Below are positions 1 to 64,000 of a stretch of 64,000 bases of DNA, piece after piece. Position numbers and translations under genes: made by a program. The stretch is taken from NCBI RefSeq assembly GCF_019904295.1, contig NZ_CP065359.1:2071001-2135000 (forward strand), read 5' to 3'. Position 1 is the first letter of the stretch, and the number at the start of each line of letters is the position of its first letter. This stretch comes from Ruegeria sp. SCSIO 43209. Its GTDB lineage: Bacteria; Pseudomonadota; Alphaproteobacteria; Rhodobacterales; Rhodobacteraceae. The notes under the pieces were generated by a model. That model was not told where the DNA came from and ran no database searches. It worked only from the letters and a program-made list of their open reading frames with translations.

Positions 1-594
1 CGCCGACCAGCGCCGTCCTTTCCAGACGGTCTGCTCCATCGGCCCAAAACCTTCTTGTTTCTCACCGTTATAGTCGCCAGTGACCTCATATCCAGCCTGC
101 TGACCTGCATCGACGAACGCCTTAAACAGCGGATTTTCACGAGGCCCTCGCGACACGTGCAGAGGTCCATCCGTGCCTCTCCAGGTGTGATCACCGCCAT
201 GGCCACCATCATGCCAGGTTTCCATGCGTTTGTAGTACGGCAGCACATCTGCGTAAGACCATCCATCTGCGCCCATCTCGGCCCAGGTGTCAAAATCCCG
301 CGCGTGACCGCGCACATAGACCATGCCATTGATCGAAGAAGACCCTCCGATCACCTTGCCTCTGGGGCAAGCAAGTTGACGATTGTTCAGATGCGGTTCG
401 GGCTCGGATTTGTAGCCCCAGTCATATCGCGACATATTCATCGGATAGCTAAGGGCGGCAGGCATTTGGATGAAGGGTCCGGCGTCTGTGCCGCCATGCT
501 CGATCACCAGAACCGAGGCTCCGGCCTCACTCAGACGGTAAGCCATCGCGCAACCAGCAGAACCGGCGCCAACAATGACAAAATCTGCTTCCAT
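1..594 (-). CDS. betA: Choline dehydrogenase, N-terminal part (cut by window edge)
   Basis: Flavoprotein of the GMC oxidoreductase family that oxidises choline to betaine aldehyde, the first step of glycine betaine synthesis. The 198 visible codons run open to base 1, so the C-terminal two thirds lie outside the window. The dinucleotide-binding motif GAGSAG is at residues 9-14, followed by an acidic strand end (IEHGG from residue 31). The GMC signature [13 protein letters not shown] is at residues 78-90. The ATG at 592-594 is chosen because it puts the FAD motif at the usual distance from the N terminus. It lies 88 bp downstream of betC on the same strand. Together the two convert choline-O-sulfate to betaine aldehyde. 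betB probably lies beyond the edge, which is inference. Confidence 0.95.
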
Positions 595-623
595 ATTCGT
601 GTCTCCGTTCACCTTCGGGGCAA

Positions 624-642
624 GATTTTTCGACGAAAAATC
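624..642. repeat. Perfect inverted repeat between betC and betA
   Basis: GATTTTTCGACGAAAAATC is a perfect 9-bp inverted repeat around one central base. It lies in the 88-bp gap between the end of betC and the start of betA. In the transcript it would form a short hairpin that could stabilise or separate the two coding segments. No U-run suited to termination follows it on the minus strand. Confidence 0.5.
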
Positions 643-682
643 TCCGCATTTCCGACGGGTGCAATTTCAAAAATGTAAAGGA

Positions 683-2191
683 TTACTCGCCACGCGGATA
701 ACGCTGGCTATCCTCGACATCGTTCAGGTCCATATGATTGCGCATGTACCGTTCAGACGCTTTCTGAAGAGGCTGGTAATCCCAAGGATAATAGCCACCC
801 TGCCGTAATGCCTCGTAAACCACCCAGCGCCGGGCTTGGCTGGCCCTCACATCGGCATCAAAGCGATCCAAATCCCATCGCGCCTCGGATTTAGCACGCA
901 GTGTTTGCAAGGTGCCTGCATGTTCGGGCAGGCCAGCGAGATTTTCCATCTCATGCGGATCAGCCTCGAGATCGAACAGTTGATCGGGGTCCAATGTACA
1001 GCGATTGTATTTCCACTTGCCATAACGCAAAGAGACTAAAGGAGCGTATGAGGCCTCGGCGGCATATTCCATTGCAACCGGCGCGGTTCGGTCTGTGCCC
1101 TTTGCCAAAGGCACAAGATCCTCACCATCCGTCCAAGGTGAGATTTCAGCCATATCGACGCCCGCCAACGTACCAAGCGTCGGTGTCACGTCGATCGTCG
1201 AAACTGGTGTATCGATGCGACCAACTGGAAGATCGGGGGCCGAAATCATGAGCGGCACGCGGGAAGAGCCTTCGAAGAAAGTCATCTTGAACCACAACCC
1301 GCGCTCACCCAGCATGTCGCCGTGGTCGGACACGAACAGTATGATCGCCTCTTGACGCGTCGTTTCCAGAACCTCCAGTATCTCACCGATCTTGTCATCC
1401 AGATATGAGATATTGGCGAAATAGGCGCGACGGGATTTGCGAATATCCTCGGTCGTTATGTCGAAGCTGCGCCAGTCATTGGCATCGAAAATACGTTTGG
1501 AATGCGGGTCCTGATTGTCATATCCCAGATCCGCGATCTGTGGCTCAAGATGCTCACAGTCTTCATACAGATCCCAGTACTTGCGTCGCGCCACGTAAGG
1601 ATCGTGTGGGTGCGTGAAGCTGACGGTCACACACCAGGGGCGATCATCCTTGCCGCGTGCAAGGTCATATAGCTTGGCCTTGGCGTTATAAGCGACCTCG
1701 TCATCATATTCCATCTGGTTGGAAATCTCGGCAATGCCTGCCCCAGTGACCGAGCCCATATTGTGATACCACCAGTCGATGCGCTCACCGGGTTTACGAT
1801 AATCCGGCGTCCAACCGAAATCTGCCGGGTAGATATCAGTAGTCAGACGATCTTCGAACCCGTGCAACTGGTCTGGGCCAACAAAGTGCATCTTGCCGGA
1901 CAAGCAGGTGTAATATCCTGCACGACGAAGGTGGTGGGCATAGGTCGGGATATCGCTGCTGAACTCGGCGGCGTTGTCATAGACGCCAGTGCGCGATGGC
2001 AGTTGACCCGACATAAAGCTCGCACGTCCCGGAGCACAGAGCGGCGAAGCAGTGTATGCATTTGCGAAACGCGTTGATCTTGCCGCCAGCTTCTTCAGGT
2101 TCGGCGCATGCAACCATTCTGCAGGACCGTCGGGGAAGAGGGTCCCGTTGAGCTGATCCACCATCAGGATCAGAATATTCGGCTTTGTCAT
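683..2191 (-). CDS. betC: Choline sulfatase
   Basis: Cytoplasmic type I sulfatase that hydrolyses choline-O-sulfate to choline and sulfate, feeding betA. Its 502 residues match the usual BetC length. Metal-binding Asp12 sits in the N-terminal MVDQ segment. The formylglycine motif C-A-P-G-R is at residues 52-56, so Cys52 is the predicted nucleophile precursor. The second sulfatase signature (GYYTCLSGK) lies near residue 93. A C-terminal tail rich in Asp, Tyr and Arg is typical of choline sulfatases. The start codon overlaps the betI stop by 4 bp (ATGA), implying translational coupling. No signal peptide is seen, consistent with action on imported choline sulfate. The order betI-betC-betA supports the assignment. 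Confidence 0.95.
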   Translation of the reverse strand: MTKPNILILMVDQLNGTLFPDGPAEWLHAPNLKKLAARSTRFANAYTASPLCAPGRASFMSGQLPSRTGVYDNAAEFSSDIPTYAHHLRRAGYYTCLSGKMHFVGPDQLHGFEDRLTTDIYPADFGWTPDYRKPGERIDWWYHNMGSVTGAGIAEISNQMEYDDEVAYNAKAKLYDLARGKDDRPWCVTVSFTHPHDPYVARRKYWDLYEDCEHLEPQIADLGYDNQDPHSKRIFDANDWRSFDITTEDIRKSRRAYFANISYLDDKIGEILEVLETTRQEAIILFVSDHGDMLGERGLWFKMTFFEGSSRVPLMISAPDLPVGRIDTPVSTIDVTPTLGTLAGVDMAEISPWTDGEDLVPLAKGTDRTAPVAMEYAAEASYAPLVSLRYGKWKYNRCTLDPDQLFDLEADPHEMENLAGLPEHAGTLQTLRAKSEARWDLDRFDADVRASQARRWVVYEALRQGGYYPWDYQPLQKASERYMRNHMDLNDVEDSQRYPRGE

Positions 2192-2760
2192 TTTTCGGCC
2201 TCTAGGAAAACTCTCAGTACCCGCAGCGCATGGGTGACTGCCCGCTGCGGCTCTTGTGGGGAATTCAGTGCAGAGTGGATGTACAACCCATCGATCAGCG
2301 CGATCATACCTTCGGCAGCCTCGCTCGGGTCACTCATATGTGGACGCAACGCATGGATCAGGTTCGAGCGGATGCGCGCCTGATAGATTTGCCAGAGCCT
2401 CAGCGCATCATCGTTGGTTTGCGCCAAAACATAAAAAGTCATCCAAGCTGCGATAACATCCGGTGTGAAACATGATGGCGCGAAACAGGCACGAATGATG
2501 GCCTGTGCGCGCTCTTCCGGATCTGCCGTGCTGAGTTGTGCGCGCGCTTCAGATCCAAAATCCGTCAGGATACGCCGCATCGCGGCTAGGAATATCTGTT
2601 CTTTGCCCCCAAAGTAATGATGCGCCAATGCACTGGACATCCCTGCGCGTTTGGCGATCTGGCTAACGGTGACATCAAGGGATTTTTGCGCGCCAAGCTC
2701 GGCGATCGTCGCCTTGACGATCGCGTCCCGCCGGATCGGCTCCATTCCGAGTTTTGGCAT
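2188..2760 (-). CDS. betI: TetR-family repressor of the bet genes
   Basis: TetR-family regulator that in characterised bet clusters represses choline uptake and oxidation genes until choline is present. Its 190 residues are the usual length. The N-terminal helix-turn-helix spans about residues 27-50, ending in the typical HHYFGGKEQIF segment, and the C-terminal ligand domain is helical. It is the first gene of betI-betC-betA and overlaps betC by 4 bp. A palindrome 49-62 bp upstream of the start (2809-2822) is a good operator candidate, suggesting autoregulation. Position before betC and betA supports the BetI name over a generic TetR protein. Confidence 0.9.
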   Translation of the reverse strand: MPKLGMEPIRRDAIVKATIAELGAQKSLDVTVSQIAKRAGMSSALAHHYFGGKEQIFLAAMRRILTDFGSEARAQLSTADPEERAQAIIRACFAPSCFTPDVIAAWMTFYVLAQTNDDALRLWQIYQARIRSNLIHALRPHMSDPSEAAEGMIALIDGLYIHSALNSPQEPQRAVTHALRVLRVFLEAEK

Positions 2761-2808
2761 CTTCGCCTCTTCGCCATACCTGAGTGCAAGGAAGGCTAAG
2801 CGGTTTTT

Positions 2809-2822
2809 ATTGACTCGTCAAT
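2809..2822. promoter_or_regulatory. Candidate BetI operator
   Basis: ATTGACTCGTCAAT is an inverted repeat (ATTGAC, 2-bp centre, GTCAAT) upstream of betI. The symmetry extends loosely outward to TTATTGAC on one side and TCAATAA on the other. It covers the stop codon (2818-2820) of the preceding permease gene. Position and symmetry are seen directly; binding by BetI is inferred. Confidence 0.55.
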
Positions 2823-3750
2823 CAATAACGGTTCTTGGTTTCGCCGGTGGGGTCTCAGAACCTTGCGGCGGTGTGCCGCCACGGCTCAGCACGGCTTCAC
2901 GCCAGGTGATGAAGCTGACGGCAGCCAGGATCAGAGTGCCTCCTGCAATTACCCAGATGTCGATGCGTTCATGGAAGGCCAAAGCGCCGAGCAAAGTGGC
3001 CCAGATCAGCTGCAGGAACGTCACCGGCTGGGTCACGGCCACCGGGGCAGCCTGCAATGCAAGCGTCATGAAATAGTGCCCCGCAGTCGCAAAGCTGGCG
3101 ACGATGAAAAGTATACCAAGATCGCGCAGGCTGGGCGGCTCCCAAACCGCGACGGCGAAAGGGATAAGCGCGATGGTGACCCATATCGAAAGATGGGCAA
3201 CAACGGCTGAGGGACGGATATCACGGACCATCACTTTGGCCAGCAGATAGGAACCACCAAGCGCTAGTGCAGCCCCCAGCATCGCTATGTGGCCGGGCAA
3301 AATTTCGCGAAAGCCCGGGCGCAGGATGATCACTACTCCAATCACAGCAACCCCAATCGCGGCGATACGACGAAAAGCTAGCTTTTCACCCAAGAACAGT
3401 GCCGCACCCACCGTGACGTAGATAGGTGTCATGTAATTCATCGCGGTCACCTCGGCGAGGGGGATGCGCGTCATCGCAAAAAACCAAAGCATGACGGCGA
3501 TGGCGTGGACCATTCCGCGTAGTCCAAACAGCGTTAGATTGCGCGGGGTCAATGGAGTTCCGAGGATCGCCCGGATTGCGGGCAAAAGAAACACCAGCCC
3601 CAGGACATAGCGCAAGAATGCCGCTTGAATGGGGTTCATGCTGGTTCCCAGCACCTTCACCAGCGCATTCATGCCCACAAAGGACAGCCCGGCCGCAAGC
3701 ATCCAAAACATGCCAACAAGCGGGCGGTGCTGATCATTAGGTGAGGTCAT
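2818..3750 (-). CDS. EamA/DMT-superfamily permease
   Basis: Inner-membrane protein of the drug/metabolite transporter superfamily with ten predicted hydrophobic segments in two EamA repeats, 310 residues from the chosen ATG. Substrate unknown. That ATG (MTSPNDQ) is preferred because the longer frame starting at 3804 adds a non-hydrophobic leader and runs back into the lysE gene. No strong ribosome binding site marks either start. It lies on the same strand between the lysE-type exporter and betI, 57 bp before betI, so it may be co-transcribed with one or both. A role in osmolyte or amino-acid efflux is possible but unproven. Confidence 0.85.
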   Translation of the reverse strand: MTSPNDQHRPLVGMFWMLAAGLSFVGMNALVKVLGTSMNPIQAAFLRYVLGLVFLLPAIRAILGTPLTPRNLTLFGLRGMVHAIAVMLWFFAMTRIPLAEVTAMNYMTPIYVTVGAALFLGEKLAFRRIAAIGVAVIGVVIILRPGFREILPGHIAMLGAALALGGSYLLAKVMVRDIRPSAVVAHLSIWVTIALIPFAVAVWEPPSLRDLGILFIVASFATAGHYFMTLALQAAPVAVTQPVTFLQLIWATLLGALAFHERIDIWVIAGGTLILAAVSFITWREAVLSRGGTPPQGSETPPAKPRTVID

Positions 3751-3790
3751 ACAAACGGTTGAACACCGAATTCTGATCCGGGACAACCCT

Positions 3791-4390
3791 TCACATGATA
3801 ACAAGTTTCAACGCGATCATAAGCATCACGATTCCGATGATAAAATCAAGAATCTGCCATGCGCGCGGGCGTGCAAAAATCGGTGAAAGCACTCTGGCAC
3901 CGTAGCCGAGCGAAAAGAAGAAAACGAAACTCGAAGTCATCGCCCCTATCGCAAACCCCATGCGATCTGAATATTGGGCCGATATCGACCCGATCAATAC
4001 GACCGTATCCAGATATACATGGGGGTTGAGCCAAGTGAAGGCCAGCACGGTCAGCATGGCCGCACGCAGACTGGTGTGCTGCCCTGTTGCGGTATCCATC
4101 ACCGCCCCTCCCTGCCAGGCAGACCCAAAACTTCGTAGGGCGTACCAAATCAGAAACACCGCCCCACCATAGCGCATCACCGTTTCAAACCACGGCGCGG
4201 CCTGAGCCAGGGTGCCGAACCCTGCAACACCCGCCCCGATCAGTATCGCGTCAGACACTGCGCAAGTCAGGCACAGTGCAAAGACGTGCTCGCGCCGCAG
4301 GCCTTGGCGCAGAACAAAGGCGTTCTGAGCGCCTATCGCCAATATAAGGCTAAAACTCAGGGCAAACCCGGCAATCATTGATGGGAACAT
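3791..4390 (-). CDS. LysE/ArgO-type amino-acid exporter
   Basis: Inner-membrane exporter of the LysE family, 199 residues with six hydrophobic segments. The N-terminal segment with AIGAQNAFVLRQGL is the family hallmark. Characterised relatives export lysine and arginine. The start ATG at 4388-4390 has an AGGAGG ribosome binding site 6 bases upstream, so the longer frame to 4441 is rejected. The gene is divergent from an argP/lysG-type LysR gene, the standard arrangement in which that regulator senses lysine or arginine and activates the exporter. The 40-bp spacing to the following permease gene suggests read-through. Confidence 0.9.
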   Translation of the reverse strand: MFPSMIAGFALSFSLILAIGAQNAFVLRQGLRREHVFALCLTCAVSDAILIGAGVAGFGTLAQAAPWFETVMRYGGAVFLIWYALRSFGSAWQGGAVMDTATGQHTSLRAAMLTVLAFTWLNPHVYLDTVVLIGSISAQYSDRMGFAIGAMTSSFVFFFSLGYGARVLSPIFARPRAWQILDFIIGIVMLMIALKLVIM

Positions 4391-4474
4391 GCAGCCTCCT
4401 GTCGATGCTCGTTGACTACATGGCCAGTGTGAATCTATCAAATTAATGATGATTACCCAGATTAAGTAACTCTA

Positions 4475-5368
4475 ATGCTCCTCGACCCTCATCAGCTATC
4501 AGCATTGGCGGCGATCTTGCGACACGGCAGCTTTGAGGCCGCAGCCGCAGAGCTATCCGTCACCCCGTCGGCTATTTCGCAGAGGATCAAGGCGTTGGAG
4601 GATCGTGTTGGTGCGGCCCTCATTCATCGCGGCACCCCATGCACCGGCACTCCGGCGGGTCTGCGGATCGCCCGTCATGCCGAAGATATCGGTCTGTTGG
4701 AGGCAAAGCTGGCGCGAGAGCTGACTTTGGATCAGCGTGAAGGTCCGGTACGGGTTCGCGTCGCGCTACCGGCTGACAGTCTGGCCACATGGTTTATCGA
4801 CGCGATGGCGCGCGCCGAAGACATACTGTTCGACCTTGTAATTGACGATCAGGACCATTCGGCTGACTGGCTGCGGCGTGGCGACGTAAGTGCGGCGATA
4901 ACGGTGGGTGGTCAGAACATTACCGGATGCGATGCCATCGCGTTGGGCACTTTGCGCTATTTGCCGACCGCGAGCCCTGGCTTCATGCAGCGGTGGTTTT
5001 CTGATGGGGTTTCCGCCAATTCCCTGGCACAGGCCCCCTGCTTGACCTTCAACCGTAAAGATAATCTGCAGAAATCCTGGATATATGCCCAGACAGGCAG
5101 CCGTCTTTCGCCACCGTCTCACTTTCTGCCGTCCACAAACGCCTTTGTTGACGCGGCAATCGCCGGTTTAGGATGGGGTATGAACCCCGAAAGCCTTGTA
5201 AGAAGAGCGATCGCAAACGGGCAGATTTGTGAAGTAATCCCCGATGCGCCGCTCGATATCGAACTGACCTGGCAGATCGGGCGCGTCCTTGCCCCCGCCC
5301 TTGCACCCTTGACCCAAGCGGTACGCCGCGCGGCAACGCAGCAACTGATCGCACCGGCAGCACATTAG
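4475..5368 (+). CDS. ArgP/LysG-like LysR regulator
   Basis: LysR-type activator, 297 residues. The N-terminal segment LDPHQLSALAAILRHGSFEAA is followed by a winged helix-turn-helix (about residues 18-45), as in ArgP/IciA and LysG. The C-terminal part is the periplasmic-binding-like effector domain. Regulators of this clade bind lysine or arginine and control the adjacent LysE/ArgO exporter. The 84-bp divergent gap with the lysE-type gene fits this. The stop overlaps the stop of the converging MFS gene by 3 bp. The assignment as ArgP/LysG-type rests on sequence resemblance and context. Confidence 0.88.
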   Translation: MLLDPHQLSALAAILRHGSFEAAAAELSVTPSAISQRIKALEDRVGAALIHRGTPCTGTPAGLRIARHAEDIGLLEAKLARELTLDQREGPVRVRVALPADSLATWFIDAMARAEDILFDLVIDDQDHSADWLRRGDVSAAITVGGQNITGCDAIALGTLRYLPTASPGFMQRWFSDGVSANSLAQAPCLTFNRKDNLQKSWIYAQTGSRLSPPSHFLPSTNAFVDAAIAGLGWGMNPESLVRRAIANGQICEVIPDAPLDIELTWQIGRVLAPALAPLTQAVRRAATQQLIAPAAH

Positions 5369-6639
5369 GCCTGCGACTCTGAAGCCTTTTGCGGTTTCGC
5401 GATGCGGTAACAGCTAAATGCCGCCCAGATGCTGGCCAGCACGATAAACACGATGGCAGCTGCAACCTCGTGCATATGTGCAACCGCAGCCAAAATTGCA
5501 GACAGTGCAACGGCAGCGAGTCTGCAGATGGATTTGATGGCTGCTGCGCCCTGAATACGTTGTTCCTTGGGCGCAACATCTAAAAAATACAGCTGGCGCG
5601 CACTGGAAATTCCGGTTGTCGCCACCGAGACGACAAACAGGGCAATCGCGTGCAAGTGAACTTCGTGATCGATACCGGCGTAGTGGAACGCCAACAAAAC
5701 GATCCCTGTCACTGCGACCAACAAGTTGCCCGCGACCATCACGGTACGGTGTGATTTCATGTTCACCAGTTGCCACAAGGGTGCCGAGACCAGATAGCCG
5801 GACGCGGATGAGATGATCATGGCCGTCAAACCCTTGGCCGAGTTGTGATGTGCCTCGGCAGCGATGAGCGCAAAAAACGGAACCGACAGCGACACGACAA
5901 CCAAAGGAAGCCGCAGAGCCATATAGCGCCGGAACCATGGCTGTTCGAACATACTTACGATGCCGGAGATGATGTTCTGCAGCGATTGACGTCCTGCACC
6001 TTTAGGTTTTCCATTACCGGACTCATCGGGGGCGATCTCGGCCATGCCGAGAATGCATAATGCTGAAAACAAGAAAAACACAACCGAGGCCGCAATCACC
6101 GCGGAATGCCGCGAGAATGGCGGGTACTCTTTCGTGATCTCGTGTATCAGCAATACCAAGCCGATGGCACAAAGACCTCCCGCGCCCAATTGGAGATAAC
6201 GGATAACCATCCGGGATTTCGATTTCAGATGATCGCCCAACAAGTCAGACAGCATCAGGGATTGGCTTTCTTCAATAAGCCCAATCATGAAAAAGGCGAT
6301 CACAAAGGCAATGGCCGTCAATGAGACACTGCCGGTGGCCGCGATCAAAAGGGCCATCAGAAGGCAACCGCCAATTCCGATCTCGGTCAGGGCAATCCCG
6401 CGTTTCTTCCGCGCCTGCGCAGCAATGGAGCGGGCGAAAAACACGTCCGAGATCATGCTGCCAACCATGCGGATCGACACCAATGCACCGGCAAGGAACA
6501 TCGGTAACTCCAGCGAGACCGCAAGGAATGGCAATACGATAGACGGGCTGCCCAAAGTCCACGCCACCTGGGAAAGGATACTTTGGCTAGCCAGAACCGG
6601 GACATTTCGTCGGGCCGGATCAGTCGATTTACTCGCCAT
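5365..6639 (-). CDS. MFS permease of unknown substrate
   Basis: Major facilitator superfamily protein, 424 residues with about twelve hydrophobic segments and a polar cytoplasmic loop near the middle (around residues 205-225, rich in Gly, Lys and Asp). A cytoplasmic RKKR stretch follows the second or third membrane segment, and an SARQLYFLDVAPKEQR motif occurs in the second half. I do not recognise a characterised substrate group. It converges on the argP-like gene with overlapping stop codons. It lies downstream of yebC on the same strand, but a strong terminator separates the two, so it probably has its own promoter. Confidence 0.8.
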   Translation of the reverse strand: MASKSTDPARRNVPVLASQSILSQVAWTLGSPSIVLPFLAVSLELPMFLAGALVSIRMVGSMISDVFFARSIAAQARKKRGIALTEIGIGGCLLMALLIAATGSVSLTAIAFVIAFFMIGLIEESQSLMLSDLLGDHLKSKSRMVIRYLQLGAGGLCAIGLVLLIHEITKEYPPFSRHSAVIAASVVFFLFSALCILGMAEIAPDESGNGKPKGAGRQSLQNIISGIVSMFEQPWFRRYMALRLPLVVVSLSVPFFALIAAEAHHNSAKGLTAMIISSASGYLVSAPLWQLVNMKSHRTVMVAGNLLVAVTGIVLLAFHYAGIDHEVHLHAIALFVVSVATTGISSARQLYFLDVAPKEQRIQGAAAIKSICRLAAVALSAILAAVAHMHEVAAAIVFIVLASIWAAFSCYRIAKPQKASESQA

Positions 6640-6757
6640 TTGCGATGCTCTGCATGATGTGCCTACGGTTGCCTTTCAGGTCCTTCAGCCTCAATGATCT
6701 GAGTTTAATCGCAAGAGGCTTCAGGACCAAGGCTTGTGTAAGACGCGCAACTGCAAC

Positions 6758-6790
6758 AGAAAAACCCGGCCGCTGGGCCGGGTTTGGTTC
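6758..6790 (-). terminator. Intrinsic terminator after yebC
   Basis: Read on the minus strand, AACCCGGCC, a CAGC loop and GGCCGGGTT are followed by a T run. This strong hairpin lies about 22-54 bases after the yebC stop, so yebC transcription is expected to end here. Confidence 0.85.
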
Positions 6791-6811
6791 ATCTGGCGTT
6801 TGTCCGATACA

Positions 6812-7552
6812 TCAGAGCTGCGCCATAACCTCGTCGGTCGCTTCGAAGTTAGTGGTCACGCGCTGAACGTCGTCGTCGTCTTCCAATGCATCCACCAATT
6901 TCATCAGCTTTTGCATGTCTTCCAGACCCAACTCGGTCGTCGTTGTCGGCTTCCAGACCAGCTTGGTGGATTCGGATTCGCCCAGCGCCTCTTCCAGCGC
7001 GTTTGACACATCGTTCAGATCCGTATCTGCGCACCAGATGATGTGACCGTCATCCGAGCTTTCGACATCCTCTGCCCCGGCCTCGATCGCGGCTTCGAAA
7101 ATCGTATCCGCATCGCCTGCGTCTGCCTGATACACAACTTCGCCCTTGCGGTCGAACATGAACCCGACCGAGCCGGTTTCACCCAAGTTTCCACCATTCT
7201 TCGAAAAGGTCGAACGAACAGTCGAGGCGGTACGGTTCCGATTATCGGTCATCGTTTCAACAATCACGGCCACACCGTTGGGACCATAGCCCTCATACCG
7301 GATTTCTTCGTATTCATCGCCCTCGCCTGCTACGGACTTCTTGATCGCACGGTCGATCACGTCCTTGGGCACCGAATTCGACTTGGCCTCTTTCACCGCC
7401 AGACGCAGGCGCGGGTTCTTGTCGGGATCGGGGTCGCCCATCTTGGCGGCGACCGTGATCTCTTTCGACAGCTTGGAAAACAGTTTGGACCGCGCGGCGT
7501 CCTGACGTCCCTTGCGGTGTTGGATATTGGCCCATTTGGAGTGGCCTGCCAT
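6812..7552 (-). CDS. yebC: YebC/PmpR-family DNA-binding protein
   Basis: Conserved YebC/TACO1-family cytoplasmic protein, 246 residues, the normal length. It begins with the signature [20 protein letters not shown] and contains the conserved acidic middle ([14 protein letters not shown]). Family members act as transcriptional regulators, and some have been linked to translation of proline-rich stretches. Here the gene is monocistronic: a strong terminator follows and a divergent transporter gene starts 110 bp upstream. In many proteobacteria yebC neighbours ruvC; that linkage is absent here. Confidence 0.95.
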
Positions 7553-7662
7553 GGTGCGTCCTCGTCATCGTGATTGCGTGTTTGGCGCTCATATAGACGT
7601 TTGCGGGGCAAAGGATCAAGAGAGCGGCTTGCCCTGTCTTCGCCCGTGACTATGGTGGCGGT

Positions 7663-9435
7663 ATGACGACAGATCAGATCATTCTTTTTTCCCTTTTCAT
7701 CGCCGTTTTCGGAATGCTGCTCTGGGGGCGGTTCCGCTATGACCTTGTAGCATTCACCGCCTTGATGATCGCGGTCACGCTGGGTGTGGTGCCCGTTGAC
7801 AATGCCTTTGCCGGGTTCGGGCACCCGGCCACGATCATCGTGGCGTTGGTGCTGGTGGTTTCTGCCGGTCTGGTGCGCTCGGGTGCAGTGTTCATGATCA
7901 CGCGCACACTGGTCGACGCATCGCGCGGATTGGGCGCGCATATCGCGCTAATGGGCGGCATCGGGGCGATCCTATCGGCCTTCATGAACAACGTCGCGGC
8001 GCTGGCGCTACTGATGCCAGTCGATATCCAGACCGCGCGCAAAGCGGGGCGCCCGGTCGGCCTTAGCCTGATGCCGCTCAGCTTTGCGACGATCCTGGGA
8101 GGGATGGCCACGCTGATTGGTACGCCGCCAAATATCATCATCGCCTCGATCAGGGCTGAAACACTGGGCGAACCGTTTCACATGTTCGATTTCGCACCGG
8201 TGGGCGGATTGGCTGCAATTGCGGGGCTGGCGTTCGTCGCGCTGATCGGCTGGCGCCTCATTCCCAATCGCGGCGCGCAGGAAGAACCCTCGGAAGTTTT
8301 GGCCGAATACATCGCCGAACTGACGATCCCGCCTGAATCGCCCCATATCGGGAAACGGGTCAGTGAGCTTTATGAGGCCGCCGAGAAATCTGACGTCGCT
8401 ATCATCGGCCTGATCCGGGACGGAAAGCGACGCTATGGTCGATCAACCCACGCAACCCTGCATGAAGGCGATGCGCTTGTTCTGGAAGCACGCCCCGAAG
8501 CGCTGGATGAGTTCCGCGCCGCGCTCAATCTGGATTTCTCGGACGCCCGTCGGCAGGAGGTTTTGACTGCCGAAGGCGAAGGGCTGGAAGTGGTTGAAGT
8601 CGTTGTCCCCGAAAGCGCGCGCATCACTGGGCGAACTGCGCAGGCGTTAGGACTGGCCTGGCGACAGAGTACAGTCCTGATGGGCATTTCACGCCAAGGG
8701 CGCCGGATCACCAGTCAGGTTCGCAAAACCGAGGTCGAGCCCGGCGACATCTTATTGCTGCTGTGCCCGCGCGACCGAGCACCCGATGTCACCGAGTGGC
8801 TCGGCTGCCTGCCCCTGGCCGAGCGCGGCTTGAATGTAACCGCGAATGAGAAAGCCTGGCTTGCCATCGGCCTATTTGCGGCTGCCGTGTTGGCGGCCAG
8901 TATCGGGCTGATCTATCTGCCGATCGCACTGGGGTTCGTGGTCGTAGCCTATGTTCTGACTAAGATCATGCCGATTGCGGATATCTACAACCACATCGAA
9001 TGGCCGGTGGTTGTATTGCTGGGGTCAATGATCCCACTGGGCAGCGCGCTTGAAACCTCGGGCGGAACCGAGTTGATCGCCAACGCCTTGATTCAGCTGA
9101 CCAACGGCCTGCCCGCCTGGGCAATCCTGACCGTACTGATGGTCGTGACGATGACCCTGTCCGATGTGTTGAACAACACAGCCACCGCCATTGTCGCCGC
9201 CCCGGTTGGCATTCAGATGGCGCGCACGCTTCAGGTGTCGCCCGATCCGTTTCTGATGACGGTGGCCGTTGCGGCGTCTGCCGCGTTTCTGACGCCCATT
9301 GGGCACAAGAACAATACGCTGGTGCTTGGTCCCGGAGGATACCGCTTTGGCGATTACTGGCGCATGGGGTTGCCGCTGGAAATCCTGATCATCGCGGTCT
9401 CGATCCCCGCGATCCTTGTGTTCTGGCCGCTTTGA
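7663..9435 (+). CDS. SLC13-family permease with two RCK_C (TrkA_C) domains
   Basis: Inner-membrane anion transporter of the DASS/SLC13 type, 590 residues. An N-terminal membrane half (residues 1-205) has a conserved FMNNVAALALLMP stretch. Two soluble TrkA_C domains follow (about 215-300 and 305-385), then a second membrane half with SDVLNNTATAIVAAP and the PIGHKNNTLVLGPGGYRFGDYWR motif. Known relatives carry sulfate, dicarboxylates or other divalent anions; the substrate here cannot be read from sequence. It is first of four plus-strand genes with short gaps (16, 72 and 11 bp). A second member of the same architecture is encoded at 13633-15444. Confidence 0.9.
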   Translation: MTTDQIILFSLFIAVFGMLLWGRFRYDLVAFTALMIAVTLGVVPVDNAFAGFGHPATIIVALVLVVSAGLVRSGAVFMITRTLVDASRGLGAHIALMGGIGAILSAFMNNVAALALLMPVDIQTARKAGRPVGLSLMPLSFATILGGMATLIGTPPNIIIASIRAETLGEPFHMFDFAPVGGLAAIAGLAFVALIGWRLIPNRGAQEEPSEVLAEYIAELTIPPESPHIGKRVSELYEAAEKSDVAIIGLIRDGKRRYGRSTHATLHEGDALVLEARPEALDEFRAALNLDFSDARRQEVLTAEGEGLEVVEVVVPESARITGRTAQALGLAWRQSTVLMGISRQGRRITSQVRKTEVEPGDILLLLCPRDRAPDVTEWLGCLPLAERGLNVTANEKAWLAIGLFAAAVLAASIGLIYLPIALGFVVVAYVLTKIMPIADIYNHIEWPVVVLLGSMIPLGSALETSGGTELIANALIQLTNGLPAWAILTVLMVVTMTLSDVLNNTATAIVAAPVGIQMARTLQVSPDPFLMTVAVAASAAFLTPIGHKNNTLVLGPGGYRFGDYWRMGLPLEILIIAVSIPAILVFWPL

Positions 9436-9451
9436 TGGCTAAAGGCTGCCT

Positions 9452-10186
9452 ATGAAACGCTTTCTGATCCTGCAACTGCGCCCGGAAACCGATGCATCGG
9501 ATGCCGAATATGCCTCGATACTGGACAAAACCGGGCTGCGCCCTGCGCAAACTCATCGCATCCGGCTGGATTGCGAAGACCTGCCCGAAGGGCTGGATGT
9601 CGTCGATTACGCTGGTGTCATCGTGGGTGGGGGTCCCGGCTGCGTCAGTGACGATCCGACCACCAAATCCGCGCTGGATGCAAAGATCGAAGGCGCGATC
9701 ATGAGACTGATGCCCCAGATCACTGCGAAAGATCACCCGTTCATGGGCTGCTGCTATGGCTTGGGTATTCTCGCCGTACATTTGGGCGGAGATGTCAGCA
9801 AACGGCAATTTGGCGAACCGGTCGGACCGTCCGACTGCCGTCTGACAGAGGATGGCGCCCAAGACCCCTTGACCGCAGGCCTAAAGCCGAAATTCGAAGC
9901 GTTTGTGGGACATAAGGAAGCCGTACAGTTACTGCCGGATGGCTGCGTTCATCTGGTAGCGTCTGACCCCTGCCCGTTTCAGATGATCCGCTGGGGGCAG
10001 AATGTCTATGCCACCCAGTTCCACCCCGAAGCGGACGCCAAAGATTTTGAGCAGCGGATTAACATCTACAAGGACCACGGCTATTTTCCGCCGGAGGATG
10101 CGCAAAGCTTGATCGATATGTGCCATGCCGCAGACGTTACGGAGCCGGGTGAAATCCTGCGCCGGTTTGCTCAACGCTACGGGTGA
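9452..10186 (+). CDS. Class I glutamine amidotransferase-like protein
   Basis: Stand-alone class I (GMP-synthase-like) glutamine amidotransferase domain, 244 residues. The nucleophile elbow is GCCYG near residues 101-105 and the His-Glu pair is in YATQFHPEAD near residue 191, so the triad is complete. Such proteins supply ammonia from glutamine to a partner or hydrolyse gamma-glutamyl amides. No synthetase partner is encoded next door, so the physiological substrate is unknown. The start has an AAAGG ribosome binding site and lies 16 bp after the SLC13 gene, suggesting co-transcription. Confidence 0.88.
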   Translation: MKRFLILQLRPETDASDAEYASILDKTGLRPAQTHRIRLDCEDLPEGLDVVDYAGVIVGGGPGCVSDDPTTKSALDAKIEGAIMRLMPQITAKDHPFMGCCYGLGILAVHLGGDVSKRQFGEPVGPSDCRLTEDGAQDPLTAGLKPKFEAFVGHKEAVQLLPDGCVHLVASDPCPFQMIRWGQNVYATQFHPEADAKDFEQRINIYKDHGYFPPEDAQSLIDMCHAADVTEPGEILRRFAQRYG

Positions 10187-10258
10187 CCCAACGGCGTTGT
10201 TGCCTGATCTACGACCCCTCGCATAGGCTGACCCGAATGACTTTGGGAGGAGTTGTTC

Positions 10259-11116
10259 TTGGACCTGCTTATCAACGTTGGCCTGCCCATTTCGCTGGCC
10301 ATTATCATGTTGTCACTGGGGATCGGGCTAGAAGCCGCCGATTTCCGCCGGGTTTTGGCGCGGGGGTACCCCTTCGCCATTGGCGCCATCAGTCAAGTTG
10401 TGCTGATACCATTGGCTGCCTTCGCGACGGTCACTCTGTTCGGACTGCCCGCTGAAATCGCCGTGGGTGTCATGCTTTTAAGCTTTTGCCCCGGTGGGGT
10501 CACCAGCAACATCCTCGCAAAATTTGCCAAGGGTGATGTGGCGCTGTCGGTCAGCCTGACAGCGGTGATCAGCCTGCTGTCCATCGTGACCGTCCCCATT
10601 CTCGCCGCATGGTCCATAGATCATTTCATAGGCGAGGCCGCACCCAAAGTTTCGATCAGCGCATTAGCCACCGCGCTGTTCCTGATCACGACCCTTCCAG
10701 TCGCCATTGGCGTCGCCATACGTCACTTTGCAAGGGGGTTCGCCATTCGGGTCGACGGCCCGCTTTCGACGCTCGCATCGATACTGTTCGTGCTGATCGT
10801 CGCGGCGGCACTGGCCGGAAACTGGCAGTTCTTCATCCAAAACCTCAGCTCGATTGGGGCAGCTCTGATCGCGTTGAACGTTGCGCTGTTGCTGATCGGT
10901 CTGGGGCTGGCGCGCATCGCCAATCTGACATGGAGTGAGGCGAAAACGATCTCGGTCGAGACTGGCATTCAGAATTCGGCGATGGGAATTACGCTGGCAG
11001 CTTTGATCACCGGCACCACGACCGGCTTCAGCCCACTTGCCGTTCCTGCCGCCGTTTATGGTATCACGATGTATGTGGTCGTAACCCCCTTCATCCTTTG
11101 GTTCCGCAGCCGCTGA
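10259..11116 (+). CDS. Bile acid:sodium symporter (BASS) family protein, TTG start
   Basis: Inner-membrane carrier of the BASS/ArsB-like fold, 285 residues with about nine or ten hydrophobic segments and the conserved SFCPGGVTSNILAKFAKGD motif near residue 75. Bacterial relatives import organic anions with sodium; the substrate here is unknown. No ATG is in frame at the N terminus. TTG at 10259-10261 is chosen because GGAGG at 10246-10250 lies 8 bases upstream; a TTG two codons earlier is only 2 bases from that site. The following FAD dehydrogenase starts 11 bp after the stop, so the carrier may import its substrate. Confidence 0.85.
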   Translation: MDLLINVGLPISLAIIMLSLGIGLEAADFRRVLARGYPFAIGAISQVVLIPLAAFATVTLFGLPAEIAVGVMLLSFCPGGVTSNILAKFAKGDVALSVSLTAVISLLSIVTVPILAAWSIDHFIGEAAPKVSISALATALFLITTLPVAIGVAIRHFARGFAIRVDGPLSTLASILFVLIVAAALAGNWQFFIQNLSSIGAALIALNVALLLIGLGLARIANLTWSEAKTISVETGIQNSAMGITLAALITGTTTGFSPLAVPAAVYGITMYVVVTPFILWFRSR

Positions 11117-11127
11117 AAGGACATCCG

Positions 11128-12789
11128 ATGACCAATACCACCGCAGATGCGATCGTGATCGGAGGCGGCCTTGCGGGCCTCTCGGCGGCGGCCGAATTGG
11201 GCGACCGGGGCAAGCGGGTGATCGTGCTGGATCAGGAGCCCGAGCATTTTCTGGGTGGACAGGCGTTTTGGAGCCTCGGCGGCCTGTTCATGGTCGACAC
11301 CCCCGAGCAGCGCCGCATGGGCATCCGCGACAGCCACGATCTGGCGCTGCGCGACTGGATGGGCAGCGCGCAGTTTGACCGCGATGAAGACAACTGGCCC
11401 CGCAAATGGGCTGAAGCCTATGTCGAGTTCGCCGCAGGTGAAATGCGTCCGTGGCTGCATGACATGGGGCTGCGCTGGTTTCCCGTCGTGGGCTGGGCCG
11501 AACGCGGCGGTTCTTATGCGGACGGACATGGCAACTCGGTCCCGCGCTTTCACATCACTTGGGGAACCGGCCCAGGTGTACTTGAGCATTTTATCCGCCG
11601 CGTCCGCGCGCATGTCGACGCCGGCTTGATCCAATTGAAGTTCCGTCACCAAGTCAGCCACATCATTATGCAAAATGGTTCTGCCAAAGGCGTGTCAGGG
11701 GAAGTCCTGGCCGATGACGGCATTCAAAGAGGTGGCAAGACCAACCGGGACGAAGTAGGCGAATTCGAAGTCTATGCCCCTTCGATTATTGTCACCTCTG
11801 GTGGGATCGGTGGGAATTTTGAGATGGTGAGACAGAACTGGCCCCGCGACCGGCTGGGTGAACCGCCCAAAGATATGGTGGCAGGCGTTCCGTTTCATGT
11901 CGATGGCCGCATGATCCCGATCAGCGAGAAAGCTGGCGGACATGTCATCAACGGTGACAGAATGTGGCATTACACCGAAGGGGTGCGCAATTGGGATCCG
12001 ATCTGGCCCGCGCACGGTATACGTATTCTACCCGGCCCAAGTTCGATGTGGTTCGATGCGCGCGGCAATCGCCTACAACCCCCTTGCCTGCCGGGGTTCG
12101 ATACGCTGGGAACGCTGAAAGAGATCCTGAAAACCGGATATGAATACAGCTGGTTCGTTCTGACCCAGAAGATCATCAAAAAGGAATTTGCACTATCGGG
12201 GTCCGAGCAGAACCCTGATTTCACTTCGGGCAGCTGGAAAGAGGTGATCCGTCAGCGCATCCTGTCTGGCACCAAGGCGACCGGCCCGGTCGAGGCGTTC
12301 AAGGAAAAGGGCGAGGATTTCGTCGTCGCCAACACGCTGACTGAATTGGTCAGCGGCATGAACCAATTAGGCGGAGGTCTGATAGACGAGACGCATTTGC
12401 GCACCCAGATCGAGGCACGGGATTCTCAGGTCGACAATCCGTTTTCCAAAGACGCCCAGATGATGGCCATCCTTGCCGCACGCAATTATCGGGGCGACAA
12501 GCTGATCCGGACGGCCAAACCGCACAAGTTCCTCGATCCATCAAACGGCCCGCTAATCGCGGTCAAGCTGCACGTACTGACCCGCAAGACACTGGGCGGG
12601 CTGCAGACCAATCTGGACAGTCAGATGATCGGCGCCAATGGACAAATCGTCCCCGGCTTGTTTGCAGCCGGAGAGGTCGCGGGCTTTGGCGGCGGCGGCT
12701 ATCACGGGTACAACGCGCTAGAGGGCACGTTTCTGGGCGGTTGCATCTTCTCGGGTCGCAACGCAGGAAGGTCCCGCGCAGTGGCCTGA
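11128..12789 (+). CDS. FAD-binding dehydrogenase (fumarate reductase/KstD-like fold)
   Basis: Flavoprotein of the FAD_binding_2 family, 553 residues. The N-terminal GGGLAGLSAA motif (residues 12-21) binds the ADP part of FAD, and the C-terminal FGGGGYHGYNALEGTFLGGCIFSGR is the family's second FAD-contact block. Members annotated as FAD-binding dehydrogenases resemble 3-ketosteroid dehydrogenases. The true substrate is unknown, but the preceding BASS-type carrier would fit a steroid-like or other bulky organic acid. ATG at 11128 has a GAAAGGA site; the longer frame would overlap the upstream gene. The stop codon abuts the stop of the convergent gene without a gap. Confidence 0.85.
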   Translation: MTNTTADAIVIGGGLAGLSAAAELGDRGKRVIVLDQEPEHFLGGQAFWSLGGLFMVDTPEQRRMGIRDSHDLALRDWMGSAQFDRDEDNWPRKWAEAYVEFAAGEMRPWLHDMGLRWFPVVGWAERGGSYADGHGNSVPRFHITWGTGPGVLEHFIRRVRAHVDAGLIQLKFRHQVSHIIMQNGSAKGVSGEVLADDGIQRGGKTNRDEVGEFEVYAPSIIVTSGGIGGNFEMVRQNWPRDRLGEPPKDMVAGVPFHVDGRMIPISEKAGGHVINGDRMWHYTEGVRNWDPIWPAHGIRILPGPSSMWFDARGNRLQPPCLPGFDTLGTLKEILKTGYEYSWFVLTQKIIKKEFALSGSEQNPDFTSGSWKEVIRQRILSGTKATGPVEAFKEKGEDFVVANTLTELVSGMNQLGGGLIDETHLRTQIEARDSQVDNPFSKDAQMMAILAARNYRGDKLIRTAKPHKFLDPSNGPLIAVKLHVLTRKTLGGLQTNLDSQMIGANGQIVPGLFAAGEVAGFGGGGYHGYNALEGTFLGGCIFSGRNAGRSRAVA

Positions 12790-13536
12790 TTACTGGGTGC
12801 GCACGAATTTCAGTATCGGCTCACCTGCAGCATCGAGCAAAACCATGCTGTCACCGGCAACGGCATAGCTCGTCACGTTTTGCAGGGCGGCAAAGAACTG
12901 ATCCTCGACCTCGTCCAGTTCTGGCGGGCACGCCATTAAAGTCGCGGCCATATTGTCTGGAAACTCAAGGCTGTTGCCGGTGATCTCGGCTTGCCCGGAA
13001 AACCGGTTGCAACCGCCCGTGCCACCGAACGCACCACCTTGGGCGAAGGAAAGCTGGGGCGGCCGTTTTGTATCGAGCACGGTTCCACCGATACCGATGG
13101 CTGTCCACTCAGTCCCTTCCAGGGTCGCGGGGCTCTGAGCACCGGCCTGCACCAGCACAAGATCTGCCGAATTGCCTTCGCCGTTGGTCAGCACGGGATG
13201 GACCGTATCCGTCGTAAACAACAGCTCACCCCCGCGATAGATCGATCCGCGTACTGCATAGGTCATACCCTCGCGGATCAGCGCGTCATCAAAAGTCAGC
13301 TCAAATTCCGAGGGCACTCCGTTCAACGCATAGCGTTGCGCCGCCAGCGTGACCGCTGCCGCATCGGCCCGAGAGATATCCTGCAATTCGACAAATAGCG
13401 TCGCATCCGGTGGCAGGGCGATCCGTTCACGGTAGGTTGCCGTGCCAGTGACTGTTCCTGCCGAGCTTTGGCTGCCCAGCAAGGCCAATACGATTGCTCC
13501 GGCCACAATGGCCTGCCCGAGTTTTGGAAAAGGCAT
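12790..13536 (-). CDS. Secreted YbaY-type plus META-domain protein
   Basis: Exported 248-residue protein of unknown function. A signal peptide covers about residues 1-26 (cleavage near SSA-GTV), without a lipobox. Residues about 27-125 form a YbaY-like beta domain (GTATYRERIALPPDATLFVELQDISRAD is typical; only its first part is quoted as motif evidence). Residues about 140-248 form a META/HslJ domain with GGCNRFSG and the MACPPELDEVEDQFFAAL block shortened here to its key Cys-Pro-Pro. Both domains are associated with envelope proteins and HslJ with heat-inducible resistance. The gene is tail-to-tail with the FAD dehydrogenase and 96 bp from the next SLC13 gene upstream in transcription. Confidence 0.85.
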   Translation of the reverse strand: MPFPKLGQAIVAGAIVLALLGSQSSAGTVTGTATYRERIALPPDATLFVELQDISRADAAAVTLAAQRYALNGVPSEFELTFDDALIREGMTYAVRGSIYRGGELLFTTDTVHPVLTNGEGNSADLVLVQAGAQSPATLEGTEWTAIGIGGTVLDTKRPPQLSFAQGGAFGGTGGCNRFSGQAEITGNSLEFPDNMAATLMACPPELDEVEDQFFAALQNVTSYAVAGDSMVLLDAAGEPILKFVRTQ

Positions 13537-13632
13537 GATCCCATCCTTTCACATTCATCTTAGGCAAAAAGATTGTGACGATATCGACATTTACAAGGCC
13601 CGAAACACCAGGTCGGCGAATCCGTGCCAGTG

Positions 13633-15444
13633 TCAGAGCGGCCAGATGAACGGAATAAGAAGTGACGCCAGCAGACCCACAGTCAGGTTCAGCGGCACAC
13701 CAACTTTCAGAAAATCGGTGAATCTGTACCCACCCGGGCCATACACCATCATGTTGGTCTGATAGCCAATCGGCGTCGCAAAGGATGCCGATGCCGCCAC
13801 CATCACCGCGACCACCAGCGGGCGCGGATCAATTCCTACAGCCTGAGCCAGAGAGATCGCGATCGGAGTGACCACCACCGCCACGGCGTTGTTCGAAACC
13901 AATTCGGTTAGCACCGAGGTCAACAGATATACGGCCCATATGATCAAGAAAGGTGGCAACATGCCCAGCGCCGGTGCGACCGCTTCGACAATCAGTGTAA
14001 CCGCGCCCGATTTATCGAGCGCAGCCCCAATTGCGAGCATGGAGAAGATCAGGGCCAGCAATCGGCCTTCGACAAATGAGAACGCCTCATCCGCGTCGAT
14101 ACATCGGGTCAGCAAAACCACAGCAACGGCGATGATCGACAACAGCAAAATCGGTGCCACGCCCAACCCCGCCAGGGCGACGATCCCGACCAGCGCACCG
14201 ATGGCTATGGGCGCATGGCTGCGGCGAAACGCTCGTGCCGAAGGTTGCGTAACATCGACCATATCCATATCGGCGGCCAGCTTCTGGATATCCGCAGGCG
14301 AGCCCTCTAACAGCAGCGTATCCCCGACGCGCACGGTCAAAGCATCCAACTGACGCCCGATATTCTGGTTCCTGCGATGAACCGCCAGGACGTAGACACC
14401 ATATCGGCGACGTAACCGCATCGCACCAAGCGTTCGACCGACCATTCGGCAGCCCGGCGTGATCAGAACCTCAACCGTCTTGGTCTCAACGGCTGAGACC
14501 TGATCCACGCGCTTGAGTTCCTTGTTGCTTTGAAGACTCAGCAATTCGGTCATCTCGGTGCGCAAAACTACCCTGTCGCCCACTTTCAGCGTCACCCCCT
14601 TGAGGTTCCGCCGCAGCGAGTCATCGCCTCGGATGACGTCGATCAGGCGCACACCGGGGCGCTTGAACAGCTGAACGCCGGTCACTTCGCGGTCGATCAG
14701 ATTGCTGTCGGGTGGGATAACCGCCTCAGTAAAGAACTTCATCTTGGACCGGTCGCTGAGCATCTCAGCCATGCTATCACGCTCGGGTAGCAGTCGTGGC
14801 GCAATGAAGCGCAGGTACACCATACCGTAGATCACCAGCGCGATGCCCAGCGGGGTAACCTCGAAGATTGAAAACGCCGTCATACCCTGTGCGCGGGCCA
14901 CACCATCGACCAACAGGTTAGTCGAGGTGCCAATCAGCGTCAGCGTACCCCCAAGGATCGCCGCATAGCTGAGCGGGATCAACAATTTGGACGCCGAAAC
15001 GTTCAGCGTGCGGGCGATCTGGATAAAGACCGGGATCATTACAACAACAACCGGTGTGTTCGACACCACCGCTGAAGCGACGACGACAAACGCCATCAAT
15101 AACCCGATAGCAAACCGAGGGTTCACCTGCGCCTGCTTCTGCGCGAGCGAGGTGAAGGCATCAAGCGCTCCGGTGCGCACCAAGGCACCCATGATGATGA
15201 ACATCGCGCCGATGGTCCACGGCGCGGGATTCGAAAGGACTGCAAGCGCACTTTGATAGGGCAGGATACCGGTTGCCAGCATCAGGGCCGCCCCGCCGAT
15301 GGCGACAACTTCGGTCGGATAGACCTCGCGCAGAAACATGATGAACATGCCCGCTACGATCATCAGCGCCAGAATTGCGCTGCCCATCTCTGTCAGTTGA
15401 AGGAATTGCATTCTTGGTATTCTGTCCGAACCCTGATCTGGCAT
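13633..15444 (-). CDS. SLC13-family permease with two RCK_C domains (second copy)
   Basis: Inner-membrane divalent-anion-type transporter, 603 residues, with the same plan as the gene at 7663. A membrane half contains VVSNTPVVVVMIPVF, two TrkA_C soluble domains lie at roughly residues 210-295 and 300-385, and a second membrane half ends with PIGYQTNMMVYGPGGYRFTDFLKVG. It resembles proteins annotated as sulfate permeases or SLC13 members; substrate uncertain. The start is unclear: 15444 has AGG 5 bases upstream, while an internal ATG at 15411 begins closer to the first membrane segment. The second copy is diverged, so it is not a recent tandem duplication. Confidence 0.88.
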   Translation of the reverse strand: MPDQGSDRIPRMQFLQLTEMGSAILALMIVAGMFIMFLREVYPTEVVAIGGAALMLATGILPYQSALAVLSNPAPWTIGAMFIIMGALVRTGALDAFTSLAQKQAQVNPRFAIGLLMAFVVVASAVVSNTPVVVVMIPVFIQIARTLNVSASKLLIPLSYAAILGGTLTLIGTSTNLLVDGVARAQGMTAFSIFEVTPLGIALVIYGMVYLRFIAPRLLPERDSMAEMLSDRSKMKFFTEAVIPPDSNLIDREVTGVQLFKRPGVRLIDVIRGDDSLRRNLKGVTLKVGDRVVLRTEMTELLSLQSNKELKRVDQVSAVETKTVEVLITPGCRMVGRTLGAMRLRRRYGVYVLAVHRRNQNIGRQLDALTVRVGDTLLLEGSPADIQKLAADMDMVDVTQPSARAFRRSHAPIAIGALVGIVALAGLGVAPILLLSIIAVAVVLLTRCIDADEAFSFVEGRLLALIFSMLAIGAALDKSGAVTLIVEAVAPALGMLPPFLIIWAVYLLTSVLTELVSNNAVAVVVTPIAISLAQAVGIDPRPLVVAVMVAASASFATPIGYQTNMMVYGPGGYRFTDFLKVGVPLNLTVGLLASLLIPFIWPL

Positions 15445-15502
15445 ACGCGCCTAATAGGTAGTTTCACGTATTGCGTGCGGCGGGGCAAGTCTGACGTGCT
15501 TT

Positions 15503-16315
15503 TCAGGGTGTAGACTGCTGCAACCGCCCGCCAACACGAATCATCTGCACGGATTTTGCGCTTCCATCGCGGTCATCGGTTTCGACAAAAACTCCGCTCA
15601 AGGTCGCCTCACCGGTCGCAGGCGTAAACCGCGCCTTGGGCATCCCGGTTATGAACCGGCGCATCGGTTCCTGCTTGTCCATTCCGATGACCGAGTCATA
15701 GTCGCCGCACATCCCGGCATCGGTCAGGTATCCTGTACCGCCCGGCAATACCTGCGCATCCGCGGTAGGCACATGCGTATGCGTCCCAACCACAAGGCTT
15801 GCGCGTTTGTCGCAATAATGGCCCATCGCCATTTTCTCGGACGTTGCCTCACAATGCATGTCGACGATGATCGCCTGCGCCTGGCCGCCGCGTGGGTGCG
15901 ATTTCAGGATCGGTTCAATGGCCGAAAAGGGATCGTCAAAGGGGCGTTTCATGAAGACCTGCCCTAACACCTGCACCACCAGAACCTTGCGACCGCCCGG
16001 CGCGGTGAACAGTCGATGCCCCCGCCCCGGTGCCCCTTTGGCATAATTCAACGGACGCACGATGCGAGGTTCTTTCTCAATAAACTGCAGCATGTCTTTC
16101 TGGTCGAAAGCATGATCGCCCAAGGTGATACAATCGGCCCCCGCGTCCAAAAGCAGCTTGGCGTGGTCCCCGCTCAGCCCCATTCCGTTCGAGGAGTTCT
16201 CGCCGTTGACAACGACAAAATCCAGCCGCCATTCGTCACGCAGGCGTGGCAGATGCTGCTGGATGGCGGCGCGACCCGAGCGCCCCATGACGTCACCAAG
16301 AAACAAAATCCTCAT
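15503..16315 (-). CDS. YmdB/TIGR00282-type metallophosphoesterase
   Basis: Predicted cytoplasmic calcineurin-like phosphoesterase, 270 residues. It begins MRILFLGDVMGRSG with the first metal-binding Asp, followed by NGEN(SS) near residue 36, GDHAFD, and a late GTHTHVPTADAQ motif. This is the YmdB family, whose Bacillus member hydrolyses 2',3'- and 3',5'-cyclic nucleotides in vitro. ATG at 16313-16315 is chosen because it places the first Asp at the usual distance; the longer frame adds an unrelated leader. The order mgtE-fau-this gene on the minus strand is compatible with one transcript, although 112 bp separates it from fau. Confidence 0.9.
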   Translation of the reverse strand: MRILFLGDVMGRSGRAAIQQHLPRLRDEWRLDFVVVNGENSSNGMGLSGDHAKLLLDAGADCITLGDHAFDQKDMLQFIEKEPRIVRPLNYAKGAPGRGHRLFTAPGGRKVLVVQVLGQVFMKRPFDDPFSAIEPILKSHPRGGQAQAIIVDMHCEATSEKMAMGHYCDKRASLVVGTHTHVPTADAQVLPGGTGYLTDAGMCGDYDSVIGMDKQEPMRRFITGMPKARFTPATGEATLSGVFVETDDRDGSAKSVQMIRVGGRLQQSTP

Positions 16316-16427
16316 GATTGCGGTCCTAGGGGCTGGAAGTGGCAATAACAAGGCAGAAGCAAACAATCACTCAGCCTGAAGCCTGCCAATGTAAAGGAAA
16401 TCGCGATCGCGCATAGCGAGGGATAAC

Positions 16428-16994
16428 TTAGAAAGTTAGCACCCGGCTTTCAGTAATCACCATATCGAGTGGTTGATCGGTCGGCTCCAGCGGCAGATGT
16501 TCGGCTTCCTGCGCATCAAAGGCAAATCCTATGGCAAGCGTCGGGCGCTTGGCGCGCAACCCTTCAAGCGTGCGATCATAGAAGCCGCCGCCATAGCCCA
16601 AGCGGCCACCCTTCGCATCAAACGCAACCAGTGGCACGATCAGGATTTCCGGGTCGAAATAGTCATCGATCTCGGGCACTTTCGCGCCGAAGGGTCCATC
16701 TTTCAGTATGCCCTCAGGCGTCCATCGAGAGAAGCGCAACGCCTGCCCTGCGGCCTGAATGACAGGCACGCCCACTGGACCATATGCAGAAGCCTCGGCC
16801 ATTGCAGGCAGCGGGTCGATTTCGGTGCGGATCGGCATGTAGCCAGACATGGGAACACCGCGATGACCCGCCAGAACCTCGGACAAGCGCCCGGCCGCGC
16901 CCGGGATGCGCATATCAAACGCTACCTTGCGTCGCGCGAATGCCGCCTTGCGCGCTGCGGCCTTGATTTCGGTCAGATCGGTTGTCTCGTTCAC
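16428..16994 (-). CDS. 5-formyltetrahydrofolate cyclo-ligase
   Basis: Cytoplasmic enzyme converting 5-formyltetrahydrofolate to 5,10-methenyltetrahydrofolate with ATP (MTHFS/YgfA family), 188 residues, normal length. The C-terminal block LGYGGGFYDRTL near residue 134 is the nucleotide/phosphate-binding signature, and the Lys-Arg-rich N terminus (KAAFARRKVAF) fits the family. The start is GTG at 16992-16994, overlapping the mgtE stop as GTGA, so translation is probably coupled. In other genomes this gene often follows the 6S RNA gene; I did not recognise one here. Confidence 0.9.
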   Translation of the reverse strand: MNETTDLTEIKAAARKAAFARRKVAFDMRIPGAAGRLSEVLAGHRGVPMSGYMPIRTEIDPLPAMAEASAYGPVGVPVIQAAGQALRFSRWTPEGILKDGPFGAKVPEIDDYFDPEILIVPLVAFDAKGGRLGYGGGFYDRTLEGLRAKRPTLAIGFAFDAQEAEHLPLEPTDQPLDMVITESRVLTF

Positions 16995-18385
16995 AATAGC
17001 ACCACGCTGGCAAGCCCCAGAAAGATGAAGAACCCCATGACATCCGTTGTCGTGGTCACAAAGGTTCCTGACGCCAGCGCCGGGTCAACACCCAGACGGT
17101 CCAGCACGACCGGTACTACCGTACCAGCAAAGCCCGCGATGATCATGTTCACGACCAGCGCAGATCCGATCACGACACCCAGCAGCGGGGAGTCGAACCA
17201 CATCATCCCGACGGTTCCCAACACGATAGCGAAACACAGCCCGTTGAGCATTCCCACCAGCAGTTCTCGCCGGATCACGCGCCCTACGTTCGAGCCGGTC
17301 AAGTCGCGTGTTGCCAACGCCCGCACTGCAACGGTAAGTGATTGGGTCCCGGCATTGCCCCCCATCGAGGCGACGATCGGCATCAGGATCGCGAGCGCCA
17401 CCAGTTGATCAATCGCGGCCTCAAACTGAGAAATCACCAGCGATCCGCAAATCGCCGTAACCAGATTGACACCAAGCCAAGGCAAGCGGCGCCTACTGGT
17501 TGCCGCTACACTATCGGACAGAGAGCTTTCGTCCGAGACGCCCGCAAGACGCAGCATATCCTCTTCGTATTCTTCGTCCAGGACCACCATCGCATCGTCG
17601 ATGGTGATGACACCGACCAAACGACCGTCGCCATCCACGACGGGAGCCGAAATCAGGTGATACTGATTGAACGCATAGGCCACGTCCTCTTCATCCTGTT
17701 CGACGGGGATGGTGTGGAATTCATCTTCGGCAATGTCCTGCAGCGGCACCTCGCGCCGGGTTGCCATCAACTTGCCCAGCGTGACCTGAGCAACCGGTTT
17801 CAATCGCGGGTCAACAAGTATGACGTGATAGAACTGTTCCGGCAAATCGTCGGTGGCACGCATGAAATCGATGGCCTGCCCCACGGTCCAGTGATCGGGC
17901 GCCATGACCACCTCGCGCTGCATAAGGCGGCCAGCAGAGTTTTCTGGATAAGATAGGGCTTGCTCTGCCGCGACGCGTTCGGAGTCTTCAAGCGCGCCCA
18001 GGATGGTTTCTTGCTGCGGCTCTTCAAGGTCTTCCAGAAGGTCAACAACGTCATCACTTTCCATATCCCGAACGGCTTCGGCCAGAACGTCCGGTTTCAG
18101 GACATTGATTACTTCTTCCCGAACTGACTCGTCGAGCTCCGACAGGATATCGCCGTCGAACTCTTTGTCATACAGCCGGATCAGGCGCGCACGGTCGTAA
18201 GGATTGATCTGTTCCAGAAGGTCAGCGATATCGGCCGCGTGTAGCGGCTCCATCAGCTCAATCAGCTTGGCACGATCTTCGACATCAACCGCATAAAGGA
18301 TGGCCGCAACGGTTCGCGGGTCCAGCGCATAGGCGTCCTCATCGCGGGGCTGATCGGGTCTGGCTTCGTCGTTGCCTGTCGTCAT
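16991..18385 (-). CDS. mgtE: MgtE magnesium transporter
   Basis: Magnesium channel/transporter, 464 residues. An acidic N-terminal MgtE_N domain (about residues 35-135) precedes two CBS domains (about 140-265) and a C-terminal membrane domain of five segments. The membrane part contains SMGGNAGTQSLTVAVRALATRDL, the pore-lining family signature. In characterised MgtE proteins the cytoplasmic part senses Mg2+ and gates the pore. ATG at 18383-18385 has a GAGGGG site 7 bases upstream, so the longer frame to 18451 is rejected. It overlaps the folate cyclo-ligase gene by 4 bp. No Mg-sensing riboswitch is apparent in the 138-bp gap to the divergent guanine deaminase gene. Confidence 0.95.
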   Translation of the reverse strand: MTTGNDEARPDQPRDEDAYALDPRTVAAILYAVDVEDRAKLIELMEPLHAADIADLLEQINPYDRARLIRLYDKEFDGDILSELDESVREEVINVLKPDVLAEAVRDMESDDVVDLLEDLEEPQQETILGALEDSERVAAEQALSYPENSAGRLMQREVVMAPDHWTVGQAIDFMRATDDLPEQFYHVILVDPRLKPVAQVTLGKLMATRREVPLQDIAEDEFHTIPVEQDEEDVAYAFNQYHLISAPVVDGDGRLVGVITIDDAMVVLDEEYEEDMLRLAGVSDESSLSDSVAATSRRRLPWLGVNLVTAICGSLVISQFEAAIDQLVALAILMPIVASMGGNAGTQSLTVAVRALATRDLTGSNVGRVIRRELLVGMLNGLCFAIVLGTVGMMWFDSPLLGVVIGSALVVNMIIAGFAGTVVPVVLDRLGVDPALASGTFVTTTTDVMGFFIFLGLASVVLL

Positions 18386-18523
18386 GCGCTGCCCCTCTTT
18401 CTTGTCGATTGCCCCTAGATAGAAGAAGCAGCTACCGGAAAACAATGACAATGGTCCAATTTACCCGCATCTTTCGCGCCCCTATGCTGGTTGGCGGTCC
18501 AAAACAGGCGGAGAACAGAACAA

Positions 18524-19813
18524 ATGGCGCAAAAGACGCTTCTGAAGGGACGTGTGCTTAGCTTCAACGGATCACCGTTCGAAGGTGAGCCCACCGATGC
18601 GACCAAAATTCACCAAGCCGTCCTGATCGAAGATGGCCGCATCGCGGCACTGGGCCAGGCGTCCGACCTGTCTGACGCGCATCCCGAAGCCAACATTAAG
18701 GATTATGGCGATCAGCTGATCATGGCGGGATTTGTGGATTCTCATGTCCACTATCCGCAGACGGCAATGATCGCGAGCTGGGGAAAGCGGCTGATCGATT
18801 GGCTGAACAGCTACACGTTCCCTGAAGAGATGAAGTTTGACGACCCCGCCTATGCCGCTGAAATTGCAAACAGATATCTAGACCTAACCGCAGCCCATGG
18901 CACCACGACAATGTGCAGCTTTTGTACCATTCATCCAGAGAGTGTTGATGCCTTCTTTACCGCCGCGCAGGCGCGTGGGCAGCGGGTTGTCGCGGGTAAA
19001 ACCTGCATGGATCGCAATGCGCCTGAGGGGTTGCGGGATACTGCACAAACCGGGTACGACCAGTCCAAAGCTCTGCTTGAAAAGTGGCATGGGGTTGATC
19101 GCATATCTTACGCCATCACTCCACGATTTTCGCCGACATCGACGCCAGAACAGCTGGAGGCGATGGGCGCGCTTTGGGCCGAGCATCCCGACTGCCTGAT
19201 GCAAACCCATCTGAGCGAACAGACCGATGAGATCGAATGGGTCCGATCCCTGTTCCCCGACGCGCGCGACTATCTGGACACCTATGAGCAGTTTGGATTG
19301 CTGGGCGGAAATGGCCTTTATGGGCACGCAATCCATCTGGAAGACCGAGAGCGGGATCGTCTGCGCGAGGTAGATGCAGCTCTGATCCACTGCCCCACAT
19401 CAAACACGTTTATCGGCTCTGGCCTGTTTGACATGAATGGTCTGATCCACTCAGGGCACCGCGTGGGCTTGGCCACCGACACCGGAGGCGGCTCAAGTTT
19501 TTCAATGCTGCGCACAATGGCTGCGGCCTATGAGATTGGTCAATTGCGGGGCCAACCCTTGCACCCGTCGCAATTGCTTTGGCTTGGAACGGTGGGATCG
19601 GCTCGTACCCTGCGGATGGATGACCGAATTGGAAACATCGCCGTGGGCATGGAAGCCGATCTGGCGGTGCTGAACCTCGCATCGACGCCTGCTATCGCCC
19701 AGCGCGAAGCTCATGCTGATGATCTTTGGGAAGCGGTGTTCCCGACCATTATGATGGGTGATGACCGTGCCGTAACCGATACCTGGATCGCCGGACGAGC
19801 CGTTTCTGATTGA
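18524..19813 (+). CDS. guaD: Guanine deaminase
   Basis: Zinc amidohydrolase that deaminates guanine to xanthine in purine catabolism, 429 residues, normal length. Metal ligands: DSHVHYPQ (His74, His76), a His in MQTHLSEQTDEI, a His in YGHAIHL, and an Asp in ATDTGGGSS. The segment MCSFCTIHPES in the first half is also typical of guanine deaminases. The ATG at 18524 is preferred over a frame extended 33 bases, since GGCGGAG lies just upstream. A hairpin with T-run follows the stop. A second purine-type deaminase gene converges on it. Confidence 0.92.
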   Translation: MAQKTLLKGRVLSFNGSPFEGEPTDATKIHQAVLIEDGRIAALGQASDLSDAHPEANIKDYGDQLIMAGFVDSHVHYPQTAMIASWGKRLIDWLNSYTFPEEMKFDDPAYAAEIANRYLDLTAAHGTTTMCSFCTIHPESVDAFFTAAQARGQRVVAGKTCMDRNAPEGLRDTAQTGYDQSKALLEKWHGVDRISYAITPRFSPTSTPEQLEAMGALWAEHPDCLMQTHLSEQTDEIEWVRSLFPDARDYLDTYEQFGLLGGNGLYGHAIHLEDRERDRLREVDAALIHCPTSNTFIGSGLFDMNGLIHSGHRVGLATDTGGGSSFSMLRTMAAAYEIGQLRGQPLHPSQLLWLGTVGSARTLRMDDRIGNIAVGMEADLAVLNLASTPAIAQREAHADDLWEAVFPTIMMGDDRAVTDTWIAGRAVSD

Positions 19814-19820
19814 TAGGAAT

Positions 19821-19876
19821 GGGCCTATGGCCCATGCCTCCGGCGGAGGTATTTTTAGCCAGATGAAGAGCGGATC
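19821..19876. repeat. Dispersed intergenic repeat, copy A
   Basis: Element with a GGCCTAtGGCC inverted repeat, a short spacer, TATTTTT, GCCAGATGAAG and a GCGGATC end. A second copy lies at 36102-36155 in the same orientation. Both lie at gene 3' ends and finish within 3 bp of, or just inside, a minus-strand stop codon. Probably a short Roseobacter-type dispersed repeat; the genome-wide copy number cannot be judged here. Confidence 0.6.
19836..19856 (+). terminator. Hairpin terminator after guaD, inside repeat copy A
   Basis: CCTCC, a GGC loop and GGAGG are followed by TATTTTT. The hairpin is short but G+C-rich and starts about 24 bases after the guaD stop. A second inverted repeat (GGGCCTATGGCCC) directly precedes it. 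Confidence 0.6.
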
Positions 19877-19878
19877 CG

Positions 19879-21213
19879 CTATTCTGCCAGCGCGCGTGCC
19901 AGAAGATTCTGGGTTTCTATGACCCTTGGCAGGTCGATCGTGGCGATCTGACTGTTACGAACAATCTGGCGTCCCTCGACAAAGAGGTGTTTGACACGCG
20001 TCGGTCCGGCCAGAAGGAGCGCAGCGGGGTCCCAACTGCCTGCACTTTCAATTCCTTGCACGTCCCAAATGGCAATATCAGCTCGTTTACCGGGCATAAG
20101 CCGGCCGCAATCGGGCCGATTCAACACATCCGCCCCGCCTCGGGTGGCGATCTCAAGCGCCTCACGGGCCGACATGGCGTCAGCGCCGTTTGCGACTCGT
20201 TGCAGCAGCATAGACTGGCGCGCCTCGGCCATCAGATTGCCGCTGTCGTTGCTGGCTGATCCATCCACACCCAACCCGACTGGCACGCCTTGATCACGCA
20301 TTTTTCGGACTGGCGCGATACCTGAACCAAGACGACAATTGGAACATGGACAGTGCGCAACGCCGGTTCGGCTACGTGCAAACAGGTCAATCTCGGCGCT
20401 ATCCAGCTTGACACAATGAGCGTGCCAGACATCTGAACCGGTCCAGCCCAATTCTTCGGCGTATTGGCCGGGTCTGCATCCGAACTGATCTTGAGAATAG
20501 GCTATATCCTCATCGTTCTCCGCCAGATGGGTGTGCAGCATCACACCTTTGTCGCGCGCCAACAGCGCGGCATCGCGCATCAAGTCTCGGCTAACCGAGA
20601 ACGGTGAACACGGCGCCAAACCAACGCGACACATCGAACCCTCAGATGGGTCGTGATAGGCATCTACTACGCGGATCATATCCTCCAGAATAGCCTGCTC
20701 GGATTCGACCAAAGCATCAGGAGGCAGTCCACCATCACTTTCGCCAATGCTCATAGCTCCACGCGTGGGATGAAAACGCAGCCCCAGCTCTGACGCTGCA
20801 TGGATCGTGTGTTCAAGCCGCGCGCCATTGGGATATAGGTAAAGGTGGTCAGAGCTAAGCGAGCAGCCGGACAGTGCCATCTCGGCCAATCCGATCTGGG
20901 CAGATATAAACATCTCGTCAGGACCAAAGCGGGACCAGATGGGATAGAGCGTTCGCAACCAACCAAACAGCAAAGCGTCCTGCCCGCCGGGAACCGCGCG
21001 GGTGAGCGTTTGGTAGAGATGGTGATGGGTGTTCACCAGACCGGGGGTCACAACACACCCAGTGGCATCATGTATTTCGCCATCGCTCGTAAGGCGGTGG
21101 CCAATCTGGGCAATCTTACCATCCCGAACCAGCAGATCAGCGCCTGCAAGCTCTTGCCGATCATCATCCATCGTCAGGATCATATCGGCGTTACGGATCA
21201 GAAATTCTGTCAT
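19879..21213 (-). CDS. 8-oxoguanine deaminase-like amidohydrolase
   Basis: Zinc amidohydrolase of the AtzB/TrzN/8-oxoguanine deaminase group, 444 residues. It carries NTHHHLYQT (metal His63 and His65), MLHTHLAEN, WHAHCVKLD and LGVDGSASND, the full metal and catalytic set. The motif block CPCSNCRLGSGIAPVRKM is characteristic of 8-oxoguanine deaminases, which convert 8-oxoguanine to urate-like 8-oxoxanthine. ATG at 21211-21213 has GGGAG upstream and is preferred to the longer frame. It converges on guanine deaminase, consistent with purine catabolism or salvage of oxidised bases. Assignment by motif and context; other triazine-type amidohydrolases remain possible. Confidence 0.8.
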   Translation of the reverse strand: MTEFLIRNADMILTMDDDRQELAGADLLVRDGKIAQIGHRLTSDGEIHDATGCVVTPGLVNTHHHLYQTLTRAVPGGQDALLFGWLRTLYPIWSRFGPDEMFISAQIGLAEMALSGCSLSSDHLYLYPNGARLEHTIHAASELGLRFHPTRGAMSIGESDGGLPPDALVESEQAILEDMIRVVDAYHDPSEGSMCRVGLAPCSPFSVSRDLMRDAALLARDKGVMLHTHLAENDEDIAYSQDQFGCRPGQYAEELGWTGSDVWHAHCVKLDSAEIDLFARSRTGVAHCPCSNCRLGSGIAPVRKMRDQGVPVGLGVDGSASNDSGNLMAEARQSMLLQRVANGADAMSAREALEIATRGGADVLNRPDCGRLMPGKRADIAIWDVQGIESAGSWDPAALLLAGPTRVKHLFVEGRQIVRNSQIATIDLPRVIETQNLLARALAE

Positions 21214-21327
21214 TTTCGCACTCCCGCATACTGCCCGTCTCATGCATGGAGTGATGGGCTGGTGGAAAACGGGCGTAAGAACCAGCCGTGATCAGTTTAA
21301 AGTCGCAAAGAAGGGTCGGCAACCCGT

Positions 21328-22119
21328 TTAGTATTGCTTCAGAATTTCTAGCGCTGCCGCATGAATCTCGGTATTGGCTGCAGCGAGCGCACGCCCACCA
21401 TTATGAGCCGGATTACCCTGCCAATCCGTCACAATACCACCCGCGGCCTCGATCACCGCGATTGGGGCCTGGATATCGTAGGAATTCAATCCAGCCTCGA
21501 CCACAAGATCAGTTTGACCTGCAGCGAGCAACGCGTAGGCATAACAATCCATCCCATAGCGTGTCAGCTTCGTTTTCTGAGAAACCGCCTTGAAGGCGGC
21601 GGCCTCGACCGCGCTGCCAACCTCCGGGAAGGTGGTGAAGATGATCGCCTGGTCCAGAGATCGAGTGTCACGCGTCCCAAGTTCGGTGCGTCCCAAAGGG
21701 CCTTTGACAAAGGCGTGCTCTTTATCTCCGATAAAACGTTCGCCGATATAGGGCTGATCGATCACACCAAGCTTCGGTCCAGTCTCATCGCTTAGGGCGA
21801 TCAGAACACCCCATGTGGGCGTACCACTTATGAAACCGCGCGTGCCATCAATTGGGTCCAGCACCCAAACTCGTCCGGTAGTTCCCTCGGAATGACCGAA
21901 CTCTTCCCCCAGGATACCGTCCTCAGGCCGGTGATCAGCCAGCACCCTACGCATTGCTTTTTCTGCTTCGCGATCAGCGGCTGTCACCGGATCAAAACCG
22001 GCATCGAGTTTGTTGTCTGTCTTCAGGTTAGATTGGCGGAAAAACGGAAGAATGGCCGCCCGCGCAGCGTCGGCCATTTCTTCGGCAATCTCTAGATCGC
22101 TTCGTAGGGTGTTTTGCAT
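21328..22119 (-). CDS. hisN: Histidinol-phosphatase, inositol monophosphatase fold
   Basis: Mg-dependent phosphatase of the IMPase superfamily, 263 residues. Metal site: GEEFG near residue 74 and WVLDPIDGTRGF near residue 89, followed by a C-terminal SYDIQAPIAVIEAAGG block. The Arg-Gly after DGT and the ISGTPTWGVLIAL segment match HisN-type histidinol-phosphate phosphatases, the last but one step of histidine synthesis in actinobacteria and many alphaproteobacteria. An inositol-phosphatase role cannot be excluded. It lies 44 bp after the XRE regulator on the same strand, so the two may share a transcript. Confidence 0.82.
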   Translation of the reverse strand: MQNTLRSDLEIAEEMADAARAAILPFFRQSNLKTDNKLDAGFDPVTAADREAEKAMRRVLADHRPEDGILGEEFGHSEGTTGRVWVLDPIDGTRGFISGTPTWGVLIALSDETGPKLGVIDQPYIGERFIGDKEHAFVKGPLGRTELGTRDTRSLDQAIIFTTFPEVGSAVEAAAFKAVSQKTKLTRYGMDCYAYALLAAGQTDLVVEAGLNSYDIQAPIAVIEAAGGIVTDWQGNPAHNGGRALAAANTEIHAAALEILKQY

Positions 22120-22163
22120 TGCTTACCCGTGCGCCCCACACCCCGCGAAGTCAAGCGCTTGTA

Positions 22164-22535
22164 TCAGGCGACGTCGCTCAGCACGCGTGCCAGTTCAAAC
22201 AGGCGGCGACGCTGGTTTTCCGGGATCGCATAATACGAGCGCACAAGATCAAGCGCTTCTTTGTCACCCATCAAATCCGCAGGAACCGATTTCTTGTCTG
22301 CATCCGACTTCTGAGCCTCTTCAAGACCCTCGAAGAAAAAGCTGACGGGAACATCCAACGCTTCGGCAATGTCCCACAAACGCGATGCGCTTATCCGGTT
22401 GGCCCCTGTTTCGTATTTTTGGATTTGTTGAAACTTGATACCAACTTGCTGCGCCAACTGCTGCTGAGTCATGCCAATCAGCCAGCGGCGATGCCGGACG
22501 CGTTTGCCCACATGGACATCGACGTGATGGGTCAT
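22164..22535 (-). CDS. PraR-like XRE-family regulator
   Basis: DNA-binding protein of 123 residues. The HTH_3 domain covers about residues 7-65, with GMTQQQLAQQVGIKFQQIQKYE as the recognition region and SASRLWDIAEALDVPVSFFFEG following. The DxHVGKRVRHRR start and FQQIQKYETGANRI segment resemble rhizobial PraR and related alphaproteobacterial regulators linked to quorum sensing and biofilm traits. The C-terminal 45 residues are helical (YYAIPENQRRRLFELAR). It is upstream of hisN and divergent from a quinone oxidoreductase gene across 337 bp. The PraR relation is a family-level resemblance, not an orthology claim. Confidence 0.85.
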   Translation of the reverse strand: MTHHVDVHVGKRVRHRRWLIGMTQQQLAQQVGIKFQQIQKYETGANRISASRLWDIAEALDVPVSFFFEGLEEAQKSDADKKSVPADLMGDKEALDLVRSYYAIPENQRRRLFELARVLSDVA

Positions 22536-22872
22536 TGGTAGTCTCCTTTACACAAACACCTGTCCGGGAAACCGCGACAGCAGCCATCGCCGCTTAGTTA
22601 GCGGGTCGCTGCTTAAGAACTCCCTAATTCGGATCGTGCCCCCCGAACAGCACCATAGTACAATATTGCCGCAATCCGTTATTTTTTCAAGCTGGTTGAA
22701 TCAGAGAATTCGAACAGTGGTTTGTGGTTGTACGGCCAACATAGAGATTAATAGTTTCTAAATGGGAAACAGTTGATCCACCCTATTCAGTTTAACGCTG
22801 TGAAGATTGCGAATGGAATTGACAAACGGCCAAGCCAAACGGCCTATGGCGACAAAAGAGCGGAGACCAATG
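22536..22872. other. Intergenic region between XRE regulator and quinone oxidoreductase
   Basis: A 337-bp divergent gap with lower G+C than its surroundings, including short A/T stretches around 22675-22690 and 22745-22765. Beyond the candidate promoter at 22819-22847 I recognise no gene, RNA or clear palindrome. It should hold the promoter of the minus-strand regulator. Confidence 0.5.
22819..22847 (+). promoter_or_regulatory. Candidate promoter of the quinone oxidoreductase gene
   Basis: A perfect -35 hexamer TTGACA (22819-22824) is followed after 17 bases by a weak -10, GCCTAT (22842-22847). Transcription would begin about 20 bases before the ribosome binding site, which also argues that the longer reading frame from 22807 is not translated. 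Confidence 0.4.
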
Positions 22873-23841
22873 ATGCAGGCATTTCGTATCGAGACCAAAG
22901 GGGCACCCGCTCAGCTATGCGAAACACGCGAAGTACCGCTGCAAGAGAACCAAGTTCGTATCGCAATCCGCGCCTGCGGCCTGAACTTTGCAGACCTTCT
23001 GATGCAGAAAGGCACGTATCAGGATACTCCCGAAGCGCCGTATACACTGGGCATGGAGATCGCGGGGATTGTCACCGAAATTGGAAACAATGTCGCGCAT
23101 TTGAAACTGGGTGATCGCGTTGCGGTTTATTCCGGCCAGGGTGGGTTGGCCGAATCAGGCGTTTTTGATGCAGACCGGGCTATTCCCCTTCCAGATTCCA
23201 CAAGTTTCGAAGACGCCGCCGCGATCCAGATCGCCTATGGCACCAGCCACATTGCTCTGGCACACCGGGCGCGCTTGCAACCGGGTGAGACACTGCTGGT
23301 CACCGGGGCCGCCGGTGGCGTGGGATTGACCGCAGTTGAAATCGGAAAACTGATGGGGGCGACAGTCATCGCCCAAGCCCGCGGGCATGACAAATTGGCC
23401 GTGGCACAAAAAGCTGGTGCAGACCATTTGCTTGACGCAAGCGAAGACCTGCGCGACCGCGTTCTCGCTCTGGGTGGTGCTGACGTGGTCTACGATGCGA
23501 TTGGTGGAGATGTCTTCAAGGCCGCCTTCCGCGCGACCAACCCGGAAGGCCGCTTGTTACCGATCGGATTTGCGGGAGGTGAGGTGCCCCAGATCCCGGC
23601 CAACCATCTATTGGTCAAGAACCTGACCGTGATCGGCGTATATATCGGCGGCTATCTGAATTTCAGACCCGAGATCGTGCGCGACAGCTTCAGCACCTTG
23701 TTCCGCTGGCATTCTGAGGGCCGGATAAAGCCTCATATCAGCCACGTCCTGCCCTTGCAGGATGCAGCAAAAGGTTTGGAACTGCTGCGCGATCGCAAAT
23801 CCACTGGCAAGGTGGTGATCCGCATCAACTCGCCACTTTAA
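22873..23841 (+). CDS. Zinc-independent quinone oxidoreductase (QOR-type)
   Basis: NADPH-dependent reductase of the medium-chain dehydrogenase superfamily, 322 residues. The catalytic domain begins MQAFRIETKGAPAQL and has the QOR-typical NFADLLMQKGTYQ, with no structural-zinc cysteines. The Rossmann motif GAAGGVG lies near residue 148. Members reduce quinones or enoyl compounds by one or two electrons. Two adjacent ATGs occur; the second (22873) is 7 bases from GGAG and is preferred. Its 3' end overlaps the convergent LysR gene by 17 bp. Confidence 0.88.
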   Translation: MQAFRIETKGAPAQLCETREVPLQENQVRIAIRACGLNFADLLMQKGTYQDTPEAPYTLGMEIAGIVTEIGNNVAHLKLGDRVAVYSGQGGLAESGVFDADRAIPLPDSTSFEDAAAIQIAYGTSHIALAHRARLQPGETLLVTGAAGGVGLTAVEIGKLMGATVIAQARGHDKLAVAQKAGADHLLDASEDLRDRVLALGGADVVYDAIGGDVFKAAFRATNPEGRLLPIGFAGGEVPQIPANHLLVKNLTVIGVYIGGYLNFRPEIVRDSFSTLFRWHSEGRIKPHISHVLPLQDAAKGLELLRDRKSTGKVVIRINSPL

Positions 23842-24703
23842 GCGGCTGCGCCGTTGGATGATTGAAATTTTGGCGCAGTAGGTTCGCAAGCTCTGATACG
23901 TATTCCTCACGTACCCGCTCGGCACCATAGAGGTTGATGAACTGCACAGGCAAATCCGGCAGAACCCCGGCATGGTCAATCAGTTCCTGATGGCTGGGCT
24001 GGGTGCCTTCCAGCAAAACTCCCACAGCCAGATCAGCGCTGACGGTGGCTTCAACGGTGCGGTCGGAATCGCTGTCGATGCTCATATCCCATTCGATTCC
24101 CGCATCATCCAGCGCCGCTGTCGCGACTGGGCGAAAAATGCAATTCCGGCAAAACCCCAGCCGCAAAGGCTTTTGGCGCCAGGCAGATCCGTTCAGCGCG
24201 CCAACCCAACGCAAAGGCATATGGTGCAGGGTTTCGGCACCTTCGCCCGCACCCGATTCCGTAGTCACAATCAGATCGAAGCTTCCGCGTGCGAACTCTT
24301 CTTTCAAGTGCCGCGTGTTGGAAGTGACCAAGTTTACGCTGACCCGAGGAAAGCTGGCATTGAAACGCTTCAACACGCGCGGGATGAACGGATGAACGAC
24401 GTCATGCGGTACGCCTAGCACGACCTCGCCCTCAAACGCCTGATCCGTCAGCCGCCCGATCACTTCATCATTCAACGCAATCATCCGCCGCGCATAAGCC
24501 AGCAGCTGCTCTCCGGACGCCGTTAGCGCGATGGTTCGGCCGGATCGATCCAGTAATTCCAGGCCCAAAAGCTCTTCCAGCCGCTTGAGCTGCATAGAGA
24601 CCGCAGATTGCGTGAGGTGAAGAAATCCAGCGGCACGCGTCACGCCACCATGATCAGCAACAGCTACGAAAGACCGCAATGTAGTGATGTCCAGATTTCG
24701 CAT
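23825..24703 (-). CDS. LysR-family regulator beside a DUF1127 gene
   Basis: LysR-type transcription factor, 292 residues. The winged helix-turn-helix spans about residues 17-45 (AAGFLHLTQSAVSMQLKRLEE). The effector domain starts near residue 85 (EVVLGVPHDVVHPFIPRVLKRF), with a Cys pair spaced by two in GFCRNCIF. LysR genes divergent from small DUF1127 genes recur in roseobacters, so this one probably controls that gene and itself. ATG at 24703 is preferred over a TTG two codons earlier, since AAGGA lies about 9 bases upstream. A TTATGA-N6-TCATAA palindrome sits 13-30 bp before the start. Confidence 0.88.
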   Translation of the reverse strand: MRNLDITTLRSFVAVADHGGVTRAAGFLHLTQSAVSMQLKRLEELLGLELLDRSGRTIALTASGEQLLAYARRMIALNDEVIGRLTDQAFEGEVVLGVPHDVVHPFIPRVLKRFNASFPRVSVNLVTSNTRHLKEEFARGSFDLIVTTESGAGEGAETLHHMPLRWVGALNGSAWRQKPLRLGFCRNCIFRPVATAALDDAGIEWDMSIDSDSDRTVEATVSADLAVGVLLEGTQPSHQELIDHAGVLPDLPVQFINLYGAERVREEYVSELANLLRQNFNHPTAQPLKVAS

Positions 24704-24715
24704 GTTCAAGATTCC

Positions 24716-24733
24716 TTATGAGACTCGTCATAA
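24716..24733. promoter_or_regulatory. Candidate LysR operator
   Basis: TTATGA, six bases, TCATAA: perfect 6-bp arms in the 121-bp gap between the LysR gene and the divergent DUF1127 gene. Its place just upstream of the regulator is typical of a LysR autoregulatory site. Binding is inferred. Confidence 0.5.
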
Positions 24734-24824
24734 ACATTCATTTCCAAAATATGTCAGACTACTCCATATAGATCAAGGAAATTGATTGAAGCGCTAGGTT
24801 TCATCAAACAATCAGGAAAGGGCA

Positions 24825-25049
24825 ATGACCATGACCCATATAGCCATCTCAGCTCATCGTCGCATCAAGCGTAAGGCGATTGGTGCTCGGATACTTGACC
24901 TGTTTAACCTCGCTCGTCAGCGGCGCGCCCTCGCCCAGCTTGATGATGATGCACTGAATGACATCGGCGTTTCACGCAAAGACGCGCGTAACGAAGCAGA
25001 GCGCCCGTTCTGGGACGCGCCCGACAGCTGGCACAAACATCTGTATTAA
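24825..25049 (+). CDS. DUF1127 small basic protein
   Basis: Small cytoplasmic protein of 74 residues with the YjiS-type DUF1127 domain in its middle: RRALAQLDDDALNDIGVSRKDA (key residues L-x-x-L-D-D-x-x-L-x-D-I-G-x-x-R). DUF1127 proteins in alphaproteobacteria bind RNA or affect phosphate, carbon or RNA metabolism in a few studied cases. Translation may begin at the first ATG or at one two codons later. It is monocistronic: a strong terminator follows within 10 bases of the stop, and the LysR gene is divergent. Confidence 0.9.
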   Translation: MTMTHIAISAHRRIKRKAIGARILDLFNLARQRRALAQLDDDALNDIGVSRKDARNEAERPFWDAPDSWHKHLY

Positions 25050-25058
25050 TTCGAAAAT

Positions 25059-25101
25059 ACCGGCGGCTTGAGGGATTTGGCGACCAAGCCGCCGGTTTTT
25101 T
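25059..25101 (+). terminator. Intrinsic terminator after the DUF1127 gene
   Basis: ACCGGCGGCTTG pairs perfectly with CAAGCCGCCGGT over 12 bp across a 14-base loop, followed by TTTTTT. It is one of the strongest hairpins in the window. Confidence 0.92.
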
Positions 25102-25244
25102 GGCGACAGTTGCAAAAATTGCCGACAGTTTTGCTGAGTTTCAGGCTTAAAACCCTTGAAACGAGGGCCACACTCTCCGATATTTACCGGGAAACCGGCT
25201 CGCATCCGTGGGCTGCGAACAGAATATTGAAGGGAGACCCCTAT

Positions 25245-25982
25245 ATGGCACAATTCGACACGATCCGGACGGCGTCCGGCGCGCGCGCTGCCGAGATAGA
25301 CGAGGGCCTGCGCGCCCATATGAACAAAGTCTACGGCACGATGTCCGTAGGCATGCTGATCACATTTGCCGTGGCATGGGCGGTGGGCTCGAGCCCGCAA
25401 CTGCTGTCGATCTTCCGTGATCCGGTCACGCTGAGCCCCAATATCCTGGGCTGGATCGTGATGTTTGCACCTTTGGCGATGGTGTTTGGCTTTGGCGCCG
25501 CCATCAACCGCCTCTCGGCGTCCGGCGCACAGCTGTTCTTTTATGCATTTGCAGCCGTGATGGGCCTGTCGCTGAGCTGGATTTTCGTAGCATTCACCGG
25601 CATCTCGATCGCGCAGGTATTCCTTGTGACTTCGATCGCGTTTGCAGGTCTTTCGCTGTACGGTTATGTGACCAAGAAAGACCTGTCCGGCATGGGCACC
25701 TTCCTGATGATGGGTGTGATTGGCCTGATCGTTGCGATGGTGATCAACATCTTCCTGCAATCACCAGCGATCATGTTCGCAGTGTCGATCCTGGGTGTGC
25801 TGATCTTTGCCGGCCTGACCGCCTATGACACGCAGAAGATCAAAACCACCTATCTGCAGATGGCTCATGCTGGCGATCAGGAATGGCTTGGCAAAGCGGC
25901 GATCATGGGTGCTTTGAACCTGTATCTGGACTTCATCAACATGTTCATGTTCCTGCTGCAACTCCTGGGCAACAGAGAATAA
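25245..25982 (+). CDS. Bax inhibitor-1/YccA-family membrane protein
   Basis: Inner-membrane protein of the TMBIM/BI-1 family, 245 residues with seven hydrophobic segments and the late conserved FAGLTAYDTQKIK motif (the di-Asp/Tyr region tied to pH-sensitive calcium leak in BsYetJ). A short polar N terminus with DEGLRAHMNKVYGTMSVG precedes the first segment, as in alphaproteobacterial members. ATG at 25245 has a GAAGGGAG site; a longer frame from 25068 would read through the upstream terminator loop and is rejected. Monocistronic, flanked by two terminators. Proposed roles are ion homeostasis and FtsH modulation. Confidence 0.93.
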   Translation: MAQFDTIRTASGARAAEIDEGLRAHMNKVYGTMSVGMLITFAVAWAVGSSPQLLSIFRDPVTLSPNILGWIVMFAPLAMVFGFGAAINRLSASGAQLFFYAFAAVMGLSLSWIFVAFTGISIAQVFLVTSIAFAGLSLYGYVTKKDLSGMGTFLMMGVIGLIVAMVINIFLQSPAIMFAVSILGVLIFAGLTAYDTQKIKTTYLQMAHAGDQEWLGKAAIMGALNLYLDFINMFMFLLQLLGNRE

Positions 25983-26004
25983 AACCGCTTCCAACAGAAT
26001 ACAG

Positions 26005-26043
26005 AAAGCCTCGCTTGGCACTTTGCTAAGCGGGGCTTTTTTT
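26005..26043 (+). terminator. Intrinsic terminator after the BI-1 gene
   Basis: AAGCCTCGCTT and AAGCGGGGCTT form a stem with one wobble pair, extended by GGC/GCT pairing, followed by a run of seven T. Confidence 0.9.
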
Positions 26044-26388
26044 ATGTTGCTCTTCAAAAGCCAATACCAAGCCTTGGTGAATTCGCATGATGTTCCGACC
26101 AGATTCTTTTTCCTCCACAAATTTTACACGCCCTCATAGCCGGATAGTCGCCCGTATTTACGCATAATTCTCATGCTCAATTCACCGATTCTCATCAAAG
26201 CTCGGCGAACAATGATCAGCCTGTAGTTACTGTAGCAGTCGGCAGTCATCCTTGTTGGCGCAACCCTAAATTTGCACCACTCTGAAAGCCGCGTTTGCAA
26301 GTTTGCATGTGCGTTCATCAGCGCCATTCGCCATTGGAACGTTCGTGTACTTGGTCGATCCAATCAAAGAATTTCATAATTTTGATTG

Positions 26389-26404
26389 CCGAAACCGGTT
26401 TCGG
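26389..26404. promoter_or_regulatory. LacI-family operator
   Basis: CCGAAACCGGTTTCGG is a perfect 16-bp palindrome with the central CG and flanking AAAC/GTTT typical of LacI/GalR-family operators. It ends 17 bp before the lacI-type start codon, where binding would block transcription or early elongation. Autoregulation and control of the whole ABC operon are inferred. Confidence 0.82.
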
Positions 26405-26421
26405 AGAAAACAAATAGAAGA

Positions 26422-27582
26422 ATGATGACGAATCCAACTCTCCAGCAACCGCAGTCTCGCCCCCGGAGTCATTCTGGCCCCGGCAGGGTAAAACTGGATC
26501 AATTGGCCGATCATCTTGGGCTTTCTAAGAGCACGGTGTCCCGCGCCCTGAATGGATATACCGACATCTCGGAATCCACGAGAAAGCGCGTTGAAACCAC
26601 GGCGCGAAAGATGGGCTATCGCCCACTCAGCCATGCGCAGGCGATACGAACCGGGCGGGTGCGCGCCATCGCCATGGTCATCAACAGCGAAGAACCAGAC
26701 CGGCATAATCCATTTCTTCAGGATTTTCTGGCCGGAGCATGCGAAGCGGCGAGCGCATCCGACTGGACGATGACGATTTCTACGGCGAAGTCCGAAAAAG
26801 ATATGCTTGATGTATTGGGGCGGCTTGTCGAAGAGCGCAAAGCCGATGGATTCATTCTGCCCCGGACCGAGGTCGACGATGCGAGGGTGAAATACCTGCA
26901 AGAGTTGAAGGTTCCCTTCATCATGTATGGCCGCACGGGGTATGGGCAGGCGGACTGGCAGGATGAGACATCCTGGTTCGACATTTCGGGTGAATCTGCA
27001 ACCCGTGATGCGGTCGGTCGGCTCGTCGATTTTGGCCATACGCGTATCGGATATGTCGGTAGCGATCCGAAATTCAACTACAGCCATCTGCGCCGTGACG
27101 GTTATCTTGAAGGTCTCAAGATCGCGGCCTTGCCTGCCGATCCCGAGTTGATCCGGGAAGGTGCTCGTACGCGCGAGGAGGGTGCGGTTGAGGCACGCGC
27201 GCTTTTGACGCTGAATCACCCACCTACTGCAATAGTATTTGCAACGGATCTGGCTGCGCTGGGGTGTTACTCGGTCTGTACAGAACTGGGCCTCGAGGTC
27301 GGGCAAGATGTATCAATTCTGGGATATGATGGCATCCCTGAATGCCAATATGTCAGCCCTGGTCTAACCACGTTCAGCGTCGATTCTAAGCGGGCCGGAG
27401 AACGCCTTGCGACGATGCTGATCAGTCAGACTCGCGGTGAAGCGCCCGCAGATCTGCGTGAGATTGGTGAGGCCGTTCTGATCGAACGCAGTTCCGACGG
27501 GCCACCAAGCGTTACAGCCGAGGAACTGGCCCGAAAAATTCAACTTTCAAAAGATCATAACCGGGGAGGAAACCGACTATGA
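26422..27582 (+). CDS. LacI-family regulator of the sugar ABC operon
   Basis: LacI/GalR-type repressor, 386 residues. After a 30-residue polar leader, the helix-turn-helix reads VKLDQLADHLGLSKSTVSRALNGYTDISESTR, shown here by its S-T-V-S-R-A-L-N-G core near residue 45. The periplasmic-binding-like sugar domain follows from about residue 85. Two ATG codons in a row (26422, 26425) fit the start. A TTG at 26386 would place the operator inside the gene and is rejected. The stop overlaps the binding-protein start (ATGA), so the regulator is the first gene of its own operon. The effector is presumably the imported glycoside. Confidence 0.92.
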   Translation: MMTNPTLQQPQSRPRSHSGPGRVKLDQLADHLGLSKSTVSRALNGYTDISESTRKRVETTARKMGYRPLSHAQAIRTGRVRAIAMVINSEEPDRHNPFLQDFLAGACEAASASDWTMTISTAKSEKDMLDVLGRLVEERKADGFILPRTEVDDARVKYLQELKVPFIMYGRTGYGQADWQDETSWFDISGESATRDAVGRLVDFGHTRIGYVGSDPKFNYSHLRRDGYLEGLKIAALPADPELIREGARTREEGAVEARALLTLNHPPTAIVFATDLAALGCYSVCTELGLEVGQDVSILGYDGIPECQYVSPGLTTFSVDSKRAGERLATMLISQTRGEAPADLREIGEAVLIERSSDGPPSVTAEELARKIQLSKDHNRGGNRL

Positions 27583-28934
27583 AACTTGCACCTTTAGCAT
27601 CGCGAATGATGCTTGGAACATCGCTTGCGCTAGTATTGGCGGCGACGTCAGCTCAGGCGGATACGATCCGCTTCTGGACCACCGAAGAACAGCCCGAGCG
27701 GCTGGCCAAGCAACAGGAAATGGCTGACCAGTTCAAGGCTGAAACCGGCACCACGGTCGAGGTTATCCCGGTCACCGAAAGTGATCTGGGTACACGCGCC
27801 ACAGCAGCATTTGCCGCCGGAGACCTGCCAGATGTGGTCTATCATCCGCTGCAATATGCCCTGCCATGGGCTGAAGCGGGCATTCTGGACACCGAAGCCG
27901 CCACCGAAGTGATCGAAGAACTGGGCGCCGACACCTTCGCCCCCGGCGCGCTTGGTATGGCGGCGTTCAATGACGAAACCGCGTCGGTACCGGTCGATGG
28001 ATGGACCCAAATGGTTGTCTACCGCAAAGACCTGTTTGATGAAGCGGGCCTTGAGGCCCCGAACTCATTCGCCAACGTCGTCGCTGCGCTGGAGCAGTTG
28101 CACAACCCGCCCGAGATGTACGGTTTCGTTGCTGCAACCAAAGTTGATGAAAACTTCATGAGTCAGGTTTTGGAGCATGTGTTCCTCGCCAATGGCGTGA
28201 CCCCTGTTGGCGCGGACGGCTTCCAGCCGCTGGATGAAGCCAAGACCATAGAGGTATTGGATTTCTACAAGGCGATCTCGAAAGCCTCGCCCCCGGGTGA
28301 GCTATTCTGGAAACAATCGCGCGAGCTGTATTTTGATGGCAAAGCAGCGATGATCATCTGGTCGCCCTTCATCCTTGACGAACTGGCCGGTCTGCGCGAC
28401 AGCGCCCCGCCGACGATCAACGATGATCCGACCTCGCGCGATCTGGCCTCGAAGACTGGTATCGTCACTAACTTCTCGGGCCCATCGAACCCGGATGGCG
28501 CGGCTTGGGGTGACGTTCGTTACTTTGGCATCACCAACGACGCCGACACCGACGCGGCGATGGAGTTCGTGAAATTCGCCATGGACGACGGCTATACTCA
28601 AACACTGGCCATCGCACCCGAGGGCAAGTTCCCGGTCCGTCGCGGTAATGCTGACAACCCGACCTCGTTCTCGGAAGCATGGGCAGAACTGCCTGTAGGC
28701 GTGGACCGCAAAGCCCCGTTGGGCGAGCTGTATGATCAGGCGATGATCGATGAGATCGTCGGCGGTCTGGACGTGGCGCAGCGCTGGGGCGTTGCTGAAG
28801 GCCAGCTGGCTTTGGCGTCCAAAATGATCAACAGCCAGGCAATTAACCGGGTCGTGCGCCAATATATCGACGATGAAATCGATGCCGCCGCTGCAGTGGC
28901 CGCAATGAACGACGAGCTCGCGAAGGTTCAGTAA
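27579..28934 (+). CDS. Sugar-type ABC transporter substrate-binding protein
   Basis: Periplasmic family 1 solute-binding protein, 451 residues. A Sec signal peptide covers about residues 1-27 (cleavage after TSAQA), and mature residues begin DTIRFWTTEEQPERL. Internal motifs such as DLPDVVYHPLQYALPWAEAGIL and GKAAMIIWSPFILDEL are typical of oligosaccharide- or glycoside-binding members. GGGGAGGA lies 8 bases before the ATG, which overlaps the lacI stop. A perfect 10-bp hairpin without a T run follows the gene, likely raising its transcript over the permeases. Ligand unknown; the operon's glycosidase suggests a glucoside or mannoside. Confidence 0.92.
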   Translation: MKLAPLASRMMLGTSLALVLAATSAQADTIRFWTTEEQPERLAKQQEMADQFKAETGTTVEVIPVTESDLGTRATAAFAAGDLPDVVYHPLQYALPWAEAGILDTEAATEVIEELGADTFAPGALGMAAFNDETASVPVDGWTQMVVYRKDLFDEAGLEAPNSFANVVAALEQLHNPPEMYGFVAATKVDENFMSQVLEHVFLANGVTPVGADGFQPLDEAKTIEVLDFYKAISKASPPGELFWKQSRELYFDGKAAMIIWSPFILDELAGLRDSAPPTINDDPTSRDLASKTGIVTNFSGPSNPDGAAWGDVRYFGITNDADTDAAMEFVKFAMDDGYTQTLAIAPEGKFPVRRGNADNPTSFSEAWAELPVGVDRKAPLGELYDQAMIDEIVGGLDVAQRWGVAEGQLALASKMINSQAINRVVRQYIDDEIDAAAAVAAMNDELAKVQ

Positions 28935-28946
28935 CCTTGTGACACA

Positions 28947-28970
28947 TGCAGCGGCGATTGCGCCGCTGCA
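28947..28970 (+). other. Hairpin between binding-protein and permease genes
   Basis: TGCAGCGGCG, loop ATTG, CGCCGCTGCA: a perfect 10-bp stem starting 12 bases after the stop and ending 21 bases before the next start. There is no T run, so it looks like an mRNA-stabilising or partial-attenuation element rather than a full terminator. Such elements are common after binding-protein genes. Confidence 0.65.
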
Positions 28971-28991
28971 CCCAACCCTTCGAGGTATCCC

Positions 28992-30224
28992 ATGTCTTCG
29001 GCCACCCCACCGACCGGAACCGGGGCGCTAGCCAAACGCGAGGCGCGTCTGGCCTGGACGCTGCTGGCTCCGACAGTGATCAGTGTATCGCTTGTGGTGA
29101 TCCTGCCCTTGCTGGCGATCTTTTGGATCAGCTTCAAGCCCTTCACCCTGTCTGACCTTCGTCCGCCTGCACCTGTGGTGCGTGAAAGCCTGCGCGGATC
29201 GGGAGACGATCTGCGGATTGAATACCGCGTCCGCAACTCAAGTCAGGACATCGCCGTTGTCGGAGTCACCCTGACAGATGTTCTACCGGACGGCGTGACG
29301 GCGCGCGAAGTTGCAAGTCCCTGTGTTCTGGACGGGCAAAACCTGTTCTGCGATTTCGGCACACTGGAAGGCGGTCAACGCGAACGCATCCGTATTCCGG
29401 TCACATTGGACGGAGATCCGGACGCTTTCGAAGAGCTGCTCGAAGGATCAGAGCCCGGCGTGACCGGGAGCGGACCCAGCGTCCTGACCAACCTTGAATT
29501 CAGTCTGGAAAACTACGCCCGTGTCTTTGATGGAGACGAGTTCTGGGGCGTGCTGTGGGTCACGTTGTTCTACACCGTGGTCGGCACCATTGGAGCTTTG
29601 GTGATGGGCCTGTTTGCAGCCTTGTTGCTGAACAAAAGCTTCAAGGGACAAGGGTTCATACGCGGCCTCTATCTGTTCCCCTATGTGGCGCCAGTCATCG
29701 CTGTGGCCTTCACATGGGTCACCTTGTTCGACCCGTTCTCAGGTTCTGCCAACGCATTGTTGGTGCAGATGGGACTAAGCAGTGAACCGATCAACTTCTT
29801 CGGGGAACGCCCTTTGGCGCTGATCATGGTGACAGTGTTCGAGATCTGGCGCTATTTCCCGCTGTCGTTCCTGTTCATTCTGGCGCGGATGCAATCAATC
29901 GACTCCAGCATGTATGAAGCAGCAGATATGGATGGAGCCTCACCATTCCAGAAATTCTGGCTACTGAGCATCCCGCAACTGCTGGGCATCCTGTCGGTAC
30001 TGTTCCTGCTGCGTTTCATTTGGACGTTCAACAAGTTCGACGACATCTTCCTGCTGACCGGCGGCAATGCCGGCACCCGTACTCTGACCGTAAATGTCTA
30101 TGAACAGGCCTTTGCGGTTTCGAACATCGGCGCAGGCGCAGCGGTGGCCGTTGTGATCCTGATGTGCCTGATTGCCTTCAGCTTCGTCTTCTTCCGCTTC
30201 ATCAGCCGTGAGGAGGGTTTGTGA
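28992..30224 (+). CDS. MalF-type ABC permease with DUF11-like extracytoplasmic insertion
   Basis: Inner-membrane permease of the binding-protein-dependent sugar class, 410 residues. The first membrane segment is at about residues 20-48. Residues about 52-166 form a large polar insertion before the usual SLENYARVF motif (171-179). The insertion contains a beta-rich stretch (IEYRVRNSS, LTDVLPDGVTA, Cys111 and Cys120, GTLEGGQRERIRIPV) resembling DUF11 adhesin-type repeats. Most UgpA/MalF relatives have only about 25 residues there; E. coli MalF has an unrelated P2 domain. The EAA loop reads YEAADMDGASPFQKFWLLSIPQL (key A-A-x-x-D-G-A). The start has no strong Shine-Dalgarno beyond GAGG about 10 bases upstream. 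Confidence 0.9.
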   Translation: MSSATPPTGTGALAKREARLAWTLLAPTVISVSLVVILPLLAIFWISFKPFTLSDLRPPAPVVRESLRGSGDDLRIEYRVRNSSQDIAVVGVTLTDVLPDGVTAREVASPCVLDGQNLFCDFGTLEGGQRERIRIPVTLDGDPDAFEELLEGSEPGVTGSGPSVLTNLEFSLENYARVFDGDEFWGVLWVTLFYTVVGTIGALVMGLFAALLLNKSFKGQGFIRGLYLFPYVAPVIAVAFTWVTLFDPFSGSANALLVQMGLSSEPINFFGERPLALIMVTVFEIWRYFPLSFLFILARMQSIDSSMYEAADMDGASPFQKFWLLSIPQLLGILSVLFLLRFIWTFNKFDDIFLLTGGNAGTRTLTVNVYEQAFAVSNIGAGAAVAVVILMCLIAFSFVFFRFISREEGL

Positions 30225-31432
30225 TGCGCAAAGGGTATATAACCGCCCCGATTCTAGGCGCGCTCTGGCTGGTGGTGATCGCCACTACTGTCGCCATCAC
30301 CATGTCATTCTCGACCGGGGCTGCGTTCCGGCCACAGGTCTTGCTCTGCTTGATATGGGGGGCTGTTGCCGGTCTGGTGTATGTCCGCTTCCCGGCGCAA
30401 CGCGCACCGGCCCGACTGGGTGTTTCCGCCTTGTTAGGCCTGTCTTGCCTGACCGGAGTCGGGCCTGTCCTGATCGGCTCTGACACATCCCTGCAGGCAA
30501 TACTGGTCACCGTCGTGGCGATGGCAGTCGTGATGCACCTATCCGTTGCCGCAATCCTGAAAGAGACTCCGTTCGGCGAGCTCACCCGTCATGAGTACGA
30601 AGAGGCCGTGATCCGGTTCTGTACGGGCTTTGGCTACATCTTCTTTACCGCGATCGTGATCATCCCGTTCTATGTGATGGTGATGACCAGCCTGAAGTCG
30701 CAACAGGCCCTGTTGCAGAACCCGCTGGATTTCTCGGTAGATCTATCACAAGGCACCGCGCTGTTTCGCAGCTATACCGAGCTGTTTCGCGATTTCAACT
30801 TCGGCACCTATCTTTGGACCTCGCTCTACGTCTCGGTCCTGACGGTCTTTATCACCCTGCTGTTCAGCGTCCCCGGAGCCTATGCCGTCGCGCGGTTCCG
30901 TTTCTCGGGGCAAAAGGCGTTCTCGCGCTCGATTCTGCTGATCTACATGGTGCCGATGATCGTTCTGGCGCTGCCGATCTATATCGCGTTCTCGCTGACT
31001 GGCTTGCGCAACTCGATCCTTGGCATCGTGATGATCTACCCGGTCACGACAATCCCTGTCGCGCTGTACATGCTGCAAGGTTATTTCCGTGGTTTGCCGA
31101 CGGAAGTGGAAGAGGCCGGTCTCATGGATGGGCTTTCGCGGCTGGCAGTGATTTGGAAGATTACGCTGCCGCTTAGCCTGCCTGCGCTGGCGTCGGTCTC
31201 GCTCTACGTCTTCATGATCGCTTGGAACGAGTTCCTGCTGGCCTTCATGCTGCTGGACGACCCTTCGAAATTTACCCTGACCCGAGGCGTCACGATGCTG
31301 AACTCCTCGGAAATTCCCCGACAGCATCTGATGGCCGGTGCGGTGATCGCCACCGTTCCGATCATGGCGCTGTTCCTGGGACTTGAACGTTTCATGACTA
31401 AGGGCCTGACTGCGGGGTCCGTCAAAGGATGA
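30224..31432 (+). CDS. MalG-type ABC permease with extra N-terminal membrane segments
   Basis: Second inner-membrane permease, 402 residues. The canonical MalG-like core begins near residue 130 (FGYIFFTAIVIIPFYVMVMTSLK) and has the EAA loop EEAGLMDGLSRLAVIWKITLPL near residue 295. Ahead of it are about 115 residues with four hydrophobic segments (about 5-25, 38-55, 65-82, 90-112), absent from usual 280-residue MalG proteins. The start is the ATG at 30224, 7 bases from AGGAGG; it overlaps the first permease stop (TGATG). A GTG one codon earlier is less likely. The stop overlaps the glycosidase start (ATGA). Confidence 0.9.
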   Translation: MRKGYITAPILGALWLVVIATTVAITMSFSTGAAFRPQVLLCLIWGAVAGLVYVRFPAQRAPARLGVSALLGLSCLTGVGPVLIGSDTSLQAILVTVVAMAVVMHLSVAAILKETPFGELTRHEYEEAVIRFCTGFGYIFFTAIVIIPFYVMVMTSLKSQQALLQNPLDFSVDLSQGTALFRSYTELFRDFNFGTYLWTSLYVSVLTVFITLLFSVPGAYAVARFRFSGQKAFSRSILLIYMVPMIVLALPIYIAFSLTGLRNSILGIVMIYPVTTIPVALYMLQGYFRGLPTEVEEAGLMDGLSRLAVIWKITLPLSLPALASVSLYVFMIAWNEFLLAFMLLDDPSKFTLTRGVTMLNSSEIPRQHLMAGAVIATVPIMALFLGLERFMTKGLTAGSVKG

Positions 31433-32685
31433 CTGAGATGAACCAACATACAAACCCCGACCGCGAGGCGCGCAACATTCTGGTTGCCAATGATCGCGGC
31501 GGCTACACCATCCCGACCGAAGGGCTTTACCCCTATCAATGGAATTGGGACAGCGCGATTGCGGCGCTTGGTTTTGCCGAGTTCGACATTGATCGAGCCT
31601 GGGTGGAACTTGAAACACTGTTCTCGGGCCAGTGGGATGATGGAATGGTGCCGCATATCCTGTTCCACAAACAGGATGACGGATATTACCCCGGCCCGGA
31701 TGTCTGGGGTGGCCACGGGCCGATCCCGTCCTCTGGCATCATTCAGCCCCCGGTGGCTGCAACTGTGGCGCGGAAGATCTGGGAAAAAGATGGCGATGCA
31801 GGCGCGGACCGCGTTCGCGCGCTCTTCCCATCTCTGCTGGCGTGGCATCGCTGGATCATGAAATGGCGACTCGACGAACACGGCGCGGTCTGCACCACGC
31901 ATCCGTGGGAAGCTGGTCGCGACAATGCACCGGACTGGGACAAAGCAATGGAGGGCGTAGATCCCACAGGTGTCGGAGACTACCAGCGTCGTGACACAAG
32001 CCACGTCAACAGTGCAGACCGACCGACCAAATACGACTATGACCGCTATATCAAATTGGTTCAGATCGGCTGTCAGGCCGACTGGGATCAACAGAAGTTG
32101 CTGAGCCTGAATCACTTCCGAGTCGCAGATCCGACGATGACATTTATCACTCTGCGCGCCGCACGCGATCTGCAGGAGATCAGCGAAAGGCTTGGAATTG
32201 CTGCGGATGAACTAAGTAGCGACATTCAAAGGCTCGAAGCGGGCGCGCGATCTTTGTGGAACGAAACGCTGAGCTCGTTCGACTCGCGTGATGCGCTGAC
32301 TGGTGATTGGGCCGGAAGCATCTCTAACGCGTCGTATCTTTGCTGGTTTGGGGGACTTGACTCACAGCACATGCTGGAGCGCCTGCGGGCGACGCTTGCA
32401 AAAGTACCCTTTCCAGTTCCCAGCTATGACCCCGCGATGCCCAACTTCGACCAACGCAGGTACTGGAGGGGTCCCACTTGGGGTTTCATGAATATGCTGA
32501 TCGGGTTTGGATTAGCGGATATGGGGCACCTCGAAGAAGCCGAGGCACTGCGCCAGAAAACGTCGCAGCTGATCGCAACAAACGGCTTCGCTGAATACTA
32601 CGATCCTCTGACCGGCAGCCCTGCCGGAGGGAATTCATTCACCTGGACAGCCGCGGTTTGGCTGCATTGGGCAGGGAGGAACTAA
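31429..32685 (+). CDS. GH63-type glycosidase, MGH/glucosylglycerate hydrolase-like
   Basis: Cytoplasmic (no signal peptide) (alpha/alpha)6-barrel glycosidase, 418 residues, of the MGH1-type group of family GH63. It shows LYPYQWNWDSA near residue 32, HPWEAGRDNAPDWDKAM with Asp165 as probable general acid, and GFAEYYDPLTGSPAGGNSFTW with Glu389 as probable base. Characterised bacterial members hydrolyse mannosylglycerate and glucosylglycerate. Placed between the permeases and the ATPase with overlapping ends on both sides, it should cleave the imported solute. Exact substrate is inference; other small alpha-glycosides are possible. Family recognition is by overall motif pattern. Confidence 0.8.
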   Translation: MTEMNQHTNPDREARNILVANDRGGYTIPTEGLYPYQWNWDSAIAALGFAEFDIDRAWVELETLFSGQWDDGMVPHILFHKQDDGYYPGPDVWGGHGPIPSSGIIQPPVAATVARKIWEKDGDAGADRVRALFPSLLAWHRWIMKWRLDEHGAVCTTHPWEAGRDNAPDWDKAMEGVDPTGVGDYQRRDTSHVNSADRPTKYDYDRYIKLVQIGCQADWDQQKLLSLNHFRVADPTMTFITLRAARDLQEISERLGIAADELSSDIQRLEAGARSLWNETLSSFDSRDALTGDWAGSISNASYLCWFGGLDSQHMLERLRATLAKVPFPVPSYDPAMPNFDQRRYWRGPTWGFMNMLIGFGLADMGHLEEAEALRQKTSQLIATNGFAEYYDPLTGSPAGGNSFTWTAAVWLHWAGRN

Positions 32686-33740
32686 TGGGCAGCATCGAAC
32701 TAAAATCCGTCGAAAAGTGGTTTGGCTCGGCCCAGGTCATCAAAGGCGTTGACCTAATGATTGATGAAGGTGAATTCATCGTCTTCGTCGGTCCATCGGG
32801 CTGTGGAAAATCCACCCTGCTTCGCATGATCGGTGGGCTTGAAGATATCTCGCGCGGATCGCTACTAATCAACGGCAATGATGTCACGGATCACCCACCC
32901 TCCAAGCGGGGTCTGACGATGGTGTTCCAGTCCTATGCGCTTTATCCCCACCTGACGGTCGCCGAAAATATGGGGTTCTCACTTAAGGTCGCGGGTGTTC
33001 CGAAGGCCGAGATAGCAGAGCAGGTCAATAAAGCCGCCGAGGTTCTCAAGCTGGGACCTTTTCTGGAACGTCGCCCCAAGGACCTGTCCGGTGGACAGCG
33101 GCAGCGCGTTGCAATTGGTCGTTCTATCGTGCGCGACCCGACGGCGTTTCTGTTCGATGAACCGCTCTCGAATCTTGATGCAGCGCTTCGTGTCGAAATG
33201 CGTTACGAAATCGCGAAACTTCATCAGAACCTAAAGCGCACAATGATCTACGTGACGCACGATCAGGTTGAAGCGATGACATTGGCCGACCGCATCGTCG
33301 TGCTTGAGTACGGCAAGATCGCGCAAGTCGGCACACCCCGCGAACTTTACGAACGCCCTGCCAATCTGTTTGTCGCACAGTTCATTGGCAGCCCCAAAAT
33401 GAACATATTGCCGTGCACGACTCAGAACGATGGCTACACTCTGGAACATGGCAGAGGCGGCGACTTCGCGCGCTCGGGTGTAGCAAGCAAACTCGGCATT
33501 CGCCCCGAACACATCGATGTTGTATCATCGGGCGATGGGCAATGTGATGGCATCATCGAGGTGATTGAGTATCTGGGGGCAGATACCTTCCTGATCGTGG
33601 ATTGCGGCGCCGAAGAGAAGGTTACCGTGCGCCTGAATGGGGACACCGCTCTAAAGCCTGGGGCAAAGATCGGCCTGCATTTTCCCACCGACAAACTTCA
33701 TTTCTTTGACGAGAATGGGCAGGCATTGGTAGAGCAATGA
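32685..33740 (+). CDS. Sugar ABC transporter ATPase, UgpC/MsmK type
   Basis: Cytoplasmic ATPase energising the operon's permeases, 351 residues. Walker A GPSGCGKST (36-44), signature LSGGQRQR near residue 131, Walker B AFLFDEP near 155 with D-loop SNLDA, and switch His in VTHDQVEAM. The C-terminal 110 residues carry a TOBE/OB fold (IRPEHIDVV and following), as in MalK-type subunits. GGGAGGA lies 5 bases before the ATG, which overlaps the glycosidase stop (TAATG). No separate terminator follows directly; a bidirectional hairpin lies about 245 bp further on. Confidence 0.95.
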   Translation: MGSIELKSVEKWFGSAQVIKGVDLMIDEGEFIVFVGPSGCGKSTLLRMIGGLEDISRGSLLINGNDVTDHPPSKRGLTMVFQSYALYPHLTVAENMGFSLKVAGVPKAEIAEQVNKAAEVLKLGPFLERRPKDLSGGQRQRVAIGRSIVRDPTAFLFDEPLSNLDAALRVEMRYEIAKLHQNLKRTMIYVTHDQVEAMTLADRIVVLEYGKIAQVGTPRELYERPANLFVAQFIGSPKMNILPCTTQNDGYTLEHGRGGDFARSGVASKLGIRPEHIDVVSSGDGQCDGIIEVIEYLGADTFLIVDCGAEEKVTVRLNGDTALKPGAKIGLHFPTDKLHFFDENGQALVEQ

Positions 33741-33984
33741 ACGTTGCTTCCTATCAGTTGAGGTTAAACAGTTCTGCTGATCGGGTCTGAGTTTCACCAC
33801 TGATTATTCTTTGGCGGTGGGGCGAAATAGAGAACACGCATAGCGCTTGCTTGGATGCCAACGGATGGCGGGGGCCTCTGAACTCACGTGATCATCGTCC
33901 GGTGTGTCACATGGATTGAATGACCGCTGCTGGGTTTGGGCCCTTGTTCAGCGTCTCGTAAGACTTGCAGAAACACTGAAACTA

Positions 33985-34014
33985 GAAAGCCCCCGCCAAT
34001 GGCGGGGGCTTTTA
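33985..34014. terminator. Bidirectional terminator
   Basis: AAGCCCCCGCC, loop AAT, GGCGGGGGCTT: a perfect stem with T residues after it on the plus strand and a TTT on the minus strand. It lies 20 bases past the stop of the minus-strand lipoprotein gene and downstream of the plus-strand ABC operon, so it can serve both. Confidence 0.85.
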
Positions 34015-34034
34015 CTTAGATTGTGTAAGCTAAA

Positions 34035-34541
34035 TTAACGGCAGTTCAGTGGCACTGCAAAACCCGAACTGCGCTCGGACGAACCTTTGCGGTATACATC
34101 ACCCGCGGGCAAGCATCCGGTAAAGCGTTCCGTTTGAGCGCCAAAGGCCGAGCCCACCGATGTATCAACTTTGGTGGAGTTGTTTTCCGTACGCAGGACG
34201 CCGAACAACTGACCGTTTACACTGACATTGCTCAGGTACAGATTGGTATCACTGCCAGTGAGCTGAACTGAATTCGCATCTGAGCGACCGCCATTATCGA
34301 TTGCGACACCCGCGATCTTTTCAAGCTCGGCTTTGTCCGATGTAACCTGGACCGTTGGTAGCTTGGCCAGTTCCGCCGGGATGTTGGTTTCTGGCGGCAA
34401 AAAGGCTACGGCGCCTTTCACATCCGACACTGTGCGCGGTTCACCATCAATCCCGGTGAAACCAACACCTTCGCGGTTAAAGGGGTCTTCGCAGGCTGAC
34501 AATGTCAGAACAGCAAGAGCGGGCAACAAGATTTTTTTCAT
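34035..34541 (-). CDS. Small lipoprotein of unknown function
   Basis: Predicted lipoprotein of 168 residues. The signal peptide MKKILLPALAVLTLSAC ends in a lipobox (LSAC) with lipidated Cys17, followed by EDPFNREG; Glu at +2 instead of Asp suggests outer-membrane sorting. The mature part is polar with two later Cys (in TGCLPAGDV and the C-terminal PLNCR) that could pair. I do not recognise a characterised family. ATG at 34539-34541 is chosen because it begins the signal peptide; the upstream extension to 34685 is not hydrophobic. Followed by a terminator; apparently monocistronic. Confidence 0.8.
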   Translation of the reverse strand: MKKILLPALAVLTLSACEDPFNREGVGFTGIDGEPRTVSDVKGAVAFLPPETNIPAELAKLPTVQVTSDKAELEKIAGVAIDNGGRSDANSVQLTGSDTNLYLSNVSVNGQLFGVLRTENNSTKVDTSVGSAFGAQTERFTGCLPAGDVYRKGSSERSSGFAVPLNCR

Positions 34542-34693
34542 GGCGGTCAACATTTTGGAAAGGGTTGCTGAAGCGTAGCGGCAGGGGATTAGAAAAAGCA
34601 AGCCGCTGAGATTCAGAACACCCAAACCTCTGATGCGCCCCTGCAACGCCCCTGCTTGGTTTACGCCTACTAAGAGATACCCCAAAACAATAC

Positions 34694-34724
34694 AAAAAAG
34701 GACCCTGCATGGCAGAGTCCTTCT
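34694..34724 (-). terminator. Intrinsic terminator after rpmG
   Basis: On the minus strand AAGGACTCTG, loop CCATG and CAGGGTCCTT (one U-G pair) are followed by TTTT. It lies about 25 bases after the rpmG stop. Confidence 0.85.
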
Positions 34725-34748
34725 TCAAAAAGTATGTCAGAGGGCAGA

Positions 34749-34916
34749 TTACTTGATCTTGCCTTCTTTGTACTCGACATGCTTCCGAGCGACCGGATCG
34801 TATTTACGAATGGTCATTTTCTCGGTCATGGTGCGCGCGTTCTTCTTGGTCACGTAGAAGTGGCCCGTGCCCGCGGTCGAGTTCAGACGGATCTTGATTG
34901 TCGTCGGCTTCGCCAT
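34749..34916 (-). CDS. rpmG: Ribosomal protein L33
   Basis: Large-subunit ribosomal protein bL33, 55 residues, normal length. It starts [26 protein letters not shown] (key I-K-I-R-L, Y-x-T-x-K-N) and ends in a basic [22 protein letters not shown] tail. It lacks the four zinc-binding cysteines, so it is the zinc-free (C-minus) form. An AGGAGA site lies 6 bases before the ATG; the upstream extension of the frame is ignored. Monocistronic with its own terminator. Confidence 0.98.
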
Positions 34917-35296
34917 GGTTATCTCCTGCGTCCGAAAAGGCAGGGGCCTTTCGGTTGAATCCTTATGAGCGTGCGCTTTTAACCGCTCATGCGCCCAAGT
35001 CAACCGGATTCGCCGCGTTAGGGGAACAATTCCTGACACGGCTTCAAGAGCAGTCGATTTGGAGCGCTCACGATTCTGTGATAGTGTCGCCGGAACCTTC
35101 GAAGCCCGTTTTGCGGACTTAGGTAATACCGGGCCGGATGTAAATTCCGGCGGACAACACCGCTCACAACTATAGCAACGCCCGGCTGTCTATTTGGCCG
35201 GGTCTTTTCCGGTTTGCGCGCAATCCTGCACGCGACACGGCCAAGGAGTCGGCCGCTTTTAGCGCTCCGAATAAACTGCAACCAAGGGAGAGAAAT
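34917..35296. other. Intergenic region with orphan terminator
   Basis: A 380-bp gap with no recognisable protein gene. On the minus strand a TTGACT at 34998-35003 and TTAAAA at 34977-34982 (15-bp spacing) could form the rpmG promoter. On the plus strand a terminator-like hairpin at 35181-35208 has no gene before it, so a small RNA ending there is possible. A second hairpin, CGGCC-N8-GGCCG then CTTTT, lies near 35237-35260. Confidence 0.45.
35181..35208 (+). terminator. Terminator-like hairpin without upstream gene
   Basis: CCCGGC, a 10-base loop and GCCGGG are followed by TCTTTT. It may end a small RNA starting somewhere in 35050-35150, or act as a leader element of the GYD gene 89 bases downstream. 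Confidence 0.45.
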
Positions 35297-35629
35297 ATGC
35301 CTGTTTTCATTACCTATGCGTCTTATTCGCAAGATGGGGTCAAAGGAATGTTGGCAAAACCGGAAGATCGCACCGGTCCCGTCAAGGCCTTGCTTGAGAA
35401 AGCAGGCGGCAGACTGATCTCATTTTATATAACCACCGGAGGCAATGATGTCGTCGTTATCAGCGAACTGCCTGAAGGCAGTGATGCTGTGGCAATTGGC
35501 ATGGCCGTCGCGGGCACGGGTGCGGTTTCGAGGATCGAGACCGTTCGCGCATGGTCGGCGCAGGAATTTGTTGCCGTCGCCGAAAAAGCTGCAGCACTTG
35601 GCGGCACCTACACACCTCCGGGCGGTTAA
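35297..35629 (+). CDS. GYD-domain protein
   Basis: Small cytoplasmic protein, 110 residues, of the GYD (DUF1488-like ferredoxin fold) family. It begins MPVFITYASYSQDGVKGMLAKPEDRTG (key Y-A-S-Y, G-x-K-G-M) and ends with a Gly-Pro-rich GGTYTPPGG. The GNDVVVISELPEGSDAVAIGMAV segment is characteristic. Function unknown; family members occur as stand-alone proteins in many alphaproteobacteria. GGGAGAG lies 6 bases before the ATG. It converges on rnpB, with only 8 bp between its stop and the RNA 3' end. Confidence 0.85.
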   Translation: MPVFITYASYSQDGVKGMLAKPEDRTGPVKALLEKAGGRLISFYITTGGNDVVVISELPEGSDAVAIGMAVAGTGAVSRIETVRAWSAQEFVAVAEKAAALGGTYTPPGG

Positions 35630-35637
35630 CAGGAGAT

Positions 35638-36032
35638 GCGCGGAGGGCCTGTAAGCCGGATCCTGTTCCAGGGTTGCCCCCTTCGATGACCATTCCTCTA
35701 GGCCGTGCATTGCTGCGCGGCTCGAGCTGCCAACCCGGTCCCTCTCGGCCAAGGCGTACCTAGCGGCGGTATCGGTTTGCACCGACCGGCCCGCGCGGGG
35801 ACCCTATTCGGCATTGCTCCCGGTGGGGCTTGCCGTGCCGCCACTGTTGCCAGCGGCGCGGTGGGCTCTTACCCCACCGTTTCACCCTTGCCACACATGT
35901 GTGGCGGTCTGATTTCTGTGGCGCTTTCCGTCGGGTTTCCCCGCCCGGGCGTTACCCGGCACCGTTGCCTTGTGGAGTCCGGACTTTCCTCTCGGGCCTA
36001 AAGACCCCAGCGGCCATCCGGCCCTCCGCGCG
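35638..36032 (-). ncRNA. rnpB: RNase P RNA (type A)
   Basis: Catalytic RNA of ribonuclease P, about 395 nt. On the minus strand the 5' end GCGCGGAGGGCC pairs perfectly with the 3' GGCCCTCCGCGC to form helix P1. The universal GAGGAAAGTCCGGACTCC block lies about 35 nt in, and the later CR-V region has a GGTAAGAGCCCACCGC-type core. The sequence between is G+C-rich and highly structured, as in alphaproteobacterial RNase P RNAs. A promoter is visible directly upstream. The exact 5' and 3' ends are approximate to a few bases. Confidence 0.95.
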
Positions 36033-36037
36033 TGAGT

Positions 36038-36066
36038 TGGGTAGGCTCTGTGCGTGATGGCGTCAA
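36038..36066 (-). promoter_or_regulatory. Probable rnpB promoter
   Basis: On the minus strand TTGACG (36061-36066), 17 bases, then TACCCA (36038-36043). Transcription would begin at about 36030-36033, matching the 5' end expected from helix P1. Confidence 0.6.
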
Positions 36067-36101
36067 GAGGGGTTGGGGTGGTGAAGGGGCCAGCCCCTTC
36101 T

Positions 36102-36155
36102 TGGCCTACGGCCAATTCATCCCCGAGATATTTTTGGCCAGATGAAGGGCGGATC
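36102..36155. repeat. Dispersed intergenic repeat, copy B
   Basis: Same element as 19821-19876: TGGCCTAcGGCCA inverted repeat, spacer, GAGATATTTTTGG, GCCAGATGAAG, GCGGATC. The last two bases overlap the stop codon of the amidase gene. The CCTCC/GGAGG hairpin of copy A is not preserved, so the terminator function is not shared. Confidence 0.6.
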
Positions 36156-36825
36156 AGGTCGATTTTGGGAGCGGACAGAGGGCTATGAGATCATCGAGGT
36201 GCAAGGGGCCTGAGGCCCACGGGCGATAGCGCAGGCGTGTGGAATTTAGGAGCGTCTTCTCGTCGCTTGTCGCTGTGTAGCCCCGGTTCTGCGCCAGCTC
36301 GCGGAAGTTGACGTTCGGTTCGAGGGCAGTACCACGCCGAGCGGCAAGGCGCTGGTGTTCCAGCCTTTGCCAGTCGAACCGAGGGCCGGGGTCGGACTTG
36401 CGGCCCGGTGCCATGTCGGAATGCCCGATCACACCCTCAGGCGCGATGGTCCAACGCTGCATGAGTTCGGGCAAAAGCTGTTCCAATACACGCATTTGGG
36501 GTTCGGCAAACGGGTGATCTCCGCCATTGTCCAGCTCGATCCCGATCGAGCGGGAGTTTATGTCGGCTTGCCCTTGCCACTCCCCTGCCCCGGCGTGCCA
36601 AGCGCGATCTTCCTCTCGGACAAGCTGCCAGAGCGCACCGTCGCGACCGATCAGGTAGTGGGCGGAGACCTCGGGACCCGGATCGCAAAGACGTTCAAGC
36701 GCGGCAGCAGCGCTCTCCATTGCAGTGTAGTGCAGCACGATCAGCTTGGGTGACAGCCCATCCCGGCGGGGGCCGAAATTGGGCGATGGGTGCCAGATGG
36801 GGGAGAGCTTAGTTGTTGACGGCAC
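36154..36825 (-). CDS. AmpD-type N-acetylmuramoyl-L-alanine amidase
   Basis: Zinc amidase_2 protein, 223 residues, cleaving the bond between N-acetylmuramic acid and L-Ala in (anhydro)muropeptides during wall recycling. Zinc ligands: His in VLHYTAME (near residue 35), His in IGHSDMAPGRKSDPG (near residue 137), and Asp three residues into KSDPG. HYLIGRDGALWQLV and SIGIELDN are family motifs. No signal peptide, so cytoplasmic. No ATG fits; GTG at 36823-36825 is chosen, starting 20 residues before HYTAM as in relatives, and it overlaps the upstream lipoprotein gene by 17 bp. The residue after the start is VPSTTKLSP. Start confidence moderate. Confidence 0.88.
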   Translation of the reverse strand: MPSTTKLSPIWHPSPNFGPRRDGLSPKLIVLHYTAMESAAAALERLCDPGPEVSAHYLIGRDGALWQLVREEDRAWHAGAGEWQGQADINSRSIGIELDNGGDHPFAEPQMRVLEQLLPELMQRWTIAPEGVIGHSDMAPGRKSDPGPRFDWQRLEHQRLAARRGTALEPNVNFRELAQNRGYTATSDEKTLLNSTRLRYRPWASGPLHLDDLIALCPLPKST

Positions 36826-37513
36826 TGCGGAACGGGCTGGGGTCCCAGCCGCAGGCGTAACCGTCGCCGTCCGGATCCAGCCCTTTGCGGTCACGCTGGG
36901 GGCCTCCATTCGACAGAAACTCAATCTGCGCCTGATCAGGTGAGGCGAACTGAGCGCAGTTGCGCTGTGCCTTGGCCTGCAGGTTAAATCCCGCTCGGCT
37001 GTACAACTGGGTACCGATGGGGTTCGAAGTGCTCAGGGCGTATTGCACGATATTGGGTTGCCCGTCAGAGCCACGCTCGGGCACGGCAGTAGGGGCGACG
37101 ACCTCGTAAGACTGCCGATTCTGTTCGATACGAGCAGCGTCGGCATCGATACTGCGACGGTTCGAGACAGCCTCAAAATCCTGCTCATCAGAGATACTTG
37201 GGTTGTTTGTTGCAGTCAGAGGCGCGACGCGCGTCTCTTGACCCGACGTATTCGCCAAGGCAATGGCTGTCTGGTTGGCGATGTCAGTGGCGTCGCCTGT
37301 CGGCGCGGCACCAACAGCCCCCTGCGCCGAGAGCGGCTGTTCGGAAACCGCCTCGGGTGGCGCAAGCGGATTACCGGCCAGACCCTGCCCGGCCAGTTCG
37401 GCCTCGCGCTGCGCCTGATATTCCGGCGTATTGAAACCGGTACCCGAAACAGGGGTAACGGTATCACATGCCGCGATCAGCCCAAGGGCCGGGATCAGAA
37501 GCAATTTGCGCAT
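36809..37513 (-). CDS. Lipoprotein with excalibur-like C terminus
   Basis: Predicted lipoprotein, 234 residues. The signal peptide MRKLLLIPALGLIAAC has lipobox IAAC with Cys16 and Asp at +2. The middle is low-complexity and rich in Ala, Gln, Thr and Pro, suggesting a flexible periplasmic spacer. The C-terminal 40 residues (NCAQFASPDQAQIEFLSNGG, then DPDGDGYACGWDPSPFR) resemble the calcium-binding excalibur domain with its D-x-D-x-D-G-x-x-C motif. It lies 41 bp after gatA on the same strand and overlaps the amidase gene, hinting at an envelope-linked operon tail. Function unknown. Confidence 0.85.
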   Translation of the reverse strand: MRKLLLIPALGLIAACDTVTPVSGTGFNTPEYQAQREAELAGQGLAGNPLAPPEAVSEQPLSAQGAVGAAPTGDATDIANQTAIALANTSGQETRVAPLTATNNPSISDEQDFEAVSNRRSIDADAARIEQNRQSYEVVAPTAVPERGSDGQPNIVQYALSTSNPIGTQLYSRAGFNLQAKAQRNCAQFASPDQAQIEFLSNGGPQRDRKGLDPDGDGYACGWDPSPFRSAVNN

Positions 37514-37554
37514 TTGACTGCTCCGGTTCTTTATTGCCGTGTCAGGATTGAGGA

Positions 37555-39042
37555 TTACCACCATTTTCCGGGCTTGGCCACAAACCCAGCCGCGCTCTCT
37601 AGCGCGTAGGCGGTGTTGAGCAGATCGCCTTCCTCCCACGGACGGCCGATCAGCTGCAGACCCAACGGAAGGCCCTGTTTGTCCAGACCAGCAGGAACCG
37701 AAATACCGGGCAGGCCAGCGAGGTTCACTGTCACGGTGAACACATCGTTCAGGTACATCTGAACAGGATCAGCCTCGGTCATCTCGCCCAGACCGAACGA
37801 GGCCGACGGCGTTGCCGGGGTCAGGATCGCATCAACGCCTGCAGCAAAGACATCTTCGAAGTCCTTCTTGATCAGGGTACGGACCTTGCGGGCGCGGTTG
37901 TAGTAGGCGTCATAGAAGCCTGCAGACAGCACGTAGGTGCCGATCATCACCCGGCGCTGGACCTCATGGCCGAAGCCTTCGGCGCGGGTCTTTTCGTACA
38001 TCTCGGTGATGCCATCGCCTTGAGCCAACTGCGCTCGGCGGCCATACCGGACACCGTCATAGCGGGCGAGGTTCGACGACGCCTCGGCAGGAGCAATCAC
38101 GTAATAGGCAGGCAGCGCGTATTTGGTATGCGGCAGCGAGATATCTACGATTTCGGCGCCTGCGTCTTTCAGCATAGCGGTGCCATCGGCCCAAAGCTTT
38201 TCAATCTCGGCAGGCATGCCGTCCATGCGGTATTCCTTGGGGATACCGATTTTCTTGCCTTTGATATCGCCGGTCAGCATCGCCTCGAAATTTGGCACGG
38301 CCAGCTCGGCGCTGGTGGAATCCTTGGGGTCATGACCGCACATGGTTTCCAGCATGATCGCTGCGTCACGGACGTTCTTGGTCATCGGTCCAGCCTGATC
38401 CAACGAAGACGCAAAGGCCACGATACCCCAACGCGAGCAACGGCCATAGGTTGGCTTGATGCCGGTGATGCCGACAAAAGCAGCAGGCTGGCGGATCGAA
38501 CCGCCGGTATCGGTACCGGTCGCGGCCAGACACAGGTCAGCCGAGACAGCCGAGGCTGAGCCACCGGACGAGCCGCCGGGTGTCAGCTGTGCATCGTCAT
38601 TGCCGCGCCGCCACGGGCTGACCGCATTGCCGTAAACGGATGTTTCATTAGACGAACCCATCGCGAACTCGTCCATGTTCAGCTTGCCCAGCATCACAGC
38701 ACCAGCATCCGCCAATTGTTGCGACACGGTGGATTCGTATTCGGGCTTGAACCCCTCGAGAATATTCGAGGCCGCTTGCGAGGGCACGCCCTTAGTGCAA
38801 AACAGGTCCTTGATGCCGATCGGCAGACCGCACATCGAAGGCGCGTCGCCGCCTTTGATCCGCTCATCCGCCGCCTTGGCGCGCTCCAACGCGATCTCGG
38901 GCGTCTTGTGGACAAACGCGTTCAGCGCGTCGGCGTCGTCAATGGCCTTGAGGCAGGCCTCGGTCAGTTCGACCGAGGTCACTTCTTTGGCACGCAGCGC
39001 ATCGCGGGCCTCGGCCAGGCCCAGTTTGTTCAGTTCGCTCAT
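37555..39042 (-). CDS. gatA: Glutamyl-tRNA(Gln) amidotransferase subunit A
   Basis: Amidase subunit of GatCAB, which converts Glu-tRNA(Gln) (and often Asp-tRNA(Asn)) to the amide forms, 495 residues. The Ser-cisSer-Lys triad is visible: Lys in GIKDLFC near residue 75, and the paired serines in the [15 protein letters not shown] block near residues 153-160, with the amidase-signature [12 protein letters not shown] following. It starts 3 bp after gatC. gatB is not in the window, as is common when it lies elsewhere. It hydrolyses glutamine and channels ammonia to GatB. Confidence 0.97.
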
Positions 39043-39045
39043 GAC

Positions 39046-39333
39046 TTACTCCACAACTTTTGGAACAGCGAAGAACCCTTCGCGCGCATCGGGGGCGTTG
39101 GATAGGACCTTGTCCTGCTGGTTTCCATCGGTGACCACGTCCTGACGACGCTTCAGGCGCATCGGCTCGACCGAGACCATCGGCTCGACGCCTTCGACAT
39201 CCACTTCGTTCAGTTGCTCGATAAACCCGAGGATATTGTTGAACTCGGACGCCAGCGCAGGCAGCGCATCATCCTCGACCTTGATCCGGGCCAGTTTGGC
39301 CACCTTGGCGGCGGTGCTTTGGTCAATCGACAT
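39046..39333 (-). CDS. gatC: Glutamyl-tRNA(Gln) amidotransferase subunit C
   Basis: Small stabilising subunit of GatCAB, 95 residues, normal length. It begins MSIDQSTAAKVAKLARI and contains LASEFNNILGFIEQLNEVDVEGVEPM, the conserved GatC block (key F-x-x-I-L-x-F-I-x-x-L). It wraps GatA and GatB together. First gene of gatC-gatA, divergent from the small secreted-protein gene across 224 bp. Confidence 0.96.
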   Translation of the reverse strand: MSIDQSTAAKVAKLARIKVEDDALPALASEFNNILGFIEQLNEVDVEGVEPMVSVEPMRLKRRQDVVTDGNQQDKVLSNAPDAREGFFAVPKVVE

Positions 39334-39468
39334 CGGAAACCCTCATCTACGTTAGGGGGCGTTTACCTGCCTGCCGCAACACTCGCAAGAGCGACAGGCG
39401 GCAGACGCGGATTCAGACCCAATATCGCCAGCTGCCATGCATATTTGAATGGCTGATATGCAAATAAG

Positions 39469-39518
39469 TAAACCGATTAGTTCAGTTTTGCCATTGAAAA
39501 AATGAACCGAACAGTTCA
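39469..39518. promoter_or_regulatory. Two operator-like palindromes, TGAAC-N6-GTTCA type
   Basis: Site 1 at 39469-39484 is TAAACCGATTAGTTCA and site 2 at 39503-39518 is TGAACCGAACAGTTCA. They share AACCGA and AGTTCA and lie 34 bp apart centre to centre. Site 2 is a near-perfect inverted repeat (TGAAC/GTTCA); site 1 has one mismatch. They resemble TetR-family operators built on AACCGAACnGTTC. They sit 40-89 bp before the secreted-protein start and about 136 bp from gatC. The cognate regulator is not encoded nearby. Confidence 0.6.
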
Positions 39519-39557
39519 CCTCAATATCGTGACGCAACGAGAAATCGGAGACACCTC

Positions 39558-39716
39558 ATGAAAACCCTTCTTCCCGCCTTCATATTGTCCGCTCTGGTTC
39601 TGACCTCGCCCGCCCTGGCTTTGGGTATCGATATGAACAATCTGACCCGAAACCTTAGCTTCCCCGCGCCTGTTTCGGAGCCCGTGACGAGGGACCACAC
39701 CCAGGCAGGCAAATAA
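39558..39716 (+). CDS. Small secreted protein, 52 residues
   Basis: Short gene encoding a peptide with a clear Sec signal (Lys2, hydrophobic LLPAFILSALVLTS, cleavage after PALA near residue 21). The mature part is about 31 residues, polar, with no Cys (begins LGIDMNNLTRNLSF, ends HTQAGK). GGAG lies 8 bases before the ATG. A very strong terminator starts 11 bases after the stop, and two operator-like sites lie upstream, so this is a complete transcription unit. I recognise no family. It could be a periplasmic peptide, signal or stress-induced small protein; the function is unknown. Confidence 0.75.
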   Translation: MKTLLPAFILSALVLTSPALALGIDMNNLTRNLSFPAPVSEPVTRDHTQAGK

Positions 39717-39727
39717 CCCTGACCTGC

Positions 39728-39767
39728 GCGCCGGATCGGTATGCCCCCTCCCGATCCGGCGCTTTTT
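39728..39767 (+). terminator. Intrinsic terminator after the small secreted-protein gene
   Basis: GCGCCGGATCGG pairs perfectly with CCGATCCGGCGC (12 bp) across an 11-base loop, followed by TTTTT. Confidence 0.93.
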
Positions 39768-39870
39768 ACAATTGACTGCTGCACCCATTCCAACAACTCG
39801 TTAGCATGGTCTTGGACCAAACGCCGAACCACCCGTCAGGTGCAGTTCAGGCGAGCTAACGGAGCAGAGA

Positions 39871-40434
39871 ATGAGCACACGCAAGCAAACCGTTCTGGAC
39901 GCAATTGACGCAGCAAATGCGCAAGACCCTAATATGGAGGACGGCCAGCCGGTCGAGCTGCTTTATGGCCAACGCATGAGCACCGAGCTGGATCGGCTAT
40001 TTCCCGATGCGTCGGATGCTTTACAGATCGCCGCACGTGGTCAGCATGTCGAACGCTGGAAGCTAAAGCGCACTGAATACCCCGAAGGACGTGCAGGGTA
40101 TCTGGCCTGGAGGAAGGCGCAAGGCGTATATCACGCTGACGTTGTGCAAGGTTTCATGGAACAGGCTGAATATAGTGCGGACGATATAGAAGCCGTCGGG
40201 CAAATGCTGCGCAAACAGGGGATCAAGCGCAATGCCGAGGTACAGGCGCTTGAGGACGTGATCTGTTTCGTTTTTCTGAAATGGTACTTTGAACCTTTTG
40301 CCGCCAAGCACTCCGCCGAAAAAATCCAGCGCATCGTTGAAAAAACGGCTTTCAAGATGTCAGCCGAAGGCCGCGCGCGCGTATTGGCTGAATTTGATCT
40401 GCCCGAGGCTTTGGCTGCTGCGTTCAGGGACTAA
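39871..40434 (+). CDS. DUF4202 protein
   Basis: Cytoplasmic protein of 187 residues of the DUF4202 family, found in proteobacteria and fungi. Characteristic blocks are QIAARGQHVERWKLKRTEYPEGRAGYLAWR (key H-V-x-R-W), then YHADVV, and VQALEDVICFVFLKWYFEPFAAKH (key E-D-x-x-C-x-V-F-L). Conserved His, Glu and Asp positions recall an HD-like metal-dependent hydrolase, but no activity is established to my knowledge. Preceded by CGGAG about 8 bases before the ATG. It converges on the ceramidase-like gene. Confidence 0.88.
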   Translation: MSTRKQTVLDAIDAANAQDPNMEDGQPVELLYGQRMSTELDRLFPDASDALQIAARGQHVERWKLKRTEYPEGRAGYLAWRKAQGVYHADVVQGFMEQAEYSADDIEAVGQMLRKQGIKRNAEVQALEDVICFVFLKWYFEPFAAKHSAEKIQRIVEKTAFKMSAEGRARVLAEFDLPEALAAAFRD

Positions 40435-40464
40435 CCAATCAGGATGATGCTTCGGTGGTTCTGA

Positions 40465-41148
40465 TCAATGTCCTGATCCTGCAGCCACCGCAGCTCCGGC
40501 AGGTGGATTTCGGATCGCCCGCAGATAAACCTCAATCATCCAGCCCAGCATAACTGCATTCAGAATGTGCCACATAAAATGCGTCCCCGTTGGCAGATAC
40601 CCGCAAATTGGAGTGTCCAGTGATCGAAAGGTGATCGAGGTGATCAGGACAGTTGCTCCTATTGTCAGCCCACACGCAGTGTCCGGGGCTTTCCGGCGCA
40701 ACAGGACCGCATAAATCAGAATCAATAGAGGAACTGGGGCGTATGCCGCCGAGCCACCAAGCCCAGGCACCAACTGGAATAGCGGGATCGTCAGCGCCAC
40801 GTATGGAAAGAACAGCGCGGTCAAACCCAGCGCGTATCTGTTGCTCAGCCGCCAGACATCGCGATTCACTGCGTAGATGTAAACGAGGATGTACAGCAGA
40901 ATTGGCGTCACATCCAAGATCGCCGCCCAAACCTGCGCATGGGTATGGAACAGATAGCTGCCAATTCCGATCATCGCCAATATGACAACCAAAGCCATCG
41001 CCAAAGGTGCGCCCCGCCCGCGCGCCCTTTGCCACATCACAAATGCAGCAATAAGAAAGGCCGCATTGGTAATCGCGTTTATCGGCTCGGCCCAATACGC
41101 GGGTGAGAGCCTCTCACAATATCCATCAACATACTGCGTCCAATCCAT
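40465..41148 (-). CDS. Ceramidase/CREST-family membrane protein
   Basis: Inner-membrane protein of 227 residues with seven hydrophobic segments, in the CREST superfamily that includes alkaline ceramidases. Metal-binding residues expected for the fold are visible: SYLFHTHAQ (His near residue 68), Asp in AAILDVTPI, and GTHFMWHILNAVMLG (two His near residues 187-192). Few roseobacters make ceramide-type lipids, so the substrate may be another amide lipid. It starts 57 bp from the divergent UPF0173 gene. Catalytic role inferred from the conserved His/Asp set. Confidence 0.82.
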   Translation of the reverse strand: MDWTQYVDGYCERLSPAYWAEPINAITNAAFLIAAFVMWQRARGRGAPLAMALVVILAMIGIGSYLFHTHAQVWAAILDVTPILLYILVYIYAVNRDVWRLSNRYALGLTALFFPYVALTIPLFQLVPGLGGSAAYAPVPLLILIYAVLLRRKAPDTACGLTIGATVLITSITFRSLDTPICGYLPTGTHFMWHILNAVMLGWMIEVYLRAIRNPPAGAAVAAGSGH

Positions 41149-41205
41149 AGATTTTTACATAGCCGATGCTAGGCTAACTCCAAGCGGAAAATGGGAGGAT
41201 TCTCT

Positions 41206-41898
41206 ATGGATATCATTTGGCTGGGACATGGCAGCTTTCGCATCGAAACAGCAGGACAAGTTCTATTGATCGATCCCTGGCTGACGGGCAACCCGTCTTT
41301 GCCCGAAGATCAGCATGACGCAGCCGTTGCGGGCGCGACGCATATCCTGCTGACTCATACTCATTTCGATCATGTCGTCGATGTGCTGCCGCTGGCCAAA
41401 CATCTAAACGTGCCCGTGGTCGGGCAATACGACCTGATGGGCTACTGGGCCGAGGCTGAAGGTATTGAAACGGTCGGATTCAACAAGGGTGGCACTGTTG
41501 ACCTAAACGGTGTCAAATTAACGATGGTGCCTGCGTCGCACAGCTCGACCTTCTCGACGCCTGATGGTCTTCGCACGGGTGGAACCGAGGTCGGCTATAT
41601 GATCGCGTCCGAGGACTGTATGCTCTATTTCTCTGGCGATACCGACATTATGGCCGACATGGAGTGGATGGGTGATTATTACAAACCCGATATCGGCATC
41701 CTTTCGGCAGGCGGCCACTTTACCATGGACATGAAGGGCACTGCCTATGCTGCCAAGCGGTATTTCAATTTCAAGACAGTGATCCCGTGCCATTACAAGA
41801 CCTTTCCGATTCTCGCGCAATCGGCTCAGGAATTGGCTGACGGGTTACCCGGTGTCGATGTAATCGAGCCCGAGGTCATGCAGGCGATTTCTCTCTGA
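41206..41898 (+). CDS. UPF0173 metal-dependent hydrolase
   Basis: Cytoplasmic metallo-beta-lactamase-fold protein, 230 residues, of the YtkL/UPF0173 family. The metal motif THTHFDH lies at residues 50-56 (His51, His53, Asp55, His56), with later His residues in VPASHSSTFS and VIPCHYKTFP and the GDTDIMADM block. Physiological substrate unknown. GGGAGGA lies 6 bases before the ATG at 41206; an in-frame ATG 15 bases earlier would place this site inside the gene. The stop overlaps the start of the M24 gene (TGATG), so the two are coupled. Confidence 0.9.
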   Translation: MDIIWLGHGSFRIETAGQVLLIDPWLTGNPSLPEDQHDAAVAGATHILLTHTHFDHVVDVLPLAKHLNVPVVGQYDLMGYWAEAEGIETVGFNKGGTVDLNGVKLTMVPASHSSTFSTPDGLRTGGTEVGYMIASEDCMLYFSGDTDIMADMEWMGDYYKPDIGILSAGGHFTMDMKGTAYAAKRYFNFKTVIPCHYKTFPILAQSAQELADGLPGVDVIEPEVMQAISL

Positions 41899-43064
41899 TG
41901 CCCGCGTCGGATTTCAGCGCGCAGGAATACGCTGACCGCATTCACAAGACCCGTTCTGCGATGGATCAACAGGGTATCGAGACCTTGTTGATCACGGACC
42001 CATCGAACATGGCGTGGCTCACCGGTTATGACGGTTGGAGCTTTTACGTACCGCAGATGGTCATCCTGCCCGCCAGCGGATCGCCCCTTTGGTGGGGCAG
42101 AACGCAGGACAAGGCGGGGGCTGCGCAGACCACCTGGCTGGACCAGATGGACCTGCTGGACTGGCCCGAAGAGCATGTGCAACACCCGGACCACCATCCG
42201 GTCGACGCGCTCGTCCTTGCGTTGCGGGATCGCGGCTGGACCTCTGGTATCGGCGTGGAGATGGATAACTATTATTACTCAGCCGCCAGTCACCGCATCC
42301 TCGAACGCGCCTTCGGTGCATTGATTGACGCCACAGGGCTTGTGAATTGGAAGCGCGCCGTAAAAAGCGATGCCGAGATCGCAATGATGCGCAAGGCGGG
42401 TCAGCTGACCGCACATATGCACGGAGTTCTGCGTGACGCATATCGCGAAGGATTGCCCAAAAACCAACTTGTCGCCGAAGTGCAGGCGGCAGGCATCGCC
42501 GGACTGCCCGGCCTAGCCGGAGATTACCCTGCTATCGTGCCGATTGCACCCTCCGGTCGTGAGGCTTCTGCCTCGCACATTACTTGGAACGACCGACCTC
42601 TGGCGCGGGATGAGGCGACCTATTTCGAAATCTCCGGCTGCTATCGACGCTATCACTGCCCCGCCAGTCGCAGCCTGTTTCTGGGTGATCCCCCGGATGA
42701 TATCCGCCGGGCCGAAGCCGCCGTTCTAACCGCTATCGACGACACAATGACCGCCGCACGCCCTGGCATCACCTGCGAAGAGGTCGCGGCTTGTGTCTAT
42801 GACAGTTTCGCCCGCGCGGGGTATGTCAAAGCCAACCGCACCGGCTATCCCATCGGGCTCAGCTATCCGCCCGACTGGGGCGAGCGCACCATGAGCCTGC
42901 GACCCGGTGACACGACGGAATTGCAAGAGAATATGACCTTTCACCTAATGCCCGGCCTCTGGACCCCAGACTGGGGACTGGCGATTACCGAAAGCTTTGT
43001 GGTGACGTCAGATGGGGGCAAGCCCCTGGCTGATATCTCACGTGAAATGGTCGTAAAAACTTAA
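41898..43064 (+). CDS. M24-family hydrolase, ectoine hydrolase (DoeA/EutD)-like
   Basis: Creatinase/prolidase-fold protein of 388 residues. An N-terminal creatinase domain (ITDPSNMAWLTGYDGWSFYVPQM) precedes a pita-bread domain from about residue 155. The usual M24 metal ligands are altered: the D-x-D strand is replaced by YFEISGCYRRYHCPASRS, and the late E-P-G block by FHLMPGLW. The same pattern occurs in ectoine hydrolases (DoeA/EutD), which open ectoine to N-acetyl-diaminobutyrate. No other ectoine-degradation genes are adjacent, so another cyclic amidine or amide substrate is possible. Coupled to the UPF0173 gene by TGATG; overlaps tadA tail-to-tail by 4 bp. Confidence 0.8.
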   Translation: MPASDFSAQEYADRIHKTRSAMDQQGIETLLITDPSNMAWLTGYDGWSFYVPQMVILPASGSPLWWGRTQDKAGAAQTTWLDQMDLLDWPEEHVQHPDHHPVDALVLALRDRGWTSGIGVEMDNYYYSAASHRILERAFGALIDATGLVNWKRAVKSDAEIAMMRKAGQLTAHMHGVLRDAYREGLPKNQLVAEVQAAGIAGLPGLAGDYPAIVPIAPSGREASASHITWNDRPLARDEATYFEISGCYRRYHCPASRSLFLGDPPDDIRRAEAAVLTAIDDTMTAARPGITCEEVAACVYDSFARAGYVKANRTGYPIGLSYPPDWGERTMSLRPGDTTELQENMTFHLMPGLWTPDWGLAITESFVVTSDGGKPLADISREMVVKT

Positions 43065-43513
43065 CCGCGCTGCGCCGCGAAGAAGCGTTTCAGCAGCGCG
43101 GCAGCCTCTTCGGCGGCAATGCCGTCATAGACCTCGGGTCGATGGTGGGCCTGTGGGTGTGAAAACACGCGCGCGCCATGCGCGACACCGCCAGATTTCG
43201 GATCGGAAGCGCCGTAGTAGATGCGCCGGATGCGGGCTGCGGCCAGCGCTGCGGCGCACATGGCACAAGGCTCAAGGGTTACGTAAAGGTCATGATCGGG
43301 TAAACGCTCGGACCCGGCCGCGGCACATGCGGCGCGCAGAGCCAGAATCTCAGCATGGGCAGTGGGGTCATTCAACTCGCGGGTGCGGTTCCCATCTGCG
43401 GCCACCACCTGCCCGTCGGGCGCGACGATCACCGCGCCGACCGGCACTTCACCTCGGTCTGCTGCCGCCTGTGCCTGTTCCAGCGCCTGTTTCATGTGGG
43501 ATCTGAACTTCAT
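43061..43513 (-). CDS. tadA: tRNA adenosine(34) deaminase
   Basis: Zinc deaminase that converts A34 to inosine in tRNA-Arg(ACG), essential in most bacteria, 150 residues. The catalytic HAE is at residues 53-55 (Glu55 proton shuttle) and zinc cysteines at PCAMC (Cys83, Cys86). The N-terminal DRGEVPVGAVIV and NDPTAHAEI blocks are diagnostic. It is divergent from the rluB-type gene with about 60 bp between starts and overlaps the M24 gene by 4 bp at its 3' end. Confidence 0.95.
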   Translation of the reverse strand: MKFRSHMKQALEQAQAAADRGEVPVGAVIVAPDGQVVAADGNRTRELNDPTAHAEILALRAACAAAGSERLPDHDLYVTLEPCAMCAAALAAARIRRIYYGASDPKSGGVAHGARVFSHPQAHHRPEVYDGIAAEEAAALLKRFFAAQRG

Positions 43514-43574
43514 GCCTCTGACTGCCTCAGAAACCCGTCTTTCGCAAGCCGCCGGGATGGGTTATGGCCGGAGG

Positions 43575-44390
43575 ATGACCAATACCCCTCCTCCCGGCGA
43601 CCGGATCGCCAAAGTGCTGGCCCGCGCCGGTGTCGCCTCGCGCCGCGAAGCTGAACGCATGATCGAAGCCGGACGTGTGACCGTGAATGGCAAGGCGATC
43701 AACAGCCCTGCGCTGAACGTAACCGCCAAGGACAGGATTACCGTCGATGGTAAACCAGTATCCGAGCCCGAGCCATCACGCCTGTGGCTCTATCACAAGC
43801 CACCGGGACTGGTGACGACGGCGCGTGACGAAAAAGGCCGCAAGACGATTTTTGACGACCTGCCCGAGGATATGCCCCGGGTCATGAGCGTCGGGCGACT
43901 CGATCTGAACTCGGAAGGATTGCTGCTGCTGACTAATGATGGCGGCATCAAGCGCAAGCTGGAACTGCCCTCAACTGGATGGCTACGCAAATACCGGGTG
44001 CGGGTAAATGGACGCCCCAAAGACGAAGATTTCGAACCGCTGCGCAAAGGCCTGGTAATCGATGGTGAGCGGTTTCAGCCCATGACCGTGACACTGGACC
44101 GGCAACAGGGCGCGAACGCTTGGCTGACCATCGGCCTGCGCGAAGGCAAAAATCGCGAAATCCGCCGCGCTATCGAAGATATCGGTTATGTGGTGAACAG
44201 GCTTTTGCGGGTTTCTTACGGCCCATTCCAACTGGGCAACCTGAAACCCGGCGAGGTTGAAGAAATCCGCCGCCGTGTCATGCGCGACCAACTGGGGCTG
44301 GATGCTGAGGATAGCGGAATACCCCCGGCCAAACGCCATGCTCGACCGCAGCGCAAAAGACCAGCAATCGGCAAGAAACCTCGCAAGTGA
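43575..44390 (+). CDS. 23S rRNA pseudouridine synthase, RluB/RsuA type
   Basis: Ribosomal-RNA pseudouridine synthase, 271 residues. An S4 RNA-binding domain (about residues 9-60, RIAKVLARAGVASRREAERMI) precedes the catalytic domain with GRLDLNSEGLLLLTNDG, catalytic Asp110. Near residue 190, REGKNREIRRAIEDIGY is the family's second signature. A short basic tail (KRHARPQRKRP) ends it. ATG at 43575 follows the sequence GGAGG directly, which is too close for a ribosome site, so ATG at 43557 (MGYGRRMTN) remains possible. Divergent from tadA, both RNA-modification genes. Confidence 0.9.
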   Translation: MTNTPPPGDRIAKVLARAGVASRREAERMIEAGRVTVNGKAINSPALNVTAKDRITVDGKPVSEPEPSRLWLYHKPPGLVTTARDEKGRKTIFDDLPEDMPRVMSVGRLDLNSEGLLLLTNDGGIKRKLELPSTGWLRKYRVRVNGRPKDEDFEPLRKGLVIDGERFQPMTVTLDRQQGANAWLTIGLREGKNREIRRAIEDIGYVVNRLLRVSYGPFQLGNLKPGEVEEIRRRVMRDQLGLDAEDSGIPPAKRHARPQRKRPAIGKKPRK

Positions 44391-44471
44391 CGCGGGTTAT
44401 TCAACCTTCCCCCTAGCGCCAAGCCCTCGTATCGCCTAAATTTTCCCTGATGGTCACAGTTGGGGGGCGCC

Positions 44472-44561
44472 ATGTCCGGGACCGGAGTACAAAAATTGGC
44501 CTATGCGGCCCTGTTGGTGCTGTTGTTCGGCGTCTGCACCGGTCTGTTGGGGGGCCTGTAG
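44472..44561 (+). CDS. Membrane microprotein, 29 residues
   Basis: Short reading frame encoding MSGTGVQKLAYAALLVLLFG, then VCTGLLGGL: a short polar start and one hydrophobic helix long enough to span a membrane. TGGGGGG lies 5 bases before the ATG, and the stop is 4 bases before the XpaC-like start, suggesting translational coupling. No family recognised. Coding status rests on the ribosome site, position and composition, without comparison, so this is a candidate. Confidence 0.5.
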   Translation: MSGTGVQKLAYAALLVLLFGVCTGLLGGL

Positions 44562-44565
44562 CGAA

Positions 44566-45480
44566 ATGGCCAAACGGTACGGCGGCAAATTCAGCCCAGA
44601 AGGCGATGTTTCCTCGCAGGATCAGCCATCGCGTGGCCAATTCGATGGTGCCCGTGTCGAACCGGCAGGTGCACGCGCGAACATCCTGTTTGTCCCGGCG
44701 ATACCACTGGTGTTTCTGTCTCTGAACGATGGCGCGATCGGAATGACCATAGGCCTGGTTGCGGCAGGGCTACTGACCGCTGCCGCGTTTCTGCTGCGCG
44801 AAGGTTTAAGGGCCGAATCCGCTTACAACGCCCGCCGCACCGCACGCAGACCTGCGTTTCCCCGCAAGATATTTTCCAGCGTTCTGACCGGTTTGGGGGC
44901 GGCGCTAGCCTCATACCGGACCGAATTTCTGGACGCCGAAACAGCATCACAGGTAAGCCTGCTGGCCCCCATCCTGTTTGGCGCCGCTGCAACGGTTCTA
45001 CATTCGGTTTCCTTCGGCCTCGACCCAATGAAGGACAAAGGAATGGAGGGTGTCGACACCTTCCAGCAGGACCGTGTCGCACGCGTGGTCGAGGACGCCG
45101 AAACCCATCTGACCCAAATGACAGATGCAATAAAACGCGCAGGTGACCGCCGGATCGAAGCGCGGGTCGAACGCTTTCAGGATACAGCCCGCGATCTGTT
45201 TCGCACGGTCGAGGAAGACCCGCGCGATCTGGCTAGTGCCCGAAAATACCTGACGGTTTATTTGCAGGGCGCGCGCGATGCGACGGTGAAGTTTTCGGAC
45301 GTCTATGCACGGACGCGTGATGCGCAGGCGCTGGCGGACTATTCGGCGTTGCTGGACGATCTTGAACAGAATTTCGCGGCGCGGACGCGAAAGATGCTAT
45401 TGGATGACCGCAGTGATCTGACGGTTGAAATTGATGTGCTGCGCGACAGGCTGCAGCGCGAAGGCGTCCGGTTGGACTGA
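44566..45480 (+). CDS. XpaC-like protein
   Basis: Inner-membrane protein of 304 residues, of the XpaC (5-bromo-4-chloroindolyl phosphate hydrolysis) family. After a 38-residue polar start come two hydrophobic stretches (about 38-78) and shorter ones near 108-122 and 131-150. A long helical cytoplasmic part follows from about 165 (VEDAETHLTQMTDAIKRAGDRRIEARVERF), predicted coiled coil. The XpaC family is paired with TelA in Bacillus (xpaC-yaaN) and in ter-type stress loci. The name reflects an assay phenotype, not an established enzyme. It is 29 bp before telA. Confidence 0.85.
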   Translation: MAKRYGGKFSPEGDVSSQDQPSRGQFDGARVEPAGARANILFVPAIPLVFLSLNDGAIGMTIGLVAAGLLTAAAFLLREGLRAESAYNARRTARRPAFPRKIFSSVLTGLGAALASYRTEFLDAETASQVSLLAPILFGAAATVLHSVSFGLDPMKDKGMEGVDTFQQDRVARVVEDAETHLTQMTDAIKRAGDRRIEARVERFQDTARDLFRTVEEDPRDLASARKYLTVYLQGARDATVKFSDVYARTRDAQALADYSALLDDLEQNFAARTRKMLLDDRSDLTVEIDVLRDRLQREGVRLD

Positions 45481-45509
45481 CCGGCTTTTATGTAAGCGAG
45501 GATTACCCC

Positions 45510-46700
45510 ATGTCCGATGAGATCAAGAACAAGGCAGTCGAGGCTGAAACGCTGGTGCAGGAAGTCACCGCCGTCGCTCTCCCCGAGCCGCAGGCCGAGA
45601 TTGTCCCGCTGGAAGAGGCCGACGAACCGGTTGGTGCCGAGATCCGCAAGCGGATGGGCGAGATCGACATGGGCGACACAAACTCGATCGTGTCCTTTGG
45701 GTCTTCAGCACAGGCAGAATTGCAAGAGATCAGTCAGGCGATGCTGGCCGATGTCCGCAACAAGGATGTGGGCCCGGCGGGTGACAGCCTTCGCAACATC
45801 GTAACAACGATCCGCGGATTCTCAGTCAGCGAACTGGATGTACGTCGCGAGCGTAGCTGGTGGGAAAAACTACTGGGCCGCGCCGCGCCCTTTGCCAAGT
45901 TCACAGCGCAGTATGAAGACGTTCAAAGCCAGATCGACCGGATCACTGATGATCTTCTGGGGCATGAGCATACACTGCTGAAAGATATCAAGTCTTTGGA
46001 TCTGCTGTACGAAAAAACGCTGGAGTTCTACGACGAACTCGCACTGTACATCGCAGCGGGAGAGGAGAAGCTGACCGAGCTGGACAGCCACGACATTCCT
46101 GAAAAAGAGGCCGAGGTTCAGGCCGCGCCCGAAGACCAACAGGTGATGAAAGCGCAGGAATTGCGCGACTTGCGTGCCGCGCGCGATGATCTGGAACGCC
46201 GGGTCCACGACCTGAAGCTTACCCGTCAGGTGACGATGCAATCGCTGCCCTCCATCCGTCTGGTGCAGGAAAATGACAAGTCACTGGTGACCAAGATCAA
46301 CTCGACCCTCGTCAACACAGTACCGCTCTGGGAAACCCAGCTGGCACAAGCTGTCACCATACAGCGCAGTGCCGAGGCCGCCGCTGCCGTACGTGATGCC
46401 AATGATCTGACCAATGAATTGCTGACCTCGAACGCCGCCAACTTGCGCGAATCCAACAAAATGATCCGCGAAGAGATGGAGCGTGGCGTCTTCGATATCG
46501 AAGCCGTCAAACAAGCCAATGCAGACCTGATCGGCACCATCAACGAAAGCCTCGCCATTGCAGACGAAGGCAAGGCCAAACGCGCCGCAGCCGAGGAAGA
46601 ACTGAAGAAGATGGAGGCCGAATTGCGCGACACGCTCGCCTCGGCCAAGGCGCGACAGGACGGGATCGGCGACAATGCCGGAACGGCTGTTCCCGGATAA
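45510..46700 (+). CDS. TelA-family toxic-anion resistance protein
   Basis: Cytoplasmic alpha-helical protein, 396 residues, of the TelA/KlaA family (named for tellurite resistance; real role thought to be membrane or envelope stress). Residues about 75-350 hold the conserved domain, with RSWWEKLLGR near 115, LLGHEHTLLKDIKSLDLLYEKTLEFY near 150-175, and the LTRQVTMQSLPSIRLVQENDKSLVTKI block near 240. Long heptad stretches suggest coiled coils. It follows xpaC-like and overlaps the next gene as TAATG, so the trio is translated together. Confidence 0.93.
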   Translation: MSDEIKNKAVEAETLVQEVTAVALPEPQAEIVPLEEADEPVGAEIRKRMGEIDMGDTNSIVSFGSSAQAELQEISQAMLADVRNKDVGPAGDSLRNIVTTIRGFSVSELDVRRERSWWEKLLGRAAPFAKFTAQYEDVQSQIDRITDDLLGHEHTLLKDIKSLDLLYEKTLEFYDELALYIAAGEEKLTELDSHDIPEKEAEVQAAPEDQQVMKAQELRDLRAARDDLERRVHDLKLTRQVTMQSLPSIRLVQENDKSLVTKINSTLVNTVPLWETQLAQAVTIQRSAEAAAAVRDANDLTNELLTSNAANLRESNKMIREEMERGVFDIEAVKQANADLIGTINESLAIADEGKAKRAAAEEELKKMEAELRDTLASAKARQDGIGDNAGTAVPG

Positions 46701-47671
46701 TGGAAACAGCGGGCGTGCGGCCATTTCATCGCGCTAAGATTGCAGTATTGGGCTTGTCGCTGCTGGCATTTGCTGGCTGCGATGAGGCATTGACGACGAC
46801 GATCGCTCCTGAACCTCAACCTGCCCAGCCGCAAGGCCTGAGCAATGCATATCAAGCGCCCTCACCAGCGAGCCTTGATCTCGCGCGATACTATGAAAGC
46901 GTACAAAATAACCTGCTGACGCGCGGGTTGCTGAGAACCGATGGCGGTGGCCCTGATACGCCCTATGATGCCGATGATCTGGCTCGGAACTTTGAGACCA
47001 TAGCGTTTTATAATGAATATCCGGGGCAAGCCGTTGCCAGCGGCAGCAGTCGCACCAGCCGACAGCTTAGTCGCTGGTCGTCGCCGGTTCGCATAAAGCC
47101 CGAGTTTGGTCCATCGGTTGCACCTGAAGTCCGCCAGCAAGAGGCCGCCCGAATTGACGCCTACGCCAACCGCTTGTCGCGGCTCACTGGACACCCGGTC
47201 TCAACCACCACCCGGAATGCAAATTTCCACGTCTTCGTGGCGGGTGAAGATGATACCGCTTATGTGCAAGCCCGGCTGCGACAACTGATCCCGGGCATAG
47301 GGCAGGCACAACTTGACCTCTTCGACAAACTGCCACGCTCTTTCTATTGCTTTGTATTCGCTTCGGCGTCGAACAGCGCGCCACAGACATATACCCGGGC
47401 TGTTGCCCTGATCCGGGCGGAACATCCCGATCTGGTGCGCCTGAGTTGCGTCCACGAAGAGATCGCTCAGGGATTGGGGCTGCCGAATGACAGCCCGTCT
47501 GCCCGGCCATCAATCTTCAACGATGACGACGAGTTCGCCCTGCTCACAAGCCATGATGAAAAACTACTAACCATTCTATACGACCCGCGCCTCAAGCCTG
47601 GCATGACAGCTGACGAAGCGCGGCCAGTGGTCCGTATCATTGCACGCGAATTGATGGGGCAGTCGCTCTGA
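46700..47671 (+). CDS. DUF2927 lipoprotein
   Basis: Predicted lipoprotein of 323 residues. The signal peptide contains AVLGLSLLAFAGC with lipobox LAFAGC (Cys27) and Asp at +2, after a slightly long N-region. The DUF2927 domain follows from about residue 85. It contains SRWSSPVRI, an Arg-rich VRLSCVHEEIAQGLGLPND motif (HEE-x-x-Q-G-L-G-L-x-N-D) that resembles a zincin active site, and two Cys that may pair. Function unknown; a peptidase role is speculation. Start overlaps the telA stop by one base. Confidence 0.85.
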   Translation: METAGVRPFHRAKIAVLGLSLLAFAGCDEALTTTIAPEPQPAQPQGLSNAYQAPSPASLDLARYYESVQNNLLTRGLLRTDGGGPDTPYDADDLARNFETIAFYNEYPGQAVASGSSRTSRQLSRWSSPVRIKPEFGPSVAPEVRQQEAARIDAYANRLSRLTGHPVSTTTRNANFHVFVAGEDDTAYVQARLRQLIPGIGQAQLDLFDKLPRSFYCFVFASASNSAPQTYTRAVALIRAEHPDLVRLSCVHEEIAQGLGLPNDSPSARPSIFNDDDEFALLTSHDEKLLTILYDPRLKPGMTADEARPVVRIIARELMGQSL

Positions 47672-47693
47672 CCCCGAAGACAGGAGAAATCCA

Positions 47694-48842
47694 ATGGGAA
47701 TTTTTGATTTTCTGACCGGTGAATTCATAGATGTCATCCACTGGGTCGACGATACGCGCGACACCATGGTCTGGCGGTTCGAGCGTGAAGGACACGAGAT
47801 CAAATACGGCGCCAAGCTGACCGTGCGCGAAGGTCAAGCGGCGGTCTTTGTGCATGAGGGGCAGTTGGCGGATGTCTTCACCCCAGGTCTCTACATGCTT
47901 GAGACAAACAACATGCCGATCATGACGACGCTGCAGCATTGGGATCACGGCTTTCAGTCTCCGTTCAAGTCTGAAATTTACTTCGTTAACACGACCCGGT
48001 TCAATGACCTGAAATGGGGCACCAAGAACCCGATCATGCTGCGCGATCCCGAGTTTGGACCAACACGCATCCGGGCCTTCGGCACCTATACGGTGCGGGT
48101 CAAGGACCCGGCGAAATTCCTGGTCGAAATCGTCGGTACCGATGGTGAATTCACCATGGACGAGATCAGCTTTCAGATCAGAAACATCATCGTGCAGGAA
48201 TTCAGCCGCGTCATCGCAGGCTCGGGCATTCCAGTTCTCGATATGGCGGCGAACACGGCCGATCTGGGCAAACTGATTGCCGCCGAGGTGTCACCGGTGC
48301 TGGACGGATATGGTTTGAGCATGCCCGAGTTCTACATCGAGAACATCTCGCTGCCACCAGCGGTCGAGGCCGCGCTGGACAAACGCACATCGATGGGGTT
48401 GGCGGGCGATCTGGGCAAGTTCACGCAGTATTCCGCAGCCGAAGCGATGACTGCGGCAGCCAACAACCCTGGCCAGGGTGGCGGCCTGGGCGCGGGTCTT
48501 GGCATGGGAATGGGCATGGCGATGGCGCAGCAGATGTCGAACATGGCAGCGGGTCAGCCGAGCGGCCCTTGGGGCGGTTCCGCTCCCGCTGCCCCGCAGG
48601 CCTCGGCGCCTGCGGCACCGCCACCCCCGCCACCCGTCGAGCATGTATGGCATATCGCAGTGGATGGTCAGACCAGCGGGCCGTTTTCCAAGGCCAAGAT
48701 GGGCCGAATGGCGACCGATGGTGAGATAACGCGCGAGACCCACGTTTGGACCGCCGGACAGGACGGTTGGAAGAAGGCAGGCGACGTGCAGGAACTGGCA
48801 CAGCTGTTCACGATCCTGCCTCCGCCGCCTCCGGGCGCGTGA
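47694..48842 (+). CDS. SPFH-domain protein with C-terminal GYF_2 domain
   Basis: Protein of 382 residues of the YdjI/virion-core-like SPFH group. It starts MGIFDFLTGEFIDVIHWVDD without a membrane segment; the SPFH domain is about residues 30-240. A Gly/Met/Ala-rich linker (about 255-300) and a Pro/Ala stretch precede a GYF_2 domain (about 318-372: WHIAVDGQTSGPFSKAKM, TRETHVWTAGQDGWKKAGD). The tail is Pro-rich. SPFH proteins form membrane scaffolds; in Bacillus ydjI sits with a zinc-ribbon gene (ydjG) and a PspA gene. The same pairing here suggests an envelope-stress complex. 22 bp after DUF2927. Confidence 0.9.
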   Translation: MGIFDFLTGEFIDVIHWVDDTRDTMVWRFEREGHEIKYGAKLTVREGQAAVFVHEGQLADVFTPGLYMLETNNMPIMTTLQHWDHGFQSPFKSEIYFVNTTRFNDLKWGTKNPIMLRDPEFGPTRIRAFGTYTVRVKDPAKFLVEIVGTDGEFTMDEISFQIRNIIVQEFSRVIAGSGIPVLDMAANTADLGKLIAAEVSPVLDGYGLSMPEFYIENISLPPAVEAALDKRTSMGLAGDLGKFTQYSAAEAMTAAANNPGQGGGLGAGLGMGMGMAMAQQMSNMAAGQPSGPWGGSAPAAPQASAPAAPPPPPPVEHVWHIAVDGQTSGPFSKAKMGRMATDGEITRETHVWTAGQDGWKKAGDVQELAQLFTILPPPPPGA

Positions 48843-48877
48843 TCTGACATTTGGTAACCTGATTTCGAGGTTCTGTC

Positions 48878-49969
48878 ATGGCGAAAGACGAACACCGTTT
48901 CCCCTGCGACCAATGCGGGGCGGATTATCGGTTCAATCCCGGTGACGGAACGCTGACCTGCGATCATTGTGGCAACACCAGAACGATCGGTGCTGGCCCA
49001 TGGGGTGGTGCGAGTCTGCGAGAGCTGGATTTCGACGCCGCCATCGCGGATCGCTTGCCTGACAGCGAGATTGAAGAAACCCGTGTTCTGACTTGTCCAA
49101 ACTGCGCGGCTCAGGTTGAGTTTGATCCGAACACCCATGCTGCGGAGTGCCCGTTCTGTGCCACTCCGGTAGTGACCGATACAGGCGTTAGCCGCCATAT
49201 CAAACCCCGCGGAGTGTTGCCCTTTGCACTGGATGAACGCTCGGCCCACAAGGCAATGGGGGATTGGCTGGGCCGACTGTGGTTTGCACCCAACGGGTTG
49301 AAGGAATACGCTCGAAAGGGACGCAAGATGCAGGGCATTTATGTCCCGTATTGGACCTTCGACGCTGATACCAAGTCGAGCTATCGTGGGGAACGCGGTG
49401 TGGTGTATTACGAAACTCGCACTGTGATGCGCGATGGAAAGCGCGTGCAGCAACAGGTTCCCAAAGTGCGCTGGACGCCAAAATCCGGACGGGTTGCACG
49501 GTTCTTTGACGATGTTCTGGTGTTGGCATCACAATCGCTGCCCAAATCCTATACCGATGCGCTGGAGCCATGGGACCTGCCTGCGCTTGAGCCATACCAG
49601 CCGGAATATCTGGCCGGTTTCCGCGCCGAGGCTTACACGGTCGAACTGCGAGAAGGTTATCAAGAGGCCCGCGCACATATGGCACGGGTGATCGAGCGTG
49701 ACGTGCGGTTCGATATCGGAGGCGATCGTCAGCGCATTCACGCTGTCGACACCGAAGTGCGCGATGTTACATTCAAACACATCCTCCTGCCGGTTTGGAT
49801 GGCGGCCTATAAATACCGCGGCCAGACCTATCGTTTTGTGGTCAATGGCCGGACCGGCCGCGTTCAGGGCGAGCGTCCCTGGTCCGCAATCAAGATTACG
49901 ATCGCCGTGGTTCTGGGCCTTCTCGTTGCGGCCGGCGTCGGGTATCTGGTGGCAACTGGACAGCAATAA
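48878..49969 (+). CDS. Membrane-anchored double zinc-ribbon protein (YdjG-like)
   Basis: Protein of 363 residues. The first zinc ribbon uses Cys10/Cys13 and Cys28/Cys31, the second Cys73/Cys76 and Cys91/Cys94. A globular middle part (about 100-330, FDADTKSSYRGERGVVYYETR and LLPVWMAAYKYRGQTYRFVVNGRTG) resembles the TFIIB-zinc-ribbon/YdjG family. A single C-terminal membrane helix (about 338-360) anchors it, so the ribbons face the cytoplasm. It follows the SPFH gene by 35 bp, as in Bacillus ydjG-ydjI. A role in assembling the SPFH scaffold or sensing metal is inference. Confidence 0.88.
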   Translation: MAKDEHRFPCDQCGADYRFNPGDGTLTCDHCGNTRTIGAGPWGGASLRELDFDAAIADRLPDSEIEETRVLTCPNCAAQVEFDPNTHAAECPFCATPVVTDTGVSRHIKPRGVLPFALDERSAHKAMGDWLGRLWFAPNGLKEYARKGRKMQGIYVPYWTFDADTKSSYRGERGVVYYETRTVMRDGKRVQQQVPKVRWTPKSGRVARFFDDVLVLASQSLPKSYTDALEPWDLPALEPYQPEYLAGFRAEAYTVELREGYQEARAHMARVIERDVRFDIGGDRQRIHAVDTEVRDVTFKHILLPVWMAAYKYRGQTYRFVVNGRTGRVQGERPWSAIKITIAVVLGLLVAAGVGYLVATGQQ

Positions 49970-50032
49970 AGCTGATAAGCAGAGCACGCTCATGGAACCT
50001 ACTCCTCGGCATGCCTGAAAGGAGATGTTGAA

Positions 50033-50701
50033 TTGCACCTTGACGCTCTGAACGCGCTCTTGGCCGATCGTTTTTCTTGCCGTGCCTTTCGCACGGACCT
50101 GGTGCCGCGCGAACAGATTGAACAGATCGTCGCCAGTGCTGCGCGTGTTCCAAGCTGGTGCAACGCGCAACCCTGGCAGGTCGTCATCACCAGCGGGGCC
50201 GAGACAGACCAGTTTCGGGACGCGTTGCAACACGAAGCTTCGCACGTTGCGCCTGCTCCGGACCTACCCTTTCCAACCGGCTATTCCGGTGTTTATCAAG
50301 AGCGCCGTCGCGCCTGTGGCTGGGCCCTCTACAAAGCGGTTGGTATCGAAAAAGGTGATCGCAGGGCCTCGGCGCAACAGATGATGGAAAACTACGCTCT
50401 GTTCGGCGCCCCACATTGCGCCATACTGTCCAGCCCGGCTGAACTGGGCCCTTACGGCGCGATGGATTGTGGTGGCTTCGTGACCGCATTTTCACTGGCG
50501 GCGCAGGCCGTGGGTGTTGCTTGTATCCCGCAGGCAGCGGTAGCGGCCCATGGCGCATTTCTTCACCGTTATTTCGGGATATCAGAAGATCGCTTGATTC
50601 TGTGCGCGATTTCGTTCGGATATGCGGATATGGATCACCCGGCGAACGCGTTCAGAACGGAACGTGCCGCGCTGGATGAAGTGATCGATTGGCACGAATA
50701 G
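50033..50701 (+). CDS. Nitroreductase-family protein, TTG start
   Basis: FMN-dependent oxidoreductase of the nitroreductase superfamily, 222 residues. FMN-binding blocks: [13 protein letters not shown] near residue 13, [15 protein letters not shown] near residue 40, and the GLAxxQMxxA-type [21 protein letters not shown] near 145. No ATG fits. TTG at 50033-50035 lies 8 bases after AAAGGAG, and the reading frame opens just before it. Possible substrates are nitroaromatics or flavin-linked small molecules. It follows the zinc-ribbon gene by 63 bp and precedes dtd by 22 bp. Confidence 0.88.
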
Positions 50702-50723
50702 CAATAGAATACAGGACCTGCAG

Positions 50724-51161
50724 ATGCGCGCCTTACTTCAAAGAATTTCCAGTGCCTCGGTCAAAGTCGATGGAACAGTGATCGGGCGATCGGGCCCCGG
50801 ATTGATGATTCTGGTTTGTGCGATGCAGGGGGATGGAGAGACACAAACTGATCAATTGGCTGAAAAGATCGCAAAGCTTCGTATCTTCAAGGACGACGCG
50901 GGAAAGATGAACCGGTCGATATTGGATATTGAGGGCTCGGCCCTGGTGGTCAGCCAGTTCACCTTGGCAGCTGACACATCGCGTGGAAACAGGCCTGGGT
51001 TTTCCAAGGCCGCCCCGGCGGCTGAGGGCGAACACCTCTACGAGGCGTTTGTACACAACCTTTCATCGCGGGGCATTCCGGTTGAGACAGGTGCGTTCGG
51101 AGCTGACATGGCGGTAGAGTTGGTCAATGACGGACCAGTCACAATTTGGATGGAAAGCTGA
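50724..51161 (+). CDS. dtd: D-aminoacyl-tRNA deacylase
   Basis: Removes D-amino acids and glycine mischarged onto tRNA, 145 residues, the normal length. The two active-site motifs are visible: SQFTLAAD near residue 77 and the Gly-cisPro-containing [11 protein letters not shown] at the C terminus (about 135-145). Begins [17 protein letters not shown], the canonical start. It is 22 bp after the nitroreductase gene and overlaps the glycerate kinase start by one base (TGATG). Confidence 0.97.
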
Positions 51162-52264
51162 TGCAGAGTTCGCAACAGGCACAGGACATTTGGCGCGCAG
51201 GTGTGGCGGCGGTTGATGGATATCGCGCAACGCTGGAGGCCACTCAGGCGATCGAAGCCCCAGATCAGATATTGGCCGTTGGAAAAGCCGCAGGTGCCAT
51301 GGCCCGTGCCGCCGTCGAACGGTTTGGCCCAATGCCCACTCTGGTGGTTACCAAGGATGGCCATGGCCACGACCTGCCTGAGCATATTGTGGTGATTGAA
51401 GCTGCACACCCGGTTCCCGATGCCCGCAGTCTGAAGGGTGGGCAGGCATTGCGCGAAACGGTTGAGGCGATGAAACCCGACAGCAAACTGCTTCTGCTAG
51501 TTTCGGGAGGGGCTTCTTCGCTTGCCGAGGACCTCGTGGCCGGTACGACATTGGATGATCTTGAGGCCCTCAACCAAAGACTGCTGAGTGAAGGTCTCGA
51601 CATCGGTGCAATGAACACGGAACGGCGCAAGCTGTCCCGGATCAAGGGTGGCGGTTTGTTGTCGGCATTCTCAGGGAAAAGTGTGACCGTTCTGGCGATC
51701 TCGGACGTCCCGGGTGATGATCTGGGTGTTATTGGCTCCGGTATCGGATCGTCGCCTGAAGAACCGGAGTTTTCTGCCCACACCGCGATAATCGCATCAA
51801 ACGCACACGCGCGCGACGCCGCAGCATTTGCGGCTGAGAACTCAGGCATCAAGGTCCTCGACAACGAAGAAGCGATGCACGATGACTATCTCTCGGTTGC
51901 AGCTAAATTAGGAGATCGGCTGCGAAATATGCCCAAGGGCGCCATGGTATTTGGCGGCGAACCAACCGTGGTCCTACCTGATGCGCCAGGGCGTGGTGGG
52001 CGCAATCAGGCCCTTGCTCTGGCACTCGCGCGCGAAATCGCAGGGCAATCTGATTTGACCGTCATCGTCGGAGGAACAGATGGCACCGACGGGCCAACAG
52101 ATGCAGCAGGCGCCATCGTTACCGGTGACACTTGGTCCGATAAGGCGCAAGCGTATCTGGACAATGCAGATAGCGGCAGTTTCCTCGACAAGGCGGGGGC
52201 GCTGTTGGTCACTGGACCCACAGGAACAAACGTAATGGATCTGATTGTTGCAATAAAAAACTGA
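51161..52264 (+). CDS. Glycerate 2-kinase, MOFRL family
   Basis: Cytoplasmic kinase of 367 residues of the GckA/TtuD-type glycerate kinase family, phosphorylating D-glycerate to 2-phosphoglycerate. Blocks: ILAVGKAAGAMARAAVERFG near residue 40, VSGGASSLAEDLVAG near 110, and the MOFRL C-terminal domain with PGRGGRNQALALALAREI and TDGTDGPTDAAGAIV near 305. Some family members were annotated as hydroxypyruvate reductases. ATG at 51161 is preferred over a TTG 5 codons upstream because it overlaps the dtd stop. It likely feeds glycerate or glyoxylate carbon into central metabolism. An operon role with the glycosidase operon (glycerate release) is possible but distant. Confidence 0.9.
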   Translation: MQSSQQAQDIWRAGVAAVDGYRATLEATQAIEAPDQILAVGKAAGAMARAAVERFGPMPTLVVTKDGHGHDLPEHIVVIEAAHPVPDARSLKGGQALRETVEAMKPDSKLLLLVSGGASSLAEDLVAGTTLDDLEALNQRLLSEGLDIGAMNTERRKLSRIKGGGLLSAFSGKSVTVLAISDVPGDDLGVIGSGIGSSPEEPEFSAHTAIIASNAHARDAAAFAAENSGIKVLDNEEAMHDDYLSVAAKLGDRLRNMPKGAMVFGGEPTVVLPDAPGRGGRNQALALALAREIAGQSDLTVIVGGTDGTDGPTDAAGAIVTGDTWSDKAQAYLDNADSGSFLDKAGALLVTGPTGTNVMDLIVAIKN

Positions 52265-52598
52265 TCCTAGACCCTGACTCCGCCCATCCGAAAAAACCAC
52301 CAGATAGAATCACTTAAAGGCCGGAATGGCGTTTGATCTGTGGAACGAAAGTTCATGCTAAACTGACCAGGCAACTATCGGATAATTTGTTCAGGTCAGA
52401 GTAAGTAGTTAGTAATAAGGGGTTTTGGATTTCCAAAGGCTCATAACAAGATCATCTGGCGCGATCAAAGGCGGAACCTCCCCATTATTTCAAGAGATTT
52501 GCACTTGCCCGCTGCCCTGAATTGCACCTAAGTTGACTCATGCGTCAATAAAAAGCCCGCCAACGGGCTGAACATCCTATCAACTGGGAGAAATCTGG
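52265..52598. other. Intergenic region before the peptide-type ABC operon
   Basis: A 334-bp gap, less G+C-rich than its surroundings. I see no gene. It holds an inverted repeat TTGAC-N6-GTCAA at 52533-52548 and a hairpin AGCCCG-CCAA-CGGGCT at 52554-52569 inside the expected 5' leader. On the minus strand that hairpin is followed by a T run, so it may act as a terminator for antisense transcripts. Confidence 0.5.
52533..52569 (+). promoter_or_regulatory. Leader palindrome and hairpin before the ABC binding-protein gene
   Basis: TTGACTCATGCGTCAA has 5-bp arms and its TTGAC/GTCAA core resembles that of the BetI operator at 2809-2822. The hairpin AGCCCGCCAACGGGCT (52554-52569) ends 29 bases before the start codon. 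Regulatory role is inferred from position only. Confidence 0.35.
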
Positions 52599-54185
52599 AT
52601 GAACGAACAACTCACTCACATGTCAAAGCAGGTCACAGCTGGAAAGCTGACCCGCCGTGAATTCATGGGCAAAGCAGCGGCACTGGGTGTCTCGGCCGCA
52701 ATGGCAAGCACTATGTTTGCCGATGCGGCACGTGCCGCTGGTCCGAAAAAGGGCGGCGATCTGAAATTCGGTTTGCAGGGTGGTGAATCAACCAACTCAC
52801 TTGATCCGGCAACCTACGCAAGCTCAGTCCCGTTCCAGAACGGCAAGCAGTTCGGAGACCAACTGGTCGAAGTGGCGCCCGACGGAACCATCGAACCGCG
52901 CCTGGCTGAAAGCGTCGAAGGAAGTGCAGACGCGAAAGTATGGACGTTCAAGCTGCGTCAAGGGGTCGAGTTCCACAACGGCAAGACCATGACCAGCGAA
53001 GACGTGCTGAAAACTATGCAGCGCCACTCGAACGAAGATTCCAAATCAGGTGCCTTGGGCATCATGAAAGGCATCGAGTCGATGAAGGCCGATGGAGATA
53101 ATTTCCAGGTCACACTGACCGAGCCGAACGCCGACCTGCCGTATCTGATGGCCGACTATCACCTCATCATTCAGCCCGATGGCGGCATGGATAATCCTGC
53201 GGCAGGTATCGGCACCGGCCCGTACAAACTAGAAGTGGACGAACCCGGCGTCCGCCACTTGTTCACCAAGAACGAAAACCACTGGAACAGCGATTTCGGC
53301 AATTTTGACAGCGTAGAAGTTGTTGTGATCAACGATGCGACGGCACGGACCGCTGCACTGCAGTCCGGACAGGTCCACGCCGTCAACCGCGTTGAACCCA
53401 AAGTTGCCGACCTGTTGGGCCGTGCGCCTAACCTGACGGTGCATTCAACCGCTGGTCGCGGTCACTATGTCTTCATCATGCATTGCGACACGGCTCCGTT
53501 TGATAACAATGAACTGCGCACCGCACTGAAGTACGCCATCAACCGCGCGGAATTGGTTGACAAAGTTCTGCGCGGCTATGGCTCGATCGGGAATGATATG
53601 CCGATCAATTCAGCCTATCCATTGTTTGATGAAACCATCGAACAGCGCGAATTCAGCGTTGAAAAGGCTGCAGAGCACTATAAGAAATCTGGACATGATG
53701 GCTCTCCGATTATTTTGCGCGTTGCGGATGGTGCGTTCCCAGGTGCTGTAGATGCTGCTGCTCTGTTCCAGCAGACTGCTGCACAGGCTGGAATTCCGCT
53801 TGAAATCAAGCGTGAGCCCAATGATGGCTACTGGTCCGAGGTTTGGAACGTTCAACCCTTCTGTGCGTCTTATTGGGGCGGCCGCCCGGTTCAGGACCAG
53901 ATGTACTCGACTGCATATCTGTCGACCGCAGACTGGAATGACACGAGGTTTAAGGTTCAGGCGTTTGACGACTTATTGTTCGCGGCAAAGGCGGAACTCG
54001 ACCCTGAGAAACGCAAAGCCATCTACAGCCAAATGGGTCAAATGGTCCGCAACGAAGGCGGCCTGATCTGTCCGATGTTCAACGACTTTGTCGAGGGCAT
54101 CAGCAACCAACTGGACGGATGGGAATCTGACCCGACGCAAGAGATGATGAACGGCAACATATCCCGCAAAATGTGGTTCGTCTAA
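52599..54185 (+). CDS. Tat-exported ABC substrate-binding protein, peptide/nickel type
   Basis: Periplasmic family 5 solute-binding protein, 528 residues. The Tat motif TRREFMGK (Arg19, Arg20) precedes the hydrophobic stretch AAALGVSAAMAS and cleavage near ADAARA (about residue 47). Domain blocks: SLDPATYASSVPFQNGKQFGDQLVEV, WTFKLRQGVEFHNGKTMTSEDVL near residue 110, and RTALKYAINRAELVDKVLRGYGSIGNDMPI near 305. Ligand may be an oligopeptide, amine or other small solute; not determined by sequence. GGGAGA lies 7 bases before the ATG. First gene of a five-gene operon. Confidence 0.93.
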   Translation: MNEQLTHMSKQVTAGKLTRREFMGKAAALGVSAAMASTMFADAARAAGPKKGGDLKFGLQGGESTNSLDPATYASSVPFQNGKQFGDQLVEVAPDGTIEPRLAESVEGSADAKVWTFKLRQGVEFHNGKTMTSEDVLKTMQRHSNEDSKSGALGIMKGIESMKADGDNFQVTLTEPNADLPYLMADYHLIIQPDGGMDNPAAGIGTGPYKLEVDEPGVRHLFTKNENHWNSDFGNFDSVEVVVINDATARTAALQSGQVHAVNRVEPKVADLLGRAPNLTVHSTAGRGHYVFIMHCDTAPFDNNELRTALKYAINRAELVDKVLRGYGSIGNDMPINSAYPLFDETIEQREFSVEKAAEHYKKSGHDGSPIILRVADGAFPGAVDAAALFQQTAAQAGIPLEIKREPNDGYWSEVWNVQPFCASYWGGRPVQDQMYSTAYLSTADWNDTRFKVQAFDDLLFAAKAELDPEKRKAIYSQMGQMVRNEGGLICPMFNDFVEGISNQLDGWESDPTQEMMNGNISRKMWFV

Positions 54186-54200
54186 AACGGGCTACGGATA

Positions 54201-55157
54201 ATGCATCCCATCATCAAATTGGTTTCCCAGCGCCTGGCGCTGGGACTCCTTTTGCTGCTCGGCGCTTCGGCCCTGATTTTCGGCCTAACCGAAGCCCTAC
54301 CCGGAGACGCCGCGCAAGCCGTCCTGGGGCAGTCCGCAACTCCAGAGGCCTTGGCAAACCTACGCGAAGAAATGGGCCTGAACCGCCCTGCCCTTACACG
54401 CTATTTCGAGTGGTTGGGCGGCATACTTCAGGGTGACCTGGGTCAATCCCTGACCAACAAACTTGATATCTCCGAGAGTATTGGAAAACGCCTTGGGAAC
54501 ACTCTGTTCCTGGCTTGCGTGGCAGCAATAGTTTCCGTACCGCTTGCAATCTTTCTGGGGCTGCTTGCCGTGCGGTTCCGCAATCGCTGGCCCGACAAAC
54601 TGATTTCAGCCATCACCCTGACGACGGTTTCGATCCCCGAATTTCTGATCGGTTATGTGGTGATCTACTATATCTCAGTGAAATTGGGATGGTTCTCGTC
54701 GCTTGCGATGATCAATGATTCTATGTCGTTTGGACAAAAGTTGAATGCAATCGCGCTACCTGCCTTTGTTCTGACGCTGGTCGTGCTGGCACAGATGATG
54801 CGCATGACGCGCGCGGCCATTCTGAACCTCATGCAATCGGCCTATATCGAAACCGCTGAATTGAAAGGCCTCAGCACATTTCAGGTTATTGCCCGCCATG
54901 CCTTTCCCAACGCGATTTCACCGATCGTGAACGTCGTCATGCTGAACCTGGCCTATCTGGTCGTGGGTGTTGTCGTGGTCGAGGTTGTGTTCGTCTATCC
55001 AGGTATGGGGCAATACCTTGTGGATGCCGTGACCAAACGTGATGTGCCGGTTGTTCTGGCCTGCGGCGTGGTGTTTGCGGCCGTTTATATCGGTCTGAAC
55101 ATGGTTGCAGATATCGTGTCGATCCTTGCCAACCCAAGACTGAGGCATCCGAAATGA
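54201..55157 (+). CDS. DppB-type ABC permease
   Basis: Inner-membrane permease of 318 residues with about six hydrophobic segments; it begins MHPIIKLVSQRLALGLLLLLGASALIFGLTEALPGDAA. The BPD_transp_1 region shows YIETAELKGLSTFQVIARHAFPNAISPIV near residue 215, the EAA loop. Typical of the first permease in dipeptide, oligopeptide and nickel importers. It starts 15 bp after the binding-protein stop and overlaps the next permease start (ATGA). Confidence 0.93.
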   Translation: MHPIIKLVSQRLALGLLLLLGASALIFGLTEALPGDAAQAVLGQSATPEALANLREEMGLNRPALTRYFEWLGGILQGDLGQSLTNKLDISESIGKRLGNTLFLACVAAIVSVPLAIFLGLLAVRFRNRWPDKLISAITLTTVSIPEFLIGYVVIYYISVKLGWFSSLAMINDSMSFGQKLNAIALPAFVLTLVVLAQMMRMTRAAILNLMQSAYIETAELKGLSTFQVIARHAFPNAISPIVNVVMLNLAYLVVGVVVVEVVFVYPGMGQYLVDAVTKRDVPVVLACGVVFAAVYIGLNMVADIVSILANPRLRHPK

Positions 55158-55972
55158 TAAAGAACATTCCTCTTTCGGCTCTGATTGGCCTTATCTTCAC
55201 CTTCGCCTATTTCTTTGTGGCGATCGCCGCCCCGTTGATTGCACCCTATGGAATGGCAGAAGTCGTCGGCGACGTCTGGGAGCCGAGCAGCCCCGAACAT
55301 CTGCTAGGCACTGACAATATCGGTCGCGATCTGCTGACCCGCATGATCTATGGCGGGCGCACGACAATCTTCATCGCGGCAGCGGCGACGCTGCTCAGCT
55401 TTCTGACCGGTACGTCGCTGGGCTTGCTGGCTGCTGTACTGGGCGGATGGGCTGATCAGGCGCTCAGCCGTACGGTGGATCTGATCATGTCAATCCCGAC
55501 TCTGATCCTGGCACTGGTCATTCTGGCCATCGTTCCGGTGACCGTCCCGATCCTAATCCTTGTTATGGGCTTACTGGATGCCACCCGCCCGTATCGCCTA
55601 TCGCGATCTGTAGCGGTGGACATCAACGTTATGGACTATGTTGAAGCCGCCAAGCTGCGCGGCGAAGGGCGCGCCTGGATCATCTTCCGGGAAATCCTGC
55701 CCAATGCGCTGTCGCCACTTGTGGCCGAATTCGGACTGCGGTTCATCTTCATGGTTCTGTTCATCTCGACCCTGTCGTTCCTGGGACTGGGCGTCCAGCC
55801 ACCGCTGGCTGACTGGGGCGGTATCGTGAAAGAAAACAAGGATGGCATCGTCTATGGTATCGGCGCAGCGCTTTATCCCGCTGTGGCCATTGCGACGCTG
55901 GCAATCTCGGTCAACCTGGTGGCTGACTGGGTCCTGAATCGTACCACATCGCTGAAAGGAGGCCGGGGATGA
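55154..55972 (+). CDS. DppC-type ABC permease
   Basis: Second permease, 272 residues, about six membrane segments. DppC landmarks: PSSPEHLLGTDNIGRDLLTRMIYGGRTT near residue 43 and the EAA loop DYVEAAKLRGEGRAWIIFREILPNALSPL near 160. Start overlaps the first permease stop (ATGA), and its own stop overlaps the ATPase start (ATGA), consistent with coordinated translation of the complex. Confidence 0.93.
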   Translation: MIKNIPLSALIGLIFTFAYFFVAIAAPLIAPYGMAEVVGDVWEPSSPEHLLGTDNIGRDLLTRMIYGGRTTIFIAAAATLLSFLTGTSLGLLAAVLGGWADQALSRTVDLIMSIPTLILALVILAIVPVTVPILILVMGLLDATRPYRLSRSVAVDINVMDYVEAAKLRGEGRAWIIFREILPNALSPLVAEFGLRFIFMVLFISTLSFLGLGVQPPLADWGGIVKENKDGIVYGIGAALYPAVAIATLAISVNLVADWVLNRTTSLKGGRG

Positions 55973-57606
55973 GTGATATCCTTCTCAAGGTCCGCGACCT
56001 CAAAATCGGCGCGACCGTCTATCCGCCGGGTGAAAAGCCCCATGACATCGAGATCGTGCACGGGGTCAGCTTTGACCTCGCGCCAGGCAAGGTGCTGGGT
56101 CTGATCGGCGAATCCGGGGCTGGCAAATCTACCATCGGTCTGGCCTCAATGGCCTATGGCCGTGGCGGTGTGAAAATCACCGGGGGCGAGGTTTGGGTGA
56201 ACGGGCGTGATATCCTCAAGACATCTCATGGGGATATCCGCAAACTGCGCGGTGGTGAGGTAACATATGTTTCCCAATCCGCCGCCGCATCGTTCAACCC
56301 CGCAAAGAAGATCATGGATCAAGTGGTCGAGGCCGCAGTTGAGCAGAAGAAGTTTTCGCGCAAAGAGGCTGAAGCCCGCGCGCGTGAGCTTTTTGCCAAG
56401 CTGGGTCTGCCCGACCCTGACAATATCGGTGATCGTTACCCGCATCAGGTTTCGGGCGGACAGCTGCAGCGCTGCATGACGGCGCTGGCGCTTTGCCCCG
56501 AGCCTGATCTGGTGGTTTTTGACGAACCTACCACGGCACTGGACGTGACTACCCAAATCGATGTGCTGATGGCCATCAAAGACGCCATTCGCGACTCGGG
56601 CGTTGCCGCCTTGTATATCACCCATGATCTGGCAGTTGTGGCCCAGGTCAGTGATGACATCATGGTGCTGCGGATGGGCGATACGGTCGAATACGGAAAT
56701 ACCGATCAGATCATCAACCGCCCGCAAGAAGAGTACACACAGGCGCTGGTTTCGGTCCGCTCAATCGAACACGAAGAGAAAAAACCAACTCCTGAACCCG
56801 TGCTGAGCGTCGATGGTATCACCGCGCGCTACAAAGGCTTGAACTTCGACGTGCTGCATAATGTCAACGTCGAGCTTCATCCGGGGCAGACACTGGCGGT
56901 TGTGGGTGAATCCGGGTCGGGCAAGTCTACGCTGGCACGGGTCATCACCGGGCTTCTTCCGCCCCGCGATGGTGAGATTACCTTTGCGGGCCGCAAGCTC
57001 AGCTCTGATCTGAAAGGCCGCACGCGTGAAGACCTGCGCGAGCTGCAAATGATCTACCAGATGGCCGACGTGGCAATGAACCCGCGTCAGACCGTCGGTA
57101 CGATTATCGGACGCCCACTCGAGTTCTACTTCAACATGCGCGGCGCCGAGAAACGCAAGCGGATCGTTGAGCTGCTGGATGAGATCGAACTGGGCGAGAA
57201 GTTCATCGATCGTTATCCGGCGGAACTGTCGGGTGGTCAAAAACAGCGTGTCTGTATCGCGCGATCGCTGGCGGCCAAGCCAAAGATGATCATCTGTGAT
57301 GAGGTCACCTCGGCGCTCGACCCGCTGGTCGCGGACGGTATCCTCAAGCTTCTGCTGGATCTGCAAAAGATCGAGGATGTGGCATACCTGTTCATCACCC
57401 ACGATCTGGCGACAGTCCGTGCGATCAGCGATAGTATCGCGGTGATGTACCAGGGTCGGGTGGTTCGCTACGGTCCCAAGAGCCAGGTGCTAAGCCCTCC
57501 ATTCGACGACTATACAGACTTGCTGCTTAGCTCGGTGCCTGAGATGCATCTTGGCTGGCTGGAAGAGGTTGTCGCTCACCGCAAAATGGAGAGCGCGGGG
57601 AACTGA
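55969..57606 (+). CDS. Fused DppD-DppF ABC ATPase
   Basis: Single protein of 545 residues carrying both ATPase halves of a peptide-type importer. First half: Walker A GESGAGKST near residue 46, signature VSGGQLQRCM near 160, Walker B LVVFDEPTTALD. Second half: Walker A GESGSGKST near residue 314, signature LSGGQKQRVC near 425, Walker B IICDEVTSALD. The oligopeptide-type cysteine-rich C-terminal stretch is short. Most systems encode the halves separately; fusion is common in glutathione and some alphaproteobacterial importers. Overlaps dppC-type gene by 4 bp. Confidence 0.95.
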   Translation: MSDILLKVRDLKIGATVYPPGEKPHDIEIVHGVSFDLAPGKVLGLIGESGAGKSTIGLASMAYGRGGVKITGGEVWVNGRDILKTSHGDIRKLRGGEVTYVSQSAAASFNPAKKIMDQVVEAAVEQKKFSRKEAEARARELFAKLGLPDPDNIGDRYPHQVSGGQLQRCMTALALCPEPDLVVFDEPTTALDVTTQIDVLMAIKDAIRDSGVAALYITHDLAVVAQVSDDIMVLRMGDTVEYGNTDQIINRPQEEYTQALVSVRSIEHEEKKPTPEPVLSVDGITARYKGLNFDVLHNVNVELHPGQTLAVVGESGSGKSTLARVITGLLPPRDGEITFAGRKLSSDLKGRTREDLRELQMIYQMADVAMNPRQTVGTIIGRPLEFYFNMRGAEKRKRIVELLDEIELGEKFIDRYPAELSGGQKQRVCIARSLAAKPKMIICDEVTSALDPLVADGILKLLLDLQKIEDVAYLFITHDLATVRAISDSIAVMYQGRVVRYGPKSQVLSPPFDDYTDLLLSSVPEMHLGWLEEVVAHRKMESAGN

Positions 57607-57768
57607 TCCGCGCCCTTCTCATAGAAACACCGAAGACCATTCAAATTCCCGGCGCTGTGAACACAAGCAGACGTCGGGATTTTGCTATTTGGGGCGCAAA
57701 TGCGCAGCCATAGCCGGACGAATCTCATAGGTTCGCCGGAACGAATACTCAGAAACAAGGGCCGGAAC

Positions 57769-58605
57769 ATGGACCGCAAACTGCTTTTGATCATCCTCGA
57801 CGGCGTCCCCTGGCGCAACTTTCGTCGACTGTTTGGCAATCTTGAAGGATGGGTCGACAGCGGTGCTGCCCGGGTTTGGAAACTCCGCTCTGTACTGCCT
57901 TCGACCTCTGCCAGTTGCTATGCGTCGATCCATACCGGCGTCACACCGCAAGAGCATGGCTGTACAGGCAACGGCAACGTCTTCCGACTAAGCCATAAGG
58001 ATGTGTTCAGTCAGGTGCGTGAGGCAGGAGGTGTAACCGGCGCGGTCACCCACAGCTATTGGTCTCAATTCTTCAATCGCCACCCGTTCGACTACGTCCG
58101 CGATGTTGAATATGACGAGCCCGACAACCTGACAATCAACCATGGTCGCTTTCATTCAATGACGGGATATGGCAACGCCAACCAGATGACGCCAAGCGAT
58201 GTCGATCTGTTTGCCTCGCTCACCAACCTGTGTCTGCGCTTCGGACTGGATTATGGCATCCTGCACACTTGCACACTGGACAGCATGGGGCATCGTTTCT
58301 TCCACGATTGCGCCGAGATGGACCATGCCTGTTTCGTCATGGACGAAATGCTGGCCCCATTCATTCCGCGTTGGCAGCAGTTGGGTTATGACGTCATCGT
58401 GACGGCTGATCATGGTCAGGACGAACGCGGCCATCACGGTGGTCGCAGCCCGTTGCAGCAGGAAACAGCGCTTTACTACTTTGGAGAGGCCAAAGGCCCT
58501 GATCCCGATACCGTGATAGACCAGCTACAGCTTGCACCAACCATACTTCAGCGCATGGGCGCACCGGTGGCGGATACGATGAAAGCCAAGCCGTTCCTGA
58601 CCTGA
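57769..58605 (+). CDS. Alkaline-phosphatase-fold phosphodiesterase (NPP-like)
   Basis: Cytoplasmic (no signal peptide) 278-residue protein of the nucleotide pyrophosphatase/phosphodiesterase group. Metal-binding Asp in LIILDGVPWRNF near residue 11; the likely nucleophile lies in LPSTSASCYASIHTG near residues 47-61; further ligands in HTCTLDSMGH and TADHGQDERGHHGG. It resembles phosphonoacetate hydrolase and related phosphodiesterases. ATG at 57769 is chosen because AAGG lies near and the longer frame lacks homology. Placed 162 bp after the ABC operon on the same strand, it might process an imported phospho-compound, which is inference. Confidence 0.82.
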   Translation: MDRKLLLIILDGVPWRNFRRLFGNLEGWVDSGAARVWKLRSVLPSTSASCYASIHTGVTPQEHGCTGNGNVFRLSHKDVFSQVREAGGVTGAVTHSYWSQFFNRHPFDYVRDVEYDEPDNLTINHGRFHSMTGYGNANQMTPSDVDLFASLTNLCLRFGLDYGILHTCTLDSMGHRFFHDCAEMDHACFVMDEMLAPFIPRWQQLGYDVIVTADHGQDERGHHGGRSPLQQETALYYFGEAKGPDPDTVIDQLQLAPTILQRMGAPVADTMKAKPFLT

Positions 58606-58611
58606 CGCGGT

Positions 58612-59535
58612 TCAGTCGTAGGACCAAATCCCCTGCCCCAAAGCCTCAATCGCCACGGAAATCCGCTCAAAGCTGTCAGCGGCGCGCCTGACCGATGTTC
58701 GGGCGCGCAGGTATCCGTGGACCAAACCGGCCTCGTTGATGCAATGTGCTTGCCCACCTGCGGCTGTGATCCGGTCACAGTAAGCTTGCCCGTCATCGCG
58801 CAGCGGATCGCAATCGGCGGTCACCACCACCGTCGGCGGTAGCCCCGAGAAATCGACGTCATACAACGGTGCATAGGTAGGATCGTTCTGGGGCGTGGTC
58901 CCTTGATACCGAACAGTCTCATAAAACCGGATATCGTCCAATGTCAGCAGCGGGGCATTGGCATGTTCGATATACGACCCCTGCGACATATCTCCGCCTA
59001 AGCCGGGATATATGAGGACCTGCCCCAGCACATTTTCCAACCGCCCCCGACCATGGTGCGAAACGGCTGCTGCCAGATTGCCACCCGCGCTGTCACCGGC
59101 CAGCACGATCGGCTCTCCGTATTCCTGAACCACCCAGTTCGTGGCGGTCCAGCTATCCTGAAACTGCGCCGGGTGCACATGCTCAGGGCACAACCGATAG
59201 TCGACCGAAACGATCCGATAGCCCGTCTGGGCGCAGAGTTCCGCACAGACATCATCGTGGCTATCCAAGCCCCCGACGACGAACCCACCACCATGTATAT
59301 AGATGACGGTCCGGGTGGGGTCACCGGCACTATAGATGCGAACAGGTACGCCATCGGCGGACCTGTCGCGCACCTCGATGCCAGGTGGGCGCGGCTGGCG
59401 GAAGTCCTGACACATCGCGTCATAGACCCGGCGTTGGTCAGCAATGGACATCTCTACTGTATCATCCGGATAGCTCTCGGCCGTGCGCCGGATGAAACCC
59501 CAGGTCTCCTCGTCGATCAGACGTTCATAGTCCAT
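58612..59535 (-). CDS. HSL-family alpha/beta hydrolase
   Basis: Esterase/lipase-like hydrolase of 307 residues. Oxyanion motif HGGG at residues 81-84, nucleophile elbow GDSAGG (Ser149), acidic residue in VVVTADCDPLRDDGQAY near 240, and catalytic His in EAGLVHGYLRA near 275. This places it in the hormone-sensitive-lipase (family IV) group. Substrate unknown. It lies 12 bp after the acyl-CoA synthetase on the same strand and ends 6 bp from the convergent phosphodiesterase gene. Confidence 0.9.
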   Translation of the reverse strand: MDYERLIDEETWGFIRRTAESYPDDTVEMSIADQRRVYDAMCQDFRQPRPPGIEVRDRSADGVPVRIYSAGDPTRTVIYIHGGGFVVGGLDSHDDVCAELCAQTGYRIVSVDYRLCPEHVHPAQFQDSWTATNWVVQEYGEPIVLAGDSAGGNLAAAVSHHGRGRLENVLGQVLIYPGLGGDMSQGSYIEHANAPLLTLDDIRFYETVRYQGTTPQNDPTYAPLYDVDFSGLPPTVVVTADCDPLRDDGQAYCDRITAAGGQAHCINEAGLVHGYLRARTSVRRAADSFERISVAIEALGQGIWSYD

Positions 59536-59547
59536 TGTTCCTCCGAA

Positions 59548-61437
59548 TTATTCAGACCACTCCCATGGCCGGGTAAACGAACCCAGCACTTTTGAGACAT
59601 CGTCTTCGGAAGACCCATTCGCGTCAAGCTGCGCGATAAGACCTCGCTTCTTGTCATCGATTACCGAAACAACCCGCGCTTCAATGCCTGCGGCGTCCAA
59701 AGCACCGTTGTAGATGCGAGTGATGGCCTGCTTGCGCAGTTCGGGTTTGAAAACCTTGCCAACGGCGGTTTTCGGCAATTCATCCAGAATGGTCATATGC
59801 TTGGGCTGTGCTGCACGTTCGTGGACGTGAACCTTGCAATAGTCCATCAGCTCCTGTTCAGTGACCGAGGCCCCCTCGACCAGTTCAACAAAGGCGCAAG
59901 GCACCTCACCCGAATGCGCATCGGGCTGACCGATAGCCCCAGCGAAGGCGACCGCGTCATGGCCCAGCAAGGCCTCTTCGATTTCTGCAGGGTCGATATT
60001 GTGTCCGCCGCGAATGATCAGGTCCTTTGCGCGACCGGTGATCCACAGATAGCCGTCCTCATCAAACCGTCCCAGATCGCCCGTGCGCAGGTATTTATCG
60101 AAATGATAGAGGTCCGTATTCTTGTCGGCCTCGGTATAAGTATTTCCCGCGTATACGCCGGGGTTCGAGATGCAAATTTCACCGATCTGATCTACGCCGC
60201 ACTCGGTTGGTCCATCCGGCCCGTCCTGCAGGATTTTGACGTCCGTATAGGGGAATGGGATGCCGATCGAGCCGATCTTCTTTTCCCCATCCACGGGGTT
60301 GCATGACACCAGACAAGTGGCCTCGGTCAGGCCGTAGCCCTCGACGATAGTAACGCCAGTCGCTTCTTCAAAACGACGGAACAGTTCGACCGGCAACGGA
60401 GCTGATCCCGAAAATGCTGTTTTAACGCTGGATATATCCGCATCCACAGGTCGCTGCATTTTGGCTGAAATCGCTGTCGGCACTGTGATGATGAACGAAA
60501 CCTTCCAGCGTTCGATCAGTTTCCAGAAATTGTCGAATACACCATCACCGCGATACCCGGCAGGCGTCGGGAATACCACATGTGCACCAGACGACACCGC
60601 CGCCATCACGATGACATGCACCGCAAAGACATGGAACATCGGCAGAGGGCACATGATGACGTCGTTTTCGTCAAAGAGCAGCGTGTTGCCCAACCAGCCA
60701 TTGTAGATAAGGCCCGAGTATTTGTGCTGCGCTACTTTCGGCATGCCCGTAGTGCCGCCCGTGTGGAAGTAGCACGCCACCCGATCTTCCTGGCTATCCT
60801 CAAAGTTCAGCGTTTTAGGTTGCTTGTTCAGCTCATCAAGGAAGTTCTTGTAATCCGCATGGGCCAGCTTTTCTTTATCACCCATCTTTGGGCGCAAGAA
60901 CGGTACAAGCCAGGATTTGGGCGGCGTCAGATAGCGATTCAGGTCGATCTCAAGGATCGTGTTGACACCCGGAGCGTGACGCACAGCCTCTTCAACCTTT
61001 TGGGCCACATCGGTTTTGGGAAAGGATTTCAGGGTGACGACAACCTTGGCCTTGGTCTCACGCAGGATCGCCGCGATCTGCTCTGGCTCCAGCAACGGGT
61101 TGATCGGGTTCACGATCCCGGCCACCGCACCGCCCATCATGGTGACCAGCGTCTCGTTGCAGTTGGGCAGCACATAGGCCACCACATCGTTTTCTCCGAT
61201 GCCAAGGGAACGGAATAGGTTGGCGGCCTGATTGACTTTGCCCAGCAGCTCGGACCATGTCAGCGTCTCGGCCTTGTCGCTCGGGCCGGACAACAACTGA
61301 AAGCTGATCGCTTTATGGTTCGGGAACTTGCCCGCCGTCCGCGACAACAGTTGATGGAAGGTGACGGGTACGTCCCGATCTTCCCACGCCATCTCCTGCT
61401 CGATGCGCGCCTTGTCTTCCAATCCCACAAAGGCCAT
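59548..61437 (-). CDS. AMP-binding acyl-CoA synthetase
   Basis: ANL-superfamily ligase of 629 residues that activates a carboxylic acid with ATP and CoA. The P-loop YFHTGGTTGMPKVAQHKYSG lies near residue 225, a VEGYGLTEATCLVS block near 370, and the core KPEL-region with PKTAVGKVFKPELRKQAI near the C terminus. Arg/Lys for adenylate chemistry (catalytic Lys in TAVGKVFK) is intact. Substrate (fatty or aromatic acid) unknown. Followed by an esterase gene, suggesting release and activation of an acyl group, which is inference. Upstream is a minus-strand ABC exporter gene, 160 bp away. Confidence 0.93.
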   Translation of the reverse strand: MAFVGLEDKARIEQEMAWEDRDVPVTFHQLLSRTAGKFPNHKAISFQLLSGPSDKAETLTWSELLGKVNQAANLFRSLGIGENDVVAYVLPNCNETLVTMMGGAVAGIVNPINPLLEPEQIAAILRETKAKVVVTLKSFPKTDVAQKVEEAVRHAPGVNTILEIDLNRYLTPPKSWLVPFLRPKMGDKEKLAHADYKNFLDELNKQPKTLNFEDSQEDRVACYFHTGGTTGMPKVAQHKYSGLIYNGWLGNTLLFDENDVIMCPLPMFHVFAVHVIVMAAVSSGAHVVFPTPAGYRGDGVFDNFWKLIERWKVSFIITVPTAISAKMQRPVDADISSVKTAFSGSAPLPVELFRRFEEATGVTIVEGYGLTEATCLVSCNPVDGEKKIGSIGIPFPYTDVKILQDGPDGPTECGVDQIGEICISNPGVYAGNTYTEADKNTDLYHFDKYLRTGDLGRFDEDGYLWITGRAKDLIIRGGHNIDPAEIEEALLGHDAVAFAGAIGQPDAHSGEVPCAFVELVEGASVTEQELMDYCKVHVHERAAQPKHMTILDELPKTAVGKVFKPELRKQAITRIYNGALDAAGIEARVVSVIDDKKRGLIAQLDANGSSEDDVSKVLGSFTRPWEWSE

Positions 61438-61597
61438 GTGGCTCCTCCCCTGATCTGTCTCCCGTGTCGCGCACAGGCTTGTTTGTCACCTCCAAGATGG
61501 AAGCAAAACACACCATGCGCAAGCAAGGGCTTAGCGATCAGGTCCGGGAATATGTAGAATGACGCTACGGCGAAACGAGATGTGCCGGAGCGTCACT

Positions 61598-63418
61598 TTA
61601 TTCTGCAGCCACCCCGTCGGTGAACTGCAAGCGTGCGAGGCGGGCATACAAACCGTCCTGCGCCACCAGATCGTTATGGGTACCCTGCGCCACAATGCGC
61701 CCGGCTTCCAGCACGACAATCCGGTCTGCCTTCTTAACGGTCGCCAGACGGTGCGCCACGATCAGAGTGGTGCGCCCTGCCCTCATGTTATCAACCGCAC
61801 CCTGCACCGCACGTTCGCTTTCTGCGTCCAAAGCCGAGGTCGCCTCGTCCAGCAGCAGCACCGGTGCGTCGCGCAGGATGGCACGTGCGATGGCGATACG
61901 TTGCTTCTGACCACCCGACAGCATTACGCCCCGTTCGCCCACAAAGCTGTCATACCCTTCGGGCAAAGCCGAGATGAACTCATGCGCGGCGGCGGCTCGG
62001 GCGGCGGACTCGACTTCGGCATCTGAGGCGTCCAGACGGCCAAAGCGGATATTCTCGCGCGCCGAAGCGGCAAAGATCACGGGGTCTTGCGGGACCAGCG
62101 CGATGTGCTGACGGAAGTCGTCACGGTTCAACTCGCGCAGGTCGAGCCCATCAAGACTGACCTGTCCCGCATCGGGATCATAGAACCGCTGAATCATCTG
62201 GATGACTGTTGTCTTGCCCGCACCAGACGGGCCAACAAAGGCCACTGTCTCCCCAGGTTTAATCTGCAGTGACAAATGATCCAGCGCGACAACGTCCGGG
62301 CGCGCGGGATAGTGGAATGTCACATCGTCGAAACGTATCTCTCCGCGTACGGGCACAGGCAAATCCTTGGCCTGCGACGGATCATTGACGGTATCCTCAG
62401 CGTTCAGCAGCTCGACCAAACGCTCCGTCGCACCTGCAGCGCGCTGCAACTCGCTCCAGATTTCGGACAACGCGGCGACTGAACCCGCCATGATGATCGA
62501 ATAGATCACAAACTGGATCAGCACGCCCTCGGTCATAACCCCGTTACGCACATCATTCGCACCCATCCACAGCACGCCAACGATGCCCGAGAAGACGAGA
62601 AAGATCACAATGACGGTCAGAATCGCACGGGTCTGGATCCGACGCAGAGAAACTTCGTACGAAGTTTCTGTCATCTCTCCGAACTGCGTCCTGCTGGCGT
62701 CCTCATGAGTAAAAGCCTGCACGGTTTGCACCGCACCCAACGCCTCGCCGGCATTTCCAGAGGACGCCGCAATCCAGTCCTGATTTTCCCGGCTGATCAC
62801 CCGTAACCTGCGGCCCAGTACCAATATTGGCACAACCACCAGCGGAATCAGTAGCAACACCATCCCAGTCAGCTTAGCCGATGTCAGCAGCATCAGCACC
62901 AGTCCGCCGACGAACATCAAAAGATTGCGGAGCGCGATGGACACAGACGATCCCAGCACCGATTGGATCAGCGTTGTGTCGGTGGTGATCCGGCTCAGAA
63001 CTTCGCCGGTCATGATGCGCTCGTAAAACTCGGGGCTCATCCCGATCACGCGGTCAAAAACCGCCTTTCGGATATCGGCCACCACACGTTCACCCAACCG
63101 GGTCACCAAAGCATAGCGAATACCCGTACCCACGGCGAGAATCCCGGCTATACCGAGGGCGGCCAGAAAGTACCATTCAAGCAAATCACCATCTTCGATG
63201 CGGAAATTGTCGACCACACGCCGCACAGCCAAGGGCAATGTCAGCGTCATGCTGGCCGTCAGGATCAACGCCAGAGTCGCGCCGATCATCAGCAGTCGAT
63301 AGGGCTTCATAAACGGCCACAATGACCGCAGCACGCCAATTTTTTTAGACCTAGCCCGTTCATCGTAGGCGCCGGGCGCTTGTGCATTTGCTGGATTGGC
63401 GGAGCGTGTTCTTGCCAT
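61598..63418 (-). CDS. MsbA-like ABC exporter
   Basis: Homodimer-type exporter half-transporter of 606 residues with fused membrane and ATPase domains. Six membrane segments at residues about 37-320 (LMIGATLALILTASMTLTLPLAV, then GMVLLLIPLVVVPILVLG). ATPase: Walker A GPSGAGKTT near residue 402, signature LSGGQKQR near 505, Walker B VLLLDEATSALD, switch His in VAHRLATVKK. Similar proteins export lipids, peptides or drugs. It opens the minus-strand run of ABC exporter, ligase and hydrolase; a link to lipid handling is speculative. Confidence 0.93.
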   Translation of the reverse strand: MARTRSANPANAQAPGAYDERARSKKIGVLRSLWPFMKPYRLLMIGATLALILTASMTLTLPLAVRRVVDNFRIEDGDLLEWYFLAALGIAGILAVGTGIRYALVTRLGERVVADIRKAVFDRVIGMSPEFYERIMTGEVLSRITTDTTLIQSVLGSSVSIALRNLLMFVGGLVLMLLTSAKLTGMVLLLIPLVVVPILVLGRRLRVISRENQDWIAASSGNAGEALGAVQTVQAFTHEDASRTQFGEMTETSYEVSLRRIQTRAILTVIVIFLVFSGIVGVLWMGANDVRNGVMTEGVLIQFVIYSIIMAGSVAALSEIWSELQRAAGATERLVELLNAEDTVNDPSQAKDLPVPVRGEIRFDDVTFHYPARPDVVALDHLSLQIKPGETVAFVGPSGAGKTTVIQMIQRFYDPDAGQVSLDGLDLRELNRDDFRQHIALVPQDPVIFAASARENIRFGRLDASDAEVESAARAAAAHEFISALPEGYDSFVGERGVMLSGGQKQRIAIARAILRDAPVLLLDEATSALDAESERAVQGAVDNMRAGRTTLIVAHRLATVKKADRIVVLEAGRIVAQGTHNDLVAQDGLYARLARLQFTDGVAAE

Positions 63419-63574
63419 ATCTGGCCCTTGTATTCTGGTCGCAGCCCTTATCAGGCGTCAATCAACGTTTCATGGCGGCGTGGGACAATGGGGTCAAGCT
63501 TTGGGCGCAATTCGGGGCACGATCCGGGCCTTTTGACGCATTCGACCGGAATGTTAGAGATGGAGGGGCTGAGT

Positions 63575-63648
63575 TGGAGCGGGTAGACGGAATCGAACCG
63601 ACATAGCCTGCTTGGAAGGCAGGGGCTTTACCATTAAGCTATACCCGC
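63575..63648 (-). tRNA. tRNA-Gly (anticodon TCC)
   Basis: On the minus strand a 74-nt cloverleaf begins GCGGGTATAGC, has the anticodon loop CTTCCAA (anticodon TCC), a GTTCGATTC T-loop region, and acceptor GCGGGTA/TACCCGC. Discriminator T and an encoded CCA follow. It is the only tRNA in the window and stands alone between the ABC exporter and the right-edge gene. Confidence 0.97.
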
Positions 63649-63783
63649 TCAGTGCTTGCGCTGATTATTTTATGTACCAACCATCGTCAAGCGCGAAGTT
63701 GTGTTTTCAGCCTCAGATACGGCGCACGACATCAATGACACGATCTTCAAGAAATTTTCAGATGGGCGGCAAAAAGGGAAGTC

Positions 63784-64000
63784 GTGGCAATTCAATGGTC
63801 GTTAATTAGCGATGGAAAACAGATCTGGGTCACCACCAAACGCAAGGGAAGTAACTTGATTCCGGTATCTAACTCACACTGGAGAAAAACACTATGCATG
63901 CTTATCCCAGCCTTAGTGTTCACTTGCCTGATCGTGTTGACACTCTCGCAGCAGTCGCCCGTATGGATGCCTTTGGATGATGCCTATATAACAATCGGAA
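63784..64000 (+). CDS. N-terminal part of a membrane protein (cut by window edge)
   Basis: Open frame of 72 codons to the right edge. GTG at 63784 follows AAAAAGGGAAG, a plausible ribosome site. The first 33 residues are polar and basic; a hydrophobic stretch (about 38-55, LCMLIPALVFTCLIVLTL) follows, then SQQSPVWMPLDDAYITIG. The late DDAYIT stretch is typical of polytopic glycosyltransferases that begin with a PLDDAYI-type loop, but the rest is missing. A/T content is higher than in neighbouring genes. Alternative later ATG starts are possible. Confidence 0.5.
   Translation, partial: MAIQWSLISDGKQIWVTTKRKGSNLIPVSNSHWRKTLCMLIPALVFTCLIVLTLSQQSPVWMPLDDAYITIG

Follow-up and report, generated by a model that had tools for sequence, protein, structure and literature searches.

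Within the window, i.e., the whole stretch of 64,000 nt that was analyzed, five genes encoding XpaC, TelA, a DUF2927 lipoprotein, an SPFH protein ending in a GYF_2 domain and a zinc-ribbon protein (ZnR) follow each other in this order on the + strand (Table 1). Read from the sequence, the intergenic gaps are 29 nt (xpaC to telA), −1 (telA to the DUF2927 gene), 22 (DUF2927 to SPFH) and 35 (SPFH to zinc-ribbon), the −1 representing one base common to the TelA stop codon and the DUF2927 start codon. These gaps and the Pfam matches bear out an earlier note on this DNA, which described five same-strand genes, none more than 35 bp from the next and one overlapping. However, position 44472, given there as the start of the cluster, marks the ATG of another open reading frame, 29 codons long, that ends at 44561 and is out of frame with XpaC. 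The xpaC start is most likely at 44566, and an in-frame ATG at 44503 is an alternative. Predicted sigma-70 promoters (2, vs. 2.5 by chance) and terminators (8, vs. 7.7) are at chance level. An assignment as an anti-phage defence cluster was tried and dropped, the PADLOC matches being without weight (best E 0.0075).

Table 1. Features of the xpaC-telA-DUF2927-SPFH-ZnR locus, in positions of the window
Positions	Strand	Feature	Details
44407..44443	+	candidate promoter/operator	TTCCCCCTAG ... CCTAAATTT
44472..44561	+	29-codon unannotated gene	single-helix membrane micropeptide (predicted), MSGTGVQKLAYAALLVLLFGVCTGLLGGL
44566..45480	+	xpaC	PF10112, 304 aa
45510..46700	+	telA	PF05816, 396 aa
46700..47671	+	DUF2927 lipoprotein gene	PF11150, lipobox Cys27, metzincin-like fold (predicted)
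47453..47491	+	DUF2927 site	residues 252-264, H E E I A Q G L G L P N D
47694..48842	+	SPFH (Band_7_1) gene	PF13421, GYF_2 at C-terminus
48648..48797	+	GYF_2 domain	within SPFH protein
48878..49969	+	zinc-ribbon (YdjG-like) protein gene	four CxxC, middle domain, C-terminal membrane helix

The micropeptide has no match in a Pfam search. Searched with a profile of it, 110 of 119 distinct loci nevertheless show a match above 10 bits ahead of xpaC, as do 87 of 96 when only non-seed loci are counted, vs. 0/120 on the reverse strand and 0/120 in a control region. With a dN of 0.189 and a dS of 1.119 (seven sequences), the gene is, at the sequence level, under purifying selection. The sequence TTCCCCCT, noticed post hoc, is present upstream of xpaC in 30/120 loci and in 0/120 control stretches; other upstream 8-mers are enriched as well, e.g., TGCTGATC with 20 occurrences vs. 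1 in controls. The composite pattern listed in Table 1 is found in 18/120 loci, 0/120 controls and 1/120 on the reverse strand, and has a single match in the window's own genome. Micropeptide and upstream counts exclude loci L092, L093, L099 and L101. The micropeptide gene, shorter than what is usually annotated, adds a new part that any study of xpaC-telA should include. It precedes xpaC in this cluster.

The SPFH protein belongs to PF13421 (E 9.1e-102), its GYF_2 domain matches at E 7.5e-22, and it has no membrane segment of its own. The zinc-ribbon protein shows one match above the Pfam cut-off (PF11781, E 6.1e-8), CxxC motifs at residues 10, 28, 73 and 91, and a membrane helix near residue 340. 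Over residues 10-358 it is homologous to the middle member of an SPFH-ZnR-TPM cassette from Enterococcus (BLASTP E 3e-36). The SPFH–ZnR half shares sequence homology with a Firmicute ydjGHI-type cassette, and this lengthwise homology supports the earlier proposal that two Bacillus-type modules are joined here.

The arrangement resembles that of B. subtilis pspA-ydjGHI: in both, a soluble SPFH protein lies next to a membrane-helix protein that bears two zinc ribbons. In B. subtilis the SPFH protein YdjI, likely soluble, depends on the membrane proteins YdjG/H; two-hybrid tests show it interacting with PspA, whose localisation to the membrane requires it (PMC8581546). There are also differences. 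The Bacillus SPFH protein (written YdjL, taken here as YdjI) is described with a C-terminal zinc ribbon (PMC11237479), whereas this ribbon is absent from the SPFH protein of the window and GYF_2 is in its place. In addition, SPFH–ZnR is here joined to XpaC-TelA, and the B. subtilis system includes PspA and a TPM-domain protein (YdjH), whereas the window's own genome shows no match to PspA/IM30 and none to TPM. PspA is matched in 40 of 121 family genomes, two of them among the six genomes sampled in the window's genus. TelA is present in all 40, therefore one is not a simple replacement of the other.

The conservation sample consisted of 121 genomes, all from the window's own family and representing 58 genera. 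TelA is found in 119, in full length in 118. Among these 118, SPFH lies on the same strand less than 6 kb downstream of TelA in 115, DUF2927 is within 2.5 kb of TelA in at least 113 (tblastn adds one further DUF2927 case, G059, locus L071), and the order TelA–DUF2927–SPFH is maintained in at least 111. Of 40 family loci fetched, 30 carry all five genes in order. Co-location in related genomes, the main test put forward in the earlier note, is thus borne out. An inversion of spfh-znr in Gemmobacter caeruleus (L160) speaks against one fixed operon. Clusters that have XpaC, TelA, SPFH and ZnR and no DUF2927, the absence of PspA and TPM matches from the genome, and the micropeptide gene were not part of the earlier note.

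The micropeptide–XpaC–TelA, DUF2927 and SPFH–ZnR genes could also be separate modules that lie side by side through co-regulation or gene-order inertia. In one genome (L074/G081) xpaC-telA-duf2927 is present and no Band_7_1 match is found; DUF2927 is missing from the otherwise present cluster in three fetched family loci (L058, L064 and L089); and other genes sit between modules in some loci. SPFH–ZnR is found alone, i.e., with no annotated TelA, PspA or TPM within about 6 kb, on Vibrio, Comamonas and Tsukamurella plasmids. Outside the family TelA and SPFH are seldom together: of 299 sampled genomes, 27 have a strong TelA, 21 a strong SPFH and 5 both, with the two genes on different contigs in four of these and 129 kb apart in the fifth. 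Separate modules appear unlikely, however, given the order kept across the sampled genera. Moreover, spfh-znr of G. caeruleus is inverted yet still adjoins xpaC-telA-duf2927, and Gammaproteobacteria share the order XpaC–TelA–SPFH–ZnR without DUF2927. This four-gene core is complete in 11 of 25 named loci judged non-Rhodobacterales by title, several others being on short contigs, and also in L094-L097. Because Gammaproteobacteria carry the core in this form, DUF2927 is probably a later addition, in Rhodobacterales.

XpaC matches its family with E 6.8e-28 (98.4 bits vs. a Pfam cut-off of 29.8) and has hydrophobic segments that begin near residues 40, 59 and 130. TelA matches above the Pfam cut-off with E 1.6e-108 and 363.2 bits over profile positions 5-331 of 332, and has no membrane segment. 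Long helices are predicted at 127-205 and 208-320. The structure model of TelA is weak, with a mean pLDDT of 67.4, the structures it matches are helical bundles that fall below the guide value for helical proteins, and a profile comparison with PspA gave no significant match; these comparisons do not establish a likeness between TelA and PspA. Adjoining genes of the same two families form the xpaC-yaaN/telA pairs of Bacillus, Listeria (lmo1966-1967) and Lactococcus (llmg_1115-1116), for which envelope-stress links are reported; in contrast to these Firmicute pairs, DUF2927 and SPFH–ZnR come after telA here. In a paper on the overproduction of membrane proteins in L. lactis, a table of transcriptomic responses gives ratios of 10.3 for llmg_1115 (XpaC-like) and 3.44 for telA1 (PMC3139573). 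RK2 kilA-telAB and other plasmid TelA genes belong to the same TelA family. TelA is matched by 593 plasmid records, and identity is 24 to 29% in 24 of 25 among the matches listed.

The name TelA recalls tellurite, phrog_5890 ‘tellurite resistance’ matches the protein (2.8e-47), and a review names telA on the Rhodobacter sphaeroides chromosome as one of the tellurite-resistance elements (PMC6955997, citing O'Gara 1997). The cluster might accordingly be read as a tellurite (oxyanion) resistance operon, in which TelA and XpaC protect and SPFH, the zinc-ribbon protein and DUF2927 aid the repair of metal or redox damage. This too is improbable, since a Listeria lmo1967 (telA) mutant is reported with a 4-fold increase in nisin susceptibility but only a 2-fold tellurite effect (PMC12791056, citing Collins 2010). 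The near-universal presence of TelA in the family would also better fit a housekeeping role than resistance to a rare toxin. In the open literature searched, no paper has TelA, XpaC and SPFH together, and ‘toxic anion resistance’ never occurs with SPFH or with ‘5-bromo-4-chloroindolyl phosphate hydrolysis’.

The DUF2927 protein (PF11150, E 5.3e-65) is a lipoprotein by its lipobox, as the earlier note stated, but the term ‘outer’ is uncertain. The residue after Cys27 is Asp, which in E. coli is an inner-membrane signal. The same note saw a zincin site in the HEE block. The hint was right for the fold, because the predicted structure is that of a metzincin, but the zinc ligands are missing and the His is variable within the family. 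At the active-site position HExxHxxGxxH is replaced by EExxQxxGxxN, and in the register that we infer the three zinc His positions of metzincins (matrixins, snapalysin) correspond to E253, Q257 and N263. HExxHxxG occurs in 0/85 distinct DUF2927 sequences and EE..Q in 85/85, counts that exclude L076 (a far copy), L078 (start misread, 29 aa) and genes running off their contigs. Five distant members have Val, Leu or Ala at residue 252; a sixth, L231, falls outside the motif pattern and is not in this count. Sequence comparison with metzincins gave no significant match: hhalign against 19 Peptidase_M10 segments yielded a local E of 0.51 and a global alignment of 6 meaningless columns, and a PDB search nothing of weight (best E 1). 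The stretch that follows the site, where a Met-turn would lie, is modelled with low confidence, with block means of 61 and 52 over residues 261-280 and values below 50 at 274-277. An ordinary zinc protease was dropped as a candidate, and a working one is unlikely from the sequence because other residues stand at the zinc-ligand positions. A periplasmic proteolytic stress sensor, with DUF2927 as an active protease that would cut a signal protein and the remaining genes passing the signal on, is by these motif counts and the variable residue 252 very improbable. A metzincin fold minus its zinc ligands provides a structural hypothesis for a family so far without a function; the term DUF2927 is in no paper of the open literature searched.

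Our preferred reading, which is tentative and has nearly an even chance of being correct, is that the cluster codes for a surveillance scaffold at the inner membrane, related to Bacillus PspA-YdjGHI, which would work without PspA, the usual core protein of that phage-shock complex; this function we infer. Cytoplasmic TelA and an SPFH–GYF_2 oligomer would be held at the membrane by the zinc-ribbon protein and by XpaC together with the micropeptide. Upon disturbance of the membrane or envelope, SPFH would assemble with TelA and the bilayer would be stabilised, the long helical TelA possibly taking PspA's role. In Rhodobacterales, DUF2927, as a pseudo-metzincin lipoprotein, may add a periplasmic subunit for binding or sensing. 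The scaffold is suggested by the conserved gene order, the five-gene loci and the DUF2927-less core elsewhere; by the Enterococcus homology of ZnR; by the lack of PspA and TPM matches in the window's genome; by a membrane segment that is lacking in SPFH and present in the YdjG-like protein, as in YdjI vs. YdjG/H; and by the ties of XpaC-TelA to envelope stress in L. lactis and Listeria. Counting against it are the weak TelA model and its want of a significant match to PspA, the presence of TelA in every genome with PspA, the rarity of TelA with SPFH outside the family, SPFH–ZnR on its own, and the separability of the modules seen in L160 (inverted), G081 (no SPFH) and the three loci lacking DUF2927. 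A more specific version is doubtful, namely a PspA-free membrane-repair machine in which TelA would polymerise with the SPFH scaffold under control of an XpaC-binding micropeptide, with the pseudo-metzincin as a periplasmic sensor added in Rhodobacterales. The role of TelA and XpaC, both of them widespread, is unsettled; a near-universal, SPFH-linked cluster in a genome lacking a PspA match offers a testable setting for TelA. The family that carries this cluster consists mostly of marine bacteria.

The cluster, first described as five genes on one strand, consists of six genes on the + strand; the families assigned to it were confirmed with Pfam. Position 44472, where the earlier note let the cluster begin, is the ATG of a micropeptide gene that is out of frame with XpaC, and 4 nt separate its stop codon from the xpaC start.

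Genes of the cluster and the upstream block in the window
Feature	Positions	Strand	Basis or remark
block TTCCCCCTAG ... CCTAAATTT	44407-44443		common to close relatives
micropeptide gene, 29 codons	44472-44561	+	ORF in sequence
xpaC	44566-45480	+	Pfam
telA	45510-46700	+	Pfam
duf2927	46700-47671	+	Pfam
spfh-GYF_2	47694-48842	+	Pfam
zinc-ribbon gene (znr)	48878-49969	+	Pfam

The predicted micropeptide ORF is regarded as a real gene because of profile matches and dN/dS. A profile built from 23 seed peptides (threshold >10 bits) has a match upstream of xpaC in 111 of 120 stretches (110/119 minus one duplicate) and in 87 of the 96 non-seed loci, with 0/120 on the reverse strand and 0/120 in a control region. 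A comparison of seven close relatives gives pS 0.581 and pN 0.167 (dN/dS about 0.17); in the other two reading frames pN/pS is 1.16 and 1.99. The nine loci that have no match (L149, L172, L202, L203, L094-L097 and L042) are all from outside the window's family, and some display a weak candidate; in L172 the xpaC match is at the contig start, distant from telA. In most family loci the micropeptide stop and the beginning of the xpaC match are no more than about 5 nt apart. The peptide has no match in Pfam. A 44-residue gammaproteobacterial form used as query found 41 proteins of 42-61 residues, termed "hypothetical protein" wherever a name is given.

Directly upstream of the micropeptide gene, close relatives show TTCCCCCTAG followed by CCTARATTT, a composite pattern that occurs once in the window's own genome. 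The block, found post hoc and missing in most other loci, may be a candidate activator site over a promoter. Alternatively, it could represent a direct repeat of CCCCTA.

Co-location in related genomes, which the earlier note had proposed as a check, is borne out. The order-level draw yielded 121 genomes, every one from the window's own family and together spanning 58 genera; 120 of them have DUF2927, 119 TelA and 118 Band_7_1 SPFH (117 above the Pfam cut-off). Among the 118 genomes with a full-length TelA, SPFH lies <6 kb downstream of it in 115, DUF2927 is within 2.5 kb in at least 113, and all three are in order in at least 111. With tblastn, all five genes are in order in 30 of 40 fetched family loci (L052-L091), and at least one is undetected in L056, L057, L058, L064, L065, L074, L076, L081, L085 and L089; L058, L064 and L089 have the cluster without DUF2927. 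A nitroreductase gene begins 63 nt past the zinc-ribbon gene, and this neighbor varies across the fetched family loci.

In L081 (genome G085; 8954 bases) TelA is 27% identical to that of the window and is flanked, as in the window, by RluB-like and nitroreductase genes; the genome has no DUF2927 or SPFH matches, and this TelA is divergent or degenerate. Insertions were also seen. A cytochrome b561-type gene recurs between spfh and znr (L053:8322-8924, L086:9097-9639, L090:8231-8719), apparently of two kinds, with PF01292 in all three tested; others were seen by eye in L061, L063, L067 and L073. Between duf2927 and spfh, L057 carries a DUF4241 protein gene, with similar-looking inserts in L082 and L063 (that of L063 without a Pfam match), and L065 a DUF6338 protein gene, with a similar one in L078.

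The cluster is composed of three units that can come apart. Micropeptide-XpaC-TelA is kept where SPFH-ZnR is undetected (L158, L165, L218, L219, L225), and DUF2927 remains with TelA in L074, a locus of genome G081, in which Band_7_1 has no match. SPFH-ZnR is found alone in Vibrio, Comamonas and Tsukamurella plasmids, and accompanied by a TPM gene in Enterococcus. The spfh-znr pair of Gemmobacter caeruleus (L160) is inverted, which makes a single transcript impossible there, and it still adjoins xpaC-telA-duf2927; the neighborhood is kept despite the inversion.

Residues 10-358 of the zinc-ribbon protein align with the middle gene product of the Enterococcus SPFH-ZnR-TPM cassette (25% identity, E 3e-36), as do the two SPFH proteins with each other (21%, E 4e-10). 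The pair resembles the ydj arrangement reported in PMC11237479 and PMC8581546. In B. subtilis, YdjI is reported to interact with PspA, and both need YdjG/H to be held at the membrane (PMC8581546). The cluster likewise has YdjI-like and YdjG-like parts, the window's genome shows no PspA or TPM (YdjH) match, and the cluster adds the micropeptide, the membrane protein XpaC and the cytoplasmic, long-helix TelA. PspA is present in 40/121 family genomes (2/6 within the genus). When coordinates were compared by eye, none of the 40 had PspA and TelA on the same contig at a distance below 20 kb; the nearest spacing is about 21 kb (G073). Judged by its components and their position, the cluster is most simply read as one in which XpaC-TelA would stand in for YdjH-PspA. 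The TelA predicted model, its structural matches and profile comparison revealed no PspA likeness. Envelope stress is favored because of the stress links reported for XpaC-TelA in Lactococcus (PMC3139573) and Listeria (PMC12791056). Tellurite resistance stays alive as a rival function, since such a role is reported, second-hand, for R. sphaeroides telA (PMC6955997).

Across the class TelA is found in 13/142 genomes and across the phylum in 50/299, both counts taking in the window's family; DUF2927 is in 17/133 genomes of the class. Beyond the family, the phylum sample (299) has strong TelA in 27 genomes, strong SPFH in 21 and both in five. Four of these five have the two genes on separate contigs and the remaining one has them 129 kb apart, as compared by eye in assemblies whose fragmentation limits the count. 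Thus the TelA-SPFH union is not general outside the family. The TelA profile also gave 80 named loci, the best 80 of 498 confirmed, and 25 of these we take, by title and genus placement, to lie outside Rhodobacterales. Several of the 25 are on short contigs; SPFH is present in 18, ZnR in 13 and DUF2927 in 0, the last count being partly a product of sorting because four unplaced DUF2927 loci titled Alphaproteobacteria or Pseudomonadota (L148, L167, L174, L214) were grouped with Rhodobacterales. Among the best 80 of 498, no locus titled Gammaproteobacteria or with a gammaproteobacterial genus has DUF2927. The full XpaC-TelA-SPFH-ZnR core is found in 11/25 (L147, L149, L151, L152, L156, L159, L161, L190, L196, L202, L206; Granulosicoccaceae, Sedimenticola, Thiothrix and Elioraea among them), and therefore is not confined to Rhodobacterales. 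Since this core exists outside that order without DUF2927, the most economical reading is a probable insertion of DUF2927 between telA and spfh in Rhodobacterales, with loss elsewhere as the alternative.

The window's own genome encodes a second DUF2927 protein of 454 aa (L002:895-2259, G000:C1 about 1080261-1081625, - strand), which has a weak TPR match and the same EE..Q..G..ND site as that of the window. Its gene adjoins those of a GNAT acetyltransferase and an AAA ATPase with a weak MoxR-type match.
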